NCBI GenBank assembly: GCA_012862575.1
Contig: BLSF01000080.1
Span: 62,001-126,000 of the forward strand
Reading direction: 5' to 3'
Length of the DNA: 64,000 nt
From: Parietichytrium sp. I65-24A
Taxonomy: Eukaryota; Sar; Bigyra; Thraustochytrida; Thraustochytriidae
Shown piece by piece: positions 1-64,000 of the stretch (position 1 is the first letter of the stretch; every line of letters starts with the position of its first letter). The notes beneath the pieces are model-generated. The model ran no database searches. It was not told where the DNA came from and was given only the letters and a program-made list of their open reading frames with translations. The position numbers and the translations under genes were made by a program.

Positions 1-1400
1 TTTTGCAGAGGCATGATGCAGCTGATTGGCCCATTCAGAGTGAAAGTCGCAAGGACCTGCCCGGATTTTGCGTCCCAGATCCGTGCAGAGTGATCGCTGG
101 ACCCCGTGGCGACCATGGAGTCCCCGCCGCCGAGAAACGTGACAGCAGTGACTTGGGACTGGTGACCGCTAAACTGTACCATGGCGCTCCCCGACTCGAT
201 GCCAAAGATCCGCGCGTAGCAGTCATCTCCACCACTTAAAATGCGACTCTTGTCGCTAGACAGTTTGACGCTTCCGACCGCCTTTCCACCATGCGCCTTA
301 CGGATCTTGGTTCTGCATTCCCCGGTGCTGACGACCCAAACCTTGACTGTTCCGTCGACACTGCTGCTGACCAAAAGCTCCTCGTCGGAAGAGAACGCCA
401 GACCCAGCACGGCTTTGCGGTGCATCATAATATCGTCCTTGGCCTGGTACTCCAAATCCGTGCGCAGCTTACCAGTTCCCCAGTCCCAAAGCTCCACGAA
501 TCCGTCGCCGGTTCCCGTCGCGAAGGTCCGCGTGCTCTCACTGGCTCCGAACGCCACTGCCTGCACCTGGCTCTTGCTCCCAAGCTTGATCTTTGCCACC
601 AGCTCGACCTTGTCCGGCTCGTTGCTCTTCTCAACCTCGACGCGTCTCCGCTTCGCCTTCGGATCGTTCTCTTCTCCATCGCCACCGGCCCCGATGTCAA
701 CCCCATCTTTCCCGCCCCCTTCTTCTACTTCTTCTTCTTCACGTCCCATGCCTTTCTCCGTCGAACCGGCGGTCCTTGCCTCGCCGTCGCCACGCCGTTT
801 CCCACCGTTCTGCGCGCGCCACTTGAGCGCCTGGCCCACGATCTTGAGCAACGCGCCCGGGCCCATCTCCGACTCCATCTGCGGCGCCTGCAACCCGCCG
901 CCACGTTCACTCGTCACCGACGTCTCCCCATGCTCAAGCTTTCGAGCCAGCGCCTCCTTGGCCTTGTCCACGTTGCGCAGCATGTCCTCTCTCGCTCGCG
1001 ACGATGGCAGCATCACCGCGTCGCTGAGTCGTTCCATCCTCTCGCCATCTGCCTCTGCCAGCTGGCGCAGTTCGCCTTCCGAGCGCATGTTCCTCAGCAC
1101 CTTGCCCGCGCGTTCGCCGTCTCCGCGAGCCACCAAGTCTGCCAGCATGGCCTCGTACACCTGCCACGCGGACTCTTCGCTCAACCGCGTGCCCGCCAGC
1201 GCTCGCAGCACGCCAGCCCAGTCCCCGCCGCGGACCAGCGCCGCCGCCTCTGGTGCGGGGAGCGCTGGACATGACCAGGATTGAGAGATGGAGGGAACTT
1301 GGCTGGCAAGAGACGCCGCAGAGGAGGACAGCCCGCTCTCCGACAGGAACTGGTGCACCATACGCAGAAGAGTGTCCGCGCGCACCTCCAGCGAGGACAT
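1..1400 (-). CDS. SMU1: SMU1-like WD40 spliceosomal protein (3' end beyond window)
   Basis: This is a splicing factor of the SMU1 family, which acts with RED/IK in the spliceosomal B complex in the nucleus. About 466 codons are visible; the C-terminal WD40 blades lie left of position 1. The ATG at 1400 is followed at once by a LisH helix (residues about 7-30, LRMVHQFLSESGLSSSAASL). A CTLH-like helical region and an acidic/basic low-complexity linker (about 200-260) come next, with WD40 repeats from about residue 270. Diagnostic stretches close to animal SMU1 are DGFVELWDWGTGKLRTDLEY, QAKDDIMM and DGTVKVWVVSTGEC. The linker carries a KAKRRR basic patch, a possible nuclear signal. No intron is seen. 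Long open frames on the opposite strand here are shadows of this GC-rich gene. Family assignment is secure; completeness cannot be judged. Confidence 0.88.
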   Translation of the reverse strand, partial: MSSLEVRADTLLRMVHQFLSESGLSSSAASLASQVPSISQSWSCPALPAPEAAALVRGGDWAGVLRALAGTRLSEESAWQVYEAMLADLVARGDGERAGKVLRNMRSEGELRQLAEADGERMERLSDAVMLPSSRAREDMLRNVDKAKEALARKLEHGETSVTSERGGGLQAPQMESEMGPGALLKIVGQALKWRAQNGGKRRGDGEARTAGSTEKGMGREEEEVEEGGGKDGVDIGAGGDGEENDPKAKRRRVEVEKSNEPDKVELVAKIKLGSKSQVQAVAFGASESTRTFATGTGDGFVELWDWGTGKLRTDLEYQAKDDIMMHRKAVLGLAFSSDEELLVSSSVDGTVKVWVVSTGECRTKIRKAHGGKAVGSVKLSSDKSRILSGGDDCYARIFGIESGSAMVQFSGHQSQVTAVTFLGGGDSMVATGSSDHSARIWDAKSGQVLATFTLNGPISCIMPLQ

Positions 1401-1967
1401 CTCCCTTCGCCTCTGATTCTATGGTGCTCTGATTCTCGTGCGGTGACTCGCTAAAGCAGGATGAACGCTTGCAAGATGGAGCAGATTTCAATCGATGGAA
1501 AGATGATCGCGACGAGTGGCGCCAGGAATGAAGTGGCGCCTGACTGCGTGCTGCTCCGACGGCCTTGGGCGCGAGCTTTGCGTCTGTGCAGATGCCAATG
1601 CCAAACAATGCCAATGCCAATGCGTGCTGTGTGCTGTGAGTTTGGGTGTTTGGGTGTTTGGGTGTTTGCTTCTTGTGTGTTGTGTGTTGTGTGTTGTGTG
1701 TTTTTATGAAACGCGAGAGAGGACAAGTGGCGGAGGGTTATGCGTTTGTTTGAGATTGTTTGTTTGAGGAGCAAAGGAAGGGCTGAGCAAGTGATGCGAT
1801 GAGATGAGCTGAGCTGAGTTGAGGATGCATTTGATTGATAGATGGAGAGGTTATTGGGTTCGAGGACTTCGTATTGGTCAAAAAGCTGCTGTCTTGGCAA
1901 GACGGTAAGACGGCGTGAGAAGAACAGCACAGCTGCAGAGAAGGAGATGGTGATGGAGATGGACCGT
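1401..1967. other. Intergenic region with simple repeats upstream of SMU1
   Basis: No gene is seen. The stretch holds the SMU1 5' leader, a run of CCAATG-type units near 1595-1625, a T/G-rich tandem tract at 1641-1705 and GATGAGCTGA-type repeats near 1798-1823. The left part should contain the SMU1 promoter and the right part the 3' region of the following minus-strand gene. Confidence 0.6.
1641..1705. repeat. T/G-rich tandem repeat in SMU1 leader
   Basis: Three to four copies of an 8-bp unit TTTGGGTG are followed by several copies of a 7-bp TGTGTTG unit. It lies about 240 bp upstream of the SMU1 start codon. Confidence 0.8.
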
Positions 1968-3446
1968 TCATGGAAGGAGAATGTTGGAGCGGTTGCCTTC
2001 GTTGAAGCAGAATTGCTGCAAAATGCCATCGTCGTGCAGCAAGCAGGTCTGACAGAGGTCTGGCAGAGAAGGACCACTGTGCTGAAAGCAGTCGTAGCTG
2101 GATACCACGTACACAGTTATCGCGCTCGAGCTCCCCGTAATCGCTGCGAGCATGACGTTCACCGCTTTTGATGAAGGTTTTATAGACGCCCATGCTTCTT
2201 GGATGTTGAGTCCGGACGTCCTTTCTTCGTATGCGATGCAAACTCCATCCACAAGAATTTCCATGACAATTTGCGGGATAGCGAGTGTCAGGAGGAACTG
2301 AAAACTAATATCAAGGTTGAAAGGGTCTGTGGCTTCGTCCTGAGGGTTGGCATAGTAGCGCAAAGGCATCATGAGGACCGCGTCTTGGAAGATGTAGATG
2401 ATCGCGAAATTTACGAGAACCCCGACATGCTCTGAAACCATGTCCCATAACACCACGGTCGTGTGCCACTGCTTTTCAAAAGCAAGGAGCTCTTCCGGGT
2501 TTGCCAAGCGCGCCTTGGAACTCATGCTGGAGTAGGGAGCAATTCGTTCTGCGCGCCTTGAGAAGAGGCGCATCAGCAGTTTGTCGCGCTTGTGGAACGT
2601 TACCCTGAACAGAATCTCTGAAATGCCATTAATTACCAAATACGCCACCAGTTCTGTGGTATCTTTGATATTGGTTACCACCATTCGAGCCCAAACGGAA
2701 AAAAACACGAGAACGGTGTTCAGCTGCAAGAGAGCAAATTCTACTCGCAAAGTCTCGTTGGTCTTTGCCTGCAAAACAAGCGACTTTGTGTAAACCCTAA
2801 TGGGAAACATGACCACCTCTCTGATAATTGGAATTCCGAATGTTGCGAACAGAAATAGGTTGGACTCGAACAGGATGGACAGCAGCATGAGCAATACGCC
2901 CACAAACCCGATGGCAGTGGAAAGCAAAGCCATTTTCCAGCGAACGCGATGAGCGGGCTGCAGAACGCGGAAAAGAATTGCAGGAAGAAACGCCAGTGAC
3001 ATGAAGCTCCAAGGAGTGTACTTCTTCGTTTCCCACACGGGATGCACATCCATGAACCCGAACTGAATAAAGTAGCAGAATGCGCCACACCCCGTAAATG
3101 TTGCAGCAATTCTGTGCGAACTTTTGAAAATAAAGATGAGACCTGGCCCAAAGAATAATATTATAGACGGAAGATCCGTCACCGCGTAGCCCGCCTCAAT
3201 CTGCACGCACCACATGCGCGACAAAAGATTGTCTCTGTTTTCAATGCAGTACAGCTCGGTCCCGAGCCGTGTCTGGTTGAATCTCGCTCCCTCCTCCCTC
3301 CAGGTCACATGGAGGCTCGAGAACTTAAAGCCGCATAGACACAAGACCACAAAGGCTGTTCCGGTGCAAGCCCAAGCGAACAGTTTCAAAGACACTACCA
3401 CACCTTGCGTCGCCGCAGCGGCAAGTTTGCCGCCTTCCTTCTTCAT
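1968..3446 (-). CDS. Orphan multi-pass membrane protein, 492 aa
   Basis: I do not recognise the family. The ATG at 3446 opens a 492-residue frame with roughly nine to eleven hydrophobic segments, near residues 17-40, 95-112, 113-133, 146-163, 172-195, 197-215, 235-258, 265-285, 335-360, 385-405 and 430-450. A Cys-containing, partly charged loop (about 45-90) follows the first segment and may face outside or the lumen; it has an N-x-T sequon (NQT). A cytoplasmic-looking basic loop lies near 290-315 (RRAERIAPYSSMSSKAR). The C-terminal tail is Cys-rich. There is no transporter or GPCR signature I can name. Long uninterrupted coding and regular hydrophobic periodicity support a real gene; the function is unknown. 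Confidence 0.75.
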   Translation of the reverse strand: MKKEGGKLAAAATQGVVVSLKLFAWACTGTAFVVLCLCGFKFSSLHVTWREEGARFNQTRLGTELYCIENRDNLLSRMWCVQIEAGYAVTDLPSIILFFGPGLIFIFKSSHRIAATFTGCGAFCYFIQFGFMDVHPVWETKKYTPWSFMSLAFLPAILFRVLQPAHRVRWKMALLSTAIGFVGVLLMLLSILFESNLFLFATFGIPIIREVVMFPIRVYTKSLVLQAKTNETLRVEFALLQLNTVLVFFSVWARMVVTNIKDTTELVAYLVINGISEILFRVTFHKRDKLLMRLFSRRAERIAPYSSMSSKARLANPEELLAFEKQWHTTVVLWDMVSEHVGVLVNFAIIYIFQDAVLMMPLRYYANPQDEATDPFNLDISFQFLLTLAIPQIVMEILVDGVCIAYEERTSGLNIQEAWASIKPSSKAVNVMLAAITGSSSAITVYVVSSYDCFQHSGPSLPDLCQTCLLHDDGILQQFCFNEGNRSNILLP

Positions 3447-5067
3447 CTCTCAGCACATGAGCGCCGAGGACCTTGCCGGCGCCGCTGTGCCGGGCCGTGC
3501 CCCGGAGTCTTTAGATAGCTGGTAGTTGTGCGCCATCTGCTCCTTAGATGGATGCTGCATCCCCACCACCTGCCTCAACCATGTTGCATGCAGTTAAGCC
3601 TACTAGCATTGTGGTCAGATGACACGATGGCACCGTGGCACGATGGTGGTCCAACGGCTCCTTAACTTGTTGCATGAAATTGCCGTATCCCATGCCACCC
3701 ATAGCCACACAGGGACTCGCATGCTCCTTCATTCTTATGACTTTTGAGCTCGGCCTCACGGCGTTAGCTGTGCCGTGCAGCTTGCATGCCCAAAGCTAGC
3801 AGCGAAATGACATGCCTCCCAAGACTGTTGAGGGTTTTGCAATCCACAGCAAACGCGGAGCACTTTGATCACAGCTGGAGCAGCCGCTGCCTTCAACTTG
3901 TCAGACAGGAAGGTCCTGCGCCAATGATCTCGCAAATCTTGGGCGTCTTGTTGGTACCACAGCCCGCTCCGAAAGTTCATCAATGTTCAGTGTTTCAATG
4001 TTCAAATGCATGATCATCCAACACATTATTATTTTCTGTTCGAGTTCAACAACACAGTTGATTCGGAACGAAGTTTGCGAACGGATCTATTGGAGAGCAC
4101 ATTATGATTATTGTTGACTATCTCTATCGTAAGTAAAATTTTGCAATACATGCAGCGGAGCTGTAAGCTGTAATGTATTGTAAATCCCTGCGTGCAATAC
4201 ATGGTTCAAATGCATGCACAATACAAAAATACACATAAACAAAGAAATGAAACAAAGAAAAAATGGTTTAAACTGCGATCATGGTAGAACTGGCACGGGA
4301 ACTTTCAATTTATGGAAAAGGAGGAAAGCTGCAGATCGTGCCAGGAGGCACGACTGTATCTCGTTGCTTTCTTCTGTTCTGTTCTGTTCATGGAAAACAC
4401 CGAAAGTAATGCACGCTCACTTTCAGTCAACGACGAATTCGACGAGCTCGATGTTCACAATTCATTGCCGGCAAGAAATGTTGCTCACCTTGTCAACTGA
4501 AAAGGTAAGGATGGCGCTTGATACGGCGCGGAGTCGCGCTCTCTGTATAGCGGCAACTAGGTCAATCATTGGACTTTGCGCGAGAGGAACGCGACGAATG
4601 TGAGATGGCCATTTTCGCGCAGTCGCGAGACGTGGCTAAATGCTAATCGACAGCGCGGCGTGGAGAAAAAGCAAGGGATAGCACAGCATAACACAGATGT
4701 AGAGACTTTGAGGGTTGATCCGGTACGCGATGGCGCTCTAGAAGTTTAAAGTGCTTGCGTGCCTGTTGTCATATATATGCGTTCAAAGTGGAACCAATGG
4801 TAAAGGGCCGTAGTCCTACGCTATCTCTGGCCTGCAAGACCCGCCGTACGTCCATGAATCCTCCATGATCGTGGAGGTGAAAATGGATACCTGGACCACA
4901 AGCCCTTATACTTTATGCGCAAACTTGAAAACGTGGCTGTGACGAGTCTTGCAACGTAGACAAGGTCGAAGTTGTGCGCTCCGAGCTCGCAAGTCACGTG
5001 GCGATAGGGGGGACGTGGGACAACGCAGCAATTGGACTCAAGGACTCGACGGACAGCGACCGCAGAG
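3447..5067. other. Gene-free interval, about 1.6 kb
   Basis: This interval lies between two divergently transcribed genes and should hold both promoters. Around 4140-4220 it is AT-rich, with repeated GCAATACATG and AAATGCATG motifs. The longest ATG-started open frame (4214-4603, 129 codons) has low-complexity composition and no recognisable domain, so I do not call it. No RNA gene is seen. Confidence 0.6.
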
Positions 5068-6578
5068 ATGGGGTGCTCGAATAGCAGCTTGAAGGACAAA
5101 GCCGGCGAGAGGGGAAGGGTGCCCATGCAATCCAAGTTCCCGTCAGATGACGTGTTCAATGTTCCCTTGAATGTGCCGGCGAGAGAACAGGTTCAACACG
5201 GTCATCATCATCAGCAGCATCAGCAGCATCAGCAGCAGCAGCAGCAGCAGCAGCCCAATGCAGCCCGGCGCCTCAGCGAGGGGGTTCCCGCTCCTGAGCA
5301 AATTCGAGCCCCTGAACACATTCCCGCGCCGGCGCAAAGCAAAGCACCAAGCGCGATGGACCGCTTGGTATCAAAGGGAAACATCAAGGAAAAGTACGAC
5401 ATCTCCAGCCGAGTTCTTGGCTCCGGGCAGTTTGCTGTGGTCAGGCTCGGGAAAGACAAACGAACTGGGAAAAAGTGCGCGGTCAAAGTAATTCAATTAC
5501 ACAAGACGTCAGAGCATCGTCTTGCGCTGGAAGTGGAGATTCTTCTACGCATTCGTGGCCATCCAAACATCGTCGGACTGTTCGATGTGTATCACTCAAA
5601 GTCCAGTGTGCAGCTCGTTATGGAGTGCGTCGAAGGAGGAGAACTGTTCGAGTAAGTTGAAAAAAAGGCACGTCTAACACGCTTCGTCAAGGCTCGGACT
5701 CAATTCACTAACACATCTGTGTTGTCATCAGCCACCTCGTCTCACAAGGTCCGTATTCTGAGGCGGAGGCTGTGTACCACATGAGGCGCATTGTGTCCGC
5801 AGTGGAGTTCTTGCACCGCAATGGCATTGTTCACAGAGACCTCAAGCCTGAAAACCTTTTGCTCACCTCCAAGAATCCGAGATACGCTGAGGTCAAAGTT
5901 GCTGATTTTGGACTCGCTCGTCTCTACGGAGAAGACAGTATGCAGACTGTTTGCGGGACTTGGGCATACTGTGCCCCGGAGGTTCGACACGGTCCAGACG
6001 GTTACAGCGAGAATGTCGACATTTGGAGTCTCGGAATCATTCTCTTCGTTCTGCTCGCGGCTTACCATCCTTTTGACCCCCAAGCTGATGCTAGTGAAGA
6101 AGCCCTTTGGGAAAACGCTTGCGCTGGTAAATTCAACTTTAATGATGCTTCATGGAGAGGCGTCTCTAGCGAAGCGCAAGATCTAATTCGCAACATGATT
6201 GAGGTTGACAGCGCAAAGCGCTACAATGCCGAGGATGTGCTGTGCCATCCATGGCTGACTGGAGTCGACCACGATGTACAGCCGCTGAGCCCACGCATTA
6301 ACCTTGACTTGCAAGTGGTCAAAGCTAGGTACAGACAGAAGGTGCGCGCTGCTGGAAAGGCTGCGTGGGCGACGGTTGCGTTCCAGCAAATCGCAAAGGG
6401 CAAGAACCGCGGAAGCCAGGACACCACCACGAATGTGGTGGAGGAGTCCAAGGATGGGTCTGAGCCTTTGACGACCCGCGAGCTTGAAGAGAAGCGTAAC
6501 AAGAAGAGTGCTTTTTTCTCTGACGACGATGCCCCAGACCAAGCCGTGTCGCAAGAACAGATTGTGCTCTCCACTTGA
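5068..6578 (+). CDS. CAMK-group Ser/Thr kinase, likely N-myristoylated (2 exons)
   Basis: This is an active-looking serine/threonine kinase of the CAMK group, 476 residues. Exons are 5068-5651 and 5732-6578; the intron is GTAAGT...CAG and rejoins GA|C within the conserved GELFDHL stretch. The ATG at 5068 is chosen because it gives MGCSNSS, a strong N-myristoylation motif with a palmitoylatable Cys3. The upstream in-frame extension has only a TTG. A His/Gln tract (about 46-62) and Pro-rich linker precede the kinase domain. The P-loop is GSGQFAVV (about 118-125), the catalytic Lys is K140, the catalytic loop is HRDLKPEN (229-236), the Mg loop is DFGLA (from D253), followed by GTWAYCAPE. No EF-hands follow, so it is not a classic CDPK. 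The basic tail after the domain (KARYRQKVRAAGKAAW) might be a regulatory or calmodulin-binding helix. The substrate is unknown; membrane tethering is inferred. Confidence 0.9.
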
Positions 6579-6878
6579 GTAGTAAATTCTGGAGTCGAAA
6601 CAAACAGTATCGACTTTGCTGGGCAGTTCGCATGTACGCTGAGTGTGTAATCTACTACATTTTTCGATTTCCCGCCCTTCAACTCTTACGTTTGACTGTA
6701 AAAAATAAAAGAAATAAAAAAAAGTGAAGCGATTCTTCATCTGTCTGATGCTTCAGAGCAAGGAGTCAAATATCTCCCCGCCCCCAAGTAATCAGTACTG
6801 TTCCTTTTTTTTGCGAGGGGTATCAACATCTACATTGAAAAGGAGACAGGGTGTGGTGGTGTTCAGCGCAGTTACCAG
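6579..6878. other. Convergent 3' regions
   Basis: This is the space between two converging genes. It holds an A-rich AATAAAAGAAATAAAA tract near 6703-6722 that probably serves the plus-strand kinase as polyadenylation signal. Nothing else is seen. Confidence 0.55.
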
Positions 6879-8051
6879 TTAGTCTGCTTTGGCTTTCGCA
6901 GATACTGTATCAGCGCTGCCAGCCGATGAGCGCTTAGCGGGGAACAGGAGCGCCTTTGTCGTGGAAATCAAGCTGCCAAAAATCGGAATCAAAGACGGGA
7001 AAAAGTACGGCACATAAACCGCAATCCAATGCTCTGGAGGGTAGTAGAGCTGCGGCAACAGTGCCGGATCATAATACGCATCATCTGCGGCTTTCATGGC
7101 AAGCCATGAGGCCTCCACACAGGCCGCTCTAGTCTCGTAGTCCGCCAAGCCGTCCAACTTGGCCATGGCAAAGTCAGTTTCGTTCAAAGCGATCCACGCG
7201 CGTTCGTGCACCCGGTCCGGCACGATCATGTCCGGTGCCGACTGCAAGAGCGCGTCCAGCGCCGCTAGCGTTTCCCGCACGGCCGCTGCCCTCGTACACA
7301 CCATCTCTCTGGCGCCGTCTGCCGTGAGCCTCCCGTCCGCGTCCAAGCGCACATTGAGGCTGTCTGCGAGCAGCATTTTCAACAGCTGCAGCGGCTCCAC
7401 GAGGTCCTCTTCGCTCACCCACGTCTTGTCGTTCACGCCGAACGGCAGAATGTACACCCCGCCGAGCCCTGGCACCGTGAACGCCCGCGTCCTGTGCCCA
7501 TCGGCCGTTCTCACCGCCACGCCGGACTTGGCGGGCAAGTACACCATCCAGTGCACCGTTCGCTCGCGTTCATGTCGCGGCATGGACTCCGCGTTCCACC
7601 CGTTCGCGCTGAGAAACCTGTACAGATCTTCTTCCATCACATCTCCATCCTGCTCCTGCTCGCCTTCCGCGAGCCGCGACGCGTACAGCACTTGCGCGTC
7701 CAGCGCGAACCCCAGTCCCATCTCCCCGCGCGCTTCTTCCAGCACATGTCGCGCCGCCTCCCAAGCCCAGCTGCGGCCGCCGCCGTTCCACGCTCGGGAC
7801 ACCAGCAGAGAGGCTGCCACGCGCGAGGACATGCCTGCTCGCGGGCCCTCGCCAACGTCGCTGCAGGGACCATCTGAGGGCGCATTGGCCTGCGCCCACG
7901 CCGGCCGGGAGTGTCCCGAGCTCGGAGACCACGGCCAGGACGTCATGTCCAACGCCGAGAGCTGCGAAGGACACCACGGAGAGAACATGAACATGAACAT
8001 GGCGCACAGAGCCGCGCTCGTGGCGCTGGCCCATCGCCAAACGCGGCCCAT
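6879..8051 (-). CDS. PIGS: PIG-S, GPI transamidase subunit
   Basis: This is a PIG-S/Gpi17-type subunit of the ER GPI-transamidase complex, which attaches GPI anchors to proteins with a cleavable C-terminal signal. The ATG at 8051 gives 390 residues; an upstream in-frame TTG extension lacks an ATG. A hydrophobic N-terminal segment (TSAALCAMFMFMFSPW, about 11-27) acts as signal anchor. The lumenal domain shows the family pattern of a 'VHWMVYLP' strand (from about 153), then GLGGVYILPFGV and long helices. A C-terminal membrane segment (YYPPEHWIAVYVPYFFPSLI) is followed by a short basic tail. It is shorter than human PIG-S (about 555 residues). A GPI-anchored candidate substrate is encoded at 46123-47982. 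Assignment rests on topology plus the lumenal and C-terminal motifs. Confidence 0.78.
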   Translation of the reverse strand: MGRVWRWASATSAALCAMFMFMFSPWCPSQLSALDMTSWPWSPSSGHSRPAWAQANAPSDGPCSDVGEGPRAGMSSRVAASLLVSRAWNGGGRSWAWEAARHVLEEARGEMGLGFALDAQVLYASRLAEGEQEQDGDVMEEDLYRFLSANGWNAESMPRHERERTVHWMVYLPAKSGVAVRTADGHRTRAFTVPGLGGVYILPFGVNDKTWVSEEDLVEPLQLLKMLLADSLNVRLDADGRLTADGAREMVCTRAAAVRETLAALDALLQSAPDMIVPDRVHERAWIALNETDFAMAKLDGLADYETRAACVEASWLAMKAADDAYYDPALLPQLYYPPEHWIAVYVPYFFPSLIPIFGSLISTTKALLFPAKRSSAGSADTVSAKAKAD

Positions 8052-8186
8052 CCCTGCTCCGCTGTCAACTACCCAAACAACACCAAACACCAAACGCCAA
8101 AGGGCAAATGCCAATGGGCAAATGTTTAGTGGGCAAACGCCGACTGCCAGTACTGCCAGTGCCGAGTCAGCTTATCCTGGCGCGTG

Positions 8187-8239
8187 GCAGATTTGCAGAT
8201 TTGCAGTTTTGCAGTTTTGCAGTTTTGCAGTTTTGCAGT
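8187..8239. repeat. TTTTGCAG tandem repeat
   Basis: About six units of an 8-bp repeat (GCAGATTT or GCAGTTTT) stand head to tail, about 135 bp upstream of the PIG-S start codon. Confidence 0.85.
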
Positions 8240-9091
8240 CGCGTTTGACGCAGCAGCACGTCAGGCGCGAGACAGAAGAGAGGCGGGCGTTGGAAGAAAG
8301 GTTTGGCTTCGGCGTTCACGTGGTTGTGCGGAGATGAAAGTATGAAAGTATGAAAGTCGATGCTCGTGGCATGAAGCGGCAAGTGCAGGGAGGAATGAGG
8401 GAGCAAAGTGGCCATTGCCCGAGGCGTTTAGGAATAGAGAGCGCTGTGCTTGCATGCCTAACAGAGTTGAGAGTTGAGAGTTGACTTGGTTGACTTGGTT
8501 GACTCGTCGCGCAGAAGAAAGAGCGAACGGAGAGCGAGGCACCGTCATCGAGTCTTGGTTCGCCAGGCCTGACATTGCTGCCTCGGATCTCTTTGTCGCC
8601 CATGGACGACGCTTTGGAGACGTTGCATTTACTATGTTCGTGTCGCGAGTCGATGCAGCTGGAGCCTGTCTCGGGCCGCTGGACTCTTCACGATGCCTCT
8701 TCGAAATGCTTGATGAGAGAACCGAGCGACGGCTTGCGCTCCATGCCATGAAGAAGAGAAGGAAGTAAAGAAGAAAGGCATGCTTTCCATGTGCGAGCCT
8801 AGGTTCGCCTTCGCCGTGCCCGTCCAAGTTGCGCGATAGACCTTCGGTTCGGTTCCAGCAAATGCCTCGGGCAAAGAGTCTAGACGAGTTGCATGCTTCA
8901 AGATCAGGGATCTCTGAGTCGATGGAACCACAGCGCTGCTCGACAATTGTTGAATTTTGAATTTATCGCGTGATCTTCAATGACTTTCATTCATTCATCA
9001 AATTTCATCAGTGTGCCAAAATGCAACATTTCATCAACGCTCATCCCTGGATCACCGAGGACATGCCCTCCTCCCAGTGAGTACCTAAAAG

Positions 9092-9108
9092 ACCTGCATT
9101 TTGCAGGT
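9092..9108. repeat. Hairpin, first copy of a shared motif
   Basis: Perfect 7-bp arms ACCTGCA / TGCAGGT are separated by a TTT loop. The same core (AAGACCTGCATTTTGCAGG) recurs at 15594-15612. Confidence 0.7.
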
Positions 9109-9941
9109 TTCATCTTCTCAAGCGTTTTCGACCCATTTAGTTGGCATTTTTTCCCGATCAAGTCAATCAAGTTTAAAGTATCTCCTGGTAGCACCTACTA
9201 AATAGTAGTACCTATAGTTAGTATGTCATGTGCGCAATATGAGGCAATCTTCGATGCGAAAGATACACAGTTTTGTTTGTTTGTTCTCGATTTCAATTGA
9301 TTGAAAAAGAATAAATTTCAAAAGCTAATTTTTTGAAAGTCACTCCTTGCTACGGAGCCCGTGTCGGCGGAGAAAACACACACCAAGTAGTTGCGACGAA
9401 AGTGACGAAAGCGTCCGACCAGACTGACCAGACCATAAGAATCGTAAGAGACTCATAACCTTCCGATAACATGTCGTAACCTCGTCCATCTCTTCAGAAC
9501 ATCACTGCGACCAAGTCAAGTTTGGGAACGTTGTCTATCCTATCTTTTCAAATTCGTCACTGTTTTTTTCAGAACATTCACAGCGACCGTGACTGTACCG
9601 ACTGTACCGGTAATACACTGTGACAGTGGAGTCTTGAAAGAGCTGAGCTCCAAAGTGAGAGGAGGTCGGCCCTGTCCTACGAAGCGAGCGCACTGAGCGC
9701 ACACTCTTTGTGTCGATGTTGGTTGGCGACGATGGTGCTGGTGATGATGATGTGCAGCTCTAGTCGTGCGAGAACTAGAATTTCCAAGAATGGCGAGAGC
9801 GGACAGAGACAGGGAAGAATCTAAGCACAGGTGCTGCTTCTTTACCGTCAACAAGCTGCGACCCACACAAAGGTCAAAAGCATGAGATCTATACTTCCTG
9901 TCTGTCAGATGTGGACAGGGAGCCTGCCCCCCCCCCACACT

Positions 9942-10007
9942 CTCTCTCTCTCTCTCTCTNNNNNNNNNNNNNNNNNNNNNNNNNCCCCCCCCCCCCCCCC
10001 CCCCCCC
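9942..10007. other. Assembly gap between (CT)n and poly-C
   Basis: A CT dinucleotide run ends at 9959, 25 Ns fill 9960-9984, and 23 consecutive Cs follow to 10007. The true length and sequence of this low-complexity tract are unknown. Confidence 0.97.
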
Positions 10008-10298
10008 TTCCCTCCTGCTTTTATTCACTTGATCTCACTTTGGCCTAAGGTGGACAGGCGCGGGAAGTCGGCGCTCAGCTTGCTCAGTTTACTCAGTAAC
10101 GTTTCCGGCAACTGAGACTCGGAACTTCACATACCGTACCAATGCGTAGTTGGTATCCGAGGTGCACACTCTCCCAAAGGTCCCGTCAGTCCCGTCTAGT
10201 CAGGTTAGGTGGGAGGATCAAAGTAGTTCTGCAACGTGGACTGGGAAGAGTATGCCGCTGCTCGCTCAAGTGCGTGCGTGGAGTCTCTGATATTGATA

Positions 10299-13200
10299 AT
10301 GGCTGACGAGGGCGGCGCAGATGGGGGGAAACAGCGCGCGGATATGAAGTATGTTCCATGGCTAGTCATCGTCGCTCTTCAGCGACCTTTGTGGTACCTC
10401 CTGTGCTTTATTGGGCTTGGCGCCACCTGCGGGCTCATGACGTACAGATTCATTGACCTGTCTGATCCCCTGGCAGGCCTCCGACTGGTGAACGATCCTG
10501 TTGCGGAGCAGGCTGACGGTTTCATCCTCGGAACTTACGCTGCCAACAATTTTTGGGCAGAGTACGAAGGCTCAACTGGGTCGGTGAAGCGCATTCAGCA
10601 ATCTGTCGGCTATAGATGCATGACGTTGCTCTTTGTCAGCCATGAGGCTGACAATGTGTTTACGCCTGAGCGAATTGAGGTTATGAAAGCCATCATTTCT
10701 GAGGTACAATCTTTTGGTGGCTTTGTGGACTACTGCCAAGTGAACCCCAACACAGGCATTTGCATCCCTTTCGATTCTGTCTTCAACTACCTGAATGTTA
10801 GTCGTGCTTCCCCACAAAGTCAAGCTCAGATTGACGCTCAGCTTGGCCTATTGTGGGAACGCAACAACGACCCGGATGATGATTTCGACGTCACTAGTTT
10901 TTTTCATCAATCGTTCGCAGGATACGCCCAACCGAAGTCAAATATGACGCGAGCCCATGCATGTTTCGGGCTTCCGATGGCCGGCTACTTCAACGAAAAT
11001 GATCGTCGAGAGGAACAAACACTTAACTTGCAGGACTGGATGGTCGCATCTGGCATGAAAGACTACCTCATGAGTATCTACGAGTATCCTCGAGCTGGGA
11101 TAACAACTTACACAAATCAGGGCCACTTGGAGGACATCCTTACCAACGAGATCTTGATGCAAGATATCATGCATTGCATTTTCGCAATTGTATTCGTGCT
11201 AGTTGTCATGACTCTCCACATGAGGAGTCTCTTCCTTGCGTCTTGTGCGCTACTGCAGATTCTCCTGAGCTTCCCTATCGCATTTTTCATCTACCGTATA
11301 ATTATTGGGATCGAGCTATTCGGAGGCTTGCAAAGCATTGCCATTTTCGTCGTGATCGGGGTGGGCGCGGACGACTGCTTCATCTACGTCGACGCCTACA
11401 AGCAAGCGCTGCAGTTTGTAGAGTCCCCTCTTTGGGACTCCGAGACGAGGCTCTCGTTCGCATACAAACGGGCAAAGTTCACCATGCTTGTGACGACGCT
11501 GACGACTGGGTTCGCATTTGTCATGTTATCAATCTCCAGTATCCCGACCGTTCGATATTTTGGAATCTTTGCTGCGATACTGGTTCTCACCAACTTTTTG
11601 ATGGTCATGACGATGTTCACATGCGCACTAGTGTTGTGGGATCGCTATTTCCGGAGGATGGGATGCAGGCGAAGGCCCTCACAGGAAAGAGTCGTCGGAG
11701 ACAGTTCGAAAGTTGATACTATAGATACCGAGCTGTCCACGGAAAGTTTGTCACAAGCCCAAACCGCACCAGCGCATGACGAGAAAAGGTCGCGATTGTG
11801 GAGATTCTGGACAAACAACGTGAAGTGTCAACTCAAACACTTTATAACCGTCAAAGAGGACTTTGTGGACAAGGATTTGGTGGAGTACGATGCTCTCTCA
11901 GTAGCGTCTTCCGGAAGAAAGAGCTTGCGTGCAGACCCACTTGCAGACGATGGGGATGTCGAAGATTCAGAAAAGAAGTCTGAGAGGAGCATCGCCAACT
12001 CATGTAGGGGTTTGCATTATTCCGTAGAGCCGCGCTCGTTTCTTGGCGAGCTTGTGGAAAGTGATTACCTTCGCAAGCCCCTTCCCAATCACAAATTGCA
12101 CCGAGTGACACAATTCTTAGTCAAACCTCGCAACAGAGCTGTGATCATGGTGGTTTTCGCTTGCATAGCAATTTCATGCATAGCAGTCTCCTCGCAATTG
12201 AAAATTGCTACAAAGGAAAACCCATTCTGGCCAGAAGGCCACTTCTTCTGGTGGTATCGCCAATGTGTTCCTGACCAGTTCCACGATGCCGCGGCAAGCC
12301 CTCGCAAAAGCTTTCACATACCTCACGGGCTTGAAGAGCCGTTTGCAAACCGAACAGGAACAAAGGATACAATCCCAGGGGATTTCGGCGCGCCAATCTT
12401 CTCTTCAACGATTGATTTTGAAGACCCAAGTACTCAAGAGTACATTTACGAAGAATGCAGGCAAGTTTTTGAAACGGATAGAAATTTGTACATGGGTGGT
12501 GACGGCTCCCAATCAGGATTTTGCTACATGGTAGCCTTTGCGCTGTGGCGCAGAGCACAAAACCAAACCTTTCCGATTGAGAAGCCTGCGAAGGTCTCTC
12601 CAAAATTAGACATACAGTTCCCCAAAGAAGCCATGTTGGATGGCGAGCCTTTCACGGATTTGTTGCTCGAGTTCGTCGACCGGGCGCAATTTGAGCCATT
12701 CAAGCGCCAAATCTGCCTTGCTCAGGATCGTGGCGAAAATTCAAGCCGTCTGGGAATGATTTTTGGCTTTCAAACCTTTGGAACTTCCTTGGACTGGGAA
12801 GATCCGTACTCGAAGCGCGTGATCGTGGATCGTGAATGGGAATTGTTTTTAGAGGTCCTACGAAAAGATCTCCCTCCTTCCATGGGATCCCCAGAGAATC
12901 TCTACATCACAGACTGGGACTACTTTGTTCTGATGAAAACGCAATGGTTTTTCATCGTGAACAGCTTTTCTAGTCTTGGACTCTCTACCCTCCTTACGTT
13001 GGGTTTTCTAGTGGTCGCGACGCGGAATTGGAAAGTCACTCTGTTGGCGGGGTTCACTATTGTCGGAATAACCGGAACCGTTCTCGGACTCGTCGTTCTC
13101 CTTGGTTGGGAGCTCGATACGATTATTTCAGTCAGCATCACGCTTCTCGTTGGTTTTGTCGCGGACTATACCATCCATTTGGCTGTGGCATACGATGAAG

Positions 13201-15254
13201 CGAATAGGGAGCGCGGCATCTACCGTCCGGACGAGAAAGTGGACCACGTAATGCGAAATATGGGAGTTTCTATCGCAGCTGGAGCCGCCAGCACATTTGG
13301 CGCAAGCACCATGCTCTTGCCAACCACAATCCGCTTCTTCACTCAGTTTGGAGCATTTCTAAGCCTTGCCGTTGGTGTGGCGATAGTGTGGGGTATCGTC
13401 TTTTTCCCTTCATTGCTTTCAAGATTCGGCCCATCAGGGGCAAAAGGCAGATTCATGTCGTGCTTGGAGAACGAAGAGGGGACTCGACTGTACGACACCA
13501 GCTATCATGCGAAGCGCACGAGAAGGGCTGCTTTCATTGCAGACAAGATCGCTCTTCTATTCTTCGTCGGCATTTTCTGCGCAGTTTTCTTTGGATACGG
13601 GGTGCGGACAAACTCATTCCTCTGGACACTACCACCGGAAAACCAAGTGGAAGTTCCTGATGTTTGGCCAGATGCTGGCATGCCTCCTCTAGAGGATCTG
13701 GATCAAGGCCGCTGGTACGCCATGTCACCTGGCGGGGAGACCATGTGCGCGAGCGGGGAGCCGTATTCCTTCTTCTTCCGCCGTGGGCGCTCTGACAATG
13801 CGAGCCTCATCATTGAGTTTGAGTCTGGTCAAGTGTGCTGGAATTTTGAGACCTGTAGAGCGGAGAATCAGTTCATACGAGACAATGTCGACATTATCAC
13901 CTCCAAGTTCGCAGATTCGTTTCAAGGAAATTCTCAGCCTCAAGGGCTCGCGGACCCAGCCGGACCTCACTCAGATTCTCATCATCTCTTCATCCCACTT
14001 TGCACCGCTGATTTTCACTGGGGCAACAACACAAAGGACTATGAAGGCGAGGTGGTTCTCCACCACAAGGGAGCCGTAAACGCATTTTCTGCTTTGAATT
14101 GGGTTCTGGGACAGTTCGAAGCGCTTGGTTTGGCAAGCGTCCTCATTACGGGTGTCGACTCCGGGTCCTACGCATCCATCATGTATGCTGGAGTAGTGTC
14201 AGCCTGGTTGGAGCTCTCCGGAAATGCTTGGGATGTCTCGCTCACTCAGCACGGAGACTCTGGAGTTGGTCTTTTTGCACCAGGGTTCTTACCCAAGGCT
14301 CTTGGTGCGTGGGGTGCCTCGTTGCGCAGCGATTTGCTGAATCTTGATTTTGGCAATCAAACGTTTGAGGTTCCAATTTGGCTCGTCGCACCGGATGGAT
14401 TTGAGAACCTTCTTTTGCTTTGGACGAACAACTACAACTTGACCGAGCTGGCGAGCTGCGTCGAATCGTATTTGAATGTAAGCGCGGGAGACGCATTTTT
14501 GGACCTCTTCGACGGAGATGGTCCGAGTAATGTCTTTGCAGCTTGCTCCGCAAATTTGACACTTCCAAATAACGGAACAGACCTACCGAGGCTGCCAACG
14601 TTTGGGATGAAGACGGAGGAATTGAAAGACGATAGTCTGGATGCTTTGCCGTGGATTGACTGGGTAAATATGACATGCATGCAAAGGGAATTGACAAATT
14701 TGGACAGCACTGCGCCCGCGAGCAGTGGCCTTGAGTGGTGGGAAGACTGCATCAATATCACTGGGTCCATCAACATCACGTCCTTCGACCCGCTGGATTT
14801 TTTCTTTGATGGGAACAGTGCACTTCAGCTCATTCCATCCATGTACCTGCTTTCCAGCATTCGCTTTTTCTACCACCGGTTCTCTCAATTTACATCTGCG
14901 TACGACTACCAGGCTGCACGGCAGCTAGCGGTTCAATACCTTGAGACTCCACTCCCCGGCGTTACAATCAGTGAGCAAAAGCTCTTTCACGAGACCTCCA
15001 CGATGCTCTATGACCTTTACCTGCCCTTTTGCCCGCCAAATTACCATCACTTTCTCGTTCCGGGAGACATACACGGCCACCTAAATAGAGACAGACACTA
15101 TCGGGTTTTGAACCACGAGCTTTTCCAAGTATTATACGGGTGGACTGCTGGAGTAGACACAGAAGGGCTGTCAGACACTTGGGACTGCAGAGTCCAAGAT
15201 CCGGAAGGCTGTGTGTTTGGCGTGGACACGAGGTTGCATACAAAGTACTTTTGA
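10299..15254 (+). CDS. Dispatched/Patched-like RND protein with C-terminal Notum-like ectodomain
   Basis: A 1651-residue single-exon protein. The ATG at 10299 precedes TM1 (about 22-55); the upstream extension begins only with GTG. The first ectodomain (about 60-285) leads to a sterol-sensing-type TM block (287-455) with GVGADDCFIYVDAYKQA, whose D358 and D359 sit in the GxxxDD motif of Dispatched/Patched/NPC1 proteins. After a cytoplasmic linker come TM7 (about 610), a second ectodomain and a second TM block (about 875-1040) with VGFVADYTIH (D956) and GVSIAAGAASTFGA. A thirteenth TM (about 1079-1100) then leads into a roughly 550-residue ectodomain with no further TM. From about 1141 this follows the Notum/pectinacetylesterase family: MCASGEPYSFFFRRG, FESGQVCWNFETC, FIPLCTADFHWG, VLITGVDSGSY, QHGDSGVGLF, PIWLVAPDGFE and CPPNYHH. 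In the GxSxG motif the nucleophile position is Asp1287 (GVDSG); Asp1366 and His1583/1584 can fill the other triad positions. Sequons cluster in the tail, fitting a lumenal or outside location. The transported cargo is unknown. Confidence 0.85.
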   Translation: MADEGGADGGKQRADMKYVPWLVIVALQRPLWYLLCFIGLGATCGLMTYRFIDLSDPLAGLRLVNDPVAEQADGFILGTYAANNFWAEYEGSTGSVKRIQQSVGYRCMTLLFVSHEADNVFTPERIEVMKAIISEVQSFGGFVDYCQVNPNTGICIPFDSVFNYLNVSRASPQSQAQIDAQLGLLWERNNDPDDDFDVTSFFHQSFAGYAQPKSNMTRAHACFGLPMAGYFNENDRREEQTLNLQDWMVASGMKDYLMSIYEYPRAGITTYTNQGHLEDILTNEILMQDIMHCIFAIVFVLVVMTLHMRSLFLASCALLQILLSFPIAFFIYRIIIGIELFGGLQSIAIFVVIGVGADDCFIYVDAYKQALQFVESPLWDSETRLSFAYKRAKFTMLVTTLTTGFAFVMLSISSIPTVRYFGIFAAILVLTNFLMVMTMFTCALVLWDRYFRRMGCRRRPSQERVVGDSSKVDTIDTELSTESLSQAQTAPAHDEKRSRLWRFWTNNVKCQLKHFITVKEDFVDKDLVEYDALSVASSGRKSLRADPLADDGDVEDSEKKSERSIANSCRGLHYSVEPRSFLGELVESDYLRKPLPNHKLHRVTQFLVKPRNRAVIMVVFACIAISCIAVSSQLKIATKENPFWPEGHFFWWYRQCVPDQFHDAAASPRKSFHIPHGLEEPFANRTGTKDTIPGDFGAPIFSSTIDFEDPSTQEYIYEECRQVFETDRNLYMGGDGSQSGFCYMVAFALWRRAQNQTFPIEKPAKVSPKLDIQFPKEAMLDGEPFTDLLLEFVDRAQFEPFKRQICLAQDRGENSSRLGMIFGFQTFGTSLDWEDPYSKRVIVDREWELFLEVLRKDLPPSMGSPENLYITDWDYFVLMKTQWFFIVNSFSSLGLSTLLTLGFLVVATRNWKVTLLAGFTIVGITGTVLGLVVLLGWELDTIISVSITLLVGFVADYTIHLAVAYDEANRERGIYRPDEKVDHVMRNMGVSIAAGAASTFGASTMLLPTTIRFFTQFGAFLSLAVGVAIVWGIVFFPSLLSRFGPSGAKGRFMSCLENEEGTRLYDTSYHAKRTRRAAFIADKIALLFFVGIFCAVFFGYGVRTNSFLWTLPPENQVEVPDVWPDAGMPPLEDLDQGRWYAMSPGGETMCASGEPYSFFFRRGRSDNASLIIEFESGQVCWNFETCRAENQFIRDNVDIITSKFADSFQGNSQPQGLADPAGPHSDSHHLFIPLCTADFHWGNNTKDYEGEVVLHHKGAVNAFSALNWVLGQFEALGLASVLITGVDSGSYASIMYAGVVSAWLELSGNAWDVSLTQHGDSGVGLFAPGFLPKALGAWGASLRSDLLNLDFGNQTFEVPIWLVAPDGFENLLLLWTNNYNLTELASCVESYLNVSAGDAFLDLFDGDGPSNVFAACSANLTLPNNGTDLPRLPTFGMKTEELKDDSLDALPWIDWVNMTCMQRELTNLDSTAPASSGLEWWEDCINITGSINITSFDPLDFFFDGNSALQLIPSMYLLSSIRFFYHRFSQFTSAYDYQAARQLAVQYLETPLPGVTISEQKLFHETSTMLYDLYLPFCPPNYHHFLVPGDIHGHLNRDRHYRVLNHELFQVLYGWTAGVDTEGLSDTWDCRVQDPEGCVFGVDTRLHTKYF

Positions 15255-15297
15255 GTACATCTTTTTAAGATTTGCGTTTCTACTTTAGCACCAAATG

Positions 15298-15303
15298 AAT
15301 AAA
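15298..15303 (+). terminator. Polyadenylation signal of the RND gene
   Basis: A canonical AATAAA lies 43 bp after the stop codon, at a plausible distance for 3' end formation. Confidence 0.6.
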
Positions 15304-15593
15304 AATATGTACAAAGTGTGTTTGCCTGTCAAAAGTGTCAATAAGTTCTCGATGGAAACATTGCCTGTCCGGACTCTTCAGAGCTCGAGCCTCACCGTGC
15401 CTTGTCCTTGGGGTTGGATCACCGTTCTACAAGAAGATCTGCGATTCGATCACGAAGCCGGTTCTTTATTCTGATATTCTGACATCGTTCCAGCGGAGGC
15501 GAACGACAGTGAGCAGCTATGACCCCTGCCTGCCATAGTTTGAGGTCGGTCCTTTCAAAGACAAGTACTTTCGCACTTCTGAGAAGCTCTCCC

Positions 15594-15612
15594 AAGACCT
15601 GCATTTTGCAGG
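15594..15612. repeat. Hairpin, second copy of a shared motif
   Basis: AAGACCTGCATTTTGCAGG is identical over 19 bases to 9090-9107 except for the flanks. The arms CCTGCA / TGCAGG are perfect. Confidence 0.7.
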
Positions 15613-15913
15613 GTTTGACTGCTTCGAGACCAAACATCTATTCAAGCATACTCAAGCCATACCCGTCCATACAGCCCAGTAGTCTCTTCGCGAAGACATA
15701 TCTTCACCATCTCCGACCCTACCGTCTCGCCTAACCATTCTTACCACCCGCTGTCATTCCAAACGGAGCACTGTCAAAGTGTACGCGAGATTTTGCGAGG
15801 AACAGTGCCATATTTGTATGCCATCTACGAGAGTATACAATAGTAGCTAGCTAGCTGTATCGTCGTGCGGTTAGAGAGCGAAGAAGTCTCACGAGAAAAG
15901 AGCGACAGAGGAG

Positions 15914-16996
15914 ATGAGTGAGACGGAGACTAGCAGTGCAGAAAGTGCAGAAAGTGCAGAAAGCATGCAATCGGGTAAATCGATGGGCGATAGTTTGCCC
16001 GAAGAAGCGGTCGCGGAGGAATGCAGCAATGGCGAGGACGAGGAGATGTGCCGATTCTGCTTTGAAAGCGCGAGGAAAGTGGACTTGATCACTCCGTGCG
16101 CGTGCCGAGGGTCGATAGAATTCGTGCACGAAGAATGCCTGAAGAAATGGCAAGTCACGGTGCTCATGAGCGCTCGCGCGCAAGAGAATCGCCATTTGGT
16201 ATGCAATGCGTGCCATGAGAACTTCTCGGTGGGCCCGCCATCGCGAGCGGAAGTGCTGATGCATGTGCTCGGCCCTAGATTCCCGCCGGCCATCCAAAGC
16301 GGAGCGCTTTTGGTTGCTACAGAGTCGCTGAGTCGCGAATCTCTGCCTGCGTGGGCCGAACGCATTCCGCTGGCGATCCGTACCCTGATCGAGGTAAAGA
16401 GGGCGCATTGGGTCCAGTCAGTGTATCTCATCACCTCTACTGGTTACACTGGGGACGACGCGGAGGTGTCCGACGATGACTACATTGAGGCCGTCAACCT
16501 TACCAGGGTCATGACAGGGGAAGTTGAGAAACCCATCTCTGGCCGCGTTTTACGCGCGATGGAGGACAATCCGCAGCTCAACTTTGTGCACCACAACGGT
16601 GGCCCAGTAGAGTGGGGCACCTCAGAGCTCGCGCTGTTTGGGGTGAGCGCCTCCCTTGATCTGGAGGCATTTCAGTCGGGAGCGAGTGGTGAATTCACTT
16701 GCTTTCCGTCTGAATGCGCCCAATGGAAAGTCCTGGTCGTGCCTCTAGACGTAGGCATTGTAATTGCGAACGCTGTTCTGGAACAGCGAGGCCAGCTTCT
16801 GCATGGCCTTTTTCATACCTTTTCAGGCTTTGCGCGATGGACTCGTGGTCAATTGTTGGGCGAGGCCGCTAGGGGGTCGTGGGGTCTTGTACCAGCAGAG
16901 CAGAGCCGCTCTGAGTACATTCAAGATTCGGCTCCGACTTCCACTTTCTGGCAGACTATGTTGCAAAGGTCCATCCTTCCAGAGAGCGCACAATAG
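15914..16996 (+). CDS. RING-CH (MARCH-type) protein fused to a DUF179/AlgH-like domain
   Basis: A 360-residue protein from the ATG at 15914. After a Ser/Glu-rich N-terminus with AES repeats comes a complete C4HC3 RING-CH finger: C46, C49, C62, C64, H72, C75, C97 and C100, the spacing of MARCH-type E3 ligases. No membrane segment follows, unlike most MARCH proteins. Residues about 125-345 instead resemble DUF179/UPF0301 (bacterial AlgH/YqgE): GALLVATESL, SVYLITSTGY, HHNGGPVEWG and FSGFARWTRGQLLGEAARGS, with the GGPV and GxxxWxxGQL landmarks in order. The DUF179 function is not established in any organism I know. Ubiquitin ligase activity is inferred from the intact zinc ligands. The RING assignment is very secure, the DUF179 one good. 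Confidence 0.85.
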   Translation: MSETETSSAESAESAESMQSGKSMGDSLPEEAVAEECSNGEDEEMCRFCFESARKVDLITPCACRGSIEFVHEECLKKWQVTVLMSARAQENRHLVCNACHENFSVGPPSRAEVLMHVLGPRFPPAIQSGALLVATESLSRESLPAWAERIPLAIRTLIEVKRAHWVQSVYLITSTGYTGDDAEVSDDDYIEAVNLTRVMTGEVEKPISGRVLRAMEDNPQLNFVHHNGGPVEWGTSELALFGVSASLDLEAFQSGASGEFTCFPSECAQWKVLVVPLDVGIVIANAVLEQRGQLLHGLFHTFSGFARWTRGQLLGEAARGSWGLVPAEQSRSEYIQDSAPTSTFWQTMLQRSILPESAQ

Positions 16997-17350
16997 TGGG
17001 TGGTCACAGAATCTTTTCTCCTTCAGTTACCTTGCACAGCTCTTTTTTCGCTTCTGGCCCTGCTCGCCCCTACTCATCTCGATGTCGATGCTGCGTCTTC
17101 TTTGTCATTTTCATCCTGTCAGTTCGAGCGTCGGCAACTATATACATGTATCACTACTACCAGCATATGTAAATTATCGTCTTCAATTCCTTTTTCTTTC
17201 AGTTATTTGCATAGTTACAGTACACCCTCTCGGACATTAAAGGACTGCTGACATGCTCGCGTGGGTGCCTTCGGTCTGAATTACTTTGGTTCCAGACTTC
17301 TATTCCGGTCACTCCATTGGTTCCCCACCAGGAGTCAGTTTGGATGATGC

Positions 17351-17511
17351 ACCCCACCTTCCGATAGGGTTTGTTTACTCTGCACTTCGTGGCTTCACTT
17401 AAAGTGAATGATGGGTTCTGAATCTCGTGAATTAGGGTTCCGGGGGCGGCCGCTGGTGGAGCCACGCAGCCACGAAGTGCAGCGTAAACAAACCCCCTCG
17501 GAAGGTGGGGT
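17351..17511. repeat. Element with 44-bp terminal inverted repeats
   Basis: The left arm (17351-17394) and the right arm (17468-17511) are inverted copies matching at 41 of 44 positions by eye, around a 73-bp centre. A related copy stands alone at 48271-48319. Shorter outer inverted words (TTGGTTCCC at 17317, GGGAACCAA at 17559) extend the fold. No open frame or transposase is present, so it is non-autonomous or simply a palindrome-forming repeat. No target-site duplication is obvious here. Confidence 0.75.
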
Positions 17512-17522
17512 GGGAGCCGCGC

Positions 17523-17545
17523 AAGTGAAGCCCCGAAGTGCAGGG
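17523..17545 (+). repeat. Partial copy of the dispersed repeat
   Basis: AAGTGAAGCCCCGAAGTGCA matches the outer end of the dispersed repeat with one mismatch, directly beside the inverted-repeat element. Confidence 0.6.
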
Positions 17546-18008
17546 TGGCGAGCACCATGGGAACCAAGTGTCGAGAGCAGCTGGTCGCGGTAGGACCTGG
17601 GACACATCGTCGGCTCTCAGTGTGATCCCCTGAATGAATGGCTGATTGACGCATGACGACTTATTTGCAATGTGAAAGAATAGGACTTGTGCCTGCTTGG
17701 TTGCTTGGCTGTATGACAGCGATCGGACCACGAACGGAGTTGTGAAAGACAGAGCGATCAGCGATTCTCTTGGAGTACGTGCAATCCAATTGTCGACACA
17801 TTTTTTAATATTTACTTGCTTCTTTCGTTCTGGTATTCTTGGGTACCCCTGGGGTGCTACAAATAGCCCATTTCATTAAAAACAAAAAAGGATTATCACG
17901 TACTACAGTAAAGTTGATATTAAAATGGAAATCAAGCCATATGTCCAACACAGTGGTTAACCTCACAGCCTCCCATGGTACATACGCACATACGCACAAA
18001 GACTCGGT

Positions 18009-21000
18009 TCAGCCTAAAACACTACTTGAGTCTCCTGGCTGAAGCACGATGGCAGTGCTTTTCTCACTGTACACCGTCGGGTCCGGGACAACTTGATCTG
18101 CTCGAACAGATGTCCGGGATTGCTTGCCCTGCTTGCTTTGCTCAGACTTGGAGAGCTCCAAGCTCTTGATTCTGTCATTCATTTTGGCGACGATATCCCC
18201 ACCGATCCCCTCCGTGGAGAACTCCTCCCCAGTGTACCATCTTTTTAATTTTGGAAAGAAAATTAGACAGAGCACACCCCCATCATTGACCGCAATCACC
18301 CCTGCTTGAACAAACATGGATGTAGCCGGGTTTCCTGCGGTTATCAAGAGCACAGGGATAGCGATAATGAGTAACTCCAAATTCGAGAGGATCGCGACGC
18401 TCACATGCTTTGCTTCTGAGAAGGTCGAGTTGATTCCGAACGTCCTGTAGCATAGCACACTGGCGTAAAGCAAGAGAGCCGCGTGGTATCCGCCGACAAT
18501 TGCTGCAAAGAGAGAAATGTGCTCACAATGACACATACCAATGCTCGTGAGTGAGTTCCCGTATGCATCTTCACTCATACTGTACCTATTGTACTCAAGT
18601 GGTTCGATGGCTTGCCACACGATCACAAGGAATATCTCAATAGCTGTGTAGAGAGCGAAAGTAACCAGCATTTGCTCTGTGCTCTGTCGGGACCTGCCTT
18701 TTGAAGTTGCACGAAGAGTTGGGCGAAAAAGAGCGAGAATACGCTTTTGTTTCGAAAACAAGCTCGAAAACGTCACTGCAAAGCCTAGCATATACAGAGA
18801 AAGAGCTGCTCTGCAAGACATCGTTGCCATCTCGTTTCCACCATCGCCACCTGCCCGTGCACCTGACGAGTCATCCAGAGTTAAGGGAATGATAGATGCA
18901 GAAGAAATAATCGATCCAGACGCCAGTAAGAGTAAGAAAGGCAATTGAGCTGCTCGGACTTGGATCGAGTCACGTTGATGAAAGCTCCACGCTGCACAAA
19001 ACAACCCAAATGCGATGTTAAACCCACACAAAAGACGGCAAAAGCGTTTCAAAGTGAGGCTGTACCCTAGATCTTCGCAGACAACCCACACGTGAACTGT
19101 TGAAACAGAGGTGGTGAATTCGTCCTGCACAGAATACTCTATCGAGTCTAAGACCTTGAAAGCATATTCAGTCTCGTTAATTTGATACCCCGACTCCCCG
19201 CAAGTGTTTGCGGTATACGTAACCGTTATCGTGGTTACGGAATCAGCGTCAAAATGCAGAAGATCGTCCGGAATGGCACCCGTCTCAAGAAACACCGAGC
19301 CTGTCGAGTTCTGGAAGGTTAGGGATCCGTACGTGGGGAGTTTTGTGAGCGATATTTGAAGCATTTCCCCGTCAGGATCAGTGCCCGTGAGGCTTAGATT
19401 CATGGAGTTGCTCTGACCGTGCAACGAGCCTGCGTTGAAAAGGTATTTGGCTTCGTTGTCGACCTGCGCAGTTGGAACATCTTGCACAGAGGCGATGCTA
19501 ATGCTCACGGTTTCTTCCGAGGACATCCTTGTATGAGAGCCAACGCAGTCTGTGCTTTGGTAGGTAAAACTATCCTCGCCGTCTTCATCTTGGAATGGCT
19601 TATATAGCACTCGTTGGATGGGGTGCTCCAACATTGCTGGTTGTGTTTGTCTTGCTCCGATGAGTTTAATATAGTCCACATAGTTCCAATCCACAATACC
19701 AGTCTCTCCAGAGGTGTCCAATTCGAGCCGAATGGTTTTCGTTGGGAAGGAGGAGCGGCAGATTTGGCTCTGAAACACGAAAAAGAGCCCGCGCCCATTC
19801 GTTTCCTCATATTCTCGGTTTTGTGCTCCGGAACGGTACAATGTGTGCCAGTCGCCGTTCCCGTCGAGAGCTTTGATGCAAACCACCGCGCCTCCTCCGC
19901 GTGGAGACCCATACTCCACAGAGATTGGGAATACCGCCTCTTCATATTCAACCTCAATAAACTCAGTAAATCTTTCAGGGCCAGCCTCGGGGGTATAGTG
20001 CAAGCTTTGGCTGTAGTTATACGCAAAGCGATGTCCAAACACGTGTTGAGAAGATTTGCTCACGACCCAAGCGTCCTCTTCCAGAGTTTGAGTGCGTGGG
20101 CACCATACGCCCTCTCTGATCGGAAGAAGTTGCGACTTTTGCAAGCGAGGAAAAAACAATTTCCCGTTGTTGTGCAGCGCTGCGTCTTCGACACTGCAAT
20201 CGTCAGGATACGCAGCGCCATTCATCACACAGGGCACAAACTCCCCGTCAACTTCTCTCTCATAAGGATGAGTTTCAACATTATAAAACACAAGGGAGTC
20301 TTCTGACCATTTGGCGCGAATGTATCCCAGGACGCTTACCACGCTTTTCTCGGACTCGTTCGAGTACCTGTTAACTCTAATGATATCGCCAACTTCAATC
20401 TTCGCCGCGGTCTCCGCTTCGTCGAAGCGGTCGTCCTTGGAGCATTCCCCCCATCCTTGGTAAAGGCACTTTGAAGAAGGTCACACAGTGTGTTAGAGGC
20501 ACCACGCTGTAAATTCTAAAACAAATATGCAGAGATGATTGCAAAACTTACTTGAGGGGAACCAATAATATTCAAGATGTGGTAGCCCGAGGACACTCCA
20601 CCCCCCCACCACGAGCTAAAGTTTCGAATGCCTTTGACGTACTGATCAACCACAGGGCCCCCCACATCGTACAAATTGTATTCTTCTGTAATCTCACTCA
20701 ACACTGTTGTCCCATCTGCTTGAATCCTCTCTGTAAAAAGAGCACCTTTAGTTGGTAAACTCGTGATTACGAGCGACGATGTGCTATCCACGTCCGTTCC
20801 GTTCAAATAGATCCATTTTCCGTTTACATCGTCCTCTTCAATGTCAAAGCTCAATGTCTCCACGGAAGGGAGGTTGTTTTGTGGAATGAAAGACATTGTA
20901 ACAATCAAATCGGAGCTTGTCGAGAGACCAGACTCTACAGACGTGAACTTGACTGTAAAACTCGAATAGAATGCCTCCAAATCACTCTGTTCCACTTTGA

Positions 21001-22516
21001 TTGCTATTGTGCCCGCTTTATGTGCGATTTTGGTGGGTACGGAGGTGATTTTCTCTAAAACTTCGCCTGTTCCCCACTCTACTTGATACAAGGATCCGAG
21101 ATTCGGCAATGTGGTGATTTCTGCTTCAAGATGATCCCCTGATGGCCCGATTGCATATCCGCAAAGCGGAGTAAAAAGGGAAATACTTTCAATTACCGTA
21201 AGCTCAACCTCGGAGCTTATTAGCTGCGGGACCGCGAAAGGAACAAGGTGAAACGTTTGCTGAAAGGCGTCGGGAGCTGAGTTATTCCCTACTAAAACTT
21301 GAAAGCCAGTAGGTATGGGCCGCTCCAGCGTCCAAGCGTCGCTGAATTCTGAGGACGCGTACCAAAAATCAAGCGCGTCCAATGCACTCAGATTTGCGCC
21401 GAGTGGCACCTCCGACTCGCTGTCCACATAAAATAGTTTTCCGCGACCGGGCTTTTCAGCCAACGAGGTCACATGATAGTCATTAGTCGAGTCCAGAGCA
21501 AGTGAGATTCGAGATTTGGAGTCCGTGTAAACCTCCTTCACAATTGGCACATTTGGCAGGTAATTGCCGCTAGAGAGCTCCTTTGGAACCGTCGACTTCC
21601 GAGCCCGAGGCTGATGAAAATGTGATGGGTCCTCGCATACATCAATGTTGACGGTGTACGTTTCACCAAAGCCATACGCATTATTCGTGCCACCGAGAAG
21701 CATGTTATACTTTTCCCCGGCAGAACCGTAATTCTTGGCGATACTCCCACCAAAAATATCACAAGAATTCTCCGCAAATCCATCGGGATTTGAAACATTA
21801 CAATCAGCGCCGTCAAATGTGTAAGCCAATATTAGATCGCCGGGTAGCTCTGATGTCACATCAATTCTCTTTTCCATCTGCTGCAAGATTTCCTCCTGGC
21901 TGAGCGGCCGAGACCAAACCAATAATTCATCCATCTCGCCCCAGAATCCCAGCGCTTCCCTCACTAAAGGCTCCTGATCAATACCGTCGTACAAATGTCC
22001 GCCCACCGAAAGCACAGAGCCTGAACCTCGGACAGAGACGGTTTCGCCTAAGGAAATATTCGAGACAACAACGCCGTCAATATAGGTGATGCCAACGTTG
22101 TCCAACAACGTGTACGCAAAGAAATGCCAGTCGCTCCAAAGCATGGTGCCATTTTCCAGGTTTTCGTATTTTAGTTCGAATGTGCTCTGAAACGAGTATC
22201 CACCGGGAACGGCTTGGATCAAAAACGGCTGGAGGAGATTTTGGTCTTCGTGCGATTTCCAAGATATTAAAATCATGAAATACGCTGTGGGGTGGTTGAA
22301 AGCCCTTGCCCAGAACGAGATAGTAAGCCTGCTGTCGATTTGGTCCATCCCTGGATCTGTGAAGTTCACAAAGCCGCCTTGCAAGGACATTATCTCTGCT
22401 CTGTTGTGCCCCTGGAAAGCGAGGCTGTAGCCATTTTCCGCGTTCGCGAGTCTCAGCAATGCCAGCAGCACCATCAGCAGGCCAGCGCGCGCCAGCTTCA
22501 TACCCTTCGCAAACAT
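18009..22516 (-). CDS. Class C GPCR-like receptor with LamG and cadherin-like ectodomain (2 exons)
   Basis: Exon 1 is 22516-20552 (655 codons) and exon 2 is 20468-18009. The 83-bp intron starts GTAAGT and ends AAAG; the acceptor is set by reading frame, as two nearer polypyrimidine-type AGs would shift it. The product has 1474 residues. A signal peptide (KLARAGLLMVLLALLRLANA) leads to a LamG/concanavalin-like domain (about 30-215, with LLVWSRPLSQEE near its end). A long extracellular stretch follows, with recurring cadherin-like strands (ITTLPNLGSL, ITSLPTKGAL, LTKLPTYGSL). Seven TM segments (about 1125-1400) resemble GABA-B-type class C receptors: PFLLLLASGSIISS, SLFSKQKRI, FLVIVWQAIEPLEY and LCLIFFPKLKRW. 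The cytoplasmic tail is short and polar. Ligand unknown. There is no Venus-flytrap domain, unlike the receptor at 41239-43764. Confidence 0.85.
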
Positions 22517-23813
22517 TCTGGCCGAGCACGAGCTAGACGGCAGTCTGTGCTTTGGACGCGGCCTTGCTCGTTCTTTGATTGATGAGCTCTTCAGAATAGC
22601 TTAGCACAATCCGTTGTGAAGAAAACCCGGCCAATCACACTGCTCCGGGTAAATAATTTTGTGTACCATCGTAACCTACTGTACAAACTTTGTTGTTCAA
22701 TGTGTGTTGAGTGGTTAGGTTTCCTATTGCTCTCTTCTTTATCAATTTTGACCAGTTAAGTCCGAGTTCGTGTGACCGTTGAGACATGACCGCTCCGGGT
22801 CAGCTCAAGGCTTCGAGATTCACCCCAAGGTGTCACGTATCAATACCAAGTGTGCCCAAGGAGTCTGTTCAATTTGTTGTAGGTGGGTGGGTGGGTGTTC
22901 TCTCTTCGAGTTTTCGTCGCGGCAGTTTCTATCATTGCCGCTTCTTCTTTCACTGTCAAGTAAAAAGTATACTGCAGCGCAAGAAGACGGCGAAGAAGAA
23001 GATGATGATGACACAAAAGAATATGCGACCCCTTCCGGCCATCGGGGCGCTTTGCATCGGGAATGTCTGAAAGCTCTGTACTAATTGAGCAAACTCCGAG
23101 AAACCCGATCCACAGTAGGACCGTTAAGTTCAACATTTCAAAACGCAACCCGCAACCCGTCAACCTTCCCTCTCTATCCCCGCTCAACAAAAAGACACGC
23201 AAATTCCGCAAATTCCTCCACCTTCACAAGAACAATAAAAAATCGTTCTCATAGAAATGCGAACTCAATTGTGCGCAGCTCCAAATTGTCCACTGCATGA
23301 CTATAAGCTTGGGCGAAGCAAGAAAATCGACGTCCTTGCCTCCGGACCTGTGGAGTTCCCTGAGCCCAGGCATCACTGTAAACTTTCCAACTCACTGTCA
23401 ACTGCGTATGTCTTGACTGTGATTGCATCGCCTTCCAATCGCACAACATCTGTTGTGGCTCGTTTCTCATTCAAGACAAATGACTTGGTTACAGTGACCG
23501 TCACAAAAATATTCAAAACGGTCAAATTATTCCAATACAAATTTCCAATACGATTCGTAATCTCTGATACAAAGAAGCACACTCCGTTCTCTAGTCGATA
23601 CACTATTCGCAATCGTAGTCAGCTTGGCCACAGAGGCTGATGACGTCACGCACGCATTGATCCGAAGCGCTGACATCATCTCGCAGGGATAACAGTTTGG
23701 CAATGTATCATGATGATGTTTGTATGTTTGGGGAGCTTGTGGGGACGTTGTAGCGAAAGGAATAGCGGTGGTTAGCAGGGTACGCGAGGACCAAAAGGCG
23801 GACGAGAGGGAAA
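22517..23813. other. Divergent intergenic region, 1.3 kb
   Basis: Lies between divergently transcribed genes and should contain both promoters. Open frames up to 127 codons (for example 23257-23640) show no domain signature and overlap one another. No RNA gene or repeat array is seen. Confidence 0.55.
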
Positions 23814-24260
23814 ATGCGTTTGTCAGGAGTGTGGGTTTTGACATTGGTGGTTTTGGCACTGCTGTTGGGAGTGCGTTGCGATGATGAAGAAGACCAGAAA
23901 GAGATCAGTGAGCTGCTCAAAGAGACAGACTTTATCAAGATGCTGGAGCACAACACAAAGCAGAATGACAAACGCTTGCAAGACCTGCACAATAGACTGG
24001 AGAACGAACTGGTCAAAGTAAATAAGCATTTTGAGGAGATGCTGGACAAAGTACACAATTCCGAGAAGAGCATGGAAAAGAATTTGGAAAAGATTGAGCT
24101 TGCCGTGCTTGGACGAGTGCAGAAAATGCAGCAAAACAGCGAATCGCATGGCTCTTCCTGGAAGATCCCTTTCTTCTTGCTGTTTGTGGCTTTGGTCGGT
24201 GTTTCCGGGTTCTTTGCTAGGTTATATCGCAAAGCGACCAAACATTCACACTTTTTGTAG
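23814..24260 (+). CDS. Small secretory coiled-coil membrane protein, 148 aa
   Basis: Family not recognised. The ATG at 23814 starts a clear signal peptide (residues 1-22, VWVLTLVVLALLLGVRC). A strongly charged coiled coil follows (about 25-105, heptad-like ISELLKETDFIKML and LHNRLENELVKVNKHFEEML), then a single TM segment (about 115-135, IPFFLLFVALVGVSGFFA) and a short basic tail ending KHSHFL. Topology predicts a type I protein of the secretory pathway with a lumenal rod. The layout resembles the stalk-plus-tail of cargo-receptor lectins without the lectin domain, but no homology is claimed. Domain architecture makes a real gene likely despite its size. Confidence 0.7.
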   Translation: MRLSGVWVLTLVVLALLLGVRCDDEEDQKEISELLKETDFIKMLEHNTKQNDKRLQDLHNRLENELVKVNKHFEEMLDKVHNSEKSMEKNLEKIELAVLGRVQKMQQNSESHGSSWKIPFFLLFVALVGVSGFFARLYRKATKHSHFL

Positions 24261-24657
24261 AACAAGAAGGTAACCTGAAGATTTTTTTTTTCCCTGCGAG
24301 AATTTTCACAAAAGTTGACCCCCGACTCGCTGCTATATCTCGCCAAACCGCGCGGGAAATCGGTTATGTCTTGAAGATTTTCAGAAAGAGTGCGGCAGTG
24401 GCTTTTTGAGGAATAGAAATTTAGTTAAGATACAACCTTCTAAAATGGTAAAAAATTAGCGAATGGCTCCTGCGCGGGAGAGACATCTTCGACGTTGGCC
24501 GCTCGCAAAGATCTCGATTGTTTGGAAGGTCTTGTGAAAAGTGAGCAAAGCCCGTGCCCTCTCGTGCTTGTTTCTTAAGCGAACTGTGCAATCCAGACAT
24601 TAGTGGACGTTTTGGGCAACAAATTAAAACATGCTGGTGCTCTATCATTCCATTCAA
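24261..24657. other. Convergent 3' regions
   Basis: Between converging genes; no separate gene is seen. An AG acceptor near 24435 on the minus strand, after a T-rich run, could allow an alternative last centrin exon. Confidence 0.45.
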
Positions 24658-25293
24658 TCAACTTACTGTTTTTTTGGTCATGACGGCGTAAAACTCGTCG
24701 AAACTAGAGCAGTTCGCCTCGTGTCAGTCTCGCTTCTCAAGATCGCGAAGATTTTTAACGTCAAGAAGCGTCATAAACTTACGATATTTCTCCGTCGTTG
24801 TCGGTGTCTGCTCTCTCGATCATCTCGTGAAGCTCCGCATCAGTCATCGTTTCCCCGAGCTCATGCGCAACTCTCTTCAGATTCTTCAGAGAGATCTTGC
24901 CCGAGTTGTCGTCATCGAATAGTCTGAAAACCTTCTGGATATCCTCTCTGGAGTCCTTGTCGCTCTTCAGAATGACGGGCACATTAGTCAAATATCCAGC
25001 TTAACCGTGGCCATGAGCAAGGGGGCCCAACTTACCATCTTGGCAGTCATCATATCCAAAAACTCCTCAAAATCAATGGATCCGGAGCCATCCTTATCGA
25101 TATCGCCGATCATCTGATAAATGGTCTGGTTCTTCGCCTCAAAACCAAGAGACTGCATGGCCGCTTTCAGCTCCTTTGGGTCGATCGTTCCAGATCCGTC
25201 GGTATCAAAGAGATTGAAAGCTTCGCGAATCTCCTCGATCTCGTCCCTGCTGAGCCCAGGACGTTCGATCTGCTTCTTCACCCGGCGAGACAT
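24658..25293 (-). CDS. Centrin (3 exons)
   Basis: Centrin/caltractin is a four-EF-hand protein of basal bodies and centrosomes. Exons on the minus strand are 25293-25036, 24964-24783 and 24703-24658, giving 161 residues, the usual size. Intron 1 (71 bp) is phase 0 between TAKM and SDKDSRE; intron 2 (79 bp) splits the Ser codon of DGEIS-FDEF. Loops: [14 protein letters not shown] (EF1), [15 protein letters not shown] (EF2), [14 protein letters not shown] (EF3, weaker at position 12) and [14 protein letters not shown] (EF4). The end is MTKKTVS. The ATG at 25293 ([14 protein letters not shown]) is chosen over an in-frame ATG at 25377 because it matches centrin length and N-terminus; the longer form would add 28 basic residues. 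The stop follows an ACAGTAAGT sequence that could itself be a donor. Confidence 0.92.
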
Positions 25294-26386
25294 CTTGCTT
25301 TCTAATTCGTCAGACCTTTTCACGGTTTTACGATTTCGCTTACTCAACACTTCTCTCTGCCACAAATTCACGCTCATCAGTCAGCACATCGCACAAGCAA
25401 AAAACACTCTTTCCCATTCACAAAACCGACTCTGCGTCTGCTTTCTTGACACTGTCCAACCACCGTTCCAAGCCCTGCCTTATCGTGCCCGCCACACTCG
25501 CCAGCACTGCCCAAACCCAAAATCGAAACGCTCGACTCCCACATACGTCCCTCGCCCGTATGCCACTACCTTTAAACCTAACTCACCTTACGTGTACGCG
25601 CAAAAGTGTCCCCGTCTTTCTGGATTCTGACTCTGAAGATGGTCTCCAAAAAGAGTTGTCACTTTCGTGTGAAGGAAGAGTTGCTACGAGTGCTAGCGCT
25701 TGGAGGTGGTCTACTTAGGCTAATCGTTAGTGAGGGCTAATGGCGGGACGAGTTTTCGGTAGCACTGATCTGTTTGTTTTTCAGTTGGCGACGTTAACTA
25801 GTGTTATGGAATGAGATAGATGAGCGGTAAGGGTGGGATCGGAGAGAAGAGGCTAATGAACGGGGTAAGAGAGGAGTTTGAATAGTCTTAGCTGGGACTG
25901 TGAGGGATGGATAGGCGTTTGCGTAAGGAGGGGGTGCCGCCGCAAAACAGTGTAGCTTGTAGAGTGCAGTAGAGCTCGCATTAGCGCTGTTTCGCGAGCG
26001 GAGAGCCCCAGAAATATACAAGTTGGTGTTTGTCAAAATCAACAATACATGATCTTTATTCACAGTCAATCAATTGAGATGAACAATCAACGATGGAAGC
26101 ATTCAGTCAAAGATGTCCACACTCCACTGTTTCAAGTGTCTCGCGTCCCGAAGGCGTCAAGCTTGGAGTTTGGCACGGTTGACCGATAAAGCAGTCGATG
26201 GATTTGGGTGTCAGCGTCGTCATCTTGAAGAATGGGAATGTGGAACGATGAGAACTCAAAAGAGTTTGCGAGACCTTCGTACGTATGCAAACGAGGCGCG
26301 GATGCGTTGGGATGTGCAAGAGCTTGTTGAAGATCGCGCGACTCAAGGTCGAACGATTTGGCGAGACATTTCACGGAGAACCGAGC
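25294..26386. other. Intergenic region between two minus-strand EF-hand genes
   Basis: Carries the centrin leader and promoter and the 3' end of the neighbouring EF-hand gene. Open frames on either strand (up to 99 codons) lack domain signatures. No gene is seen. Confidence 0.55.
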
Positions 26387-27023
26387 TTACTCCTCATTTA
26401 ATAGCGCCTTGAACGCGGAGAATCTGCAAAACCACACGATGTCAAGTTAGTGTCAAAGAAGAACACGGAGAGTTCAAGCTGCCATCTCTGACGTACGATA
26501 CTTGGCCGTCGCCGTCAGTGTCTGCGAGCTCGATCATTCGAATAATCTCCGCGTCTGACGTGGCAAACCCAAGCTTTTTAGCCATCCACTTCAAATTCTC
26601 AAACGTAATGACGTCCTCGTCTTCCAGGTCGAAAAGCTTGAACTTGCTCTCCAGACTGTCCCCCGATTCTGCCTCTGCCTGTTTCAATCACAACTGTAAG
26701 AGAAAGCTTTTGCGGACTGTATGTCTGGAAACCACACTTACCACACTTACCGTGCGAAGAGTTGCAACTTGCAAAACCTGCTCTAGAGTGATCGTCTTCT
26801 CGCCCTGCCTGATCAATGTCTTTAAGGCATTCAGCAACAGATCATCAAACATCTTATCTCCAAGAGACTCCAAGGCAGCAAGCAGCTCCGTCGCGTCAAT
26901 GAGCCCTTTCCCATTCTCGTCGCACCTGTCAAAGGCGTCGCAAATTGCACCGAACTCGTCCTTCTCCAACTCAGGGAACGACCCATTGCCGCGTTTTCTG
27001 GTCCTGCTTTCCATCGCCAGCAT
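26387..27023 (-). CDS. Degenerate centrin-like EF-hand protein (3 exons)
   Basis: Exons on the minus strand are 27023-26751, 26678-26497 and 26423-26387, giving 163 residues. Introns are 72 and 73 bp (GTAAGT...CAG and GTACGT...CAG). EF1 (CDENGKGLIDATEL) looks usable; EF2 (RQGEKTITLEQV) and EF3 (FDLEDEDVITFENL) have lost ligands; EF4 (ADTDGDGQVSFSAF) keeps its first acidic residues but has Ala at position 12. The end is FKALLNEE. Both introns fall at the same places as in the centrin gene 1.1 kb away, and exon 2 is 182 bp in both, which supports the exon model and common descent by duplication. Calcium binding should be reduced. Role unknown; a divergent centrin or calmodulin-like partner is likely. 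An alternative ATG lies three codons downstream. Confidence 0.85.
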
Positions 27024-28337
27024 CCGTCTCCCGCGCGGCCGCCGCTCGCTGTCGGCCGAGCTTTCTCTTCACACGAAAATGGTGCCCAGTCCACTAGGGC
27101 AATACAGCTTTTTAGCTAGGCTTGAGAGCTTTTGTTTACGTTAAGCGCATTCGAGTCACGGCGTTCATGGGAGGACGCACGGACTATGGTCAGTATCGAA
27201 AAAGTGCGGAGGGAGAGAACCCAAGCGGAAACCGGGGAAAGAAAAGTTACCTTCTACTCCAAGCGAGGCGATGGCGGCCACGAGCAAGTTGAGTTAAAAG
27301 CCCTTTCGCAGCAGCCTGCTTCGTGACCGATGAATGTGGACTTTTAAGCCCCAAGCACGCTCCCATGGATGCCTTGCCTCTGAACAGAGGTTTCCTCGTC
27401 CGCGTCTATCCCCATTTCCTTATCATCTGGCCGACGTGTATACTCACGGAGCGCGTATTGTCGTGTGATATTCGACTCGCCATTTGCCGAGGACAGGAGC
27501 AGCTTTTGTCGCAGTGTGCCTCATCAGCCTGAGTCTCTCGAACAAAACCGTTCTGTCAATTGGGAAAGCCCGGAAAGATCAATCACAAACTTGGACGTTT
27601 GTCTTGCTTTCACATCGATGCAAATGTCTGGATTCTGTTCTGAATTCTGAAAGAGGGCAGCGAGCTTTTGACAAAGTGCGGAGCTCTTGTCTTCGAAATT
27701 CGAACGAAATGTTCACTTACTCATTCTCCCAGCTTTCCAAACATTATCAAACTTTCACTTCTAAGTCTTCTAAGCTTTCCCAACAATCGCTTCTAAAACT
27801 AACCATTGATTCGCACCCACCATCACAAAGCCAACCGCCAGCCCCGACTCTTGACTTTCCCGAGGAACTCCTTGCAAAGCCGTTTCGTATCGCGTCACCT
27901 CACGGCCTCTGTTACTACCAAATTATCTCTTCTTTCCCTACCCTTCCAGCCCCGACTACAGTTCTTTTCGCCCTTGAATACCAGTACTCACGAACGCTGG
28001 TTACGCCAACACTACCATTGTGTTTGCGCAGCGCCACGAGTGTGCGCCACGGAACAGGGAGTGCGTGGTCGTCTACGGCTTACCTACCGCAAACTCTACC
28101 CTCGCTTCCCAAAGCACATCACGAGTTGCGGACTCCTATGTTTCTCGATAGACAGTCTTATTCACTTGCGCTGCAGTACCTCCCGGGAGCGAGCGACGTA
28201 CAAGGACATACGCGGCGGCAGTGCGCGGGGACAGTTGTCGGAAGGAAAAAGGGTTTCGCAGTTGAGCAGAAAAGGTTCGCAGACCGGAATTTGGAGTGAG
28301 GATTGTTTGTGATAGTTTGGCTGTCGGCACGAGCGGG
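27024..28337. other. Divergent intergenic region, 1.3 kb
   Basis: Should hold promoters for the EF-hand gene (left) and the desaturase (right). A 271-codon frame at 27484-28299 begins with TTG and has no domain pattern; another frame overlaps it. I do not call a gene. Confidence 0.5.
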
Positions 28338-29528
28338 ATGGGCGAGGAGAAAGGGCAAGAGGAGAAAGGCGACTTCGCCGAGGAGACCAATTTGGAGGAG
28401 ACCCCAAAGGATGTCAAGAATGATCCCGGAATGTATTTGAAGCAAGGCAGGCGTCCGCCGAGCGAGCTGGAGGTGACGCTGAGCGAGTTCCTCGGACTGC
28501 GGTACTATGAGGACCTGCGAACGTTGATGTTTGGATGTATTTATCTCAGCTTCGTGGCGATGCAGCTGCGTTTTGACTTTGAGTATAGATGGCAGCGATT
28601 TGTCCTGTTTTTGGCCACCAGCTTCCTGTCCTTTCAGGGAGCCGTGTCGGTGCACAATGCGGTGCATTGCCCTATCTTCCGCCAGACGTGGAAGAACAGG
28701 GCTTTTCAGTGCTTTCTGTCGGTCTGGTTTGGGCACTGCGCGTCTTCGTACGTGCCCGGCCACAATTTGAGTCACCATCGCAACTTGCAAACCCCGAAAG
28801 ATGTGATGCGAACAACCAAGATGCGTTTCCGGTGGAACTTTTTGAACGGCCTCTTCTTCATGCCCACCATTCTTATTTCCACCAGTGCCAACGATGCTGC
28901 ATATTTCAACGCTCAAAAAGCTCTGCGTCGCCCAATCTACTATCAGCTTCGCCTAGAGGCTCTGGTGTATGTTTCTTTCCAGCTCGTTGTGGCAGCTTAC
29001 AACCCCACCAAGTGGCTCTTCGTAGTGTGGCTTCCTTGCCTGATTGGAAAGTATGGCATTATTTCTCTAAATATGCTGCAGCATGACGGGACTGACACTC
29101 AGTCAAAGTACAATCACTCCAGGAACTTTACGGACCCTTTGTTGAACTATCTGTGCTTCAACAATGGGTACCACGGAATTCACCACATGTACCCTGGCCG
29201 TCATTGGGCTTTACTCAAGCACGACCACGATACGCGAATGAAGCCACATATCCACCCAAACCTTGATCAACCGAGCATCTGGGGTTATATCTTTCGCCAG
29301 TTTGTATTCCCTGGCATCCGCCTTGACTATTTGGGAAAGAAGGTGCCCATCGTTGATGATGGCCCAGATGAGCCATGGTTCTACGGCACCTCGGAGTCGT
29401 ACAGTGATCGGGACGTTGATACGCGTGTGTGGACCAAGAACCTCAATCAGTATGGGCCAAACGGCGAGCCCATGTCCATGCTTGCGACCAGGTCAGCAAA
29501 GTCATACACAACCATGAAAGATGACTGA
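28338..29528 (+). CDS. Membrane fatty-acid desaturase family protein
   Basis: A 396-residue di-iron membrane enzyme of the FA_desaturase superfamily, expected in the ER and acting on an acyl or other lipid substrate. The ATG at 28338 (MGEEKGQEEKGDF) is used; the frame is open a little upstream but without ATG. The three histidine boxes are complete: HNAVH (H106, H110), HNLSHH (H142, H146, H147) and HGIHH (H279, H282, H283), with an extra LQHDGTD histidine before box 3. Hydrophobic segments lie near 62-78, 86-104, 122-134 and 215-255. There is no fused cytochrome b5 domain, so it is not a typical front-end desaturase. Substrate and regiospecificity cannot be told from sequence; hydroxylase or related activities of the superfamily remain possible. 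Confidence 0.85.
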   Translation: MGEEKGQEEKGDFAEETNLEETPKDVKNDPGMYLKQGRRPPSELEVTLSEFLGLRYYEDLRTLMFGCIYLSFVAMQLRFDFEYRWQRFVLFLATSFLSFQGAVSVHNAVHCPIFRQTWKNRAFQCFLSVWFGHCASSYVPGHNLSHHRNLQTPKDVMRTTKMRFRWNFLNGLFFMPTILISTSANDAAYFNAQKALRRPIYYQLRLEALVYVSFQLVVAAYNPTKWLFVVWLPCLIGKYGIISLNMLQHDGTDTQSKYNHSRNFTDPLLNYLCFNNGYHGIHHMYPGRHWALLKHDHDTRMKPHIHPNLDQPSIWGYIFRQFVFPGIRLDYLGKKVPIVDDGPDEPWFYGTSESYSDRDVDTRVWTKNLNQYGPNGEPMSMLATRSAKSYTTMKDD

Positions 29529-30136
29529 TTTTTGTGAGCTGCGTTTTCAGCTCCCCAAACACGCAAAGTTAAAAATCACAGAATTCAGAAGAAACACGTA
29601 AATAGGAAAACAACATTACTTTTGTCATCGGTATCGTCTCATGCAGTAGAGACTGCATGAATTCTGGTCACGTTGCCAATACGGGTGTCGAGAAACGAAG
29701 TCTACAAAAGACATCATATATGCCTTTCATGAGAGCACTAATTCGATACGCCGTGCTGAAATTCATGGGAGCCAGTTGCGGAAAACATTTTCGAGATAGA
29801 ATGGTGGTCTCAGATGAAATAAGAGAACTTTCCATCAAAACATTCATCAAATCATCAAATTTCAGTTGAATGAGAGAACAAAAGAACGCCTGGATCGCCT
29901 CGATCGCCTCGATCTCTTACGAAAAAGCAAGCAACATCATTATTATCATATAACTGATCCAACCAAGATCCTTTTTCCAAAGACCAAGAGAGCAGCAAGG
30001 GAGAGCACGAGACCAAGAGAGGCGCGTAAGGAGGAGAGCGGAGTGTACAAGTGTATGAGTGTATGAGTGTATAAGTTTGTGAGTGAACGAGTGAACGAGT
30101 GAACGAGTGTACGAGCGGAGCAATTGAAAGAAAGAG
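29529..30136. other. Intergenic region between two plus-strand genes
   Basis: Holds the desaturase 3' end and the oligopeptidase leader. A tandem GATCGCCTC repeat lies near 29890-29912 and a 10-bp-period repeat at 30043-30116. No gene is seen. Confidence 0.55.
30043..30116. repeat. Tandem GAGTGAAC / GAGTGTAT repeat in oligopeptidase leader
   Basis: Imperfect units of 8-10 bp (GAGTGTATGA, GAGTGAACGA) run to within 21 bp of the oligopeptidase start codon. Confidence 0.8.
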
Positions 30137-32502
30137 ATGAGTTTGGCGAGCGTTATGTCGCATCCGAAGACGCCTCTGGCGGTGTTTGCAGTGGCCACAG
30201 GGGCGTTGCTGGGAAGAGTGGTGCGGCGGTTCCACTCAAAGGCACACGTTCGGCCTCCGACTGCCAAAGTGGACGGCAAGAGCGTGCCGTTTGGCGTGTG
30301 GGGCGAGGAGAATAGGGGTGAAAACCCAATGAGTCCGCCGAAAATGGTGTATGACCCGTTCTTCTGGATGCGCGACGACGACAGAAAGGATCCGGAAGTG
30401 ATTGGACACCTAGAGAAGGAGAACGCCTACTGTGCAGCCAAGACGCAGCATCTCCTCCCCTTGAGAGACAAGGTATACAAAGACTTTCTGAGCCACATCA
30501 AGGAAACGGACGAGAGCACCCCGACACCCCATGGAGATTACGAGTACTACTCGCGGACCGTGGAGGGATCGTCGTATCGAATCTATTGCCGCAAGCCGAA
30601 AGGATCGACACAGGAGCAGGTTTTGTTGGACATGAACGAGGTGGCAAAGGGAAAAAAGCACTGCGACCTCGGCGACTTTTCGGTATCCCCTGATCATAGC
30701 ATCCTTGCGTACACATTGGATGAAAGCGGTTACGAAACCTACAATGCTTATTTCAAGGACCTCAAGACCGGAAACCTCATCAAAGAAACTCTTCCGGAGC
30801 TAACTGGCGCTATTGCGTGGGGCAAAGACAACAGCTGTGTCTTTTACTCCGTGCATGACGACGCCCACCGCCCTTTCAAGCTCTTTAGGCATGAGATGGG
30901 AACGGACTGCAGCACGGATAAACTCTTGCTAACCGAGCTCGACGAGATGTGGTGGCTTGGCTTTGATAGGAGTCTAAGTGGCCGATTCTTGTTTGCAGAG
31001 GTCGGCACGGCAGAGTCGAGCGAAATCTACTTCTTAGATCTCGACAAGGGCAAGGACGCGGAGCTTACCATGGTATTGGCACGAGAGGAGATGCATGAGT
31101 ATTTTCTTGATCACACAGGCGATCGATTCTATATCCTTTCCAATGCCGATGGCGCCAAAAATCGCAAGCTGTTTTACACTTCAATTGAGAAACCTCAGAG
31201 AGAATTTTGGCAGGAGGTTCAACCGTACGATGAAAATCTTTACTTTACTGGCCTCAAGTGCATGGAGAAAAAAGTGATTGTGCAAGGGCGTCAAGGTGGC
31301 TTCAGCTGTATATGGCTCCTTGATCCAGCTACCCACAAGATGGAAAAGCTTACTGGATTCCCTGAACCAGTGGCCACGGTTCACACAAGCGCAAACCGAG
31401 AATTCAACTCGGATGTGGTCAGGGTTCGTTATTGCTCTCTGGTTACACCAGATACCATCTATGACGCTGACTTGAAAACGAAGGCCCTTAAAGTAATCAA
31501 GGCCAAAGATGTGCCAAATTACGACAAATCCCTCTACGTCTCAGAGCGGCTCTTCGCCATTGGCCACGATGGCGTGAAAATTCCAATGTCTATGGTTTAC
31601 AAGCGCGGAACTAGCTTTGAGGAGAGCGGGGGGAAAAGACAGCCAGGACCACTGTTCTTGGACGGGTACGGCTCATACGGGAGCTGCAACGAGCCAGACT
31701 TTTCCAGTGTCTACATCTCTTTGATGGATCAAGGAGTCGCAATCGTCCACTGCCACATTCGTGGTGGCGCAGAGATGGGCCGCACATGGTATGAGGACCA
31801 AGGCAAGTATTTGACCAAGAAGAACACGTTTAAGGACTTTATTTCTTGCGCAGAGCACCTGATCAAGGAGAAATACACGAGCAGTGACCTGCTTGCAATT
31901 CACGGACGAAGCGCTGGAGGCCTTTTAATGGGAGCGGTTCTGAACATGGCCCCGCATCTTTTCAAGTGTGCAATTGCTGCAGTTCCGTTCGTCGATATCA
32001 TGAACACAATGTCTGATGCTTCAATTCCTCTGACTTGCACTGAATGGGCGGGTAAGTTTGTTGTGATCTTATTGGATTGGCGAAAATGCTGTTTCTAACA
32101 CGCTCGATATTATTTTGGCAGAATGGGGAAATCCAAACGAGGAAAAGTTCTTTGGGTACATGCAGTCGTACTGCCCGTACTCCAACGTGACCGCACAAGC
32201 CTACCCGGCAATGCTCGTACTCGCAGGCCTTTACGACCCTCGAGGTAAGTTTGTTAAATGCTCAATCTGACTTGTGAATGCCGAGAGTTGCTCACGCTCA
32301 GTGATTGATTGTAGTCGCGTACTGGGAACCAGCAAAGTGGGTTGCACGCCTCCGAGAGAGAAAGACCGACGACAACATCCTTGTTCTCAAGACAGATCTT
32401 GACAGTGGGCACTTTTCTGCAAGTGACCGATACAAGTACTACCGCGAGAAGGCATTCGAGTACGCCTTCATCTTGGACCAGTTGGGTTTGAACAAGCTGT
32501 AA
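30137..32502 (+). CDS. Oligopeptidase B (S9A serine peptidase, 3 exons)
   Basis: A prolyl-oligopeptidase-family serine peptidase of the oligopeptidase B type, which cleaves small peptides after Arg/Lys. Exons are 30137-32051, 32122-32244 and 32315-32502 (both introns 70 bp, GTAAGT...AG, phase 1), giving 741 residues. A hydrophobic N-terminus ([21 protein letters not shown], about 12-32) precedes the domain and suggests membrane or organelle targeting, unlike the cytosolic bacterial and trypanosomatid enzymes. The N-terminal beta-propeller starts near [15 protein letters not shown]. The catalytic domain shows [11 protein letters not shown] with Ser592, [15 protein letters not shown] with the Asp, and [11 protein letters not shown] with the His. 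All triad members are present across the three exons, which supports the splice model. The M13 peptidase gene follows on the same strand. Confidence 0.93.
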
Positions 32503-33100
32503 ACCACTGCTATTGTATCTTCAAGAACAAATTATTTCCTCTTTTCTAGCTACCAGTTGATAGATTGCTTCCACTCGACGTCAAAACACACCGCTAGATT
32601 GCACAATTACCGAACCACGAAAACCCTCTCCACGTTTCTGGAATTCGGAAAACCTTGCGATGCGAGAGGATGCGAGACATGTACAAGTGCATACAACGCC
32701 ACATTAGCCTCTATCGAGATCTATAGTAAAGCACGGTATGCAAGAAGAGAAGAGCAAAAGAATTATCCTGGTCTTCCTTCGCTTTGTTCATCTTGGGAGT
32801 TGACTGTGACTGTGAACATCTGTGAACACTGTGAATCACTGTGAACAACGAAAGATCTAATCTTTCAATCAAAAGATCCTTCATCCGTTTTGACAGTCCC
32901 GATACGGAGTACTGCGCGGAAGAAGAGAGAAGGCCAGCCAGACTTGAGTTGCGACGGCAGCGCAGAGAGTTACAGAAGGTCGGTTCGCTTGCACGCTTGT
33001 ACGCTTGTGCGCTGGGGAAGTGGATATTGGACATTGGACGCTGGGTTTTGGAGAGGCGGAAAAGTCGCGACGAGCAGAGCAGAGCAGAGCAGAGTGGAAA
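32503..33100. other. Intergenic region between two peptidase genes
   Basis: Contains the oligopeptidase 3' end and the M13 leader. A GAGCA pentamer tract (33074-33095) ends five bases before the M13 ATG, and CTGTGAAC units repeat near 32810-32843. No gene is seen. Confidence 0.55.
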
Positions 33101-35296
33101 ATGACAGCGAGGCCGGAGCCGCGAGAGGATTTCTACAACCACGTGAACCATGAGTGGCTGACGGACCCGTCGGTGAAGATCCCCGATGAGTACCCGCGAT
33201 GGGGCAGCTTCATCCAGCTTTTTGACGAGTCGCTGAAGAATCAGATCTCGCTGCTGGAAGAGTTGCTCACGAAGAAGAATCCTTCCGTGGACGAGAAAAA
33301 GCTCGCCATGGTGTGGAATGCGTCGCTAAAGCGATTCGAGGACTGGGAGGCGGGCCGCGGAGACTACAAGGCCATTGAAGAGGAGTTGGACGTGCTGGGA
33401 ACGCAAATGTCGAAGGGTCTCAAGGGGCTGGCGGAGTACTTTGCCCACGCCCAAGAGGTTGGAATCGGATACCCATTTGGGTTTGACAAGGAGTCCAACC
33501 TGGAAGACTCCCAGAACGTGGTGTTGGATTTCTCTCCGAGCGGTACCTCGCTGCCTTCTCGCGACTACTATCTCGACGAGAAGTTCTCCGATCAGCGCGA
33601 GATGTTCGTCAAACACCTCGAGAATGTTGCGAAATTGATTGGCGAGGGCAACCTTCTCGACGATTTTCCAGAGAGAGTGATGCGATTTGAGACCAAACTC
33701 GCGATGATCACCATGAAAAAGGACCAGTCTCGTCAATTCGACAAGTATTACACGATCACGACTCTCGACGATCTCATCAGCAACATCAACAAGCTCCGTT
33801 ACTTGCCCGAAAAGCTGAAGAACTATGCGAGTCACGAGGCCACGGAGGACAAGGATGTCCTTTGCGAGGAGCAGTGCACTGTGGAGGATGATGAATTGGA
33901 AGCCATCAGCACTTTACTCCAAGACGTGTACGAGAACCTCGGATTGCGGAAAGTCATGAAGGAAAATTATTCCAAGAATTACCCTGGGCAGAGTGGCGCA
34001 GAGTTCCGCGTGATGGCGTTCGATGGCGATTACTTTCGACGACTTTTTAAGTTGTTGATTAGAGATGGAAACCAAAAAGACCTGCACGCCTACATGCAGT
34101 ACCGCGTAATCAAAAGCGCCTCCAGTTTCTGCACCAAAGCCCTCGACGAAGAAGTGTTCGACTTTTTCTCTCGCAAATTGAACGGCCAGAACGCTCAAAA
34201 AAGTCCGCAAAAGCGCTCCGTCGCCTTGATTAACGCCTGGTTGGGCGAGCTTTTGGGGAAAATATACGTTGCGCGATACTTTTCCGAAGACGACAAGGCG
34301 ACGGTGACGGGAATGATCAAGGACGTTCTTGCGGTGATGGAGAGCTCAATTTCAAACAACGACTGGCTCACAGATCCGACCAAGGAGAAGGCTCAAGAAA
34401 AGCTGGCGGGATTTTCTATGAAGATTGGGTTCCCGGAAAAGTGGAAGTCGTATGACTCGCTGGAGTTGGAGGAGGGCGACTCCCTCTTTGTGATGGACCA
34501 AAAGGTCACTGCGTTTGAATATCGGACCGAGCTGCTTGCAAAGGTAAATGCACCAAAGGACAAGACCGAGTGGGCTATGACGCCCCAAACGGTGAACGCT
34601 TATTACAGCCCGCTTATGAACGAGATTGTATTCCCTGCTGCCATCATTCAGCCGCCATTCTACGTGAAGAAGGTGGAGGACCTCTTCTTTGAGCTGGACA
34701 GCGAGGAAGCTGCTTGCGAACCGAGCCTCATTTTGACTGCGACAAACTTTGGCGGAATTGGGGCAGTGATTGCCCACGAAATTACGCACGGATTCGACAA
34801 CCAAGGGAAGAAATTCTCTGCCACCGGCAACATCGAAAACTGGTGGACGGAAGAAGACGATGCGCTCTTTGAAGCCAAGAGCCAGATCATGCGGGAGCAA
34901 GCTGAGCTGTGGAAATTCGAGGACAAGCCTGAGGACAGCTCAAAGGGTGTCAAAGTGCACAAAATCAATGGAGAACTTACCTTAGGAGAGAACCTTGCCG
35001 ACCTCGGAGGGATGACTCTAGGCTGCAAAGGCTTGATTAAGCGCCTAGAGGATGAGCAAGTGCCATCCAAGTTCCACCAGCCACTCTTCCGAATTTTCTT
35101 TAAGTCATGGGCGAATATCTGGCGGAGCAAGGAGACAAAAGAATTCATCATCAATCAGCTCAACACCGACCCGCATGCACCGTGCTCGTTTCGTGCAAAC
35201 CTCGTGAAGAATGTCGACAAGTTTTATGACGTTTTCGGGGTCAAGGAAGGCGACAAGATGTACCTGCCGAAGGACATGCGCGTGCAAATGTGGTAG
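33101..35296 (+). CDS. M13 (neprilysin-family) metallopeptidase, soluble type
   Basis: A zinc metallopeptidase of family M13, 731 residues from the ATG at 33101; the frame is open upstream but only from a TTG. The zinc site is complete: HEITH (H559, E560, H563) with the third ligand in ENLADLGGM (E630, D634). The substrate-binding strand NAYYSPLMNEIVFPAAIIQPPFY is typical. The C-terminus ends DMRVQMW, where animal members end in CxVW or CxxW, so the terminal disulphide Cys is missing. The N-terminus enters the family pattern directly (DFYNHVNHEWL) with no signal peptide or TM anchor. The product should therefore be cytosolic or released unconventionally, resembling bacterial PepO-type members. 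It degrades peptides of limited length. It lies just downstream of oligopeptidase B on the same strand. Confidence 0.93.
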   Translation: MTARPEPREDFYNHVNHEWLTDPSVKIPDEYPRWGSFIQLFDESLKNQISLLEELLTKKNPSVDEKKLAMVWNASLKRFEDWEAGRGDYKAIEEELDVLGTQMSKGLKGLAEYFAHAQEVGIGYPFGFDKESNLEDSQNVVLDFSPSGTSLPSRDYYLDEKFSDQREMFVKHLENVAKLIGEGNLLDDFPERVMRFETKLAMITMKKDQSRQFDKYYTITTLDDLISNINKLRYLPEKLKNYASHEATEDKDVLCEEQCTVEDDELEAISTLLQDVYENLGLRKVMKENYSKNYPGQSGAEFRVMAFDGDYFRRLFKLLIRDGNQKDLHAYMQYRVIKSASSFCTKALDEEVFDFFSRKLNGQNAQKSPQKRSVALINAWLGELLGKIYVARYFSEDDKATVTGMIKDVLAVMESSISNNDWLTDPTKEKAQEKLAGFSMKIGFPEKWKSYDSLELEEGDSLFVMDQKVTAFEYRTELLAKVNAPKDKTEWAMTPQTVNAYYSPLMNEIVFPAAIIQPPFYVKKVEDLFFELDSEEAACEPSLILTATNFGGIGAVIAHEITHGFDNQGKKFSATGNIENWWTEEDDALFEAKSQIMREQAELWKFEDKPEDSSKGVKVHKINGELTLGENLADLGGMTLGCKGLIKRLEDEQVPSKFHQPLFRIFFKSWANIWRSKETKEFIINQLNTDPHAPCSFRANLVKNVDKFYDVFGVKEGDKMYLPKDMRVQMW

Positions 35297-35819
35297 TCCA
35301 GGTTCCGTTCTGTGCTGCCAGTCAGCATCGGGGGGACTCTCCTTGGCCTTTGGCCCGAAACCTCTGGATATACATAGTCAGCATATTTTTTATACATTTT
35401 ATATATACCTGGAGTGCCTCGCTTCAGGGTCAAGACAAGATAAAAGTAATAAACGGGGTATTTTTCTTCTCATGCATGTATGTTTAGCATTAACACTCAG
35501 ACCAAGAGCGAGTCCAGACCAAATGTAGAAGTTCTTCGGAAAGACCGAATGCTACATTCATTTATGAAAACAGCAAGGTGCTCATACTCTTGCGTACGCT
35601 TAGGAAAAAAAATTATGTTCTCCTGCTTGACTGAATCGCGCACCTTTCTGAATCTCGGTTCTTGCTGAAAAATTAAGCCAGCTGGTCCTCATTCACAAGT
35701 TTTATTTCAATAATTTTCTCCACCTGTCAAGCAAAATGTGCTCGCATCATCTCAGTAGTAGGTACATTACAAACTTGGCCACTCAGCGCCAATGTGATCC
35801 GAATATGTACTTTTCAGGC
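35297..35819. other. Convergent 3' regions
   Basis: Between the converging M13 and globin genes. An AATAAA at 35448 may serve M13. No gene is seen. Confidence 0.5.
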
Positions 35820-36461
35820 TTACTCGGATCTTCCTGAAGTGCTGCTGTGCATGCTCTCCGCCCTGTCAAAGCTTTCTTTGCTGTCAAGCTTTCCACTCGG
35901 GCGGCGAGAATATGGGATTATCTCCATCATCAGTGTTGCATAGGCGTGCTCCCAGGCAGAGCGAGCTACCTTGGGGAAGTGGAGGGATCCAAGCTTACGC
36001 TCCATCATGTCGATGAGAGTCTCGCCCAGGAAGCCAAAATCCTCGGTACGAACACCGTAGCCAATGTGGCGCTTGGACAGATGCTTGAGCTTCTCGCGCA
36101 AAGTTTTGCGATCGGTGCGGAGAAGTGCCACTGTCGCGGACAAGACTCCGGCGAGGGCCTGAGCTTGCTTATGGAAATCAGAGTTGAAGAGCCTTTCGAG
36201 CTGAGGGTGGCGAATGAACAGCTCTGCGTAGAACTGCTCGAAGAACCACACCAGCGGAGTCTGCGGGAATTCGCTCTTGTCGTTCTTCAGGTAATCCTGG
36301 TACTCGGCATAGTCGCCCGAAGAGAGTGTCTGCCAGACACGCTCAAGCCATTCCTCGCGCTCAGGGTTCAACAGAGGCTTCTTTGGGCAGAAGGCTGGCA
36401 TGGACTTCTTCCAAAAGAAGTTGGACTTGCCTCCCTGTGGCTGAGTCTGTTGATTTCCCAT
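35820..36461 (-). CDS. Globin-domain protein, possibly N-myristoylated
   Basis: A 213-residue single-exon protein. Residues about 33-190 follow the single-domain/flavohaemoglobin-type globin pattern: VWFFEQFYAELFIRHPQLERLF (B-E region), FHKQAQALAG with Gln99 near the distal E7 position, and LKHLSKRHIGYGVRTEDF, in which His132 is the proximal F8 heme ligand. ARSAWEHAYATLMMEII fits helices G-H. The reductase domain of flavohaemoglobins is absent. The start MGNQQTQ fits the N-myristoylation consensus (G2, T6), and the basic Pro/Lys-rich stretch after it (KKSMPAFCPKKP) would favour membrane association. The C-terminal tail is polar and Ser-rich. A role in oxygen or NO sensing or detoxification is inferred from family only. 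Confidence 0.82.
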   Translation of the reverse strand: MGNQQTQPQGGKSNFFWKKSMPAFCPKKPLLNPEREEWLERVWQTLSSGDYAEYQDYLKNDKSEFPQTPLVWFFEQFYAELFIRHPQLERLFNSDFHKQAQALAGVLSATVALLRTDRKTLREKLKHLSKRHIGYGVRTEDFGFLGETLIDMMERKLGSLHFPKVARSAWEHAYATLMMEIIPYSRRPSGKLDSKESFDRAESMHSSTSGRSE

Positions 36462-39400
36462 CTCTCTGTGCTGGTACTTTTCGATAGTATGTTGAGTTGT
36501 TCTGTTTGATGCCGAGCTCTCTTCGAGTCTTCGACTGTTCAGCGCGCGAGTTGAGTTGTTGGTTTGCTCGCTTGGACAAAATGGATAGATGCCTTGTGAT
36601 GAAACAAGATCCCATCACTTGTTGCGCGAGCTATTTCCGTGTAGGTCCCACGGAATGTCCCAGAGCAAAACTCCTACCTCAGCTGTGTGTGCGCCACGGC
36701 GGTGGTCTGCATGTATACTCTATTGCACTTTCGTTTGTCCAAGCTGATTGATGGGGAGCTCAAAGAGCGTCCACCCCGAGGTCATCAAATTGAGGCGGCA
36801 AATTTAGCACGGCAGCTTTTAACAAACCCGCCAGTGCCGGCACTACTGCTGTAAGGCACACCTGTATACTCGGGAAGATTTTGCGAGACTCGCAAAATGT
36901 CGATGATGCCTAGTGATGCATTTGGACTCGCCCGACCTGGTGGCTTCGTTTTGATCTTGGCACATTCTGCTCACAGTAAGTTCCGCCAAATCACCACCTC
37001 GCGAAGTGGCTATGATCAACCTTGGGAACGCACATACCAGGCCACACTTGTTTTGCTTTTCGTCGATTCTCTCGCACATGCGAGGAGTATGACGATTTTT
37101 TTGGCACTCATTTTCAGCACCTCGGTGTGCCAGCTCAAATGCTCTCTTCCGCCCCTCGGTTCACAGTAGTACAGTACCGGTACACAGTTCACAGTTCACA
37201 GTACAGTGCATGGACGCTTCTATTCTCCTCCATAAGTGTCTCATGAAAGCAGGAGCGTTACCCCTACAGGAAAGCCTTGAGAGCGAGGCAGCTTTTGGTA
37301 CACCCATCATCCATCCGCCCAACCAGGCACTCTCACCCACCCACCCACTCGGCACTCGTTGTTCATTCGCTCACTCCGGGCCGTAGAGGTCAGGATAGAT
37401 GAGCCGACTCACAGTCAAGACTGAACAGCAGATGGGTAGGGCAAACCAACCAATGACTGACTCCTGGACCTTTGAGTGGTACCAGTTTATACCGTTTCCA
37501 GGGGCAGCTAACTCCTGGCGGCCCATCGCCACGAAACGTTTTGCAATTGCAACACCACGCCGCGGCATGCGCTAGTCCATTCCGTGGGCTTCAAATTATG
37601 TCGCGCCATGTCTCATTCGTATCATTTGCAAAGTTGGGACCTGCCATGAGTCGGTGGACATGATCCTTTTTATGCAGCTCCGTGGCGTCCGACACTCGAG
37701 GAATCAAACTCGCTCAAGATTGTAACTTTTGACGCTTCTCGTGACGTTCACCACGGCCTCGGGTACTAGCGCCAAGTTCTTGCGCGCCAACTCGACAACC
37801 TCCCGATCCGATCTATTTCTCGTTTCATCTCGTTTCCCCGTTTTCTCTCAATTCGCATTATTATTCCATCTCCATTTGTTATTTGTCACTTGTCGCAGCG
37901 ACGCGGCTTTCTAACCCGTCGCCAAGAAGCTTCTTAACGCTCGCGTTCGCCACCTTCACCACCTTGGCCACAGCAAGCCGGTGGGCCAGTACTACCGTTA
38001 ACGGCTCTCCCCATCTGCCCACCCGTTAGAGATTGTCCATGCTCTGGCTCTTTGGCGGGCGGGTCGCTTGGCAAAATCGAGGCGTGCGAGTGAACGAGTG
38101 AGTGTGAGTGAGTGAGTGGGCTCGGAGGTGGAAAATGGTCGAGTTTGATGGAGGCACCTGGATCTGTCCTGCCGTCGGAAGCGTCCGGTGCACCAGATAC
38201 ATGAAGCAGAACTTCTGAGCTCTGAGTCGGTACTGACTGCGAGTCTCCGACTATTTATTTATCGATGGTTCACAGCTGTCGCCAAGTCGTGCGTCTTGTC
38301 GGGTTTCGCCGTCTCCGTCTCCTATATCCGTCCACACATTCCGACTTGCTTCGAAATGCACTTGGGACTCGGGACTTGGCAATTTTATATACGAGAAAAG
38401 GTGCGTGTACTCTGTGCACTCGCTCGCTCGCTCACGATCAGTACGTGCTACTGCTGTTCTGACTTTCTGATAAATATCTGAGTTTCTGAGTTTTTGGCAT
38501 GCGCAGTCGTGCAGCGCGTCGTCGAGGTCGAAAGTCGAAGGGCCGTGCGAAGGTACATTGGATGCAGGCCGGTTCCGCTGCAGCCAGTTCCGGAGCTTGG
38601 GTTCTTTGATCTGTCTCTATGTCTCTATGTCTCTTGTCTCTTGTCAACCAAAGCGAAGCTGTTTTCTTCTATCCATCATCATCGTCACATCATTCGTCGT
38701 CATGACGCTGTCTGTGGTGAACTCACAGTCACTCTGTCACTCTCCTAACTCCTAACAGTGATGTTAGAAGAACAAAACGAACAGTGTGGCTATTCGTTTG
38801 TTCTGATTGTTCCGATTGTCAAATAACTCTGTTTTGCGGTACCAAACTGCATGCGATGATATCGACTAGTAATGTGCTGCCTACCGCTCTCATTAATGTG
38901 GCTCATTTCACTCTATCAATTGAATCTCTATTGGCACGCATAAGAGTTTTTTAGTCAAGCGCTTTAGCTACTAACGATCTCTGGCTAGTAGTTATTAGCA
39001 TAGCGACTAAGAAAATCCGAGAAACGGAATAGTGTGCACTTCACAGGCGCTTAGAGGTAAGCTCTAACATTAATAAATAAGACTCCGGATCGCAAGTTTT
39101 GCAGGTCAGCACGTAATCACTCCTACGCGCACGAGCTGAAGAGACCGCTGGGCTGGGCTAGCACGTGCTACGTGCTGGCCTAGCGAACGGTCACTTTTCC
39201 CACAGTATTATATTCAGTATTTTACTGTTATGTTATGGAATTGTAGCGCAAGTGCATAGAAGAGAAGTGCAAATCAAGTGTGCATCGCAATAAGCTCATG
39301 GTCCTATTGAGCTTAGTGGGAAAACCATGTTGCAGCAGCACAAAACACCGAGAAATAAGGAGCTTTTCAGAATTTCTTTTTCGATTATTGACGGGTAAGG

Positions 39401-39516
39401 ACTGAGGATTGAAAGTCGAAATTTGCACAGTCAATTCCATTATTAATTCACAGTCATTGACTTGTGAAAAATTGTATTTGGAAAGTTCAATTTCTTCTCC
39501 TGGTAGCCCACAGTAG

Positions 39517-39539
39517 AATCAGCCAAGGGGTGGCTGATT
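39517..39539. repeat. Perfect 9-bp hairpin
   Basis: AATCAGCCA and TGGCTGATT flank a 5-base AGGGG loop inside the 4.8-kb gene-free interval. Confidence 0.65.
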
Positions 39540-39978
39540 TTTGCTAGCGCTACATAGTGCAAAGTATAACACTTTTACCGTATCTACCGGACCTCTCTCA
39601 TTCTTTCATTGTGTCTTTCCTGCAGCTTGTCACACTGTCTGGAACTCTCTCACAGTCCATCAAAAAAAGACAAGCTCGTTAGTGGATGGCTATTGCCTTC
39701 CATAGAAAGGAATTGACAGTCTCGCGTTGACAACAGCGGGCCATCACGGATTGCTATGGTATTGCTTACTCAGCAGTGGCGTAAAATAGTGGTCGCTGTG
39801 GCTCGGTTTAATTCTGCCGGTCCTCCTAGTCTGGTGGTTGGGATATACTATAAATAGAGAACAGGGCGTGTTGCGAAAATTAATCAGCCGAGAGGGATTC
39901 AAAGGAGTAGGTTCTTGACACCGTAAGCGTTGCAATTGTGCCCCCCATGGTCAGCTGGTGAGCCGGTTGAAAGCTGTG

Positions 39979-40100
39979 CCGATTGGCCGATTGCCGAATT
40001 TAGCGGAACGCTTCGTGCTTCGCCATGCATTGCACAGACTTTCCGATTGGCCGTCGCCTTTCCGCTGGCACGCGCTGCGATGCCGCAGGTGATTGGCCCT
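39979..40100. promoter_or_regulatory. Cluster of inverted CCAAT boxes
   Basis: GATTGGC occurs near 39980, 40045 and 40092 in a locally GC-rich patch, a spacing and orientation seen in CCAAT-driven promoters. No gene start is recognised within 1 kb downstream on the plus strand; the GPCR at 41239 is the nearest. Confidence 0.3.
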
Positions 40101-41238
40101 GTGGATCACCAAGTCGGGTGGGTTGAATGAAGCAGAATCAATTTGATCCTGCGTCCCAAACAGATTCTTTGCAAGACGCGCGAGTGGTAAGTTGTGTTTA
40201 GCAGAGTGATTAACGAACACGAACGCAAGCTGAAAAACAAATAAACAAACAAACATGACATGTCGCATGACAAACAACAAGAAACTACAAACAAAGCAAA
40301 GCTTCCGAAAGAAGCAGTTGTTAGACACGGGCGATACGAGCGACTCGAGAGAGGGAGCCTCTGTGAAAGAGAGAGAGAGAGTAGCAGAGCGGAAGAAGCA
40401 GAGACTAGTCAACGTCGAATAAGTCATCCATTCATCATTCATCAGTCATCAGTCATCATTCATCCATTCATCTATCCACCCACCCACCCACTAACCAGCC
40501 CACCCACCCAACCCTACAGTCCAATCGCCCATCCGTCCGTCACCGTCTAAAACTGACGAGTGTGAGTGTGAGTGCGAGTGAGGGCAGCAGGTCTTCCACG
40601 CGTTCCATCCATCTAGTACTCAGTCACTCAGTCACTCAGTCACTCACTCACTCACTCGTTCATACATTGGCTGGTTCGCTGGAGCGAGAGTGGGCGACGG
40701 TGGGTGAGAAACAGAGGTAGGGAGTGTAGTGTACCTTTAGCGAGTAACGTTTTTCTCTGTCGTGCTGTCTGTCATTCTGGCATTCGGTGATTCTGCACAT
40801 CATTCTGCCAGCATACTCCATCCTGAGGCATCCGCAAGGCGTTACAGAGAGGAGGAGCTGAGCCTGAGCCTGAGCCTGAGGACGAGAACGGCAGACAAAA
40901 AAGTTGTGTGATTGTTGTAGGCGGAGATAGAAGGAGCTTGGCAAACCTGGGGTAGCAAGTTGGTTTCTCCGCTTGTCGGCGGTGTGTTTTTGCGTTTTCT
41001 GGTGAAGGTTAAAGGGCTCTCGCTGGTTTGACTTGGGTGAGCACGAAACGGCTGCTGCGATCCGGTGTCATCAAAGCAGAATTTGGTCTGCGCGAAACCG
41101 TAAAGTCGATCACAAAGTCATATCACGGCGGAACAGGCACCGTATCGCTGGCGAACGTTGTCGTGGTAGCCTCGCTCGCAGCTTGACTCGTCGTGCGAAA
41201 GCGTCCAGGCTCTCGGCGACTGCAGTGCGTCAGGGAAG

Positions 41239-43764
41239 ATGCGGCGCGGCTTTGCGCTACTCTCTGCGGCGCTGTCAGCAGTCGTTGCGGCGGGAGAAAA
41301 CTCTACGCTGAACACGAACGTCCTTCTCTTCAACGCGTTGTCCCTACTTGACGGGACTGTATTGAGCAACTCATTTTTGCAGGCGCACATCGGTGCAGTT
41401 CTTGCGGCCTATCATTGCAGCACAAGCGATGGCTCCGTCATTAGTGAGCTCGCGGACCTCAAAACCACATGCCCCTCGGTCAACTTTACGTACGCAACCA
41501 CAGACACCCAGCTGGAGCCTTCCACGGTGATGCACTCATTGGTAGATAATCTTGAGGATGGTTACGATTTTATCATGGGCGCAGGAAGGAGTGAATGCAG
41601 CGCTCCGCTTGCCTTAGTGTCTGGTGCGCTGGAGATCCCAGTCATGAGCGGAATGTCAACAAGCCCCGACCTTAGCAATCGCGACTCGTATAGCAAGTTT
41701 ACTCGAACCATTCCATCGGACGAAGACACGGCCAAGGTAATCGCTTATCTCGCCCATTCTTTTGGATTGAGCAACGTCGGGATGGTGTACACAGACGACA
41801 CGTTCGGTGGAGCACTTCGTGACGCCATGATCACCTATGGCTCGGAAGTCAATGTCACCGTGCACACGTACGGGTTCCGTTACAACAAGGCGAGTACCGC
41901 GCGGACTGCAATCAAGGCAGCTGGAGTGTCTGCGAAACTCAACGTCATTTTCATCCTGGCCTTCACTGATGGTCTCAAAGAGGCGCTCGAGGAGGCTCTT
42001 GAAAATGGAATGTATGGAGAGAGGAAAGCTTTCATCTTTGTGGACTCCGTCTCCGCCGATGACGTCAACGAGTTTATTCAGCGCTCCGAGAAACATGCTG
42101 CCATGATGGAAAACCAGATCTGGATTCGTGCTAATGCTATGAGCGACGACAACCCAACGTTTGCAAAGTTTGAGAATTACTGGGCTTCCCTGGCTAATGA
42201 TCCCCCACAAGCGCTGCTAGACTTTCTCAACAGCAATCATCCTGGGGGAAGCAACTTTAAGGCGCCTCAAAGCTACAACGAGTCTTCGTTTGCAAAGATT
42301 GATGCAAACTTCTTCTCTGAATCAGTGCGGTCCAGTACCTACCTTCCGTACACCTATGACTCGGTCGCTGCATCATGCAGGGCGCTATGCATGGCTTCCG
42401 CACAGCTCGGAGAGGCGAGGACCGGTGCTTCTTACGTGGACATGCTATATAGCGACAACTTTCCTTTTGATGGTGTCTCAGGCAGAGTTGCGTTCGACAA
42501 TGAGACTGGCTCGCCTTATTCTAAGAGCACCAACTGGGAGTATCTTAAAATCAAGGTGAAAGACAATGCCATGACATTGGAGCTCGTTGGCCGTTGGGTA
42601 GATGAGGATTGGAAATTTATTGAATCCGCTCTAGAGTTCCCAGGGTACACTTCTGAGTTCCCTACGGATACAGACATTCCAGTTGAAGAGCTAAATCTCA
42701 ACCCAAAAGGGTTCCGCGCATTTGCCATCGCTTCTTTTGTGATCGTTGAAGCCTTTTGCTTCTTCGCTGGTCCGTGGTACATGTACCACCGCAAGTCCAA
42801 CAGGTTGGTGAACACGCAGCCGCGGTTTCTTGCAATCGTGGTGTTGGGTGTGGCGACGGCGTCAATCACTCTACTGTTTACATCGGCGGATGATTCTGAC
42901 TCGGGCTGGTCAGTGAGAGCCATGTCTTTCGCGTGCAACGCTCAGCTTTGGTTCTGGTCGGTTGGAACTTCCATCACGTACTCTGCTCTGATCACTAAGC
43001 AGTATCGAGTGTGGAGAATCTTTGACAACCCAAACCTTCGCAAGCGCAAAATTGACGACTGCTTTCTCTACTCTGTAATCGCCGCGATCACAGGGTTCGT
43101 GATCGTCCTGCTCCTCATTTTCACGCTCGTGGAGCCTTTAGAGTATGAACGTCGTGTAGCTAGCGTGGACGCTTATGGCTACACCGTGGAGTCGTACGGA
43201 ATCTGCGCGGCAGGAAGCAATGCCATCGCGTTTCTTATCGTGTTGCTTATATATCATTTCTTGCTCTTGTTCGTTGCATGCAGAATTGCGTTCAAGGTGC
43301 GCCTTGTGGACACCAAGTTCCAAGAGAGTCAGCAGATTTTTATGGCTGTCTTCGGTACCACACAGTTGTACATCATTTGCGGACTTATGTATTTTGCTGT
43401 TGATACCACTCAGTCGGATATTCGCTCGCTCTTGTTGACATGCATTGTTAGTTTCACCTCGCTCGGTACGCTCGGAATCGTTGTGCTGCCGCGCATGATT
43501 GAGTTTTACCGCAACCTCCCTCCACCAGCTAAAACCAAGACCTCTACCAACAACACCTGCAGTTCTGTCAATCGCACGGACGAAGCGAAGAAGGCCACTC
43601 GCACAAGATTCTTTTCGAAAAAGTCCAATCATTCGTGCAGTTTGGACACGGAGGAGAATAGTCGCATGCAAATGACCGATGAAGAATCCCAGCTTCCGGC
43701 AACACAAGGAACCCCGCCTTCTTCGCCAATCGCCGAGAATGAAATGAACATTCAGATACAATAG
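41239..43764 (+). CDS. GABA-B-like class C GPCR with Venus-flytrap domain
   Basis: An 841-residue single-exon receptor. A signal peptide (about 1-18, MRRGFALLSAALSAVVAA) precedes an ANF-receptor/periplasmic-binding-type ligand domain (about 25-440): IMGAGRSECSAPLALVSGAL and IPVMSGMSTSPDLS are classic lobe motifs, and NVGMVYTDDTFGG starts the second lobe. There is no Cys-rich domain, as in GABA-B receptors. Seven TM segments span about 491-755 (AIASFVIVEAFCFFAGPWYM, YSALITKQYRVWRIFDNP, LLLIFTLVEPLEYERR, LGTLGIVVLPRMIEFYR). The Ser/Thr-rich cytoplasmic tail (756-841) contains NHSCSLDTEE and PATQGTPPSSP, possible phosphorylation sites. Expected at the plasma membrane coupled to G proteins. Ligand unknown; an amino-acid-like ligand is inferred. 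Confidence 0.9.
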   Translation: MRRGFALLSAALSAVVAAGENSTLNTNVLLFNALSLLDGTVLSNSFLQAHIGAVLAAYHCSTSDGSVISELADLKTTCPSVNFTYATTDTQLEPSTVMHSLVDNLEDGYDFIMGAGRSECSAPLALVSGALEIPVMSGMSTSPDLSNRDSYSKFTRTIPSDEDTAKVIAYLAHSFGLSNVGMVYTDDTFGGALRDAMITYGSEVNVTVHTYGFRYNKASTARTAIKAAGVSAKLNVIFILAFTDGLKEALEEALENGMYGERKAFIFVDSVSADDVNEFIQRSEKHAAMMENQIWIRANAMSDDNPTFAKFENYWASLANDPPQALLDFLNSNHPGGSNFKAPQSYNESSFAKIDANFFSESVRSSTYLPYTYDSVAASCRALCMASAQLGEARTGASYVDMLYSDNFPFDGVSGRVAFDNETGSPYSKSTNWEYLKIKVKDNAMTLELVGRWVDEDWKFIESALEFPGYTSEFPTDTDIPVEELNLNPKGFRAFAIASFVIVEAFCFFAGPWYMYHRKSNRLVNTQPRFLAIVVLGVATASITLLFTSADDSDSGWSVRAMSFACNAQLWFWSVGTSITYSALITKQYRVWRIFDNPNLRKRKIDDCFLYSVIAAITGFVIVLLLIFTLVEPLEYERRVASVDAYGYTVESYGICAAGSNAIAFLIVLLIYHFLLLFVACRIAFKVRLVDTKFQESQQIFMAVFGTTQLYIICGLMYFAVDTTQSDIRSLLLTCIVSFTSLGTLGIVVLPRMIEFYRNLPPPAKTKTSTNNTCSSVNRTDEAKKATRTRFFSKKSNHSCSLDTEENSRMQMTDEESQLPATQGTPPSSPIAENEMNIQIQ

Positions 43765-44109
43765 CTTTGTGGTGACCATATCAACTGACTGCACACACAC
43801 ATATATTCCCTGAAATTGGGCTCAGACGTTCTTTTGAGTCCTGAGATAAGATAGAATAGATTTTATTTGTATGAAACATTCGTAAGGCTCGAAAATCGCC
43901 TAACTTTCCTTTCAAACGTCTGCGACATTTGCTCAAAACTTGACGAAATCTACCAGTACGCGCCGCAGGGATTTGATCAAGAGAAGAGGATATTTAGTTA
44001 CACTGTTTCTTTCCAAATATAATTGCCGAAAGAGAAAACGCAACGAAAAATTTTGGATGGAAGAAGAAGTTACATGGTATGATTTACAGTAAAGTATTGG
44101 GCCAAGATC
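43765..44109. other. Convergent 3' regions
   Basis: The 3' region of the GPCR and of the small Cys-rich gene on the other strand. Nothing further is seen. Confidence 0.5.
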
Positions 44110-44229
44110 TTACTTTTTGCACTTGCACAAGTCCTTCTCTGGGACCCCCGCGAGAGCGCTTTGCACATGCTGGCCGCATCCAGCCCAGGTGGTCTTGTTG
44201 CAAGACTTGCACTGCACCTTGAAGCACAT
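44110..44229 (-). CDS. 39-aa conserved Cys-rich protein, copy 1
   Basis: A very short gene on the minus strand. It starts MCFKVQCKSCNKTTWAGCGQ and ends CKCKK. It has CxxC (QCKSC), TTWxGCGxH and a terminal CxCKK motif, which suggests a small zinc-binding fold. Small proteins of this pattern (MCxxxxCxxCxKxTWxGCGxH) occur, uncharacterised, in fungi and plants from general knowledge. A diverged paralogue in opposite orientation lies 1.6 kb away (45839-45958) and differs at six of 39 residues, so coding is selected. Both start codons follow an A-rich run. The role is unknown. Confidence 0.82.
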   Translation of the reverse strand: MCFKVQCKSCNKTTWAGCGQHVQSALAGVPEKDLCKCKK

Positions 44230-45838
44230 TTTTTCTGTTTATCGCTTTGAAAATGTATGTTTCGTCCGCTTTTACCTTTCTTGGTTTCGCTTTTCGGGTT
44301 TGCTTTGGCTTTGCTTGTTGAGTTTGGGGTCTGGGCAGCTTCAGGTTCCGAGGCGTTTCGAAGCTGAGCATGTAGAATCAGTCTCGCTCTAGTCTTCGGT
44401 TGTCGAAGATGTAATGCCGCTTCAAATATCCGCTCTTTTGTAGTCCAGCCGCGATGCCTCTCGGAGATTTCTTTGCATCTTCGTCAAACCAAAAGGTCGA
44501 CCAAAACCTTATCACAGCCTAACATACTGATAAGTCAATGTTACTATAGGAGTACTCAGGTGTCGCGGTACGAGTGTGATTATGGTACTAATAGGACGTG
44601 TAGTGCACACCTTAGAAATTTTTACTTTATTGTGTATTGGTAAGTATCCGTTGCTTCGGAAGCTTTGGCACGGAGAAATTTTACATGCGTAGCCCGTCGC
44701 TCTGAGTTGATCTGAATTGATTTCGATTGCAGGACCTCAGTGACGAAGAGCACAAGGTAAACTAGAACTATTGCATGAACGCACAGATCAATCGCAGTCC
44801 AGGTAAAAGGTGTTGAAAGTGCTCGACTGGCAAGTCATGGCAAGTCCCCAAATTGGTAGCCGTCAGTGCGGTAGGGATACTGGACTTGCACTGTCAGCAC
44901 TGTCAACAACACACCTTTTTTGAAAGGCTAGCCACAGGGCTAGCTGGCGCAACCGATTTGGGTCGACTTTGAATTGCTGGAAATGGTGAAAATTTGGTGG
45001 GAAACAACTTTTCTCCGCACGTTTCCTCCCGGCTTGAAACCCCCCGATCGCTTTTCCCGCATGGGTCGTAGGTGAGTATTACTCCCCTGCTGGTGTTTTT
45101 CGCGTCTAGTGTTGCCATATGTGTGTATGTGAGTGAGTGAGTCCAGTTGTTTCTATGCTTTTTGTGCATTGACTACTTCGTTGTACTTCACGCGAGGAAG
45201 AAGTTGACTCCACAGCCGCTTGAAACTTTTCGCCTTTTCAATTTAGTTCAAAACGGAGTAATGGACAATTGGGTTGGACTTTCTCCAAGCTGGGACTTTT
45301 AGAGCTTCTTGGAACGCTCGATTGGCATGTGCGGCGCTGACGTGGGGACGTACTGTACCGCGGAAGAGAGACGAGACGTGTCCGCCATTCAAACTCTCGT
45401 GATTTGATTTCTTCAAGTCCATTTCTGTTGTGAACGACTTTATCCGAAACCGTGTGTTCCGCACCGATGCTCGTTGGGAAACAAGGCACGATACAACTTC
45501 AAGTCATATTTAAGAGCTACTTCGTTTAAAGGAGTTAAAACTTCCGGAAGTTTCTGAAGAGCATGCCCTTGAACATGATCTTTGAATCCATTTCACACCT
45601 TAATTCACTGTCAGAAGGAAAAACTGATCTAATCCGTTCTATGAAGGCGATTTTCCCTGGGAGATAAAAGTCCGTGCCTCACAGGCCTCACAGGGAAATG
45701 GGAGGCGAACAAATCTGAGAGTTGAAGCATTTCAAGCTAATAAATCTGCGCCTTCTCGTTGCCTCGGCCAGACCCACAACAGGCAAAGGCCACGAGCGAA
45801 TCTGCAATTCAAGCGAATCAATCAGACCTGAGAAAAAG
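44230..45838. other. Divergent intergenic region between the Cys-rich paralogues
   Basis: A shared upstream region of about 1.6 kb between the two divergent 39-aa genes. Short tandem words only (TGTGAGTGAGTGAG near 45128-45141). No other gene is recognised; frames up to 88 codons are featureless. Confidence 0.5.
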
Positions 45839-45958
45839 ATGTGCTTCAAGGTTCAGTGCAGCAAGTGCAACAAGACCACCTGGGGTGGTTGCGGCCGTCA
45901 CGTGCAAAGCGCTCTCGCTGGTGTTCCAGAGGCTGACCTCTGCAAGTGCAAAAAGTAG
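45839..45958 (+). CDS. 39-aa conserved Cys-rich protein, copy 2
   Basis: Paralogue of the minus-strand copy at 44110-44229. It starts MCFKVQCSKCNKTTWGGCGR and ends CKCKK. The frame is open further upstream (from 45722), but conservation between copies begins exactly at this Met. Most differences are conservative or affect surface-type residues, and all Cys and His positions are kept. An AATAAA at 46020 follows 62 bp after the stop. Zinc binding is inferred from the Cys/His spacing. Confidence 0.85.
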   Translation: MCFKVQCSKCNKTTWGGCGRHVQSALAGVPEADLCKCKK

Positions 45959-46122
45959 CGGCTCGGCAAGTATACCTTCTGCTCCTTGCGACAACGTTGA
46001 ACATCGTGTAACCATGTAAAATAAATGGGATTTATTCCTCTTCGAATTACTTTATTTCACCCCTGCCCCACCAAAAACAAGAAAAAGCGAACCAACAGTT
46101 GGGGACTTTCGAAATAACACTA

Positions 46123-47982
46123 TTACAGCACCGCGAAAGTAGCAGCGAACACCAAGAAGATGCTGCTGGCGAATTGAGTGGCGGACGAAGGCGTGGAGGA
46201 GTCTTCGTTTGTTGTTGGAGCATTGGTTGTCTCATCGGAATCTCCACTTGTTGTTGGAGATTTAGTGGTGTTGTCGAGAAATTCCGGAGTGTTGCAAACA
46301 TCGAGGTTATTTTCTGCGTTACTGACCATCCCGATTTCAAAGACCGAGATTGTGGAGCTCACAGAGCCGCTGACAATGAGGATGTCGGTTCCGGTAGGAG
46401 AGTCCTCAGCATGTACTGCGTACATTGCCTCAGGGTCTATGAGAAGAGACGAACCTTCGGAGCAGTTTGCAACTGCATTAAGCGAGTGGAAGACAGGCTG
46501 GGAGAGATCGGTAATGTCATAGAGCGCAATTAAGCCTGGGCGCTCAAGGCCGACAAATAAGAGCTCTGAGGAGCCTTTGGTCAAAACCGCAAGAGACTCT
46601 GGCTCCGGGCCCTTCTTCTTGGATCTCTCTTCAGTCCCAAGAACTCCTTCATCGATGTTGAAGAACGGTGCGGCGTACTTGGCCATCATTTGCTCAAACT
46701 GATCTCCAGACTCATAAAAGAGCTCACCGCTTTCAGCATCAAACACTCCAAAAGAACGTCCGCCCCACGCATAAAACCCGCTGTAGGTTCCATTGGCAAG
46801 CTTGCCTTCGTTTTCTGAGACCTTGAATGCCTCGAGCTCTTCGTCAATGGTAATGTTGCCGTTTGCCAATGTGAGAGAGCTGACCTTGGCATCCGCTTCA
46901 GTGTCGACCTCAACCACCTCGCCGTCTTCTTCGTACTCATTGAGGAGCTCGTACTGGTCACCCTCGTTTGCAGTGATGATATAGGTCTTGCCGTTGTATG
47001 TGTGTGCCTTGATGGTGTCTGGCTGGTACATTCCGAAGAGGCCATCGAAGGTTTTGATCTCTTGTTTTTCATTATTGGTAATGTCCAGTCCATTGCCCTC
47101 CAGAGAGTGGTCCTTGAAGCCGAGAGGCATGATTCTTTTAGGCTCTTCACTGAGGCTTTTGAGGTCGTTGAGATTGTTCTCGTACACCAAGAAAACGTTG
47201 CTCTCTTGGCAGATGACGTACACCTCGTACTTGCCTTCGGCATTCGCATCTGAGTACGTGATGTACTCTGGCTCGAGATATGCAGCGATGTCATTCCCGT
47301 TTGGTTTGTGTGCGACGGTGTTCAATTTCTCGACCGTCGCCTCGGAGAGATCCTGCAAGCTGGAGTGAGAGACAGAATAAGTTGTCTTGTTTGCAAAATC
47401 CGTGGAACAGACTTGGGTGATGCCGCCGTAAGGCTCCACACCGTCTTTTGGCTCTCCTTCATTCGCACTATAGAGACAAGCCTCTGATGGGCCAAAAGAA
47501 ACGTGGTCGGGAAGGGGGTTTCCGGTATTCACAGTCTCGATGATTTCGTGCGTTTTGGCGTGAACAAAGACGATCTCACCCCCCTGAGTCTGGATCGGGT
47601 CGGCCACGGCGATAGCAAATACGTCATGCTTCTTGCTGTATGCCACGGAATTTGGAACTCCGTTGGTCGCGATGGAGTTGTTGAGGACTGGTTTGGCATC
47701 AGATCCAAGTTCGTAAATATCGAGCCTATTGTCCGCGGAATTGACCACAAGGATCTGCTTGTTCACCGAGTCGAAAGCGAAAAACTCCGCCTGCCCTTCG
47801 GCAGGGCTGGTAGCATTGACCTTGAAGTGCTCCACCAGGCGGAGCTTATACCTAAACTCCCCACTCGCTTCTACGCGTGGAAACGCTTCAGTGGGCACAG
47901 AAGCTTGCGTGAAATCCACCGCAGTGGACTTGCCTGCAAACGCGCTAAAGACGCCAACTGCGAAGGCCAATTTGCGAAGCAT
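46123..47982 (-). CDS. Secreted choice-of-anchor-I family protein, GPI-anchored
   Basis: A 619-residue extracellular protein of the choice-of-anchor-I family (related to mesenchyme-specific cell-surface glycoprotein and some alkaline-phosphatase-like proteins). The ATG at 47982 gives a signal peptide (MLRKLAFAVGVFSAFAGKSTA); the frame is open upstream only from GTG. The beta-propeller-like domain (about 40-560) carries the family signatures YSANEGEPKDG and YIITANEGD, plus KKGPEPESLAVL and LLFVGLERPGLIALYDI. A Thr/Ser-rich stretch (NTTKSPTTSGDSDETTNAPT) and a hydrophobic end (FASSIFLVFAATFAVL) form a typical GPI-attachment signal. It would be a substrate of the GPI transamidase, whose PIG-S subunit is encoded at 6879-8051. 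Enzymatic activity is not established for the family. Confidence 0.88.
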   Translation of the reverse strand: MLRKLAFAVGVFSAFAGKSTAVDFTQASVPTEAFPRVEASGEFRYKLRLVEHFKVNATSPAEGQAEFFAFDSVNKQILVVNSADNRLDIYELGSDAKPVLNNSIATNGVPNSVAYSKKHDVFAIAVADPIQTQGGEIVFVHAKTHEIIETVNTGNPLPDHVSFGPSEACLYSANEGEPKDGVEPYGGITQVCSTDFANKTTYSVSHSSLQDLSEATVEKLNTVAHKPNGNDIAAYLEPEYITYSDANAEGKYEVYVICQESNVFLVYENNLNDLKSLSEEPKRIMPLGFKDHSLEGNGLDITNNEKQEIKTFDGLFGMYQPDTIKAHTYNGKTYIITANEGDQYELLNEYEEDGEVVEVDTEADAKVSSLTLANGNITIDEELEAFKVSENEGKLANGTYSGFYAWGGRSFGVFDAESGELFYESGDQFEQMMAKYAAPFFNIDEGVLGTEERSKKKGPEPESLAVLTKGSSELLFVGLERPGLIALYDITDLSQPVFHSLNAVANCSEGSSLLIDPEAMYAVHAEDSPTGTDILIVSGSVSSTISVFEIGMVSNAENNLDVCNTPEFLDNTTKSPTTSGDSDETTNAPTTNEDSSTPSSATQFASSIFLVFAATFAVL

Positions 47983-49541
47983 GCTGTCGGACGAGAAGAA
48001 ACTATTGCTGGCACTTGCTGTGCTGTTCCAATTTCGGGTTTGCTGAAACCTCGGCAGATTCCCATCTGCCACTTATGGGAATCTGCCACTTTTCCAATCT
48101 CTGCTAGCTCGCTTATCCCCCCATGCCTGCTCTTCATTCCAGTGGCACAGCTTGTGAAGAGATCAGAGTAAAGATTCATTATAGGTATCCGAGCTTGACG
48201 AAGGAAAGAAAATCCATCGCTGACGACCTTTCTTCGCCGTTTTGTACCCACAAGGAAGCACGCTCTAGCTAAGTGAAGCCACGAAGTGCAGCGTAAACAA
48301 ACCCTATGGGAGGTGGGGTGCGCTCTAGCCTTTGCATTCACGTTTTCACAATCCTTGTCTCACAACGCAAACAACATTCGCTGAGAAGAAATTAAATTTT
48401 TTGGTAATTGTGTAGGCATAGTCCCAAATGCATGTAATAGTTTGGCAAGTTTGCCCGTCAAGTCCTATTCGGAATTATGACAAAAGCGTAAGGAGCTTAA
48501 ATTACATGCACTGCAGATGTACAATTCACGTGTATTCACGTAGGCAATCATGTCCAATCAAAGATCACCACTCATTCACTCATTCGCTGTTTTCCGACTT
48601 CAACTTGTCAACTTGTCTCTCAACCTGTTGACACGGAAAGCGTTTACTGAATAATCAGCTAAGTTAACAGCAAGTTAGCAAACAACAGCCAAGATTCGAT
48701 ACGCAACTCTCGACGCCACTGCCATCCACTGCCATTGAATCTTCGTCGCACACCCACCCTTAGCAATATCTTGCGGCACATTGAATCTCGGCGATGACAT
48801 CGACATAGACCTTGACCTTCACATGGAAGTGCAGGGCATGGTAGAAGAATGGGGGCTTTGGGAACTTGCGATTTCTCCCCTGCTCGTTTTCACTTCGAGT
48901 GCCCTCTTGCCCCGCTGTTGATCCAGTGTGCTTTTAAGTGCTTTACTGGACTGACTGACATGTGAGTGTCAGTCCTCCCTCGATCTTCACGACATGCCTG
49001 AGCGCAAGGTTTCGGTTGTCTGTGAAGAGTTTTGCCTTTTATCGAGCCTTGTTCTGCTAAATGCGGCTGTGAGACTTGGTAAGCGAAGCTCTGTTCTGAA
49101 CTTGAAAAGGCAAGAGCGGGCCACAAATCGTCCAAGATTCTCTGATTCATCCAGCTCCGCCTTCCTCCCGTTGCACCGTAGACTTTGCGCGCATACAAGC
49201 CTTGCTCCGTCGGCACAACATGGCAACATTCATCACCGACTTGCAACGCCAGTACCATCGTGCTCATCGACAATCTTTCATCTTCCATCTTCCATCTTCC
49301 ATCTTTCACCTTCCACCGTCCATCGAGTCCATCGTCATGCATTATTCACGCTCCAGTCCAGGGAACCCTTCGCTGTTCTCAACGGACCCTTGCTTGACTT
49401 ATTGTCTGACTACGTATTATTATAGCAGTGAAAAAGTGCGAGCAAGATGGCAAAAGTGCGAGCTTGGCGGCGTTGGGAAAGTTGGGAATCTGTCAACGCG
49501 GGAGAGAGGCGAGCGAAGAGAGCGCGACGGTAGAGTAAACG
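47983..49541. other. Divergent intergenic region, 1.6 kb
   Basis: Holds promoters for the choice-of-anchor gene and the pseudokinase, a dispersed repeat with flanking duplication (48261-48329) and a CATCTTC tandem at 49278-49314. No gene is called; frames up to 150 codons overlap on both strands without domain signatures. Confidence 0.55.
48261..48329 (+). mobile_element. Solo ~50-bp dispersed repeat flanked by 9-bp direct repeats
   Basis: The 49-bp core at 48271-48319 (starting AAGTGAAGCCACGAAGTGCA, ending GGAGGTGGGGT) matches the arms of the inverted-repeat element at 17351-17511 with few differences. CGCTCTAGC stands at both sides (48261-48269 and 48321-48329), as a target-site duplication would. 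There is no coding capacity and no clear terminal inverted repeat within the unit itself. Confidence 0.6.
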
Positions 49542-50642
49542 ATGGACCCAGTGCGGAACAATGTGACGAGGTGCTACAACTGCCAGTATTATGTGTGCGT
49601 GTGCGCACAAGATGGAAAGTCCGACGGCAAGACGCAAGGAAAGCGAGGGGTTTGGGCGGTGAACCATGTCGAGGCATTGAGCAAGCGGTCCTCTGTGAAG
49701 AGCGAGGACTTTGAGTATGGCAAGTGCCTGAGAAGTGGGCAGTGGTTTGTGGAACGCGTGGCAAAGCTGAGGAACTCTCCGCTGGTGTTTGTGGTGAAGC
49801 GGCTCGAAAAATTGGGAAAGTTTGCACCGAATGCGGCTCGAGAGAAGGCGATTCTGCAAGCTTTGGCCTCCGAAGACGTGCGGGGCTGGACCCAAAAGCT
49901 ATTGCTTCAATTTGAACTGCAGGCTAGTGAAAGGAAGCCTCAGGTCTCGCTTGTGATGGAGTACTTTGTCGGGGGACCGCTTTTCAAGCTCATTGAAAGC
50001 CGAGGAGTGTTATCCACGGAAGAGGCAAAGTATTACGGTGCACAGCTGTTTCTGGCAATAGAGTTCCTACAAAGTCAGAGAGTGACGCACCGAGACCTCA
50101 ACACGGTCAATGTTGTAGTTTTAGAAACGGGGAGGCTGAAGATTTGCAACTTTTCTCGGGCCATTCAGCTCGGGCATTCCGAGAGAACGAAAACATTCGT
50201 TGGCACAGTCCACTACATGGCACCCGAGATTTACGCGCACCTTGTGCAAGGCCGTATGGATTATGCCGGGTATGACTCTTGCGTTGACTGGTGGTCGTAC
50301 GGTGCGATAGTCTACGAGATGATACAAGGCGTTCCACCGTTTGTTAACGAAGATCCACAAACTCTCCTCGCTACGCTCGGGGCCATGGCCTCGGACGCCG
50401 TTGTGGAGCTTGAAAAAGTGCGGGTCTGTGTGGATTTTAGAGCCTGGGATCTTGTCAACAAGATGCTCTGTGTAGATCCTGCGAAACGCCGAGCTGCGTC
50501 TCTGGAGTTGAGAAAGCACGAGTTATTCAAGTTTTATCGGCATGAAAGGCTTGTCTGGGACCACGTTTCCTCATATTCTCCGCCTTCTCCGCCTCCCCAA
50601 GGCGACCATTTCCCAGCAGCTGTTGCATTGAATACAATCTGA
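49542..50642 (+). CDS. AGC/CAMK-like protein kinase, probable pseudokinase
   Basis: A 366-residue single-exon kinase-fold protein from the ATG at 49542. The N-terminus has a CYNCQYYVCVC cysteine cluster. Kinase landmarks: a poor glycine loop (GKCLRSGQWFVERV, about 60-73), the VAIK-type Lys86 (VVKRL), Glu101 on helix C, the hinge VMEYFVGG, and HRDLNTVN (183-190), where Asp185 and Asn190 are kept but Lys187 is Asn. The Mg-binding DFG is replaced by Asn-Phe-Ser at 203-205. VGTVHYMAPEI, DWWSYGAIVYEM and GVPPF are well kept. Loss of the DFG Asp and of the glycine loop argues against normal phosphotransfer, though some kinases lacking canonical residues are active. A C-terminal Pro-rich tail (SPPSPPPQGD) follows. 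A scaffold or allosteric role is inferred. Confidence 0.85.
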   Translation: MDPVRNNVTRCYNCQYYVCVCAQDGKSDGKTQGKRGVWAVNHVEALSKRSSVKSEDFEYGKCLRSGQWFVERVAKLRNSPLVFVVKRLEKLGKFAPNAAREKAILQALASEDVRGWTQKLLLQFELQASERKPQVSLVMEYFVGGPLFKLIESRGVLSTEEAKYYGAQLFLAIEFLQSQRVTHRDLNTVNVVVLETGRLKICNFSRAIQLGHSERTKTFVGTVHYMAPEIYAHLVQGRMDYAGYDSCVDWWSYGAIVYEMIQGVPPFVNEDPQTLLATLGAMASDAVVELEKVRVCVDFRAWDLVNKMLCVDPAKRRAASLELRKHELFKFYRHERLVWDHVSSYSPPSPPPQGDHFPAAVALNTI

Positions 50643-50910
50643 TCTCTCTGTAAACTGCGACTGAACTCTACTGACTTTTACTTTGTATTATGAACTCGTG
50701 TACTACTTTTATTTTACAGTTTTTTTAACTCCTTTTTATTTTTTAAAAAAAGGAAAAAAGAGCGTGAAAAAGGACAACCTTTCCTTTCTCGACCAGCAAA
50801 TCGCCTGAAAAAGATAATGTACAGACAACAACGTGGATCACTGACGTCTGAGAAGTTAGTATCGATTTGGCCGGAGTATTCTTGCGCTGCCCCCACGGAA
50901 ATCGTTCCAT
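50643..50910. other. Convergent 3' regions
   Basis: Between the pseudokinase and the carrier gene, with A/T-rich poly(T)/poly(A) runs near 50706-50758 that fit polyadenylation for both strands. Nothing else is seen. Confidence 0.5.
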
Positions 50911-52524
50911 TCACAGATCGTCAAAGGGCCGCGTGAGAATCAAGAAATATACGAGGTATAGTGTCAAAAACGGAATGCTGACCGCGTATTGCTCGAGAAT
51001 GGCAACTGCCATGGCTCTGCCTTGAGAAGCATCTCCATGGACGAGCAATAGCATGACAACGTTTTGCGCGGACGGGACAACCGCTTCGAGAAAAAGGACG
51101 AACGGAATTAATCCAGTTGGGTCAATCATACCTGTTCGCATGCACAGCTGGTACCAGGCGATGCCAAGCACTCCCATGGAGATCGACCTTCCAAAGAGGA
51201 TGATTGCCCGCGACGGATTAGAAAATTGAAATTGGCTCACCTCGGTTTCTGGCTCGCCGTTTGAATTCGGCCCGGTTTTAAGGTTCTCCATGATCCGAAG
51301 CATTCCCGCCCCAGAGAGCATAAGCATACTTGCAGGAACCTGCATCTTCCCGGTGCTCACCAGAGCCGCTGTCAGTGCTCGAAGTGGGGCTGTTGGGCCA
51401 AACAAGAAGTCTTGAAGAGGCTCAATGGCCGCCACAACAATCCCAAAAAGGGCGCCAAGCAATGGTGGGCTTGAAACGATTCGCTTCAATACTTTAAGAG
51501 CCGCTTGCGCGCGCTCCCTCCACAAAGCTCTCTTCAACAAGAGGCTCATGGCGCTTGAGTTTTTGCGCAGATCGCGTTCCAGGTGGGTTTGGTAGTCTTC
51601 GCCAAAAATGTCGTCATCGAGGGACGCATGCAAACTCACGCGATTATCAGGCAGCCGCAAGAGAGCCTCATCGGAAATTAATGCCTGTGTGTCCAGAGCG
51701 ATACGTGAGATTACCCTCGTAACGTCAGTAGGCGAAATAAACGACTCCCGATGAAAAAACTCGTGAGAGTGCGCCTTGGGAATTGGAGGCGGAGGTAGAG
51801 CAGTTAAGGTTCCGTAACTCGCCGTCTCCGTGCGCGCCGCCTGCACGGGCGTCATCAGGGAAGTGCGATCATGAGCCTCATCCCCATGGACTTGGTTCTC
51901 AAGATGTTGGTGTTGCTCCCCGTCATTCCCTTCTAAGGCATGGTCTGCGCCCGAGAGGGATTTGCTCAAGCGAGCGTAAGTACCAGCCGTGGGTATTTCA
52001 GGCGAACCAGTGGCGCTTGCATTATTACTCAGCAGGTATTCTCCCCAGCTAAACATGACCAGATTCTGGCCCACCAGAAACAGGGCAATGTACGAAACAG
52101 ATCTCTTCACCATGGCGTCCGCGTCCGTCGGATCCGCCGCACTGATCAGCGACACGATCAATGCGATCGCCAGCGACCCTGTGTTGCCAAACATCATCGA
52201 TGCAACCACGGCATTGGACTCATTCTTAGGCACCGCCAGCACTTTGCACAGTGCAACCCCCACCAAATACGCCGCCAGGACGTACACCAGCGCAGTCAGC
52301 GGGAAGATCCACAGCTCCTCAATATCCGACGGGTGCAACGACGACCCCACATTCGTGAAGATCAGCGATGGCAGCGCAACATAGTACGTTATCGCGCCAA
52401 GATCACTCACGCCCTTGTTATCCAGTTGCCCACTGTACGCCAGCACCGCTCCTATCAGTACCAGAAACACTATCTTTAGATTGGCTTCCAAACAAGCTGC
52501 CAACGCCTGCTCAAAGTCCATCAT
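50911..52524 (-). CDS. PIN-like auxin-efflux-carrier family protein
   Basis: A 537-residue membrane carrier of the auxin efflux carrier (AEC/PIN-like, PILS) family. The ATG at 52524 (MMDF) is followed by five N-terminal TM segments (about 14-165), with YVALPSLIFTNVG and NAVVASMMFGNTGSLAIALI as the classic PIN-family helix-break and crossover motifs. A long hydrophilic loop (about 166-350, rich in His, Ser and Pro, with HQHLENQVHGDEAHD) separates five C-terminal TM segments (about 355-532), including PASMLMLSGAGMLRI and FLEAVVPSAQNVVMLLL. Plant PILS proteins sit in the ER; the location here is unknown. Substrate unknown: the family moves organic anions, and auxin transport should not be assumed in a protist. 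Confidence 0.9.
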   Translation of the reverse strand: MMDFEQALAACLEANLKIVFLVLIGAVLAYSGQLDNKGVSDLGAITYYVALPSLIFTNVGSSLHPSDIEELWIFPLTALVYVLAAYLVGVALCKVLAVPKNESNAVVASMMFGNTGSLAIALIVSLISAADPTDADAMVKRSVSYIALFLVGQNLVMFSWGEYLLSNNASATGSPEIPTAGTYARLSKSLSGADHALEGNDGEQHQHLENQVHGDEAHDRTSLMTPVQAARTETASYGTLTALPPPPIPKAHSHEFFHRESFISPTDVTRVISRIALDTQALISDEALLRLPDNRVSLHASLDDDIFGEDYQTHLERDLRKNSSAMSLLLKRALWRERAQAALKVLKRIVSSPPLLGALFGIVVAAIEPLQDFLFGPTAPLRALTAALVSTGKMQVPASMLMLSGAGMLRIMENLKTGPNSNGEPETEVSQFQFSNPSRAIILFGRSISMGVLGIAWYQLCMRTGMIDPTGLIPFVLFLEAVVPSAQNVVMLLLVHGDASQGRAMAVAILEQYAVSIPFLTLYLVYFLILTRPFDDL

Positions 52525-54263
52525 ACGCGTACTATTTTATCTACCCTCTAACCTCTGTGCGCGCAAACTTGGCCCATACCTCAGCCTCTCTTTCAGTCTC
52601 TTGAGATCTCATGAGATCTCTTGAGTCTCCCACTCGCAGACGGCACGTCACGCGTCACACGGGGGGTTCGTGTGACGTGAAGGAGGAAGTTCGGGTTCTC
52701 CGCATATCTCCATATGTCTCCGGTTCTCCGGTTCTTCGATCCGGCTACATCGCGTAGGAGTTTCATAGAAAGATCTCGGAAGATCGGGAGATAGGAGTTG
52801 TGTATATGGAGTAGTAAGTCTACGGAGGGTGGAATGGACTATAGCGATTTCTACTGACCCCCGTGACAAAACGAGCCAGCTCAGAAGACAGAGAAAAGAC
52901 TAGACATTTCATTAGGACCACCGTAGGTGTTCATTCACGGGTTCTACACAATGGCGTAATGTAAGCAGTAGCATCCGGGTGTTCATCCGACCCTTATCTC
53001 TGTTAGTCGAAATGACTATGTCACTAAATAATACCTTTGTAACAGTGCCTGATAGTTGCCCAAACTCGGAATAGAGTAGTGCCAGTAGATGAACTAATAC
53101 AAATAATACAGAGACGACTAATGGTGAGTTAGCTCTTGCCGATTTTTGTGTTTCTTATAATAGTAGAAGGATTTAGGATACTTGAGATCTAGGATTCTTT
53201 GCTTTCAAAGTTAACCTTACCAGCTTCCTAGAAAGAAATAATAATTGACGTAATTTACGTCACGCAAAACTTGTAACTACTGGTAGTGAGTGCTAGTACC
53301 CAAGGAAGGAGAAAGCGCGACGAAACCTTCATTTCGATTTGAACAAAATCATTTGCACATTGATCAATCAAGAACACAACATCAACAATTGAGCAAATAG
53401 CTTCGATCGGTTTCGGACAAGAGACACTCGCGAAAAGTAATCAAAATTTATCAAAATAAAAAAACGAGGAGGAAGAGAGCACTTGTTGAAAAAACATCGT
53501 TGGAATGGAAAAAACATTTCTTCCCCACTCTTCTCTCTTTCCTTCTTTGCACTCTTTGCACTTTGGCGTACTCATGCGGTCCTCTACTAGTAGCAGCTAA
53601 CCATTAGTAGTTAGGAGTGAAGAGTCCTACTGCCTCGTACTACTCTGAATAGACCCGCCTCCTACCGTTAACATATTCAGTTAGGTGACCTCTGTATCGA
53701 CTCCGAGTCCGACGAGGTAGTTTTACCTACACGTCGACTAAGACAGAGCTGCAAAATTCAACTTTTTTGGCCTTCCCCTCACACCCACCAGTGCAGCTAC
53801 CTTCCGGCTAGTGAAAAGCGTAGCACCCCCACACACTTGGCTCTCCCTTCCTCCTCCCTCACAACCTCACAACGCGCAGCAGCCTCCTCACAACGCGCAA
53901 CCCGCAAAAAGGCGGTGCCTGCGGACTCCCTCACAGCGGCGTACGCCGTGTGCATCGCGGAGGACTGGGACGAGGCAGAGGGCAGAGGGCGGGTGAGAGA
54001 GAGCGACAGAGAGAGAGAAAGAGAGAAACAGAGAAACAGAGAGAGAGAGAGACAGAGAAGCAAAGTTTGGGGAACGCCTGAGGCAGGTAATGCGCTGCCA
54101 AGTGTGAAGTGTGTCCGTAGTCCGCGCGGACTTGGCGAAAAGTAACCGTTGTAGTAGGTGTTGGGGAATTAGTTTGGAGCGGCGAAGAACAGTGTTGTGT
54201 TCGGTTTGTTCGATCGGCGGAGTGGGACAGATCCAGCAAGCGAGCGAGAGAGAGAGAAAGAAA
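52525..54263. other. Divergent intergenic region, 1.7 kb
   Basis: Holds promoters of the carrier (left) and the TKL kinase (right). AGATCTCATGAGATCT, a 16-bp perfect palindrome, stands at 52604-52619. Purine tracts of GAGA type lie at 53997-54060 and 54241-54263, the second running straight into the kinase ATG. No gene is recognised. Confidence 0.55.
53997..54060. repeat. GAGA-rich purine tract in TKL kinase leader
   Basis: Imperfect GAGAGA / GAAACAGA runs lie about 200 bp upstream of the kinase start. Confidence 0.75.
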
Positions 54264-55454
54264 ATGCCGCGAGAATACAGGGCACCGCGGAATGTGGGCG
54301 ACTTGGAATTTGAGGAAATGCTGGGAAAAGGGACGTTTGGGACCGTTTACAAGGCGCGTAATAAGGCGAATAAGGAGGCGCTTGCAGTGAAGGAGATAAA
54401 TGGCAAGTCAATAAGGAGCAGGCTGGAGTTTCTGAAGGAGGCGAAAGTTCTGCGCATGGTGCACCATCCATGTTTGCTAAGGCTAGTGGCGGTGTTTGTG
54501 CAGGAGGAAGAAAGCCTTGACGGGGACGGGATTTTTCAAAAGCTGTACCTTGTGACGGAGTTTTGCAGTGGTGGAGCACTCTCTGGTTTGTTGGTAAACG
54601 AGGCCATACCGACGATATCCTGGCACACAAGAGTGCGCTTTGCACACGAGTGTTCGATGGGTCTGAGAGCCTTGCATGAAAGCAACCTGATCCACAGAGA
54701 CCTCAAAAGCGAGAATTGCCTGCTCAAGTCTATACCCGGGAAAGAGGTTGATCTGGAGGGTTATTCTCATCTCCAGATTGTGCTCGGCGATTTCGGACTT
54801 GCGAGGTGGTTTACCTCAGACAGCTATCCTCGCAAACACGCCTCCACCAAAACTGTACAAAGCTCCAGCACTTGCGGCGGAGGCGGGGACACAGAATCTA
54901 CGTACAGCAGCGGCGAGTCCACCGCGGCTGAGCAGTCTGTGGCTGGCTCAGGATCCGGCGCGAGCGCTGTGTCGGTTCTTGGAAAGGTGAAGACCGGCGC
55001 TGTCTTCAGAAAAGTAACGAGGCATAATAGCAAAATGACCGTTCGAGGAACGCCCTGGACGATGGCCCCAGAGCTCATGGATCCAAAATACACGGAAGGG
55101 TACACCATCGAGTGTGATATTTTCAGCCTTGGAGTCGTGTTGCTCGAAATTGCCTGTCGGCGCCTTGCGCAGAATATTCCTCGAAACGAGGCTCTCTCTG
55201 TGGATATGAATTTGGTGGAGGCCATGTCAATTAATCCACAGCCAGCCTCCTCTTCCTCAAGCCGGAGGCATCTTTTTGGGAAGAAACTTCGTCCGAGACG
55301 AGACAGTATTCGAGACGCCTGCCCTCCGAAATACCTTGAAGTTGTCAGGCAATGTGTAGATCCAGAGCCTCAACTTCGAAGCGAGATTCACGAAGTAGAG
55401 GAGGCTTTGCGGAACCTTTTGTCTGATGTCATACCCGAGGTGATCGAGCAGTAA
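54264..55454 (+). CDS. TKL-group kinase (LIMK/TESK-like) with activation-loop insertion
   Basis: A 396-residue kinase from the ATG at 54264 (MPREYRAPRNVGDLEF); the upstream open extension starts only with GTG. The P-loop is GKGTFGTV (21-28), the catalytic Lys is K43 (LAVKEI), HRDLKSEN begins at 144 (Asp146), the DFG Asp is D176 (GDFGLARWF), and GTPWTMAPELM closes the activation segment. TKL features resemble LIMK/TESK: the HRDLKSENCL loop and the TPWTMAPE motif. Between DFG and GTPW lies an insertion of about 70 residues rich in Ser, Gly and Thr (SSSTCGGGGDTESTYSSGES), far longer than the usual segment. A second Ser/Arg-rich insertion (SSSSSRRHLFGKKLRPRR) lies in the C-lobe. No accessory domains. 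Dual-specificity activity and actin-related substrates are only family-based possibilities. Confidence 0.88.
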   Translation: MPREYRAPRNVGDLEFEEMLGKGTFGTVYKARNKANKEALAVKEINGKSIRSRLEFLKEAKVLRMVHHPCLLRLVAVFVQEEESLDGDGIFQKLYLVTEFCSGGALSGLLVNEAIPTISWHTRVRFAHECSMGLRALHESNLIHRDLKSENCLLKSIPGKEVDLEGYSHLQIVLGDFGLARWFTSDSYPRKHASTKTVQSSSTCGGGGDTESTYSSGESTAAEQSVAGSGSGASAVSVLGKVKTGAVFRKVTRHNSKMTVRGTPWTMAPELMDPKYTEGYTIECDIFSLGVVLLEIACRRLAQNIPRNEALSVDMNLVEAMSINPQPASSSSSRRHLFGKKLRPRRDSIRDACPPKYLEVVRQCVDPEPQLRSEIHEVEEALRNLLSDVIPEVIEQ

Positions 55455-55962
55455 TGTTCGCCATTTTTTGATTGTCTGTACTTTACGCTTTTGCATATAT
55501 ACCTTGCACCCGTGGGTGCCCTCGTTCGTGTTGGCGCCACCTTGCTACCTAATAATTGAACATTATGTTTGCACGGGCTTCCATTCTCATGGTGGTCTGG
55601 CAGAAATTCTCCCTCATCTTTTTGTTTCTCTATCTAACAAGTAAAATGCCAACTTATCATCTGTTCCTCTGGATTTGCCCAATGCTTCATGAAAAAATTG
55701 CTAAGAGAAAAAGTGGATTGGCGGGGGAAAAGAGAGGTAGAAATGTCAACAACATGTTTTCTTCGTCATGAGGAATTTGCTTCTACAGCAGGAAAAGTAC
55801 CCCATCGACTCGGGAAATCTTCCAAAGACAGGCAGCACTCTATTTTACTAAATTTTCCGCAAGTATTCAGCACGGGTTTTTGCTTTCTCGCCCGTAATTT
55901 GATATACTGGCGGACCCAGGGAATCACGGCTTCCCTTGGTCTCCCAAATACTCAGAAGGTGT
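55455..55962. other. Convergent 3' regions
   Basis: Between the TKL kinase and the b561-like gene. A 113-codon frame at 55689-56030 runs into the opposite gene and is not called. Nothing else is seen. Confidence 0.5.
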
Positions 55963-57210
55963 CTAGTCACGCTCCTGTTTTGGGCTGTCTGGAGGTGGAG
56001 GAGGAACATCGGCGACCCCCAACGATATAGGCCTTGGTGGTAGCAGTCGCTCGGTAGACCTTCTGCGAGGTGGAGGTACTGGCGGAACCTTCGGAGGGAT
56101 AGAGATCGTTGAGACTTGCATGTCTCCAAAACTTGGTTTCTCTCCAAAGCTTGGTTTCTTAGCAACACCTCTCTGTCTCTGAAGCTCGGCAAGCTCCTCT
56201 GTGAAGCTTGGCCTATGGGAAACTTGTGATGCCTGGCTACTTTTCCGAGAAGCAATACTTGCCTTCTTTCGGAGTGCCTTAACTTGGTCTTCCTGCGGCA
56301 TCTTGTCCTCTTCGAAATCCATTTTGGGCGGGAGTAGACTTGTCTTCCGAGGAGCAGAAACCAGCTCCATAGATGTCTCCGCAGGGAGACCAGGGGGCTT
56401 TCCGGTGAAGCTTGGCTTTTTCATTGTGCTGGAGGAGAACAGAGGATTCGGAGAGCTGATGTCCAGGCCCTCGCTATCGACCTTGTCCACATTGTAGATT
56501 CCTTCCAAGGTCTGGCGCCGTGACTTTGGCCTTATGATGAGGATACGGCGGGTCATTCTCTTGGCGCTATAGCGAAGCTTGGAGTCCTTTCGCTTCTTCT
56601 TCTTGTCGCCATTGCCGTCGTCGTCATCATCATCGTCGTTGGGCTGATTACAAAATCCGACGCACCCGACGAAGAATGCCCCGACAATGAGAATGCCGAT
56701 GACAATGTACATAACGACATCAATGCTCTTTGATTCGACAAAGTCTTTCAGAGACTGGAGCCCGAAAGCTGTTGCAGTAAAGGCTCCAATGATTGCGAGT
56801 CGGCCGCCCCAAAGAGTGCAAGCGCGCCACAGCTTTCCAAACGTCGATTTGCGAGGAAGCAAGCTAATGATTGCAACGAGTACCGCGATGCCCAGAGCGC
56901 TCACACCAGCGATGCTGTGAGGACTGTCGAAGAGGTCTCTCTCTTCGTCAACCTTGAAGAGGTACGAGTAGTACATTCCAGCACCAGAAGCTCCCAATCC
57001 CGCAAGCATCATGAGCACGTACGGGATGAGCCACCACCGGGACTCCCTGTGGCGCATCACCAGCGGGATGATGGTGGCCAAGGGGATCACCACGAGCCAC
57101 GCACCTCCCATGAACAGGATGTGTTTCTGCAGGTTGTCATCCAGCAGCTCGAAGCACTCGAGATACGAGCACTCCGGAATCTCCGTCCCGTTCGTCATTG
57201 TGTCGTTCAT
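55963..57210 (-). CDS. Cytochrome-b561-like membrane protein with Pro-rich tail
   Basis: A 415-residue protein from the ATG at 57210 (MNDTMTNGTEIPEC); the frame is open upstream only from TTG. Five to six TM segments (about 30-185) follow the cytochrome b561 core in order: KHILFMGGAWLVVIPLATII with His30, WWLIPYVLMMLAGLGASGAG, SPHSIAGVSALGIAVLVAII with His98, WRACTLWGGRLAIIGAFTAT and a last helix. In b561 proteins four His ligate two hemes; here His is present in the first and third core helices and missing from the second and fourth, so one heme pair is plausible and the other lost. The cytoplasmic tail (about 190-415) has poly-Asp, Lys/Arg, repeated KPSFGEKPSFGD and Pro-rich runs (PPKVPPVPPPRRR) that could bind SH3 domains. 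Transmembrane electron transfer is uncertain. Confidence 0.65.
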   Translation of the reverse strand: MNDTMTNGTEIPECSYLECFELLDDNLQKHILFMGGAWLVVIPLATIIPLVMRHRESRWWLIPYVLMMLAGLGASGAGMYYSYLFKVDEERDLFDSPHSIAGVSALGIAVLVAIISLLPRKSTFGKLWRACTLWGGRLAIIGAFTATAFGLQSLKDFVESKSIDVVMYIVIGILIVGAFFVGCVGFCNQPNDDDDDDDGNGDKKKKRKDSKLRYSAKRMTRRILIIRPKSRRQTLEGIYNVDKVDSEGLDISSPNPLFSSSTMKKPSFTGKPPGLPAETSMELVSAPRKTSLLPPKMDFEEDKMPQEDQVKALRKKASIASRKSSQASQVSHRPSFTEELAELQRQRGVAKKPSFGEKPSFGDMQVSTISIPPKVPPVPPPRRRSTERLLPPRPISLGVADVPPPPPDSPKQERD

Positions 57211-60200
57211 GTTGCTCTTCGCCGCAACGACGCCGCCAGCTTTCCTCTCTCCACGCGTGAGCAAGGATGCCGCGGTTGTGGTTGTGGTTGTGGTCTACAA
57301 AGCGGCTTGAGCGAGAGCCGAGCAAGACTTCCAGAGTCAAGTGAGACTGGCGCTGGCGCAACGTTTGCCACACTTCACTCGCCCGCTTCACCTTACGAGG
57401 TATATGCACTTCGACGTTCACCAACACTTGTGCGACTCGGGATGACTCGTGCCAGTCTAGTTTACAACGTGTGAGTCGTATCTCCTCTACAGCTAAAGAG
57501 AGAGAGAGAGAGCTTTCTACGTTACTAAAGAGCTGATGGGCCGCCGGCTAGACTGCGAGTGTCGAGTGTCGAGTATCGAGATGGAATGACTGCGTCGAAT
57601 TTGGTTCGCTACAGAAGGCCAGCTCGATGCACTCGATAAAAACTCGATGCTTGCAAGCGTGGTCGCACATTTTCCAAAGTTCCGCAACCAACAATCGCTC
57701 AAACTCGATCAACTTGAACTTTAAAACAATCGCTCTCGCACATACCGGAGCATTCATGCACATTTATTTCATTGCATATCATTTCATTTCAAATGAAGAT
57801 CGAGCATTTTCCTCATCGACCGAACGAACACCTCTGTTCACAGGTGCACATACATGAGCTTACAAGTTATGACAACCTCCTCTTGCAAGTCAGGGCCACA
57901 CGCGCCCCGCCCTCCAATACTACCCCCCTTCTAACCGCAGCTACGGCCACGGAAAGAGAAAGAAAAAATTGCGCGAGCTCAACTTGGCCAGCGCACCTTA
58001 TCGTCCATTAGACTTTTCGCATAAGAATAGGTGTGTGCCCACCCATCCTCCGATGTTTTCCCTCTTTTCAATTTGGCTTTGGCACGAGTTGCAAAGTGGT
58101 GAGATGAGATGAATTGAAATGGAATGGGAAGAAATGGAATGGAGATGCTCTTGCAAATATTTGTGATTAGTGTGACGTGTGGTCTGGAGGGCTTTGATGA
58201 CAAGCTTATACGCGATGCATGTCATGGGAAGGGGAGAGAGGGGGACGGAGGAGACTCTTTTGGATTACCGGTAGTATATTCCGAAAACATATTTATCTAC
58301 TGCATGTACGTGTCTGACGCGTGCGCTGGTTGTTCATCGTATTGAAGTGCCAGAGGCCTCGATAGATGATGGCTGTCAAGTTCAAACTTGGCCCGAAGCG
58401 AGACGTTGATTCATGGATGAATTGGGAGTCGTTTGGAGATGTTGTTGTCGAGTTTGCAGTTATAATCTCGTTGTAAAGACAGATGAGATAGCTGCCGTGA
58501 ACGATGCTTCGCTGTCTTGTCTTGCGTCGCTTGGCACAGAGCGTAGGCCTCCTAATCCAGCGCGGCTCGTTCACAGTGCTCCGTATTTCTCGGATAGATC
58601 TAATCAAAACGCCACGCCACGAACAAGCAGAGTCAGATGCGCTGCTAAAGGAAGAAGAGTATCAAAGGGTCCACAGTCAATGCAAGAGCCGAGGCGCGGG
58701 TGGCGCCTTTGCGCATAGACTGCGAATACTTGCAGTCAACTCGATCTCGTCTTCCAGCGCCACTGGAGACACTGGAGGCGACTTTTGGTCCGTTCCGAAA
58801 AAGTGTTAGTCAAGCAATGGTTCGATGCCCACACAGTCTCACCCAGTATAGACTCTGTCGCACAACATGCACTGCATGGCGGCTCAACTTGTGGCAGGGG
58901 GCGCTCGAAGCATCGTGTGCCGGGAAATAAGCACCGCCTCACTGTACACGTCCAGTAGGTACGTAGTTTGTACTTTGGCTCTCCCTTCCTTTCTCACCTC
59001 TGGCTGTTCTGGTTGGTGCCTAGTGGTGAGTGACACTACGAGCTGCGCGTTCGGACAGCATTGCCTACGAGCGCCGCAGCTACTTAGCGAGACAGAATCC
59101 TCAAGAGAAGCTCTACGCTAGGAGAGTACGAGTTGGTTGCAAGACGACTGCCTCAGACTCTGTCGCATCCTTTGCCACCTTGGTTCCCATCGCGAGAACC
59201 TGCAATACGTCTCGCCCGGTGCCGATTGTATATGTGTTTCCCGACTTTGACGCCGAGATTGGAGTTGTATGCTCTCTGTGTTTCTGCCAAGAAAGTCGGT
59301 ATTGTCAAGAAACTTGGCGCTGTAAGGTTGACATTCGATTCCCTGAAACGCTGCGTTTCTTCGGGGAGGCAGGAAAAGACGACTCGCTTCAGATTTAGAC
59401 TTATTCAAGAGCCTGTTTGCATTGGCGCTCGGGACCTCAACTTGCTCGTTTCAATCACCAAGTTCGCAGTTGCGATGAGCAACAACCCAACAGAGCAGAC
59501 TCCTTACCTTCCATGCGCCGATCAAGCGAGGTTGCAGTCCGCCCAAGTCCTTGCCATTGGCTCCAGTTGAACAGCGACTGTCTCGCTTGATCAGGAAATG
59601 TTTTTCAAGATCAAAAGCCACAGCTCTCTCATCGCTCTGATCCGCTAGAGATCGGGAGCTGTGCATCCGCTAACTTCATCAACAAACTCCGTCAGGCGAA
59701 ACTGCGCTGCGAAGAAAGGACCGCGGGCTGAGCACTCGCCAGACTCGGCCATGCTTGAGACCAAGAATGCAGTCGATTAGAAAAAAAATTATTAGCATAA
59801 TAAATCAAAATACAAGCAAAGGTTTTGAACAAAATTAATGAAAGAAACATGTATCATAACCAGGGACATTATTGATCAACAAGCCCGACTGCCAAACCGA
59901 ACCTTCAAAAAACAAAAATGCAACATCTCAGGAAACCACCTTTCTAAACTATTTCATAGCAGCCATGCTGTTGTCAAGACCCAAACCTGCGATGTCCCAA
60001 AACCTCTTGATCAAGTGCTTACGACCTCTACCTGACTGCACGGAACATTCTTCCAACATGAGACATCGACTTTGCGCAAGCTGAATTGACTTGATATAAT
60101 CGCTGATCAGCACACTATCACCACCATCACCATCCTCAGCGCGTGCACGGTATGCCCGTTCCCCTCCCTTGCTTGCGCGCATCTCTTGCCCATCTTCCCT

Positions 60201-61153
60201 CCTTCACATTCCCCCACCCGGCACTCTTACTCCCAGCTCAACCTAACCTAACCTAACCAAACGCTACCACGCTCGTAGTAGCGTTTGCGGAACGAGATTT
60301 TTCCTATCCAATTCTGTAGCACCATATAGCACTTCACCACACACAGGGTACACACCTCATGGGGTCCTAAAGTATCCGGTGGGTGTGGCTAGAGGTCCTA
60401 CAGTACTAAGGTGGTGGATAGGCGGAGTGGTGGCGGGGTTGGTGGGATTTGGCGAAGGATGGCACGCTCCAAAGTCTCTGTTCATGAAAAGTCTGCGAAA
60501 GATGGCTCTGAAAAGTCTCCAAATGGCAGTTGAAGACTCGAAGAATGTAGCGCTGGTGGCGGGATCCTGAAAGTTTTCACTCGTTAGCTAATTTATGTCG
60601 AGTCTCAATCAACGAAGAATAAATGTCGTTGATGCTGCGATGGTTTTTAATTTTATATTTATGACGGCGAAAAGTTATCGCTCTTTGGACGCGTGTTGTT
60701 CCCGGCTCTGCACTCCTTGCGAGTTTGATTGTTGACTGATTTGATCGACTGTGAGTTGGGAAACCATTAGAGTTGTGACACAGTGAGCCTGCGAGTTTGG
60801 GTGCTCGCGTAGCACGTTAAAAGAGAGTGTGTACAGGTACTATTCTCGTAGCTGGCAGTACTGCACTGCTGCCCAACGCGAGATGGTAGTACGAAAGGTG
60901 GGTAACAGAACAGAGCCAGCGTCCTAAACCCGCTGGTCGGCGTGGTGCCCACCGCAGCGTGGCACAGTACCATGGTGCCCGATTCCGGTTCTAAGACTAT
61001 ATAGTTTGCCTCACTTCAGACAACACATAGAGGAAGCGAACTCACGAATGAAAGCGGCATCCGTGGGAGGCAATCACCCAATCACCCAAACACACAAACA
61101 CACAAACGCTCAACACCGGTACGTGGCGGTGGACAAGTTGACAGCAGCGAGCC
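57211..61153. other. Large gene-free interval, 3.9 kb
   Basis: No gene is recognised. A GTGGTT tandem (57273-57294) lies in the leader of the b561-like gene. A short CCTAA run near 60241-60258 is followed by a hairpin with arms AACGCTAC / GTAGCGTT (about 60260-60286). Frames at 59030-59398 and 59133-59570 overlap in different registers and show no domain pattern. Confidence 0.5.
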
Positions 61154-63070
61154 ATGCAGAATCTCCGTTTAAGTCGCCGCAAGAGCGGCGTGGAACCTGC
61201 CACTGCCGTGAGCGTCTCCAAGGTCGGTGTCGAGAATAAGCAACATGGAGGATCTACAGAACTTATGATGGGCTTCGACTTAACCGCCACAAGCCGCGGC
61301 GCCGCTGAAGCACTTCGGGCGGGCATGATTGGCTCGAGAAAGATGTATCGCACACCACTCGGTGAAAAGCGCATTGTCTACGCCGATTGGACTGCCAGTG
61401 GAAGAGCGCTACGCCAGGTGGAAGAATTTGTTCAGGAGGAAGTGCTGCCTTGGTATGCCAACTCCCACACTACCTCAAGCTGCACTGGAGCCCGCACGAC
61501 GCAGATGCGAAGCACGGCAAGGGACTACACCCTCAGGTGCGTCAACGGCAAGCCGGAGGAAGACGTGGTGTTTTTCTCGGGCAGTGGGAGCACCGCTGCG
61601 ATCAACAAGTTCGTGCAGCTAGTCCAAGTGGAGAGCAAGAAAAGGAGTCTCATGCAAAAGCGGCCCCTCGTCATTGTGGGCCCCTACGAGCACCACTCCA
61701 ATATCCTTCCGTGGCGCGAGGCGGGGGCGAAAGTGGTCATTGTACCAGAGCAAGCTGTCGACGGCGGCCCCGATTTGGAGGTTCTCGAGGCCATTTTGCG
61801 CTCGAGCAAAAGACACAGTCTTATAGTGGGTTCTTTCTCGGCTGCTAGTAACATCACCGGAGTTCTCAGCGACGTGCGCAAGATTGCAACTATTCTACAC
61901 AAGTATGGAGCGATCGCGTGCTTTGACTATGCTTGCGGTGCCCCTTACATTGAAATGAACATGAACCCTGACGACGAAGCAGCTTGCCCGGACGCTATCT
62001 TCATTTCCCCCCACAAATTCATCGGCGGCGTCAACACGTCGGGGGTGCTCGTTTGCAAGCGACATTTATTGACTGCTCAGAGGCCCTCCACCCCTCATGT
62101 CGGAGGTGGCACTGTTCTTTGGGTGACCGCGAAAGAGCATAGATACCTCGCAGATATTGTAGAGCGTGAAGAAGGCGGAACTCCTGATATTGTCGGGAAC
62201 ATTCGAACCGGCCTGACCTTTGCTGTGAAAGAAGCCTTTGGGACAGCCAACATCCAGGACCGCGAAGAAGAACTTGTCTGCAAAATCCGGAGCGCGATGT
62301 CTAGCATGCCGAACCTGCACTTGCTAGGTCCTGCAATCGATGACGAAAACATTCACCGGCTGCCAATCATGTCATTCTTGATCAAGCATCCGGAAACCGG
62401 CATGTTCCTTCATCACGCGTTTGTCTCCACACTCTTGAATGACCTTTATGGCATCAACTCCCGAAGCGGCTGTATGTGCGCTGGTCCGCTCGCGGTAAAG
62501 CTCCTTGGGTTCCCCGAGAAGGACGTCGATCGCGTTGTTACGTTCATTGAGGAGAATTCGTATTACAAGCCTGGGTTCACCCGCTTGAGCCTCGCATACT
62601 TTATAGAGGATGAGGAAGCCGACTTTATTCTTGAGGCACTAAAACAGGTCTCAGAGCACGGGTGGAAACTGCTGCCGTTTTACGAGTTCAACAGCGTATC
62701 TGGAGAGTGGACCTTCAGCGAGTCCCCAATTGTGGACTTGCTCTCCATTCCGTCTGGGTCCGTGCCGAGTGAGAACTCCTACTTTTCTGTAACTCTTAGT
62801 CACGCTGAGATGCTCTACGAGCAGGCGACCGAAATCCTCACCAGTATGGAGGATCTTGACGCGCGAGTGAAGAAGATGAGAGACTCGCTGTACCCAGGGA
62901 AAGCTTCGTACTACTCTTGGTTTCTCTTTCCCGAGGACATTGTTAGCGCCACTGAACGAGAAGTTGCCCCACAGCAAGTTATTGATCCGACAAAGTACTG
63001 GGCGAGCGTCATCAGCAAGAGCCAGTTGCCTCTCGGACGCCGCGTCTCTTCCACCAACACCACACCGTAA
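61154..63070 (+). CDS. Cysteine-desulfurase-like class V aminotransferase
   Basis: A 638-residue PLP-dependent enzyme from the ATG at 61154. The fold-type I domain starts near residue 70 (IVYADWTASGRAL). PLP-site features are GSGSTAAINKF (phosphate-cup region), EHHSN, CFDYACGAPYI and SPHKFIGG, in which Lys288 forms the aldimine. A Cys pair, SRSGCMCAGP (C440, C442), stands where cysteine desulfurases carry the persulfide Cys, so sulphur mobilisation is plausible but not proven. It is longer than NifS/SufS enzymes (about 400 residues). The extra roughly 150 C-terminal residues (about 490-638) have no domain I recognise, and the 40-residue N-terminal leader, rich in Arg and Ser, could be a targeting signal. 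It could alternatively be a lyase of the same superfamily. Confidence 0.85.
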   Translation: MQNLRLSRRKSGVEPATAVSVSKVGVENKQHGGSTELMMGFDLTATSRGAAEALRAGMIGSRKMYRTPLGEKRIVYADWTASGRALRQVEEFVQEEVLPWYANSHTTSSCTGARTTQMRSTARDYTLRCVNGKPEEDVVFFSGSGSTAAINKFVQLVQVESKKRSLMQKRPLVIVGPYEHHSNILPWREAGAKVVIVPEQAVDGGPDLEVLEAILRSSKRHSLIVGSFSAASNITGVLSDVRKIATILHKYGAIACFDYACGAPYIEMNMNPDDEAACPDAIFISPHKFIGGVNTSGVLVCKRHLLTAQRPSTPHVGGGTVLWVTAKEHRYLADIVEREEGGTPDIVGNIRTGLTFAVKEAFGTANIQDREEELVCKIRSAMSSMPNLHLLGPAIDDENIHRLPIMSFLIKHPETGMFLHHAFVSTLLNDLYGINSRSGCMCAGPLAVKLLGFPEKDVDRVVTFIEENSYYKPGFTRLSLAYFIEDEEADFILEALKQVSEHGWKLLPFYEFNSVSGEWTFSESPIVDLLSIPSGSVPSENSYFSVTLSHAEMLYEQATEILTSMEDLDARVKKMRDSLYPGKASYYSWFLFPEDIVSATEREVAPQQVIDPTKYWASVISKSQLPLGRRVSSTNTTP

Positions 63071-63579
63071 ATTTAAATGTAAAAATTCTGTTCATTGTTG
63101 TACTCCTAATCACAGTTCTGTCTTCATACAACAGCTTCACTGAAAAATAATAACATAACAAAAAAAAGGCAAGCCTCAGGGGAGCCTATATCCATGTTGA
63201 CCCACAGCGGCATTGAGTATGATTGCAGCCGCTCAACATCGCTCAACTCTAAAAGGAAATGTTATGGTCGCTCCGCAGAATGTTTCACCCTTCCAGAATT
63301 GGAACCTGACACCGTTTCAAACTGCAAGGTTGCCGTTGCTCAAGCGGCTTCAATTGGGCTGATCAAGCGCTTTGCAGCCTCTCGAGAATTCCCAAAAAGA
63401 GCCACCATAGGCTGTACAAAATAAACACACAACGGTTTCCTACAGCACACTGCGCGGCCAATCCAAACCGATCCAAACCATCCATGTAAAGCGTCAAAAA
63501 GCGACGCCATCGGCAGCAAATTCATCTCTTCCATCTACACAGCCCTCGATCATCTTCGAATCATCGTCAAACCCTCTGC
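63071..63579. other. Convergent 3' regions
   Basis: Between the class V aminotransferase and the right-edge gene. An A-rich AAAAATAATAAC tract at 63143-63154 may serve polyadenylation. No gene is called. Confidence 0.45.
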
Positions 63580-64000
63580 TTACATCTCCAAAGCCTGAAC
63601 AACCCTGCGGCGATAACCTTCATTAATCCTCGGCCTCCTCTTCTTCTCCATCTCCTTGATCTTCTTCAGCACTTTATCCGCAGAATCACTTGTCGCAGCA
63701 TCTACTCTGCGAGATTTCGCCACCATTTTCGCATTCAGAGCCACGAAATCCGTATTTTCGCCAGCCTCAAAGCTGCGCAGGTCTTGCTCAAATTTCCCGT
63801 GCCGCATGCGGCGAACCTTCTCTTGTTCGTCCTGCTCGCGCGCCACCTCTGCGCGCGTGCGCTTGCCTCTGCGCGGCAGGCTTGCGGAACCCTTTTTCCG
63901 CGAGGACACGGGCATACCTGCGAGCTTGCCGGCCTTGCCGGGCTTTCCCGACTTGGCGAGAGGTTTCGCCGACGACGGGGACGCGGTTCCTTCCAGGCGC
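63580..64000 (-). CDS. Lys/Arg-rich protein, 5' end uncertain or beyond window
   Basis: The frame is open from the right edge to the stop at 63580. The first ATG lies at 63915 (MPVSSRKKGSASLPRRGKRT), giving 111 residues. The open codons upstream are also Lys/Ala/Gly-rich (AKSGKPGKAGKLAG), so the true start probably lies outside the window. A GCAG|GTATG donor-like sequence at the ATG is another possibility. The C-terminal half is helical and basic (KVLKKIKEMEKKRRPRINEG). Composition suggests a nucleolar or ribosome-biogenesis protein, but I do not recognise the family. Confidence 0.55.
   Translation of the reverse strand, partial: RLEGTASPSSAKPLAKSGKPGKAGKLAGMPVSSRKKGSASLPRRGKRTRAEVAREQDEQEKVRRMRHGKFEQDLRSFEAGENTDFVALNAKMVAKSRRVDAATSDSADKVLKKIKEMEKKRRPRINEGYRRRVVQALEM

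Follow-up and report, generated by a model that had tools for sequence, protein, structure and literature searches.

What would a pump of the Dispatched type do with an esterase-like domain that has lost its nucleophile? The question is raised by one gene in the window, that is, the whole stretch of 64,000 nucleotides that was analysed, which is part of contig C80 (genome of 42.5 Mb, 172 contigs). A first reading of this DNA, made from the sequence only, had proposed an RND transporter fused to a Notum/pectinacetylesterase (PAE)-like domain with Asp in place of the nucleophile Ser. Profile searches, fold prediction and a full-length homologue support a Dispatched-like RND pump with a tethered PAE/Notum-fold domain devoid of the Ser nucleophile. 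PfaA, taken as a marker of thraustochytrids, had 13 matches and none above its cut-off, a weak test of the presumed labyrinthulomycete origin.

The fusion gene and its pump

The gene is located on the forward strand (10299..15254) and encodes 1651 aa in a single open frame: the RND (Dispatched-like) pump, a thirteenth transmembrane segment (TM13) and the PAE/Notum-fold domain, here called the tail. The listed frame begins with GTG at 10236 and has its first ATG at 10299; the stop is at 15252-15254 and a polyadenylation-like AATAAA follows downstream at 15298-15303. The junction from pump to tail is read uninterrupted, with no stop in frame. Upstream of the gene and on the opposite strand there is a match to the GPI transamidase subunit PIG-S (6879-8114). 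The window also encodes a class C GPCR-type 7TM protein (7tm_3) with a cadherin-like domain (Cadherin_4) ahead (18009-20342, reverse strand) and a class C GPCR-like protein that combines 7tm_3 with a ligand-binding domain of the ANF-receptor family (41239-43764, forward strand). A Choice-of-anchor I domain, of a mainly bacterial family, was found on this eukaryotic contig at 46123-48072 (reverse strand). At C96:1939-2661 one frame of 1088 aa carries two Hint domain matches above cut-off.

The same fusion was found in a second protein. Residues 1090-1651 used as query retrieved only P0001 (1640 aa; E 1.5e-125) among 8000 candidates sharing most words, and over the whole length both proteins have 41% identity and an identical domain order. 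A search from P0001, again with 8000 such candidates scored, returned only P0001 and no third fusion. More fusions may exist, as scoring in the protein searches was confined to the 8000 candidates with most words in common (7997 in the search that found P0002, which like P0001 is a JGI sequence).

Pfam placed three families on the fusion protein above cut-off: PF12349 (sterol-sensing, 1e-16), PF03176 (MMPL, 8.1e-12) and PF02460 (Patched, 9.1e-9). Against PDB sequences the best match of the RND part was Dispatched-1 (E 1.2e-44), with NPC1 and Patched far behind (~2e-13). By hydropathy and the RND layout, the first large outer loop comprises residues 41-289 (10419..11165; 38.4% identity with P0001) and the second one residues 631-885 (12189..12953; 37.6%). 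The three Pfam families mark the sterol-sensing/Patched block, TM2-6 (residues 290-455, 11166..11663), where D358/D359 align with the TM4 Asp-Asp of Dispatched-1, while D956, in TM8-12 (residues 886-1045, 12954..13433), aligns with its TM10 Asp. All of them are kept in P0001. The two RND halves with intact Asp motifs described in the sequence-only reading stand. We take these three positions to be D572, D573 and D1051 of human DISP1, whose triple mutant D572N/D573N/D1051N is named in the literature (PMC8630017).

A simple hydropathy scan detected 11 of the 12 segments expected in an RND protein and, as had been claimed, one additional segment, TM13 (residues 1084-1102, 13548..13604; hydropathy 2.46), whose counterpart in P0001 is 1021-1039. 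It follows a Lys/Arg-rich loop, and by the positive-inside rule the tail is predicted to be outside. Dispatched releases cholesterol-modified Hedgehog, driven by Na+ flux, and we know of no Dispatched with a C-terminal PAE domain; it is described as a 12-TM protein (PMC8453165). The genome has RND matches in seven other places; six of them, all but a frame of 539 aa on C75, were inspected by eye, and no PAE-like tail was seen there. Two adjacent Dispatched-like RND genes are present at C3:431000-442500 (L021, L022), and Pro/Thr-rich repeats and an EGF-like stretch were noted by eye in the second outer loop.

Family and fold of the tail

The tail is composed of a PAE N-terminal half (N-half; residues 1145-1345, 13731..14333), which contains the oxyanion loop and the nucleophile elbow, an insert (residues 1346-1508, 14334..14822) and a PAE C-terminal half (C-half; residues 1509-1610, 14823..15128), which contains the probable acid and base. 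Pfam PF03283 (PAE) matched residues 1148-1305 with 23.8 bits, below its curated cut-off of 26.6, and P0001 with 24.5 bits, although the database's own precomputed list does assign PF03283 to P0001.

A profile of bacterial PAEs served as a second reference. Bacterial PAEs were chosen by the motif PYCTGDxH, which is why the columns of this motif are not evidence, giving at least 118 loci; GxSxG was not selected on at this step, and rows without it were dropped afterwards. Among the 118 loci listed, 114 have GxSxG downstream; in two (L026, L085) the sequence is truncated where the locus ends, and two (L032, L070) look like chance matches. Of these 114, 73 were sufficiently complete, and removal of near-copies left 60, one of them archaeal (L116). 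Some bacterial loci contain long frames, for instance 1559 aa in L110, which were considered as candidate bacterial fusions; their first 60 residues resemble GC-rich frames outside of genes or parts of a leader.

The tail scored 136.3 bits with this 60-row profile, nearly all of it from the N-half (134.5 bits over 1133-1342), and none of 1000 shuffles exceeded 2.7 bits; hhalign gave the N-half a probability of 99.7% (E 1.3e-26). For the N-half, chance is excluded by this comparison. The C-half of the window taken alone reached 6.2 bits, within its own shuffles (best 11.3); that of P0001 reached 24.8 bits, exceeding all 2000 shuffles, and the profile-profile comparison of the C-halves gave a probability of 91% (E 1.1e-6). 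The PAE motifs stand in the order of the family, as the sequence-only reading had it and as both Pfam and the bacterial profile bear out. Considering the 136 bits to the bacterial profile together with the missed Pfam cut-off, we use the name PAE/Notum-fold homologue.

The predicted structure of the tail, compared by Foldseek, has a Notum-like alpha/beta-hydrolase fold; the rows mostly span only about 220 columns, with a TM-score by target of about 0.44, and VIA-align merely re-scores the matches from Foldseek. AlphaFold2 on the two-row alignment gave a pLDDT of 29.7. With phmmer, the tail alone found 0 matches in the PDB. The likeness to Notum itself is another matter: the two-row profile of both fusion tails matched Notum with 14.8 bits (E 0.065), and tail and Notum have 14% identity. 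Among the sequences compared, the closest relatives are the bacterial PAE-family proteins (PF03283), such as one from Acidobacteriota (39% identity over 194 residues), and since the tail is nearer to them than to Notum, the specific Notum/Wnt parallel is weak. Also unlike Notum, the tail is tethered to a pump and has an insert of 150-200 residues relative to bacterial PAEs. The spacing from W1338 to D1536 is 197 residues in the window and 241 in P0001, compared with 38-50 in the 60 bacterial PAEs; much of the insert is modelled with a pLDDT of less than 50, and it may make an enlarged lid.

In the tree, the RND tails are placed among PAEs of Myxococcota, Acidobacteriota and Bdellovibrionota (set of 7 rows, 99/95). 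The unrooted tree is no demonstration of gene transfer, since it includes neither a plant PAE nor a complete Notum row and its branch to the tails is long (1.36). The scan of viral contigs with the RND tails confirmed 0 of 61 pattern matches.

Conservation between the two fusions is strong. Of 13 stretches compared, the PAE C-half has the highest identity (60.8%, 62/102), with the sterol-sensing block at 57.2%, the PAE N-half at 46.8% (94/201), the outer loops at about 38% and the insert at 32.5%. Eight of the 11 Cys in the tail of the window align with Cys in P0001, and four of these are near-invariant in bacterial PAEs. In the tail of P0001 hydropathy flagged two further hydrophobic segments (1228-1246 and 1286-1304).

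Residues of the catalytic site

The nucleophile column of the 62-row alignment is occupied by Ser in all 60 bacterial PAEs, by Asp1287 in the window (codon GAC, 14157..14159) and by Gly in P0001. In the predicted model Asp1287 is placed exactly between a strand and a helix, where the nucleophile is expected. The replacement of the GxSxG Ser by Asp is thus confirmed; that the position might always be Asp is contradicted by the Gly of P0001. In Notum the triad is Ser232/Asp340/His389 (PMC8172013), Ser232 corresponding to Asp1287, and plant PAEs are described with the motifs GCSxG, NxayDxxQ and HCQ (PMC5465549).

The sequence-only reading had suggested Asp1366 and His1583 or His1584 for the other triad places. 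P0001 has Glu at position 1366, where 14 of the 60 bacterial PAEs have Asp, and His is found in 4/60 of them at column 1583 and in 2/60 at column 1584. By the 62-row alignment and the profile-profile comparison this triad was given up, because the columns in which acid and base never vary are elsewhere: Asp1536 (14904..14906) and His1592 (15072..15074) are present in 62/62 rows, and hhalign pairs the same residues. Judged from the alignments, their assignment as acid and base columns is firm for P0001 and by profile-profile comparison, and weak for the C-half of the window alone. Bacterial PAEs keep Ser-Asp-His in 60/60 rows, rows without GxSxG having been dropped. As for the earlier claim of a catalytically dead esterase, the Ser nucleophile is indeed gone, but the acid and base columns appear intact.

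The oxyanion loop, mostly GGGAC in bacterial PAEs, is SGQVC in the window and DGAPC in P0001. Gly1177 is kept in 62/62 rows; column 1176 is Gly in 51/60 bacterial PAEs, Ser in the window and Asp in P0001, and column 1178 is Gly in 58/60, Gln in the window and Ala in P0001. Considering that the oxyanion hole is built from backbone amides (PMC8172013) and that Notum carries Trp at the column matching 1178, we regard the loop as altered, not as proven broken.

It is conceivable, though we think it unlikely, that the tail has kept enzymatic activity of a different chemistry, in which the nucleophile would be either Asp1287, working with Asp1536 and His1592, or the adjacent Ser1288 in a shifted position. 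An Asp nucleophile combined with an acid and a base is what haloalkane dehalogenases and epoxide hydrolases use. Both fusions have Asp1536 and His1592, the oxyanion-loop Gly1177 is retained, and Ser1288 is common to both, being Ala in 56/60 bacterial PAEs. However, the Gly of P0001 means that an Asp nucleophile is not common to both proteins, the gap-free alignment of the elbow puts Ser1288 one residue beyond its tip, and columns 1176 and 1178 of the oxyanion loop are altered.

A proposed tethered binding module and its relatives

The reading that we favour, at slightly less than an even chance, is a Dispatched-like, ion-driven RND lipid exporter with an extra TM and an outer PAE/Notum-fold domain without Ser, acting as a tethered binding module. 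The extra helix would hold the C-terminal domain on the extracellular or lumenal side, where it would take a lipid, an acylated molecule or a glycolipid from the outer vestibule of the pump, or present cargo to it. Such binding beside an RND core is modelled by analogy on the sterol-binding lumenal N-terminal domain of NPC1. NPC1 has a 13-TM layout and its extra domain is N-terminal and of a different fold. Both proteins have an RND core with one more domain attached through an extra TM, outside in NPC1 and predicted to be so in the fusion protein, but in the latter this domain is C-terminal and PAE-like. The N-terminal domain of NPC1 binds cholesterol (PMC8530017). Several observations count against this reading: Asp1536 and His1592 are kept, which is unexpected if all chemistry is gone, and the fusion is found in only two sequences. 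The short Foldseek coverage, the low pLDDT of the insert and the two hydrophobic segments flagged within the P0001 tail weigh against it as well. Profiles of Wnt and HH_signal found no match in the genome, but their controls were silent too, so that absence of these ligands is not demonstrated.

The partner of the pump might instead be a carbohydrate. The tail would then be a pseudoesterase of PAE descent binding wall or extracellular polysaccharide and anchoring or positioning the pump at the cell surface, and its closest relatives are in fact bacterial PAEs rather than Notum, PAE being the carbohydrate esterase family CE13 (PMC5465549). We consider this improbable, as a sterol-sensing, Dispatched-like pump points to lipid. 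Less probable still is that the tail is a decaying remnant, by now without function, of a fused esterase that was once active. The missing nucleophile, the low identity of the insert (32.5%) and the bare recognition of the C-half of the window by the bacterial profile (6.2 bits) would fit decay; against it, the PAE halves are as identical to P0001 as the pump or more so (46.8% and 60.8%), and the acid, the base and 8/11 Cys are retained. An artefact, either an assembly error or two adjacent genes taken for one, is very hard to believe given a frame without a stop across the junction and the identical order and in-frame junction of the independent P0001.

The same genome has two further genes with a PAE/Notum-family domain attached to a transporter, C82:84333-88757 (L018) and C3:779383-784221 (L019). 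In these the PAE domain is N-terminal, of Notum type, and is followed by an ABC transporter with an ABCG-like layout (by eye); they have a homologue, P0002 (1501 aa). The PAE domains of the C82 and C3 genes scored 66.2 and 48.3 bits, above cut-off. The profile of the PAE-ABC fusions matches Notum with E 3.8e-19, and the bacterial PAE profile gave them 39.9 (P0002, best stretch), 29.5 (C3) and 21.8 bits (C82). In the tree they form a branch separate from the other rows (100/100). It seems that two kinds of PAE domain were joined independently to two kinds of transporter, as suggested by one unrooted tree. The nucleophile position is Thr in the C82 and C3 genes, while P0002 keeps Ser. A loss of the catalytic His in C82 and C3 at 'GQHG', kept in P0002, was also considered and withdrawn, because in the alignment with Notum another His lies about two columns away from His389; with the His column unsettled, only the nucleophile is claimed for these fusions. 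Two protein queries and a family search revealed no other PAE in the genome; the family search also missed the fusion gene itself and can therefore miss others. Viral contigs scanned with the ABC PAE domains gave 0 confirmed of 47 pattern matches.

Neither component of the fusion is new, and in the literature searched we found no description of the RND and PAE combination. For MAST stramenopiles the PAE/NOTUM family is listed as a digestive enzyme, in a passage that mentions no pump (PMC8163842). Taking both kinds of fusion together, one lineage of microbial eukaryotes may have joined outside PAE/Notum-family domains twice to lipid transporters of unrelated superfamilies (RND/Dispatched and ABC). 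The Ser nucleophile is lost or changed in four of the five fusion genes seen (the window, P0001, C82 and C3, not P0002). That these would be an undescribed class of pumps using a dead esterase pocket as built-in receptor of lipid or glycolipid cargo is a speculative proposal, which we hold to be rather doubtful.

Dispatched releases lipid-modified proteins and Notum strips the lipid from one such protein. A Dispatched-like pump carrying a Notum-fold domain whose serine catalysis seems to be gone offers a handle on how cargo would be captured or handed over outside the membrane by RND lipid exporters. Should the tail bind lipid, NPC1 would have a companion among RND pumps that carry a tethered binding domain, and a family known as esterases would gain a pseudoenzyme role.
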